In this document: positions 1-19,150 of the stretch, one piece after another | Layout: each line of letters starts with the position of its first letter | How positions within the stretch are numbered: position 1 is the stretch's first letter | Origin: Aquificaceae bacterium | GTDB lineage: Bacteria; Aquificota; Aquificia; Aquificales; Aquificaceae | DNA: 19,150 nucleotides | Direction of reading: 5' to 3' | Assembly: GCA_015487365.1 (NCBI GenBank) | Contig: WFPT01000101.1 | Coordinates: 1-19,150 of the forward strand | Position numbers and translations under genes: made by a program | The notes under the pieces: model-generated | What the model saw: only the letters and a program-made list of their open reading frames with translations | The model's database searches: none | What the model was told of the DNA's origin: nothing

Positions 1-907
1 GAAAAACATAGAGCATCACTACGATTTAGGAAACGAGTTTTATAAAAAATTCTTAGACGAATCCCTTACATACTCTTGTGCTTTCTTTGAAAGGGGTGAT
101 GAAGACCTATTTACCGCCCAAAAGAAAAAGAGGGAAATAATTTATAAAAAGCTTATGTTGGAGGAAGGGGACAAGCTTTTGGACATAGGCTGTGGTTGGG
201 GCTCAATAATTTTAGAAAGCGCAAAGGAGTTTAAGTTAAAGAAGGTGGTAGGTATAACCCTTTCTAAAAACCAATACCTTTATGTAAAGGAGAAGATAAG
301 GGAGGAGGGGTTAGAAGATGTGGTTGAAGTTTATCTTATGCACTATAAGGACTTAAAGGGATTAGGTGAAAAGTTTAACAAGGTGGTTTCCGTTGGAATG
401 TTTGAGCACGTGGGAAGGACAAACTTTATAAAATTCTTTAAAACCGTAAAAGAGGTTATGGAAGAGGGTGGCCTCTTCCTCCTCCACACCATAGGGAAGC
501 TACTCCCCGAAAAGCCCAGCAAATTTATAAGGACTTACATATTTCCGGGTGGATACATACCCTCCCTGGTGGAAATACTTTATTCTGCCTTCCCCTTAGG
601 CTTTACCCTGATAGACATAGACAATTGGAGGATGCACTACTATAAGACCTTAAAGGCTTGGCTAAAAAACTTTTATAAAAACAGGGACTGGGTTGTAGAA
701 AGGTACGGGGAGGAGTTTTTCAGGATGTGGGAGCTGTATTTGGTGGGCTCTGCGGTATCCTTCTACTGTGCCTCCAACTACCTCTTTCAAGTACTCATGG
801 CAAAGGGCTTGAAGAACGACTATCCCACCATAACTTACAACTTTAATGAGGAAGGGGAAGCGCTACGAGGACTTAGCGGTAGAGCACCTGAAAAGGTTAG
901 GTTATAG
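1..907 (+). CDS. cfa: Cyclopropane-fatty-acyl-phospholipid synthase, 5'-truncated by the window edge
   Basis: The reading frame is open from base 2 with no start codon before the edge, so the N-terminal part lies outside. The first visible residues (IEHHYDLGNEFY) are the signature entry of the CFA synthase catalytic domain. These enzymes methylenate double bonds of membrane phospholipid acyl chains using S-adenosylmethionine. Seen in order: the SAM-binding DIGCGWGS, then VGMFEHVG, then LHTIG, then WRMHYYKT, then FYCASN near the end. From family knowledge these carry the bicarbonate and active-site residues of E. coli Cfa (Glu239, His266, Tyr317, Cys354), so the domain looks intact. An ATG at 155 lies inside the domain and is not the start. 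The last 62 bp overlap the next gene. Other SAM-dependent lipid methyltransferases of this superfamily, such as mycolic-acid-type cyclopropane synthases, are possible. Confidence 0.9.
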   Translation, partial: KNIEHHYDLGNEFYKKFLDESLTYSCAFFERGDEDLFTAQKKKREIIYKKLMLEEGDKLLDIGCGWGSIILESAKEFKLKKVVGITLSKNQYLYVKEKIREEGLEDVVEVYLMHYKDLKGLGEKFNKVVSVGMFEHVGRTNFIKFFKTVKEVMEEGGLFLLHTIGKLLPEKPSKFIRTYIFPGGYIPSLVEILYSAFPLGFTLIDIDNWRMHYYKTLKAWLKNFYKNRDWVVERYGEEFFRMWELYLVGSAVSFYCASNYLFQVLMAKGLKNDYPTITYNFNEEGEALRGLSGRAPEKVRL

Positions 908-1166
908 GATAGTGGTTAGAAATTTAAGGTGCAGGTTTTCAGAGGTGGATGTGGTAGTAGAAAGGGGAGGGGAGCTCTTTGGAGTTGAGGTAAAGGGGGG
1001 AAAGGAAAATTCTTCCGTTTACCCTTTGGAAAGGATTAACAAGAATAAGGTAAGGAAAATCTTAGAATGTTTATACGAAAAATTTGAAGGGGAGAGGATT
1101 GGGGGCCTTCTCTTTGTGTGCGTTTTAGGTGACAAGGTTGAAGTAGTAGAGGATTTACTGGGTTAA
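846..1166 (+). CDS. yraN: YraN/UPF0102-family endonuclease-like protein
   Basis: This is a 106-residue protein of the YraN (UPF0102) family, a small fold related to PD-(D/E)XK nucleases and Holliday-junction resolvases; the biological substrate is not established. Residues 7-21 (YEDLAVEHLKRLGYR) are the family's opening helix. The nuclease-like core is EVDVVVE around Asp35 followed by GVEVKGG with Glu48 and Lys50. The Lys-rich stretch INKNKVRKI near residue 65 matches the usual downstream helix. Length is slightly below the usual ~115-120 residues. ATG at 846 puts the conserved helix at the normal distance, although no Shine-Dalgarno sequence precedes it and the start lies 62 bp inside the cfa gene, which suggests translational coupling. 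Its stop overlaps by 12 bp the end of the convergent glycosyltransferase gene. Confidence 0.85.
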   Translation: MRKGKRYEDLAVEHLKRLGYRIVVRNLRCRFSEVDVVVERGGELFGVEVKGGKENSSVYPLERINKNKVRKILECLYEKFEGERIGGLLFVCVLGDKVEVVEDLLG

Positions 1167-2306
1167 AAAAACTTCCTTTATAAACCTTGCGGTTTCCTTG
1201 AAGGAAAACCTACTGAGGGCCTCTTTGCAGTTTCTGGCTCTCTCTTCCCTCTCCTCTGGATTTTCCAACAGGTATAGTAATTTTTCTTCAAAGTCTAAGA
1301 GGTCGTTTCCCAGGAAGGTTAAAACCTCCCTTTCTAAGTTAAAGAGGATGCCAACGGAGGGTCTGTAATCCATAAGGGGGAGACTGTATCTGCAAACGTC
1401 AAGGGGTGTAAAGCCAAAGGAGTAGGTTAAAGTTTGTGGTATTAGGGTTATAACCACCTTTGAGCGGGCGTAGGTTCTTAGAACTTCCTCGTAGGAGCTT
1501 GGCCTTAAAACTTCAAAGCCTTCATAAGAGCAGTCTCCCAAGACCTTAACGTCCATACCCTCTAAAAACTTTAAGAAGTAGCTCCTCCTCCTTGAAGTGG
1601 AGTAGCTCCCCACAAAGAGTAGGGTTTTTTGAAGGGTTTCCCAGTCTTTAAGTTTTTCTTTTAGGCTTTCCCTAAAATCTTCCCTCAGGTATTCCATAAC
1701 CAAATCAAGGGAGGTCCTTAAATCAACCTCGGGGTTTCTAAAAGAAAACTCTCCCGCCTCACCCACCAGATGGGCAAGCTCTTCACCGAGCTCCTTTAAG
1801 GCTTCCTCGTATATGAGCCTTGGCTCATAAACGGGTCCTAAAAAGAGCATTTCTACGTCCCTATGGGTTTCAAAGTCCGGGTATTGGTCGGAGAAGGGAT
1901 TCAGGTATAGGCCCCTTTCTAAAAGCTCCATATCCTTTAAGTGCCAGTAGTGTTTTAGGTCAAAGACCGCAAAAAAGAGGTTTTTGGTCTTGGATAGCTC
2001 CTTTAAGGGTTTGTAAAGGTATAGGGGATTTTCAAAGAGGAAGGAAAGGTGGGCAAAACCCATTAAATCGCAGAGAGCTACCTTCTCTTCCCCGTTTTCC
2101 GCAAAAATTAGTCCCGTTAAATTTGCGTCCATAACCAGCTGAGGCTTAAAATATTCTAACTCCCTCACTATCCCCTCAACTCCCCTTGAAAGGTCAAGCT
2201 CTAAGGTTTCAAGACCAAAGTCTTTAAGGGCTTCTAAAAGGGCCCTCAACCTCCTAAAAAGCCCTTCCAGCTCTCCAAACCTTAAAAGGCAAACCCTCCT
2301 AACCAA
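1155..2306 (-). CDS. CgeB-like GT-B glycosyltransferase family protein
   Basis: This 383-residue protein appears to belong to the CgeB-like group of GT-B glycosyltransferases. Visible support is in the C-terminal half: a second Rossmann-like entry at about residue 229 (LLFVGSYSTSRRRSYF), then SYEEVLRTYARSKVVITLIP, a GFTPLDVCRYSLPLMDY segment in the place of the usual nucleotide-sugar region, and a closing ENPEEREERARNCKEAL helix. The N-terminal half is alpha/beta-like without a motif I can name. Sugar donor and acceptor cannot be read. The start is TTG at 2306, the only plausible one because the topA stop codon lies in the same frame three codons upstream. The topA stop is 6 bp away, so this is probably the last gene of the ftsH-topA transcript. 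Family assignment is by pattern and moderately secure; function is unknown. Confidence 0.65.
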   Translation of the reverse strand: MVRRVCLLRFGELEGLFRRLRALLEALKDFGLETLELDLSRGVEGIVRELEYFKPQLVMDANLTGLIFAENGEEKVALCDLMGFAHLSFLFENPLYLYKPLKELSKTKNLFFAVFDLKHYWHLKDMELLERGLYLNPFSDQYPDFETHRDVEMLFLGPVYEPRLIYEEALKELGEELAHLVGEAGEFSFRNPEVDLRTSLDLVMEYLREDFRESLKEKLKDWETLQKTLLFVGSYSTSRRRSYFLKFLEGMDVKVLGDCSYEGFEVLRPSSYEEVLRTYARSKVVITLIPQTLTYSFGFTPLDVCRYSLPLMDYRPSVGILFNLEREVLTFLGNDLLDFEEKLLYLLENPEEREERARNCKEALSRFSFKETARFIKEVFLTQ

Positions 2307-2312
2307 TTTAGC

Positions 2313-3875
2313 TTACTTATTATACACCTTACTTAAAAGCCTTAAAACTTCCCTAAAATCCCTCTTACCCTCCTCCACCTCGTCCAGGAGCTCCTCCATC
2401 TTCTTTGTAAAGGAATAATCCGTCAGCTCCTTAAAGTTTTCCTTTAAGTATTTAAGGACCTCTTCCCCCAGCCTTGTGGGATAGAGTAATCCACCCTTTA
2501 ACTTAACGTAACCCCTCCTCTTTAAGGTGAGGAGGATGGTGGGGTAGGTGGAGGGCCTCCCTATACCCAACTTTTCCAACTTCTTTATCAAACTTCCCTC
2601 TGAATACCTGCTGGGTGGCTTTGAAACCCTTTCTAAAACCTTTAAGCCTTTTGGTTTTAAAATCTGTCCCACCTTGACCTCCATCAGGGGTGATTCTTCT
2701 ATATGGACCTTATAGACCCTTAAAAATCCGTCAAAGGTTATCTTTTTACCTCTGTAAAAGAATTTAAAGTTTTTCAGCTTTTCGCTTAGGGGTGAGACCA
2801 CAACTTTTTGAACTTTTAATTTTGCGGGGGACATGAAGGCCCCTAAGGTCCTCTTAAAGATTAGCCCATAGAGGGGCTCCTCGTATTCTTTAATTTTTGT
2901 GGGCCTTATGCACTCGTGGGCGGAATACTTGGAAGGGTTTTTAATTTTTCTCATATAGAGGTATTCCCTTCCAAAATTCCTTTCAATAAAGGAAAGGAGC
3001 TCCCCTAAGAACCTATCACTTATCCTATAACTGTCCGTCCTCGGGTAGGTTATCTTACCCTCTTCAAAGAGTTTTTGGGCAATCGCTGTTGTCCTTTCGG
3101 GTGAGTAATTTAGTCTTTCGTTTGCAACCTTTATTAGCTCTGAGGTTATAAAGGGCTTTGGGGGATAGAGCCTCTCTTCACCTTCTAAAACTTCCACCAC
3201 TTCAAAGAAGCAGTCCCTTAACCTTTCCAAAAGCCCCTTTGCATCCTTTGGGTTTTCAAAGCTGTAATCTAAGAGGAAGTTAAAGCCTTCCAGCTCCAAG
3301 GATAGGGTGTATCTTTTCTTCACCTTAAAGTTCCTTATTTCCTCTTCCCTTTCCACTATAAGGGATAGGGCAGGTGCCTGAACCCTTCCCGTGGAGAGGT
3401 TGTTATTTTTAAACTCGTCCCAAAGCTTAGGGGAAAGTTTGTAGCCTATAAGCCTGTCTAAAATCCTTCTTGCCAGGTAAGCCCTAAAAAGGTTTAGGTC
3501 TATCTTCCCCTTGTTCTTTAAGGCTTCTTTTAGGCCCTCCTTCGTTATTTCGTAAAACCTTATCCGGAAAACCTTAGGACAAACCTCTTTTAACTCCTCG
3601 TATATAAAATGCGCCATACCCTCTCCCTCCCTGTCCGGGTCCGTGGCTATATACACCTCCTTGCAACCTTTACACAGCTCCTTTAACCTTTTAAGGAGCT
3701 TAGCCTTACCCTTTAAATAGATAAAGTGCGCTTTAAAGGTTTTTTCATCTACCCCTAAGGAGTTTTTGGGTAGGTCCTTTACGTGTCCCTTCGTTGGAAC
3801 GACTATAAATTCTTTCCCCAGAATTTTTTTTATGGTCCTTGCCTTGGTGGGAGACTCAACTATTACCAGATACAT
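2313..3875 (-). CDS. topA: DNA topoisomerase I (type IA), zinc-finger-less form
   Basis: Type IA topoisomerase, which relaxes negatively supercoiled DNA through a 5'-phosphotyrosine intermediate. The Toprim domain opens with VIVESPTKA (Glu7) and contains ATDPDREGE, with metal-binding Asp79, Asp81 and Glu83. The active-site tyrosine is Tyr277 in GKITYPRTDS. HECIRPT (usually HEAIRPT) and GIGRPSTYPTI complete the core motifs. The protein stops at 520 residues with no cysteine tetrads, whereas E. coli TopA is about 865 residues with C-terminal zinc ribbons. The short form fits what I recall of Aquificales enzymes and is not obviously a truncation, since the last residues form a coherent helix. 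The ATG overlaps the stop of the CBS-domain gene (TAATG), indicating translational coupling. Confidence 0.95.
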   Translation of the reverse strand: MYLVIVESPTKARTIKKILGKEFIVVPTKGHVKDLPKNSLGVDEKTFKAHFIYLKGKAKLLKRLKELCKGCKEVYIATDPDREGEGMAHFIYEELKEVCPKVFRIRFYEITKEGLKEALKNKGKIDLNLFRAYLARRILDRLIGYKLSPKLWDEFKNNNLSTGRVQAPALSLIVEREEEIRNFKVKKRYTLSLELEGFNFLLDYSFENPKDAKGLLERLRDCFFEVVEVLEGEERLYPPKPFITSELIKVANERLNYSPERTTAIAQKLFEEGKITYPRTDSYRISDRFLGELLSFIERNFGREYLYMRKIKNPSKYSAHECIRPTKIKEYEEPLYGLIFKRTLGAFMSPAKLKVQKVVVSPLSEKLKNFKFFYRGKKITFDGFLRVYKVHIEESPLMEVKVGQILKPKGLKVLERVSKPPSRYSEGSLIKKLEKLGIGRPSTYPTILLTLKRRGYVKLKGGLLYPTRLGEEVLKYLKENFKELTDYSFTKKMEELLDEVEEGKRDFREVLRLLSKVYNK

Positions 3876-5155
3876 TAAGAGACTATCCTATAAACCTGTC
3901 TAAAATTTATGTCCCCCGCAAGGACGTAGGTCCTCTTGTTGTAGTTAAAGCGCATGCTTGCGGTTATACAAAAGTCCTTGGTGGCCTTGGAAAGGTATAT
4001 GTCGGAAAGGTAGCTACCCTTTTCAAGGGCCACCTTAAAGTATTCCTCCTGGCTCCTGTCTGAGCCCTTCTTTCCCTCTTCTATGAAGTATTCGGTCTTT
4101 GGATTTATCACGTTTCTGGTTACCTGTAAGCCCCTCTGCCCCATAACGTAAAAGAGTTCAAAGTAGGGGTATTGGGAGAAGGCCTCCTCTAAGGTTATCT
4201 CCCACAGCTCCTGACTTTCCTCCTTTAAGGCCTTAACTATGGCCTTTAAATCCCTTAAAACCTTTTCCCTTAACTTTGGAAGGCTTTCCCTACCTACCTT
4301 TCCTAAAAGGATTAGAGTGTTCTTTCTCCCGCCCAACAAAAAGGCGGAAGTGTTTAGGGGTTTTACCCTGTCCCTCATTAGGTGGCACTTTCTTAAAAAC
4401 TTCTCCCAGTCCTTAACCTCCTTTAAGGGTAAGGAAAAGCCGTAAATTTCAACCGCGGTTTCACCAAAGAGTAAAAGGGTTTCCCTCCTAAAACTTTCTA
4501 AAACTTTTACCACTTCTTCTTGACTTACCCTGTCCCTTAAAAGTATCAGCTCCCCCCCCTCTAAGTCCTCATAAACTTCCTCTAAAAAGTGCGCCTTTAA
4601 GGTTTCATAGAGCAACCTGTAAAGGGTTTCAAGCTTTGATGCTCCAAACCTCTCCTTAAACTCCAAAACGTTTTTTAGGCCAAAGACCAGGATTACCTTC
4701 TCCTTACCAAGGTTACCCTTAATCCTTAAAGGGGTTGGTATGGGACTTTCCTTAAACTTACTAAGGTAATGAATCACCACCGATGGGTTTAAAATACCTA
4801 AATACCTTCCCTTTTTGTCTATGAGGATTACAGGCTCCCCTATGGAAAGGAGGAATTCCAAGGACCTTTCAAACTCCTTACCCTCGGAAAGGACCAAAAG
4901 TTTTGGGACTACTTTTAGGAGCTCACCCGCTGTTAACTCTTCACCCTCTGATCTTTCTACCACTCTCCTTTCCACTATACCTATGGGCCTTCCCTCCTTT
5001 AAGACCGTGAGTTTGTCGTAGATTTTGTTCTCCTTAAAGATTTTCTTTAACTCCCTCAGGCTCTCCCTGTAATCTACGGTCGGATAGCCCGTGGAAATTT
5101 CCAAAAGGCTTAGGGTATTTGGTAGTCCTCTTGGGTTAGTAAATCCACACCACAT
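3875..5155 (-). CDS. Soluble CBS - degenerate GGDEF - Cache domain signalling protein
   Basis: A 426-residue protein with no membrane segment. Residues about 20-135 look like a CBS pair (STGYPTVDYRESLRELKKIF, then VLKEGRPIGIVERR; later EPVILIDKKGRYLGIL). Residues about 150-265 resemble a GGDEF fold, with VFGLKNVLEFKERFG for the first strand and helix and EDLEGGELILL where GGDEF would stand. The catalytic loop reads GGELI, so cyclase activity is doubtful. Residues about 320-426 resemble a Cache/PDC sensor (DRSQEEYFKVALEKGSYLSDIYLS, then CITASMRF), here apparently cytoplasmic. The gene starts inside the upstream di-iron protein gene; ATG 5155 has GGAGAG about 6 nt upstream, while TTG at 5104 is an alternative nearer the first CBS strand. 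It ends in a TAATG overlap with topA. A regulatory or sensor role is inferred; no ligand can be read. Confidence 0.7.
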   Translation of the reverse strand: MWCGFTNPRGLPNTLSLLEISTGYPTVDYRESLRELKKIFKENKIYDKLTVLKEGRPIGIVERRVVERSEGEELTAGELLKVVPKLLVLSEGKEFERSLEFLLSIGEPVILIDKKGRYLGILNPSVVIHYLSKFKESPIPTPLRIKGNLGKEKVILVFGLKNVLEFKERFGASKLETLYRLLYETLKAHFLEEVYEDLEGGELILLRDRVSQEEVVKVLESFRRETLLLFGETAVEIYGFSLPLKEVKDWEKFLRKCHLMRDRVKPLNTSAFLLGGRKNTLILLGKVGRESLPKLREKVLRDLKAIVKALKEESQELWEITLEEAFSQYPYFELFYVMGQRGLQVTRNVINPKTEYFIEEGKKGSDRSQEEYFKVALEKGSYLSDIYLSKATKDFCITASMRFNYNKRTYVLAGDINFRQVYRIVS

Positions 5156-5871
5156 GGTAGGCTCTCCAACCAGTTAAAGAGCTTTTCTATCAATTCCTTA
5201 CCCCTAAATATGGCCCCGTGCTGGGGTGCAACCACTTCTATGTCCAGTTTCCTCACCATATTTAAGTAGAGCTTTATAACCTTTGAAGAGGCTATGTACC
5301 TTCTGTGGAAGGCTTCCATATAGCTTATGTGCTCATCAAAGTTTTCAACCTCCATGTAGGGCTGGTTTAAGCTGGCAAAGAGGTCCCCCGAAAATAGGGT
5401 TTTGGAAACCGGGTCATAGACTTGAAAGTTTCCGGGTGAGTGGAGGAAGTGGGCGGGAAGGATTATGAGCTCTTCCTGACCAAGTTTTACCCTCATACCC
5501 TTGTCCTCTATACCTTCAACCCTCTCTTCAAAGCTAGATTCAAGGCCAAAGTGGGGTAAAAATCTGAGCCATATTTGGGGTATTAGGGCCTTTGCGTTCT
5601 TAGCTACCATCAGCCAGCCGTTTATACTTGCCACTATATCCGGGTCCTGATGGGAGAGGAAAATATACTTAATATTTACCAGATTACAGCCAACCTTGGA
5701 AAGGTCGGAGATTAGTTTGGAATAGACCTTGTGTCCCCCCGGGTCTAAGAGCATGGCCTCTCCGTTGTCCCAAATTAGAAACTGGTTTGCCTCAACCGCG
5801 GAAGCGGGGGTAAGCTCCTCAAACATAATGACCTTATGCCCTTCCTTTTCGTATATTACCCTTATGGCCAT
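5110..5871 (-). CDS. Di-iron metallo-beta-lactamase-fold protein, ODP (oxygen-binding di-iron) type
   Basis: This 253-residue protein has a metallo-beta-lactamase fold resembling the N-terminal domain of flavodiiron proteins and the stand-alone ODP sensors. All six expected metal ligands are visible: His74, Asp76 and Asp78 in SHQDPD, His144 in LHSPGN, Asp163 in FSGDL, and His218 in PQHG. The H-x-D/E-x-D pattern, instead of the hydrolase HxHxDH, is the mark of the di-iron oxygen-binding branch rather than of lactamases or glyoxalases. No flavodoxin domain follows, so it is unlikely to be a complete oxygen or NO reductase. It follows ftsH by 4 bp and overlaps the CBS/GGDEF-like/Cache gene by 46 bp. 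That linkage suggests a sensing partner, which is inference. Hydrolase activity cannot be strictly excluded. Confidence 0.8.
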   Translation of the reverse strand: MAIRVIYEKEGHKVIMFEELTPASAVEANQFLIWDNGEAMLLDPGGHKVYSKLISDLSKVGCNLVNIKYIFLSHQDPDIVASINGWLMVAKNAKALIPQIWLRFLPHFGLESSFEERVEGIEDKGMRVKLGQEELIILPAHFLHSPGNFQVYDPVSKTLFSGDLFASLNQPYMEVENFDEHISYMEAFHRRYIASSKVIKLYLNMVRKLDIEVVAPQHGAIFRGKELIEKLFNWLESLPCGVDLLTQEDYQIP

Positions 5872-5875
5872 AGGA

Positions 5876-7747
5876 TTATTTTACCAACTCTTTTTCCTTT
5901 TTCTCTTCCCTTTCTTCCTTGCAGGGTGTTTTGATGGAAACCCCGTAAAGTTTTAGGGTTTGGGCAAACTCCTCACAGCTTATGGTTTCCTTTTCTATTA
6001 GCTTTTTAACTATTGCCCTTATAACTTCCTTATTCTGCTCTATTATCTCCTTTACCTCCTTGTAGGCCTCCTCTAAAATCCTCTTTACCTCCTCGTCTAT
6101 TTCCCTCATAAGCTCCTCACTTACTTCCATAACCTCCGTCCCACCCCTTAGGAATGGATTTACATCCCTCCTTATGGATATAGGCCCTACCCTCTCACTC
6201 ATACCCCAACTGCTTACCATCCTATAAACTATTTCGGTTGCCCTCTGCAAGTCGTTTTCCGCACCGGTGGTTATCCCATCTTTACCGTAAAAGACTTCCT
6301 CCGCAACCCTTCCTCCGAGCATAGTCTTAACCTTTGCCAAAATCTCCTTTTTATCATACATGTATTTGTCCTCAATGGGTAGCTGTTGGGTTACCCCTAA
6401 GGCCATTCCCCTTGGTATTACACTAACTTTATGGACGGGGTCTGAGCCTTCCGTTAAGAAGCTAACTATGGCATGGCCCGTTTCGTGGTATGCTATCTTC
6501 TCCTTCTGCTCTAAGGAGAGGACCATCCCCTTCCTCTCCAAACCCATGGTAATCCTGTCCAGGGCCTCCTCTATTTCTTCCATAGTTATTTCACCTTTAC
6601 CCTTTCTGGCTGCAAGGAGAGCAGCCTCATTAAGGAGGTTTTCAAGGTCAGCACCCGTAAAACCTGAGGTTGCCCTCGCCACCATCATCAAATCCACATC
6701 CTTTGAAAGCTTCTTATTCTTTGCATGCACCTTTAATATTTCAAACCTTCCCCTAACGTCGGGTTTTGGTATAAAGATTTGCCTGTCAAACCTACCGGGC
6801 CTTAAAAGGGCTGGGTCCAAGATGTCTGGTCTGTTGGTTGCAGCAATTACTATTATTCCCTCTGAGGTGTCAAAGCCGTCCATTTCCACCAGAAGCTGGT
6901 TTAAGGTTTGCTCCCTCTCATCGTTTCCCCCTATGTTTATTACCCCCCTCGTCCTACCGACCGCATCTATTTCGTCTATAAAGATTATGCAGGGAGCGTG
7001 CTTTTTTGCGGTTTCAAACAGGTCTCTGACCCTTGCAGCACCTACCCCTACAAACATCTCCACAAAGTCCGAACCCGAAACGGATATAAAGGGAACGTGA
7101 GCCTCACCCGCTATTGCCTTTGCAAGGAGGGTCTTACCTACCCCCGGCTCTCCATAGAGTAAAACCCCCTTTGGTGGCCTCCCACCTAACTTTTTAAACC
7201 TTGCAGGGTCCTTTAAAAATTCAATAATCTCCTTTACCTCCTCCTTTACCTCCTCTATCCCCGCAACGTCCTTAAAGGTCACCTTTGGCTTTTCGTCTAT
7301 ATAAACCTTTGCCCTACTCTTTCCAAAGGAGAAGGCGTTCCTCGGGACACCTCCACCTCCTCCCATCTGCCTCAAAAGTAAAATCCATATTCCCACAAAG
7401 AGTATTATGGGGAGCCAGGAAAGGATTAAGGAAATTAGCCAACCTACACTACCCGCTCCCCTTGAAAGGGTATTTACCTTAACACCCTTTTGCAAAAGCT
7501 TTTCCATTACATCGTCCGTGTAATCCTTTGGGAAATTAACTTCAAGGCTTTGGCCCTGACTGGTCTTAAAAACTACCCTACCCTCTGAAACCGAAGCCCT
7601 TACTATCTTACCCTCATCTAAAAGCTTATAGAAAGTATTTATAGAAACCCTTGCCCTCGTTTGGGAAGCCCTTTCTATGAAGTTAAAGAAGAAGATAGCG
7701 CTTCCTATGATGGCTATCCAAATCAAGACCCCCTTGAACCTATCCAT
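5876..7747 (-). CDS. ftsH: ATP-dependent zinc metalloprotease FtsH
   Basis: Membrane-anchored AAA+ protease that degrades misfolded membrane proteins and selected regulators. Two hydrophobic segments at about residues 7-24 and 102-127 flank the periplasmic domain. The AAA module has Walker A GEPGVGKT (199-206), pore loop FVEMFVGVG, Walker B IIFIDEID (254-261), the second region of homology ending at RPGRFDRQ, and a sensor-2 area near [10 protein letters not shown]. The protease zinc site is HETGH (421-425), with the third ligand Asp499 in [10 protein letters not shown]. At 623 residues it is full length. A poly-Gly stretch (129-133) follows the second membrane span. It lies 3 bp after the ygfZ-like gene and 4 bp before the di-iron protein gene. 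No clear Shine-Dalgarno sequence precedes the ATG. Confidence 0.98.
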
Positions 7748-7750
7748 AAT

Positions 7751-8662
7751 CTAATAATATAGGCAAGCTTTTAAGGTTTTAACCTTACCCCCATCAGTTT
7801 TAAACTCCGCTCCCTCCTTAAAGTGTTCCCTCAACAGGTATCCCAAGGCTAAATCCCCCCTACTACTGGTAGAAGTTATAAGGCCAACCTCCTTGCCGTT
7901 GTGGAGCACCCTATCCCCTTCCTTAACCTTTCCATAGGTTTTAAACTTTACAAGGAGCCTGGGAATCCTTCCCTTAAAGTAAATTCTTGCTATGGCTTCC
8001 TGCCCTACGTAACACCCCTTGTTTAAGCTTATGGCATAATTTAAAAGCCCTGCTTCAAGGGGAGAAAAGCCCTCCCTTAGCTCCTTGTGCATTTTGGGAA
8101 TGCAGTTTTTTATCCTTATGTATTCAAATTCCTCTAAGCTCACCTCCTTTCCCTCCAATTTTTCAACTAATTCTTCCACCTTCCCAAAGAGGTCAAAGCC
8201 CTCTTCCCCAACCCTTAGTGGATTACGGGCTATGAACACCTCCCCAAAGTTTTTAAATTCAAACTCTTTTAGCCTTACACCAAACCTCTTTTCTACAAAG
8301 TCCATTACTCCTTCACCGAATAGGAAAAGGTGGGCGTATTCCTCGGAGAGATTTTCAAAGGTAATTTTTAGAGATAACTTAATCTCGTTGAACTTCTCTA
8401 TTAAAAAATCGGGCTCCTCTTGACTATCAAGGAGGTAGCAGTCATCTAACTTATAGACGAAAAAATCAGTTATGGGTTGCCCGTTTCTTTTCAGCCAAAG
8501 GTTGTAGTTGAAGGTAAAGGGCTTTAAGGATTTAACGTCATTAGTTAAAAGGCTTTGCAAAAAGTGGGTGTGCTCATCAGTAGAGGATATGCCTCTTAGG
8601 GGAGATTTAAACTTTTGTCCACACACCCTGACCTTAGTCCTTTTAAGCCTTACCCAAAACAT
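7751..8662 (-). CDS. ygfZ: YgfZ/GcvT-fold folate-binding protein (Fe-S cluster maintenance)
   Basis: A 303-residue protein of the YgfZ family, folate-dependent proteins related to the glycine-cleavage T-protein that help repair or maintain iron-sulfur clusters. The diagnostic motif KGCYVGQE is present at 215-222, with the conserved Cys217, in the frame NKGCYVGQEAIARIYFKGRI. FLQSLLTNDV near residue 34 is the typical N-terminal family motif. The late beta-barrel section (VLHNGKEVGLITSTSSRGDLALGYL) fits the GcvT C-terminal domain. T-protein itself is longer and lacks this KGC motif. It is the first gene of the minus-strand run leading to ftsH, and starts only 15 bp from the divergent comF-like gene. 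TATAGT at 8673-8668 on its strand sits 5 nt before the ATG, so an almost leaderless message is possible. Confidence 0.85.
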   Translation of the reverse strand: MFWVRLKRTKVRVCGQKFKSPLRGISSTDEHTHFLQSLLTNDVKSLKPFTFNYNLWLKRNGQPITDFFVYKLDDCYLLDSQEEPDFLIEKFNEIKLSLKITFENLSEEYAHLFLFGEGVMDFVEKRFGVRLKEFEFKNFGEVFIARNPLRVGEEGFDLFGKVEELVEKLEGKEVSLEEFEYIRIKNCIPKMHKELREGFSPLEAGLLNYAISLNKGCYVGQEAIARIYFKGRIPRLLVKFKTYGKVKEGDRVLHNGKEVGLITSTSSRGDLALGYLLREHFKEGAEFKTDGGKVKTLKACLYY

Positions 8663-8677
8663 CTTAAACTATAATTT

Positions 8678-9325
8678 ATGTTTAACCTTGGAAAGCTCTT
8701 AGACGCCCTTTACCTTACCCAAAACTGTTGCCTTTACTGCCTTAAAGAGTTTAAACCAAGAGAGCAGGGCTACCTGTGCGAAGATTGCTTAAAGGAAGTT
8801 AAAAAGGACTTTTTTAGTTCTATAAGGATACCCTTTGTGGAGGAGGCAACCGCCTTTGGGAGGTATGGCGGGGTTTTGAGGGAGGTAATACTCTGTATAA
8901 AGTTTAAGGGGGTTTTGCCCCTTTGTAAGTTCTTAGGGGGAAGGATAAAGGATGACCTTAACTCCTTCGTGGAAAAGGTAAAACCTGACCTAATAACCTA
9001 CGTTCCCGTTTCCCTTTTTAGGTTTTGGGGTAGGGGCTTTTCCCACAACAGGGAAATCTTAAAGCACACAGGTTTAAACTTTGAAGGGGTTTTAAGGAGG
9101 GTGAAGCACTCAAAACCTTTGGCGGGAAAGGGCCTTGAAGAAAGGATTGAAGCGGTTATAAACTCCTACGAGCTTGTCAAAAGTGTAGAGGGGAAGAGGG
9201 TTTTGGTCTTTGACGATATAACTACGACCGGAAGCACAGCCTCTGAAATCGCAAGGGTTTTAATCCGAGGGGGGGCAAGGGAGGTATTCTTTTACTTTGT
9301 AGCGGTTGAAGGTTATAGAACTTGA
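8678..9325 (+). CDS. comF: ComF-family phosphoribosyltransferase-like protein
   Basis: A 215-residue ComF/GntX-type protein. The N-terminus has a zinc ribbon (Cys18-x2-Cys21 and Cys34-x2-Cys37; Cys17 adjoins). The C-terminal half is a type I phosphoribosyltransferase fold with the PRPP loop VLVFDDITTTGST at 175-187. Family motifs YVPVSLFRFWGRGFSHN and KHSKPLAGKGLEERIE lie between. ComFC proteins are needed for DNA uptake in competent bacteria and may act in DNA handling in others; the reaction is not settled. The gene diverges from ygfZ with only 15 bp between start codons. TATAAT at 8670-8675 is too close to the ATG to place transcription start upstream of it, so the promoter for this gene is unclear. 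Its stop codon is embedded in the -35 box of the HU promoter. Confidence 0.85.
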   Translation: MFNLGKLLDALYLTQNCCLYCLKEFKPREQGYLCEDCLKEVKKDFFSSIRIPFVEEATAFGRYGGVLREVILCIKFKGVLPLCKFLGGRIKDDLNSFVEKVKPDLITYVPVSLFRFWGRGFSHNREILKHTGLNFEGVLRRVKHSKPLAGKGLEERIEAVINSYELVKSVEGKRVLVFDDITTTGSTASEIARVLIRGGAREVFFYFVAVEGYRT

Positions 9326-9351
9326 CAAAATTCCGTTAAAGTAAGTATAAT
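9322..9351 (+). promoter_or_regulatory. Near-consensus sigma-70 promoter for the HU gene
   Basis: TTGACA at 9322-9327 and TATAAT at 9346-9351 are both perfect hexamers with an 18-bp spacer. Transcription would start near 9358, leaving a leader of about 25 nt before the HU start codon. The -35 hexamer overlaps the TGA stop of the comF-like gene (9323-9325). It is the strongest promoter visible in the window, in keeping with an abundant nucleoid protein. Confidence 0.85.
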
Positions 9352-9367
9352 CTTGGAAAAACCATGT

Positions 9368-9378
9368 AAAGGAGGTGA
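9368..9378 (+). promoter_or_regulatory. Strong Shine-Dalgarno sequence that fixes the HU start
   Basis: AAAGGAGGTGA, an almost complete match to the 16S rRNA 3' end, stands 4 nt upstream of ATG 9383. It decides for this start over the in-frame TTG at 9353, which would add ten residues not typical of HU. Confidence 0.9.
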
Positions 9379-9382
9379 GGCC

Positions 9383-9652
9383 ATGACCAAGGCGGAGATA
9401 GTTAGCAGGATGGCCCAGGAGGCAAACATAACCAAGAAGGAGGCGGAAGCCGCCCTCAAAGCTTTCGTTTCCGCACTAAGGGAAGCCCTTAAAAACGGAG
9501 AGAGGGTGCGCATACCCGGTCTGGGGGTATTCTCCGTAAGGGAAAGGAAGGAGAGGAAGGGGAGGAATCCCAGAACGGGGGAAGTTAGAACCATACCTAA
9601 GAGGAGGGTGGTCCATTTTAGGGCGGAAAAGTCTCTAAGGGACTCCCTCTAA
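9383..9652 (+). CDS. hup: HU-family histone-like DNA-binding protein
   Basis: An 89-residue HU/IHF-family protein that binds and bends DNA as a dimer and compacts the nucleoid. The sequence runs MTKAEIVSRMAQEANITKKEAE (helices 1 and 2), GERVRIPGLGVFSVRERKER (beta sheet), GRNPRTGE (DNA-intercalating arm with the family Pro) and IPKRRVVHFRAEKSLRDSL (C-terminal strand and helix). Length matches the family (about 90). Arg and Lys density in the arm is high, as in thermophile HUs. IHF alpha or beta cannot be excluded, but the sequence is closest to generic HU. It has its own strong promoter and Shine-Dalgarno sequence. The stop codon is 1 bp from the end of the convergent rnr gene, so the two transcripts must overlap unless termination occurs inside the neighbour. 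Confidence 0.95.
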   Translation: MTKAEIVSRMAQEANITKKEAEAALKAFVSALREALKNGERVRIPGLGVFSVRERKERKGRNPRTGEVRTIPKRRVVHFRAEKSLRDSL

Positions 9653-9653
9653 C

Positions 9654-11702
9654 TCACCCTTCCACGGTCAGGTCCATCTCCCCCTCCTCCTCCCTGACCG
9701 CCAAAATTCTAACCCTTACTCTATCACCCAAGCGGTAGCTCTTCCCACTCTTTACTCCTACCAACCTCTGGTTTTCTTCGTCAAAGATGTATTGGTCGTC
9801 CTTCAATTCCCTTAAACTTACCAAACCCTCTACCAAGACTTCCTTCAACTCTACGAAGAAGCCAAACTGGAACACCCCCGTAATTATCCCTTCAAAGGTT
9901 TCACCTACCTTATCCTTTAAGAGCCTTAGTTTCATCTTTTCAATGGCCTCCCTCTCTACCTCGTCCGCAAGCTCTTCCCTCCTGCTCAGGTGTTTCCCCA
10001 ACTCTTCCAGTTTCCTAACGGTCTTTTCGTAGTTTATCTCCTTGCCCATCAGTTGCTTTTTTAAGAGCCTATGAACCGTTAGGTCCGCATACCTCCTTAT
10101 GGGTGAGGTAAAGTGGGTGTAGGTAGGGAGGGCCAAGCCAAAGTGTCCCAAGTTGTGGGGTGAGTATTTTGCCCTCATCATACTGCGCAAAGTTAAAAAC
10201 TTTACCAAATTTTCTTCCTCCCTCCCCTCAAAGTCTTCTAAAATTTTTTGGAAGAACTTTGGATTCTGGTAATCCTTTGCCTTTACCCTGTAACCTAAGC
10301 TCTGTAAAATTCTTAAAAGTCTTTCCACCCTTTCAGGGTCGGGCTCTTCGTGAATCCTGTAAAGACAGGGGTAGGAGGTGTTGGTAAGGTGGCTGGCAAC
10401 AACAAAGTTTGCCAAAATCATAAACTGCTCTATTAACCTATGGACCAGGTGCCTCTGGTAGGGTAGGACCGCCTTTGGCTCTCCAAACTCATCCACTATA
10501 ACCTCCGATTCGGGTAGGTCAAAGTCTATGGAGCCTTCCTCCCACCTCTTCTTGTGGAGAATTCTGTAAAGGTTTTCCATGAGCCTTAAACTCCTACCGA
10601 TTTCTCCCCTACCCTCCTTTAAGATTTCCAAGGCTTGGTCGTAGGTGAGCCTTGCCTTACTCTTTATTATGCTCTCGTATATATCGTAGTATAAGATTTC
10701 CCCATCTTCGCTCACCTTTACCTCCACTGTGAAGGTGAGCCTTTCCTCACCTTCCATAAGGGAGCACAGGTAGGAGGATAGCTTTTCGGGGAGCATGGGG
10801 ATTGCCCTATCGGGTAAGTAAAAGGTAAAACCCCTCCTCCTTGCCTCCTTGTCAAGGTTGGTGTTCTCCTTAACGTAGTAGGAAACGTCCGCTATATGGA
10901 CGAAGAGCCTGTATCCGTCCCCTTCTCTTTTTATAGCTACCGCATCGTCAAAGTCCTTGGCCCTCTCTGGGTCTATGGTAAAGCAAACCTGCTCCCTCAG
11001 GTCCTTCCTCCTTTCAAACTCCTCCTGGGGAATCTCTTCCCTTATTTTATCCACCTCCTTTAAAACTTCCTTTGGAAACTCCAAGGGCAGTTCGTACTTC
11101 CTTATAAGTATTTCCACCATCAGATACTTTTCCGAGGGCTTACCCAAGGTTTCCACCACCCTTGCCTTAGGCCTCTTACTTTTACTGGGATATCTGAGGA
11201 TTTTTGCTACAACCACTTCCTTCTCTTTAAGGTTTTCCCCTTCCAGTATAAAGGTTAGATGCTTGTTTTCGTCCAAGGGCTCCAAGTAAAAGCCCTTTTT
11301 ATCCCTTTTAACTTTACCAACCACACTCTTTTTTGCCCTCTTTAAAATCCTTAAAACCCTTATTTCCTCCTTCCCCTTAAACTCTACCACCTTTGCCCTT
11401 ATATAGTCCCCCTCCATAAGCTTCCTCATCTCAAAGAAGGGTATGTATATTTGTCTTCCCTCCTGGGTTTCCAAGAAGCCAAAGCCCGCCGGGTTGGCTC
11501 GGACGTAACCCTCAACCACCCTTTCCCTAAGGCTGTACCTTCCGTTTTCTACAAGGAGCTTCCCCTCCCTTTTAAGTCTCCTAAGGGTTTTCTTCAACAG
11601 CTTCTTTTCCTTTTTCTTAAACAGACCTAAAACTTTAACCAACTCACTGAAACTCCTCCTCTTACCCCTTAAAGCTTCTATAATCCTCTCCTCTAAATCC
11701 AT
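9654..11702 (-). CDS. rnr: Ribonuclease R (RNB-family 3'-5' exoribonuclease)
   Basis: A 682-residue processive 3'-5' exoribonuclease able to degrade structured RNA. Order of domains: an N-terminal winged-helix region (about 1-58), cold-shock-like OB folds (about 60-195), the RNB catalytic domain (about 225-550) and a C-terminal S1 domain (about 600-680, FEGIITGVFQFGFFVEL). The metal-binding aspartates stand in IDPERAKDFDDA as Asp244, Asp250, Asp252 and Asp253, equivalent to E. coli Asp272/278/280/281. HIADVSYYV and HFTSPIRRYADLTVHRLL are further RNB signatures. The basic C-terminal tail of enterobacterial RNase R is absent, so it is shorter (E. coli 813). Its ATG overlaps the corA end by 10 bp. 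RNase R is preferred over RNase II because of the N-terminal helix domain. Confidence 0.96.
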   Translation of the reverse strand: MDLEERIIEALRGKRRSFSELVKVLGLFKKKEKKLLKKTLRRLKREGKLLVENGRYSLRERVVEGYVRANPAGFGFLETQEGRQIYIPFFEMRKLMEGDYIRAKVVEFKGKEEIRVLRILKRAKKSVVGKVKRDKKGFYLEPLDENKHLTFILEGENLKEKEVVVAKILRYPSKSKRPKARVVETLGKPSEKYLMVEILIRKYELPLEFPKEVLKEVDKIREEIPQEEFERRKDLREQVCFTIDPERAKDFDDAVAIKREGDGYRLFVHIADVSYYVKENTNLDKEARRRGFTFYLPDRAIPMLPEKLSSYLCSLMEGEERLTFTVEVKVSEDGEILYYDIYESIIKSKARLTYDQALEILKEGRGEIGRSLRLMENLYRILHKKRWEEGSIDFDLPESEVIVDEFGEPKAVLPYQRHLVHRLIEQFMILANFVVASHLTNTSYPCLYRIHEEPDPERVERLLRILQSLGYRVKAKDYQNPKFFQKILEDFEGREEENLVKFLTLRSMMRAKYSPHNLGHFGLALPTYTHFTSPIRRYADLTVHRLLKKQLMGKEINYEKTVRKLEELGKHLSRREELADEVEREAIEKMKLRLLKDKVGETFEGIITGVFQFGFFVELKEVLVEGLVSLRELKDDQYIFDEENQRLVGVKSGKSYRLGDRVRVRILAVREEEGEMDLTVEG

Positions 11703-12625
11703 CCCTTCTTCTTAACCCAGAGCATAAGTCCAAAGGTTAGAAAGAACATTAAGAGTAAAGAAAAGGGGTAGCCGTACTTCCAAGATAGCTCCGGCATGTA
11801 TTTAAAGTTCATCCCGTATATGCTGGCTATAAGGGTGGCTGGCATGAAGATGGTGGCTATTACGGTAAAGACCTTGGTGGCCTCGTTCTGCCTTATGGTT
11901 ATCAGTCCTAAAAGGGAGTTTTGAATGCTGTCAATCTTTTCCATGTAAAAGTTGGTGTAGTCCAGGAGGGTTTGTAAGTCCTCGGACAAAACTTTAATCT
12001 CCCTCTTACTTTCTGCGTTTATTATGGGACTCTTCAAAAGGTAGGAGAAGATTCTGAGCTTTTCGTTTATGAGCTCCCTTATGGTTATGTTGAGCTCGTC
12101 GTAGTATGCTATTTCCCTTATAAGCTCCTGGGACTGCTCTGAAAATATGCTGGACCATATTTTCCTTATCCTCAAAGCTAAGAGCTCTAAGCGGTCCCCC
12201 ATCCTATCCACTTCAATGTTTAAAATCCCGATAGGAACCTCCTCTGGAAACCTTACGAGTCTCCTTTCCTTCCTTAAATATAGGTTGAGGACCGGAACTT
12301 CCGTTTGCCTCAAACTTACCACAATCCTTCCCCTTATGTAGAACAAAACTCCATCGGTCCCTATGCTGTCCCTTTTTTGGTTAAGGAAGGAGAAATTTAC
12401 GTATATGGAGTTTCCCTTTTCGTAAAACTTAGAGCTTATTTCTATATCTCCAAAGATTTCCTTGGGAGGCATTTCAAAGCCCGTATTCTCATAAAGCCAC
12501 CTTATTTCCGTTTCGTTGGGCTCGTGGGCGTCTATCCAGACTACCCCCTCCCTTAAAAGCTCATAAATTTCCTCCCTTTTCCTTTCTTCAAAGCCGTTAA
12601 TCCTACTAACGTAAATCTTTATCAC
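11693..12625 (-). CDS. corA: CorA-type magnesium/divalent cation channel
   Basis: A 310-residue CorA-family inner-membrane Mg2+ channel. A long soluble alpha/beta and helical part (1-250) precedes two C-terminal membrane helices at about 252-271 and 287-305. The selectivity signature is YGMN at 270-273, directly followed by the loop motif MPEL (277-280). The C-terminus is basic (KKKGW), as expected on the cytoplasmic side. The long coiled helix before the first membrane span (QTLLDYTNFYMEKIDSIQNSLLGLITIRQNEATKVFTVIATIFMP, residues about 218-262) is typical of the stalk helix. It lies 11 bp after rimM and overlaps rnr by 10 bp. Co, Ni or Zn transport by related proteins is possible. Confidence 0.93.
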   Translation of the reverse strand: MIKIYVSRINGFEERKREEIYELLREGVVWIDAHEPNETEIRWLYENTGFEMPPKEIFGDIEISSKFYEKGNSIYVNFSFLNQKRDSIGTDGVLFYIRGRIVVSLRQTEVPVLNLYLRKERRLVRFPEEVPIGILNIEVDRMGDRLELLALRIRKIWSSIFSEQSQELIREIAYYDELNITIRELINEKLRIFSYLLKSPIINAESKREIKVLSEDLQTLLDYTNFYMEKIDSIQNSLLGLITIRQNEATKVFTVIATIFMPATLIASIYGMNFKYMPELSWKYGYPFSLLLMFFLTFGLMLWVKKKGWI

Positions 12626-12636
12626 AAATAAATATT

Positions 12637-13137
12637 TTAAAGGACCACCACTTCCTCCCTAACTATTATCCTGTTTTCCTTCCTATTTACTTCCAGAACG
12701 TAGTAGGAAGTAAAGGGTATCAGGTAGCGGCTTCCCACCTCAACGAGCTGGTAGGAGGGGGTTTCCAAAATCCCCGTAATCCTACCTAAGTATTCCCCTC
12801 CCTGCGTATAAACCTCCATCTTGGTTAGTTCAAACAGGTAAAACTCCTCCTCCCGAAGGGGAGGTAGGTCCTTGCTGTAACAAAAGATTTTAGCCCCCAC
12901 AAAATCTTTGGCCCTTTCTAAATCATCTACACCTTTAATCTTTAATACGTAAAGGTTTGCAAGCCTTTCCCAGTATTCCACCTCAAACTCCTCGTAATCT
13001 CCACCCTTTTTTTTAAAGAGGACTTTCCTCAGGCTTTCAAGGAAGTAATCTTCCGGTAAGACTTTAAGCTCCCCCCCTAAGCCGAAAGTGTCTAAAACTT
13101 TACCTACTACCACTACCTCATCCACAGCTCTTTGCAT
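12637..13137 (-). CDS. rimM: Ribosome maturation factor RimM
   Basis: A 166-residue RimM, which binds S19 and helps mature the 3' domain of 16S rRNA. The N-terminal domain shows VVVGKVLDTFGLGGELKVLP (about 8-28) and the C-terminal PRC-barrel shows FYLFELTKMEVYTQGGEYLGRITGI and YLIPFTSYYVLEVN. Length is in the family range (about 165-180). The ATG overlaps the end of the thioredoxin-like gene by 20 bp. A GTG four codons later (before DEVVVVGKV) is an alternative start; neither has a clear Shine-Dalgarno sequence. In many bacteria rimM sits between rpsP and trmD; here its neighbours are a lipoprotein and corA, so the classical cluster has been broken up. Confidence 0.92.
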   Translation of the reverse strand: MQRAVDEVVVVGKVLDTFGLGGELKVLPEDYFLESLRKVLFKKKGGDYEEFEVEYWERLANLYVLKIKGVDDLERAKDFVGAKIFCYSKDLPPLREEEFYLFELTKMEVYTQGGEYLGRITGILETPSYQLVEVGSRYLIPFTSYYVLEVNRKENRIIVREEVVVL

Positions 13138-13615
13138 AGTCTATAAACTTTAACCTTTTGTAGGCTTTACTTTTAACGTAGTTTAAAGCACAGAGCATGC
13201 CTTCCACTCCAAAGTAGCCCGGTAGTTCTAAAATAACCTCCCCGTCTCCCTTTAAGAAGAAGAGGCCCGGGAAGGAGGAAACCCCCAAATACCTTATAAG
13301 CTCCCTCTCCGTTCCAGAGAAGTCCTTTCCGTTTATCCTTATCTGAATGGGCCTAAAACTTTCATACTTTACCCTTATCAGCTCAAAGTCCTTTAAGCTT
13401 TCTTTAAGAAGCTCGTTTTCCTTTAAGTCCCTTTCAAGCTTTTTACAGAATATACAACCCCTGCTCTCCGCTATTAGGAGGGCGTAGGGCTTGTGGAACT
13501 TAATCTTTAAAGGTTTTACCTCCTCCTCCTTGGTGCAGGAAAGTAAGAATAAGAGAAGGACTAAGATTTGGCCAAGGACATTAAAACTTGAGCCTTTTCC
13601 TTTTTCCTTTCCCAT
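13118..13615 (-). CDS. Thioredoxin-like lipoprotein (SoxW-like)
   Basis: A 165-residue exported thioredoxin-fold protein. A short basic n-region (three Lys) and a hydrophobic stretch lead to the lipobox LLSC at 24-27, predicting lipidation at Cys27 and membrane anchoring outside the cytoplasm. The redox motif is CIFC (54-57) in ESRGCIFCKKLERDL, with a cis-proline at Pro116 in SSFPGLFF. Two further cysteines (142 and 164) lie late in the chain. SoxW-like or DsbE-like reductases of periplasmic partners look similar; the substrate is unknown. The start is well supported by GGAGGAGGT at 13622-13630 on its strand, 6 nt before the ATG, even though this puts the first 55 bp inside atpC. It overlaps rimM by 20 bp. 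Confidence 0.8.
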   Translation of the reverse strand: MGKEKGKGSSFNVLGQILVLLLFLLSCTKEEEVKPLKIKFHKPYALLIAESRGCIFCKKLERDLKENELLKESLKDFELIRVKYESFRPIQIRINGKDFSGTERELIRYLGVSSFPGLFFLKGDGEVILELPGYFGVEGMLCALNYVKSKAYKRLKFIDYAKSCG

Positions 13616-13950
13616 TCTGAGACCTCCTCCGCGGTCTTTGCCTCCGCAAGTTTTTTTACCGCTTCGTCAAAGAGCCTTTTTGCCTCCCCTAAGTCTATCT
13701 CTCCCCTTTGATACGCTTCTTCGGTTAGTATTAAAACCTTGTCGGGCCTTACATCTACAAATCCGTAGGTCACCACAAAACCCTTCTCCCTGTCTCCGTC
13801 AAAATACACCAAACCCGGTTTCAGTAGGCCCAGTAAATACATGTGGTTTTCCAAAACCCCTATTTCCCCCTCTACGGTAGGAACATTCACGCTTTCCACC
13901 TCCTTTGAAAAGGCTATACCCTTTGGCGTAATTATCTCAACCTTTATCAT
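13561..13950 (-). CDS. atpC: ATP synthase epsilon subunit
   Basis: A 129-residue F1 epsilon subunit, part of the central stalk that couples rotation to catalysis and can inhibit ATP hydrolysis. The N-terminal beta-sandwich shows IKVEIITPKGIAFSKEVESVNVPTVEGEIGVLENH and GFVVTYGFVDVRPDKVLILTEEA. The C-terminal helical pair begins at EIDLGEAKRLFDEAVKKLAEA. Length is normal (about 130-140). No other ATP synthase gene is nearby: hemN is 13 bp upstream and the thioredoxin-like lipoprotein gene overlaps its end by 55 bp. Expression with hemN is implied, so its stoichiometry with the other F1 subunits must be set from a different transcript. There is no clear Shine-Dalgarno sequence. Confidence 0.93.
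   Translation of the reverse strand: MIKVEIITPKGIAFSKEVESVNVPTVEGEIGVLENHMYLLGLLKPGLVYFDGDREKGFVVTYGFVDVRPDKVLILTEEAYQRGEIDLGEAKRLFDEAVKKLAEAKTAEEVSEWERKKEKAQVLMSLAKS
13622..13630 (-). promoter_or_regulatory. Shine-Dalgarno sequence inside atpC for the lipoprotein gene
   Basis: GGAGGAGGT on the minus strand, 6 nt before ATG 13615, lies wholly within the atpC coding sequence. It supports the long overlap between the two genes, since no other in-frame start codon precedes the signal peptide's hydrophobic core. Confidence 0.8.
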
Positions 13951-13963
13951 AATAAAAATTTTA

Positions 13964-15331
13964 TCAAACGGTCCTTGAAAAGGTTAGCTCCTTCTTATTC
14001 CTTAAATACTTATCAAAGACCATGGCTACGTTTCTTACCAGGAGCCTCCCAAGCTCAGTTATACTGATTCTGTCCTCCTTTAAGACCACAAGGCCGTCCC
14101 TTTCCAGCTCCTCTAACTCCTCCAACTCCCTTGAAAAGTAATCCTTAAAGTTTATGGAGAAGGCCCTTTCTACCTTTTTAAAATCAACCCCCAAGTTGCA
14201 CATAATGTCCATAATAACCTCCCTCCTTATGAGGTCGTCCTCGTCCATGATATAACCCCTGAAAGTAGGAAGCTTTCCTTCGTCTATGGCAAGGTAGTAG
14301 TGCCTTAAAGTCTTGTAGTTTTGAAAGTAAGAGTCCTTTAAGGTTCCAATGGAGGTTGCACCTACCCCTAAAAGCTCTACCCCCTTTCTGGTGGTGTAAC
14401 CCTGAAAGTTCCTCCAAAGCTCACCTTTCCTTTGGGCCAAGGTTAGCTCGTCCTCGGGTTTTGCAAAGTGGTCCATACCTATAAAGACGTAACCTCCTTC
14501 TTGAAAGAGTTCAACAGCACTTTTTAACATTTTTAGCTTTTCTTCGGGCTTTGGTAGGAGGTTTTTATCTATCTTCCTCTGTAAGGGTTTTAACCAGGGA
14601 ACGTAGGCAAAGTTAAAGACCGCAACCCTTTCCGGTGAAAGCTTTAAGGTAAATTCTAAGGTATTCTTAAAGTTTTTTGGGTTTTGGTTAGGTAGGCCGT
14701 AAATTAGGTCTATGTTTATAGAGTTAAAACCCTCCTCCCTAAGCCAGTCCATAACCTTTAACATAAGCTCTTTGCTTTGGAACCTGTTTATGGCCCTTTG
14801 AACCTCCTCGTTTATGTCCTGCAACCCCATGGAGATTCTGTTAAAGCCAAGCTCCTTTAAGGTTTTTACGTAATCCCTTGTAAGGAACCTTGGGTCAAGT
14901 TCAATAGAAATTTCCGCACCTTCTGTAAAGGAAAACCTCTTTAAAAACTCTTCCATAAGCTTTCTTAACTCCTCCTCCGTCAAAAAGTTTGGGGTTCCAC
15001 CACCAATATGAAACTGGTCTATTTTAAGCTCATTACCTAAGTATTTTTCAAGGAGGCTTAACTCCTTAAACAGATACTGCAAATACCTCCCACTTATATC
15101 CCTCCTCTTAGTTATCATAACGTTACAACCGCAGAACCAACAGGCACTTTCACAAAAGGGTATGTGAATGTAAAAGGAAAGGAGGGACCTCCTTCTGTAG
15201 AGCTCGTTAAGTTTCCTTTCGTAATCCTTATAGGTTATACTTTCTTTAAATTCGGTGGCGGGGGGGTATGAGGTGTAGCGGGGACCCGGCCTATCGTATT
15301 TTTTTATAAGCTTTTCATCAAAGACAACCAT
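13964..15331 (-). CDS. hemN: Oxygen-independent coproporphyrinogen III oxidase (radical SAM)
   Basis: Radical-SAM enzyme that oxidatively decarboxylates coproporphyrinogen III to protoporphyrinogen IX in heme synthesis without oxygen. From the ATG at 15331 the protein has 455 residues. The cluster motif is [15 protein letters not shown], giving Cys60, Cys64 and Cys67 plus the HemN-type fourth Cys69. The N-terminal [11 protein letters not shown] is the HemN signature that separates true HemN from Hem[11 protein letters not shown] and the GLPNQN region follow, and the C-terminal HemN domain is present. An ATG ten codons earlier (15361) is possible, but its extra residues do not match the family and would cover promoter-like DNA (TATATT at 15347-15342). 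No Shine-Dalgarno sequence is visible. First gene of the run hemN-atpC-lipoprotein-rimM-corA-rnr. Confidence 0.93.
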
Positions 15332-15371
15332 AGCACTATTAAATATAGTCCCGTAGTCCAAAAGATTATTT

Positions 15372-15480
15372 TATGATTTTCGTTCAAAAATTTAATATAA
15401 GTTACATCATCTGATAAAAATCATAGCAGATTTTTTCTTAGAGAATCAAGGGTTAGAGCGTTTTCATGAGGAAAATCATA
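15372..15480. repeat. Three copies of a 9-bp word, AAAATCATA, one inverted
   Basis: AAAATCATA occurs on the plus strand at 15417-15425 and 15472-15480 and on the minus strand at 15380-15372. The first and third are extended to GAAAATCATA. Start-to-start spacings are 45 and 55 bp. The inverted pair flanks an AT-rich core just upstream of hemN. They could be operator half-sites; chance in AT-rich DNA is also possible. Confidence 0.4.
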
Positions 15481-15574
15481 GAAAAAATAGGGGGTATGGG
15501 GTATATTAAAAAAGGGGCTCCTTGGCAACTGAATAGGGAAAGTGCTCCAAAAAAGGTCAAAAAGGCCTAAAAGG

Positions 15575-15588
15575 GCCCTAATTAGGGC
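15575..15588. repeat. 14-bp perfect palindrome
   Basis: GCCCTAATTAGGGC is an uninterrupted palindrome of 14 bp, preceded by the shorter palindromes AGGCCT and GGGCCC at 15563-15578. It has the form of a dimeric regulator site. It lies about 240 bp before the hemN start and 400 bp before the HEPN-like gene, so its target is uncertain. Confidence 0.5.
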
Positions 15589-15613
15589 AACAGATGGGGT
15601 TTTTACTTTCTCT

Positions 15614-15634
15614 AAGCCTTGATTTTCAAGGCTT
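15614..15634. repeat. 9-bp stem hairpin without a T-tract
   Basis: AAGCCTTGA (15614-15622) and TCAAGGCTT (15626-15634) form a perfect 9-bp stem with a 3-nt loop. No T-run follows on either strand, so it is not a typical intrinsic terminator. It may be part of the neighbouring structured RNA or a protein-binding site. Confidence 0.45.
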
Positions 15635-15646
15635 TAAGATGGACCC

Positions 15647-15680
15647 TTGCAATCCCTAATGTGCCGGATGGAGTTGCAAC
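15647..15680 (+). repeat. Solitary CRISPR-repeat-like unit
   Basis: The 34-bp segment begins TTGCAATCCCTAATG and ends GATGGAGTTGCAAC. Its middle and end resemble, from memory, the CRISPR direct repeat of Aquifex aeolicus (shared words CCTAATGT, CCG, TGGAGTTG and a final AAC). The ends carry complementary TTGCAA words, as partly palindromic repeats do. No second intact copy follows at a spacer-like distance and no cas gene is in the window, so this is a lone or decayed unit, not an array. Confidence 0.4.
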
Positions 15681-15916
15681 ACTTTGGTGTCAGATTTTTC
15701 TGTTGGGTAGCGTTTTATAAATAACAGGATGGTGGAAAAGGGAAAAGGCAAAAATGCCCTAGGCCGGTGGCCCCTACGGGCTGTATTTACTCCGGCGCTG
15801 GTCGGGCGGCCCGCCGGGACGGGAGGTGGGGGTGTCGGGCTCAGGCCTTGGGGACCCTCTTGCGTGGGTTGCTGGATAATTCCAGCCCTACTGTCTTGTA
15901 TCAGAGGGTGTTGCAA
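15674..15916 (+). ncRNA. Putative structured non-coding RNA (GC-rich block)
   Basis: Positions 15756-15853 are about three quarters G+C by hand count, far above the flanks, a usual mark of structured RNA in thermophiles. Helices I can draw: 15757-15765 with 15844-15853 (one bulge); 15771-15777 with 15826-15832; 15792-15797 with 15812-15817, continued by 15800-15803 with 15808-15811; 15854-15860 with 15903-15909; and 15871-15876 with 15881-15886. A 9-bp inverted repeat (15674-15682 and 15908-15916) could close the whole; it competes for 2 nt with one helix. Several pairs are G-U on the plus strand and would be C-A on the minus strand, so plus transcription is favoured. Codon composition does not suggest a protein. 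Signatures of tRNA, tmRNA, SRP RNA and RNase P RNA are absent. It could also be a leader element of the next gene. Confidence 0.5.
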
Positions 15917-15949
15917 TCCCCTAAAAAAAAATAGGTGATGGGTAGCAAC
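15911..15949 (+). repeat. Degraded second copy of the repeat-like unit
   Basis: It starts with TTGCAATCCCCTAA and ends with GATGGGTAGCAAC, resembling both ends of the unit at 15647-15680. The centre is replaced by a run of nine A residues. The two units start 264 bp apart in the same orientation and bracket the GC-rich block. With mismatches and a different length (39 versus 34), relatedness is likely but not proven. Confidence 0.35.
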
Positions 15950-15984
15950 ATGTCTATACTTTCAAGCCTAAATTAATTCCCGTT

Positions 15985-16830
15985 ATGGGTAAAAGGGAAG
16001 TAAAGATTTCTCTTCTTTTGGAAAGCCTTAAAACTTTGGAGAAGGCTTATAGGGAGCTCAGGTTAAACTCCTCAAAGGATTTAAAGGAGCCTGCGGTTAA
16101 GGATAAACTAAGGTCTCTAATAAACCTTTCCTTTGAGTCCTTTATGAGGATTTGTAGGCACCTTAGTGTAGTCTTTTCCATAAAAAACAGGGGTAAGGAT
16201 TGCCTCATAAGACTCTCTGAGTTTTTGAATTACTCGGACTTAGAAGGGGTTAAGAGGATAAGCCAATACTACTATGAATATAGGGATTTAAGTAAGGAAG
16301 TGGATGAGGAAAGTTTAAGGGAGGTGGTTAATACCTCTTTGAAGGTCTTTAAGGAGCTGGCAAGGGAGGTGGTAGAGTTTGTAAAGAGGGAAACTAAAAA
16401 CCCCTACCTTATAGACTTTCAATTGCTGAGGGAAAAGGAAAGGCACATAGCTGAATCCTTAAAGAGGATAAACTTTATAATTTCAAGGGGCTTTGAGGAA
16501 TTTTCCAAGGAGCCCATGTATTACGACAGGGTTAAATACTTTTACATGGTAGCCTACGATAGCCTCTTGGACATATGCCTTCACCTGGCTCCCAAGTTTG
16601 GTATAAAGGGAGTTTCAGAGGATTGTCCCTTAAAGCTGATAGAAGGGGGAATTCTCCCTCAAAGTCTGAGGGAGGATTTAAAAAGCCTATACTTACTAAA
16701 AGTTAAGCTACTAAACGACTGGGACGTTCCAAAGGAAGAGCTCTATGAAAGATTAAGGAGTGTGGAGGAAACCTTTAAAAAGACCTTAAAGGCTTTGGCC
16801 CTTTACCTTAAAAGTTTTTTACGTAGTTAA
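15985..16830 (+). CDS. Tandem HepT/HEPN-like protein lacking the catalytic RxxxxH motif
   Basis: A 281-residue all-helical protein that I read as two HepT (DUF86)-like domains, about 5-135 and 147-279. The halves resemble each other: FESFMRICRHLSVVFSIK (50-67) parallels YDSLLDICLHLAPKFGIK (191-208), each followed by a DC word, a helix and a terminal helix. The second half has the DUF86 layout, with LIEGGILPQSLREDLKSL before the active-site position. There the usual RNxxxHxY reads KVKLLNDW (239-246), and the first half has RDLSKE (100-105), so neither has the R-x4-H of HEPN ribonucleases. No nucleotidyltransferase (MNT) partner gene is adjacent. Likely a non-catalytic RNA-binding or scaffolding protein; this is inference. 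ATG 15985 has no clear Shine-Dalgarno sequence. Its end overlaps aroC by 23 bp, tail to tail. Confidence 0.6.
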   Translation: MGKREVKISLLLESLKTLEKAYRELRLNSSKDLKEPAVKDKLRSLINLSFESFMRICRHLSVVFSIKNRGKDCLIRLSEFLNYSDLEGVKRISQYYYEYRDLSKEVDEESLREVVNTSLKVFKELAREVVEFVKRETKNPYLIDFQLLREKERHIAESLKRINFIISRGFEEFSKEPMYYDRVKYFYMVAYDSLLDICLHLAPKFGIKGVSEDCPLKLIEGGILPQSLREDLKSLYLLKVKLLNDWDVPKEELYERLRSVEETFKKTLKALALYLKSFLRS

Positions 16831-17974
16831 GGTATTCCCTCCACCTCTTTAAAACCTCTTCCATAAAGTCCCCACCTATTTTTTCCAATATTACATCCGT
16901 TAAAGTTATGGCGAGCATGCTCTCGGCTACTACCGATGCGGAAGGAACCGCAACCACATCGCTCCTCTCCCTTCCCGCCTTCACCACCTCTTTCGTTTCT
17001 ATATCCACGCTCTGTAAGGGATTTTTTAAGGTAGGTATAGGCTTCATGTGGGCCCTTATGAGGAGGGCCATCCCGTTTGAAACCCCCGCCTCCGTCCCAC
17101 CGAGGTTGTTGGAGAGTCTGTAAAAGCCCCTTTCTTCACTCCAAGCTATCTGGTCATGAACCTTTGAGCCCACCAAGGTGCTAACCTTAGCTCCAAGACC
17201 TATTTCAACCGCCTTTATGGCCTGTATAGACATAATGCTCTGGGCTATCCTCCCGTCCAGCCTTAAATCCCAGCTCGTATAGGAGCCAAAGCCGGGTGGT
17301 AACCCTATGGCAAACACTTCAAAGCTTCCCCCAAGGCTTTCACCCCTTTCCTTTGCAAAGTCTATGTAAAACTTAAACTCCTCGTCCCTACTGGGGTCTG
17401 GAAACCTTACCTCTGAAAGCTCTGCCAACTCAAACCTCTTTAAGAGGTCTCCTTCCTTTATGGGAGGCGAGAGCTCCCCTATGGATATTACGTAGCTCCC
17501 AATTACTATACCCAGCTTCTTTAAAAATTGCTTGCACACGCTTCCTGCCAAAACCCTTCCAACGGTTTCCCTCGCTGAAGCTCTTTCCAAAACGTTCCTT
17601 AAATCCCTCTGGAAAAATTTTATACCCCCCGCTAAGTCTCCGTGCCCCGGTCTTGGTTTTGTAAAGGGTTTGTAGTTTTTTGGAGGCTCCCCGAAGGGCT
17701 TCATAACCTCCCGCCAGTTCTCGTAATCCCTGTTCCAGACCGCCATGAGTATGGGTGAGCCTATGGTTTTACCAAACCTTACTCCCGAAAGGAAATCCAC
17801 CTTATCCCTTTCTATGAGCATCCTCCCTCCCCTGCCGTAGCCCTTCTGCCTTCTAAAAAGCTCTCTGTTTATTTCTTCCTCCTTTAATTCTAAGTTTGCG
17901 GGGATGCCCTCCAAGTATGCGAATATGCCCCTTCCGTGGGACTCCCCAGCGGTGAAGAACCTAATCCTTCCCAT
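16808..17974 (-). CDS. aroC: Chorismate synthase
   Basis: A 388-residue chorismate synthase, converting 5-enolpyruvylshikimate-3-phosphate to chorismate with reduced FMN, the last common step of aromatic amino acid synthesis. Family motifs in order: FFTAGESHG at the N-terminus, RRQKGYGRGGRM, KPRPGHGDLAGGIKF, RASARETVGRVLAG, SNNLGGTEAGVSNG and RSDVVAVPSASVVAES near the end. Length is typical (about 360-400). The ATG overlaps the ssb stop codon in a TAATG junction, so translation is coupled to ssb. The enzyme's need for reduced flavin makes its place in one operon with riboflavin synthase worth noting, though rpsF and ssb stand between. The 3' end overlaps the HEPN-like gene by 23 bp. Confidence 0.97.
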   Translation of the reverse strand: MGRIRFFTAGESHGRGIFAYLEGIPANLELKEEEINRELFRRQKGYGRGGRMLIERDKVDFLSGVRFGKTIGSPILMAVWNRDYENWREVMKPFGEPPKNYKPFTKPRPGHGDLAGGIKFFQRDLRNVLERASARETVGRVLAGSVCKQFLKKLGIVIGSYVISIGELSPPIKEGDLLKRFELAELSEVRFPDPSRDEEFKFYIDFAKERGESLGGSFEVFAIGLPPGFGSYTSWDLRLDGRIAQSIMSIQAIKAVEIGLGAKVSTLVGSKVHDQIAWSEERGFYRLSNNLGGTEAGVSNGMALLIRAHMKPIPTLKNPLQSVDIETKEVVKAGRERSDVVAVPSASVVAESMLAITLTDVILEKIGGDFMEEVLKRWREYLNYVKNF

Positions 17975-18396
17975 TAAAAGCCTATATCCCCTTCCCCCTC
18001 TTCCTCTTCCCCTTCAAGGCCCTTTTCCACTTCCCCCTGGTCCGGTATGTCCTCAGACTCCACCGATTCTATCCTCGGTTTCCTAATTATCCTTACCCTT
18101 TCCGCCCTAATTCTTACCTTGCTCCTTGGGTTCCCCTCCTTGTCCTTCCACCTCTCTTGGACCAAGGAGCCCTCTATTACGACCGTATAACCCTTTGAAA
18201 GTCTTTCAGCTACATCTTCTGCAAGCTTTCCGTAGGCCTTTACATCAAAGAAGTGACTCTCTTCCTTCCACTCTTCACCAACCTTGTACCTTCTGTTGAC
18301 CGCAACGGTTAGCTCCGCCACGCTGGAACCGCTGGGTAAGACCCTCAAAGAGGGGTCCCTAACTAAGGTTCCGATTAAAACAACCTTATTTAACAT
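17974..18396 (-). CDS. ssb: Single-stranded DNA-binding protein
   Basis: A 140-residue bacterial SSB with one OB fold (about 1-105), opening with MLNKVVLIGTLVRDPSLRVLPSG and continuing VAELTVAVNRRY, FFDVKAYGKLAEDVAERLSKG and VVIEGSLVQERWKDKEG. The tail is strongly acidic (EEEEGEG) and ends DIGF, close to the DIPF tip that recruits partner proteins. The linker is short compared with E. coli SSB (178 residues). It overlaps rpsF by 11 bp and joins aroC through TAATG. The rpsF-ssb pairing is common in bacteria, but the usual third gene rpsR is missing here. Confidence 0.96.
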   Translation of the reverse strand: MLNKVVLIGTLVRDPSLRVLPSGSSVAELTVAVNRRYKVGEEWKEESHFFDVKAYGKLAEDVAERLSKGYTVVIEGSLVQERWKDKEGNPRSKVRIRAERVRIIRKPRIESVESEDIPDQGEVEKGLEGEEEEGEGDIGF

Positions 18397-18715
18397 CCTT
18401 TTCCTTCACCCTAAAAATGAGGTGCCTTAGGACGTCCGTGTCTATTTTCAGTTGAAAGTCAAGTTCATTAGGTAGCTCCATCCTCTTGGTTTTAAACCAA
18501 ACGATTAGATACCTACCCCTGTTATACTTTTTTATCTTATAGGAAAGCTCCTTAGTCCCCCAGTCCTTTAACTTTAAAAATTCCCCACCCTTTTTGGTTA
18601 TAAAGCCCTTTATTTCCTCTCCCTTTTTAGAAACCTCCTCTTCTGAAAGGTCAGGCCTTAGAACTACCGGAACCTCGTAATACCTCTGAGTTTCGTAGAA
18701 CCTATACCTTGGCAT
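18386..18715 (-). CDS. rpsF: 30S ribosomal protein S6
   Basis: A 109-residue S6, a ferredoxin-like fold protein that pairs with S18 on the 30S platform. The core starts at RYYEVPVVLRPDLSEEEVSKK (residue 11 on), with ELSYKIKKYNRGRYLIVWF in the middle and a final IDTDVLRHLIFRVKEKD. Compared with typical S6 the N-terminus has about ten extra residues (MPRYRFYETQ) before the first strand; the ATG choice could be questioned, but no later ATG or GTG precedes the first strand. An extended -10 element sits just before the start codon, inside the end of the riboflavin synthase gene, which stops 1 bp upstream. Confidence 0.94.
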   Translation of the reverse strand: MPRYRFYETQRYYEVPVVLRPDLSEEEVSKKGEEIKGFITKKGGEFLKLKDWGTKELSYKIKKYNRGRYLIVWFKTKRMELPNELDFQLKIDTDVLRHLIFRVKEKDVK

Positions 18716-18716
18716 A

Positions 18717-19150
18717 CTAAAAGATTATACCAAAGTTTTTACCCAACTTCCTTTCCATCCTCCTCTTTAAAAACCTCTGGACGTACTTTCCCAATATGTC
18801 AAGCTCTACGTTCAGATAGTCCCCCACCTTCTTATACTTTAAGTTGGTCTTTTGGTAGGTGTAGGGGATTACGTTTATGGTAAAGGAGTAGTCTTTTACC
18901 TCATTTACGGTAAGGCTTATACCGTCTAAGGCCACGGAGCCCTTTTCTACAACCAGGTCCCTAAACTCCTCCCTCAGTTGCACCTCTAAGTGATGGTGGG
19001 AGTTCTTTCTGTAAAACTTTAATATTTTTGCCTCGTAATCTACGTGCCCTAAGACAAAGTGTCCCCCTACCCTTCCACCCACCTTTAAGGCCCTTTCAAG
19101 ATTTACAAAGTCCCCCTCCTTTAACCTCTTTAAGTTGGAGCGCTTTAAGG
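18717..19150 (-). CDS. ribE: Riboflavin synthase alpha chain, 5'-truncated by the window edge
   Basis: The frame is open to the window edge (first full codon at 19148), so about 144 C-terminal residues are visible and the N-terminal barrel is mostly missing. The enzyme dismutates two 6,7-dimethyl-8-ribityllumazines to riboflavin. Visible signatures: EGDFVNLERALKVGGRVGGHFVLGHVD, which starts the second lumazine-binding barrel, then VALDGISLTVNEV and the trimerisation helix LNVELDILGKYVQRFL. A GTG at 19082 could be mistaken for a start but lies inside this conserved motif. The last codons double as a promoter element for rpsF, which begins 1 bp after the stop. Some bacteria call this gene ribC. 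Confidence 0.93.
   Translation of the reverse strand, partial: LKRSNLKRLKEGDFVNLERALKVGGRVGGHFVLGHVDYEAKILKFYRKNSHHHLEVQLREEFRDLVVEKGSVALDGISLTVNEVKDYSFTINVIPYTYQKTNLKYKKVGDYLNVELDILGKYVQRFLKRRMERKLGKNFGIIF
18724..18732 (-). promoter_or_regulatory. Extended -10 element before rpsF
   Basis: On the minus strand TGGTATAAT is a perfect extended -10 (TGnTATAAT), formed by the last codons of the riboflavin synthase gene. Only 8 nt separate it from the rpsF ATG, so transcription would begin at or within 1-2 nt of the start codon. No convincing -35 box was found. An internal promoter giving a leaderless rpsF-ssb-aroC message is plausible. Confidence 0.5.

Follow-up and report, generated by a model that had tools for sequence, protein, structure and literature searches.

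Does a compact, GC-rich stretch of DNA between two genes of an Aquificaceae bacterium encode a structured RNA of its own, or does it owe its appearance to another kind of locus? It belongs to a window of 19,150 nucleotides, the whole stretch of DNA that was analysed, which constitutes contig C101; the genome assembly is fragmented (947,586 bases in 197 contigs, 76% complete). The original prediction had placed a free-standing structured RNA in a large intergenic gap of this window, with a core of about 75% G+C and a 9-bp inverted repeat enclosing it. These elements are present: the gap spans 623 bp (15362-15984) and is flanked by a minus-strand hemN-like gene and a plus-strand HepT-like gene, G+C reaches 65% or more per 100 nt within 15724-15908, with a peak of 75%, and the arms of the inverted repeat match. 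The unit is not simply free-standing, as the gap is a CRISPR leader-and-repeat locus. We consider it probable that this locus derives from CRISPR, being either decayed or put to another use, and that it carries a GC-rich insert specific to the lineage, which is possibly an RNA. The features are as follows:

13964..15361, minus strand: hemN-like gene, one border of the gap
15436..15732, plus strand: block shared with contig C133 at 87% identity, covering the leader, R1 and about 50 nt past R1
15479..15507, plus strand: possible promoter TAGAAA-17-TATATT, weak (9 of 12 consensus positions)
15516..15535, plus strand: boxA-like antitermination motif GGCTCCTTGGCAACTGAATA, which also precedes 16S rRNA and CRISPR arrays, both in the own genome and in relatives
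15614..15634, plus strand: leader hairpin AAGCCTTGATTTTCAAGGCTT, recurring in other leaders
15646..15680, plus strand: R1, leader-proximal CRISPR repeat of 35 nt, recognised from the class pattern, the C133 copy and the array repeats of relatives
15674..15682, plus strand: closing inverted repeat, 5' arm TTGCAACAC, equal to the 3' end of R1 plus 2 nt
15724..15908, no strand assigned: GC-rich island, peak 75% per 100 nt, absent from C133 and with no relatives in the searched genomes
15816..15839, plus strand: G-quadruplex-capable run GGGACGGGAGGTGGGGGTGTCGGG; a simple pattern has no other match in the window, whichever strand is scanned
15908..15916, plus strand: closing inverted repeat, 3' arm GTGTTGCAA, equal to 2 nt plus the 5' end of R2
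15910..15949, plus strand: R2, eroded CRISPR repeat of 40 nt resembling a terminal repeat, recognised by a shuffle test against three array repeats
15985..16830, plus strand: gene for a HepT-like protein, the other border of the gap, conserved in the family

Two CRISPR repeats and the closing stem

The closing stem that had been reported is the 3' end of R1 paired with the 5' end of R2. The pairing that had been offered as evidence of an RNA fold thus exists, but its arms are the ends of two CRISPR repeats. R1 belongs to a 35-nt repeat class with inverted ends; because members of this class start with TTGCAA and end with TTGCRAC, neighbouring repeats can pair end to end, and this pairing is complete where the repeat ends with TTGCAAC, as R1 does. 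The class pattern was found in four of the 64 family genomes, namely the own genome (two copies) and three of one other genus, while the reversed pattern had no match in any of the 64. The class forms arrays in the genomes G005, G067 and G070, with a period of mostly 71-80, and boxA leaders precede the arrays in all three. R1 is identical to the copy on contig C133 at 32 of 35 positions. A search of genome contigs with the R1 pattern and one of viral contigs with the R2 pattern gave no match.

R2 begins with GTTGCAATCCCCTAAAAAA, as compared to GTTGCAATGCCCTAAAAAA in G067, and when it was aligned with the array repeats of G067, G005 and G070, none of 1000 shuffles scored as high in each case. 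It is eroded in its 3' half, and the last repeats of the G005 arrays are eroded likewise. The CRISPR reading has to contend with a merely moderate likeness of R2 to R1, which 14 of 1000 shuffles equal or better, and with the distance between the two, whose starts lie 264 nt apart with a 229-nt interval between them. Further repeats sought between R1 and R2 did not rise above shuffled sequence (as good a score was reached by 20 to 199 of 200 shuffles). In R1 and R2 the locus has two repeats of an array-forming class. Since near-identical, regularly spaced repeats with unique spacers of even length were not found, R1 and R2 being different from each other, we describe it as CRISPR-derived rather than as a working array; the shortened leader and the two divergent repeats with no detected spacer units likewise argue against a working array.

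The closest known counterparts are the family arrays of G005, G067 and G070 with 35-nt repeats of the form TTGCAAT..CCCTAA..TTGCGAC, which share with the window the boxA motif, the leader hairpin, the repeat class and an eroded last repeat. The window differs from them in the lack of regular repeat-spacer units, in the shorter leader and in the 229-nt GC-rich interval. We propose that the locus most likely originated as a small array of the 35-nt class which would have decayed by losing its regular spacer units.

The leader, its boxA-like motif and related copies

The window leader can be aligned with those of the true G005 and G067 arrays, and the alignment takes in the CTTGATTTTCAAGG hairpin directly before the repeat; it is thus homologous to true-array leaders, as is expected of a functional array. 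Three of its features count against the CRISPR reading: the distance from boxA to the repeat is about 130 nt in the window versus 156-158 in the true arrays of the class, the TTGATAA stretch of the true-array leaders is missing as judged by eye, and the promoter is weak. The promoter candidate has its -10-like hexamer just 8 nt from boxA, and sites of this strength number three in the region versus 1.1 expected. As the leader region is repeated and the assembly fragmented, a misassembly where leader and island join is possible.

boxA, an antitermination signal of rRNA operons, is described upstream of CRISPR arrays in a passage of PMC7862264 (citing Stringer et al. 2020), and the motif of the window is of the same kind as in that account. 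We surveyed 40 loci hand-picked from matches with up to five mismatches: a 16S start follows downstream in 12, a repeat array was detected in 13, eight are cut by a contig end and seven fall into none of these groups. At least one CRISPR repeat is present in six of these seven, and in the seventh a single degenerate repeat was recognised by eye. The motif precedes 16S rRNA with no more than one mismatch in three genera (g1, g4 and g6) and also precedes CRISPR arrays there (loci L085, L086, L089, L094, L098, L106 and L110-L112); looser matches precede 16S in other genomes (L097, L114 and L117). In the own genome it stands, with one mismatch, before the 16S rRNA gene on contig C94 (L098). As GGCTCCTTGGCAACTGAATA is found before 16S rRNA and in CRISPR leaders alike, it fits the boxA pattern, and it may act as a functional antitermination element. 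A study by Stringer and colleagues, published in eLife in 2020, reportedly deals with boxA both in rRNA operons and in CRISPR leaders. A search for boxA together with Aquifex and CRISPR turned up nothing related in the parts of the literature that it covered.

Related leader sequence occurs elsewhere in the own genome. The copy on C133 lies at a contig end and has lost most of boxA, and the GC-rich core is absent from it. C133 ends within 79 bases identical to the window leader (15436-15514; L021, G000:C133), as at an assembly break caused by a repeat. Two short leader pieces recur on C122, C132, C137 and C73, and one of them on C94: C122 is a true CRISPR array with 30-nt repeats (GTTCCTAATGTGCCGTTGTGGAATTTAAAC), C132 has the same leader followed by one recognised repeat, C137 and C73 stop inside the leader, and C94 continues into 16S rRNA. 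In the genome G003, the locus L078 (G003:C1:37346-38646) consists of a boxA leader and one degenerate repeat, not followed by an array, a layout that resembles the window locus. Like the window, the single-repeat leaders of C132 and L078 have a boxA leader, one repeat and then non-array sequence; they differ from it in belonging to other repeat classes and in that no GC island was seen in them.

The own genome also has cas genes, as a functional array would require: cas3 and cas4 on C43 score above the NCBIfam cut-offs, and a cas1 fragment there (at least the gene start) has a type I-B model as its best match, below the cut-off. Cas enzymes could possibly process a transcript of the locus. Between cas3 and cas4 lies a short frame resembling TsaC/Sua5 (threonylcarbamoyladenylate synthase; L156, G000:C43, 2373-2933), also below the NCBIfam cut-off.

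We propose that transcription would start from the leader on the plus strand and that boxA would sustain the processivity of RNA polymerase, as it does for transcripts of rRNA and CRISPR loci. The ends of R1 and R2 would then pair into the closing stem, and the GC-rich island between the repeats would be carried as a lineage-specific insert on the leader transcript.

The nature of the GC-rich island

Array decay does not explain the island, and this counts against the CRISPR-derived reading as a full account. It is the highest GC content in 238,709 bp of the own genome (42 sequences, mean 39.3%), and it starts close to position 15732 or so, where the homology with C133 stops. Quite possibly, it is foreign or accidental DNA devoid of function that fell between the two repeats, as would be in keeping with a composition unlike that of the host, with the end of the C133 homology near its start and with the lack of conservation in the searched genomes. 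A comparison of the island DNA with 135 other genomes of the phylum, no congener among them, yielded nothing beyond one 21-bp match. As against this, no donor emerged, the phage and plasmid searches having given short chance-level matches only and a scan of viral contigs for exact 24-mers of the island no match; moreover, the non-coding islands of such GC content are otherwise RNA loci in the sequence that we examined.

That last observation leads to the tentative alternative that the island is a genuine lineage-specific structured RNA gene, which lies in the transcription unit of the CRISPR leader or has taken it over. The next-highest GC window of the own genome, at 69%, is 5S rRNA, the only other island above 65% in the 238.7 kb, and four further islands at exactly 65% are all in long open frames. 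In 800 kb of the relative G003, in stretches chosen to include two rRNA operons, every one of the 32 islands with 70% GC or more falls in a known RNA locus (30 in rRNA operons, one in tmRNA and one in a tRNA cluster); with the cut-off at 65%, RNA loci account for 28 of 30 merged islands, the other two being in long open frames. The A. aeolicus genome has a GC content of 43% and its known ncRNAs average 66%, by the figures given in part of an Aquificales survey (PMC4227106). In this family, GC content is a good guide to RNA genes. The proposal of an RNA gene also draws on boxA, which marks untranslated transcripts in the surveyed loci, and on the two listed frames over the island, neither of which has a Pfam domain; a protein-coding island was rejected on this ground. 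It is weakened by the absence of the island from the C133 copy, by the above search of the 135 genomes and by the lack of an Rfam match.

The Rfam search had been named as a check in the original prediction, and no Rfam 15 family matched at its gathering score. Model searches agreed that the sequence matches none of tRNA, tmRNA, SRP, RNase P or 6S RNA, and neither tRNA nor tmRNA was found anywhere in the window. A fragment of rRNA is unlikely, as Rfam gives no rRNA match in the gap and the island has no DNA match in the relatives, which carry rRNA genes. The structural RNA genes of the Aquificales (6S, SRP, tmRNA and rRNA) resemble the island in their high G+C against an AT-richer genome; the island differs from them in having no sequence or model match and no excess of folding at 37 C.

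Folding speaks both for and against the RNA gene. Internal helices had been predicted, and at 37 C they do not exceed chance: relative to shuffles, the core (15745-15870) has a z of +0.85 (plus strand) and +0.36 (minus strand). A preference for the plus strand had likewise been expected; the whole (15674-15916) gives -1.85 and -2.55 on the two strands, and the plus strand is not favoured given its composition. When the closing repeat is held fixed in the shuffles, the excess of the whole at 37 C drops to a plus-strand z of -0.16, and we count an interior that is no better than shuffles at this temperature in favour of the CRISPR-derived reading. At 80 C, the whole reaches a z of -4.08 when shuffled all together and -2.91 when shuffled in three segments, with none of 100 shuffles as stable in either case; both values favour the original prediction. 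With the closing repeat held fixed, the plus strand at 80 C is weakly better than shuffles, with a z of -1.44, and seven of 100 shuffles are as stable. If quadruplexes are allowed at 37 C, the whole likewise beats all 100 shuffles (z -3.51), and with the closing repeat fixed the value is -1.85, seven of 100 being as stable.

Known RNAs of G003 served as the yardstick. Nine overlapping 126-nt windows of the island have z values of -0.15 to -2.86 at 80 C, and their median of -1.16 is no weaker than that of 24 GC-rich windows of rRNA and tmRNA (-0.89), in line with an RNA gene. The same known-RNA windows have a median of -2.04 at 37 C, where a z of -0.1 or higher is found in six of the nine overlapping island windows versus two of the 24, which speaks against it. 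A 6S control folded on the correct strand gave a z of -2.48.

A bolder and, in our estimate, improbable reading holds that the CRISPR leader and repeat pair have been co-opted for the expression of a single long, GC-rich structural RNA, in which boxA would provide processivity, the repeats would serve as closing stem and Cas6 cut sites, and a 229-nt body with a quadruplex-capable run would replace the spacers. That the island is a divergent 6S RNA is so improbable that we reject it: its length is not far off and the own assembly lacks 6S by the Rfam model, but at 76% completeness that gene may simply be missing, a lineage-specific model from 15 relatives gives the island 3.8 bits versus 60-134 for three held-out relatives, and no match to any of the 21 window proteins falls within about 1.5 kb of 18 6S loci of relatives, with HepT as the positive control.

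The HepT-like gene next to the locus merits separate mention. Its product has a HepT domain match in the C-terminal part and matches in 62 of the 64 family genomes (E up to 0.01), one of the 62 being weak; it apparently belongs to the core genes rather than being a mobile toxin. Being conserved in the family, it is probably not cargo of the CRISPR-derived locus. We considered it as a toxin partner of the locus and think this unlikely, given the matches in the family and neighbours that are not shared in 14 loci of relatives: within about 1.5 kb of the HepT-like gene, they contain no counterpart of any of the other 20 proteins of the window. Thirteen of these 14 loci lack any 100-nt window of 70% GC, and the remaining one reaches this value more than 1 kb downstream of the gene. 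A search of genome contigs with the HepT-like protein gave no confirmed relative.

The case illustrates how the remains of a CRISPR locus can be mistaken for a structured RNA of unknown type, since neighbouring repeats of this class are able to pair by their ends. In a family of a deep bacterial branch, one boxA-like motif is common to rRNA operons and CRISPR leaders. If the island is expressed, a CRISPR transcription unit would have been reused for another RNA.
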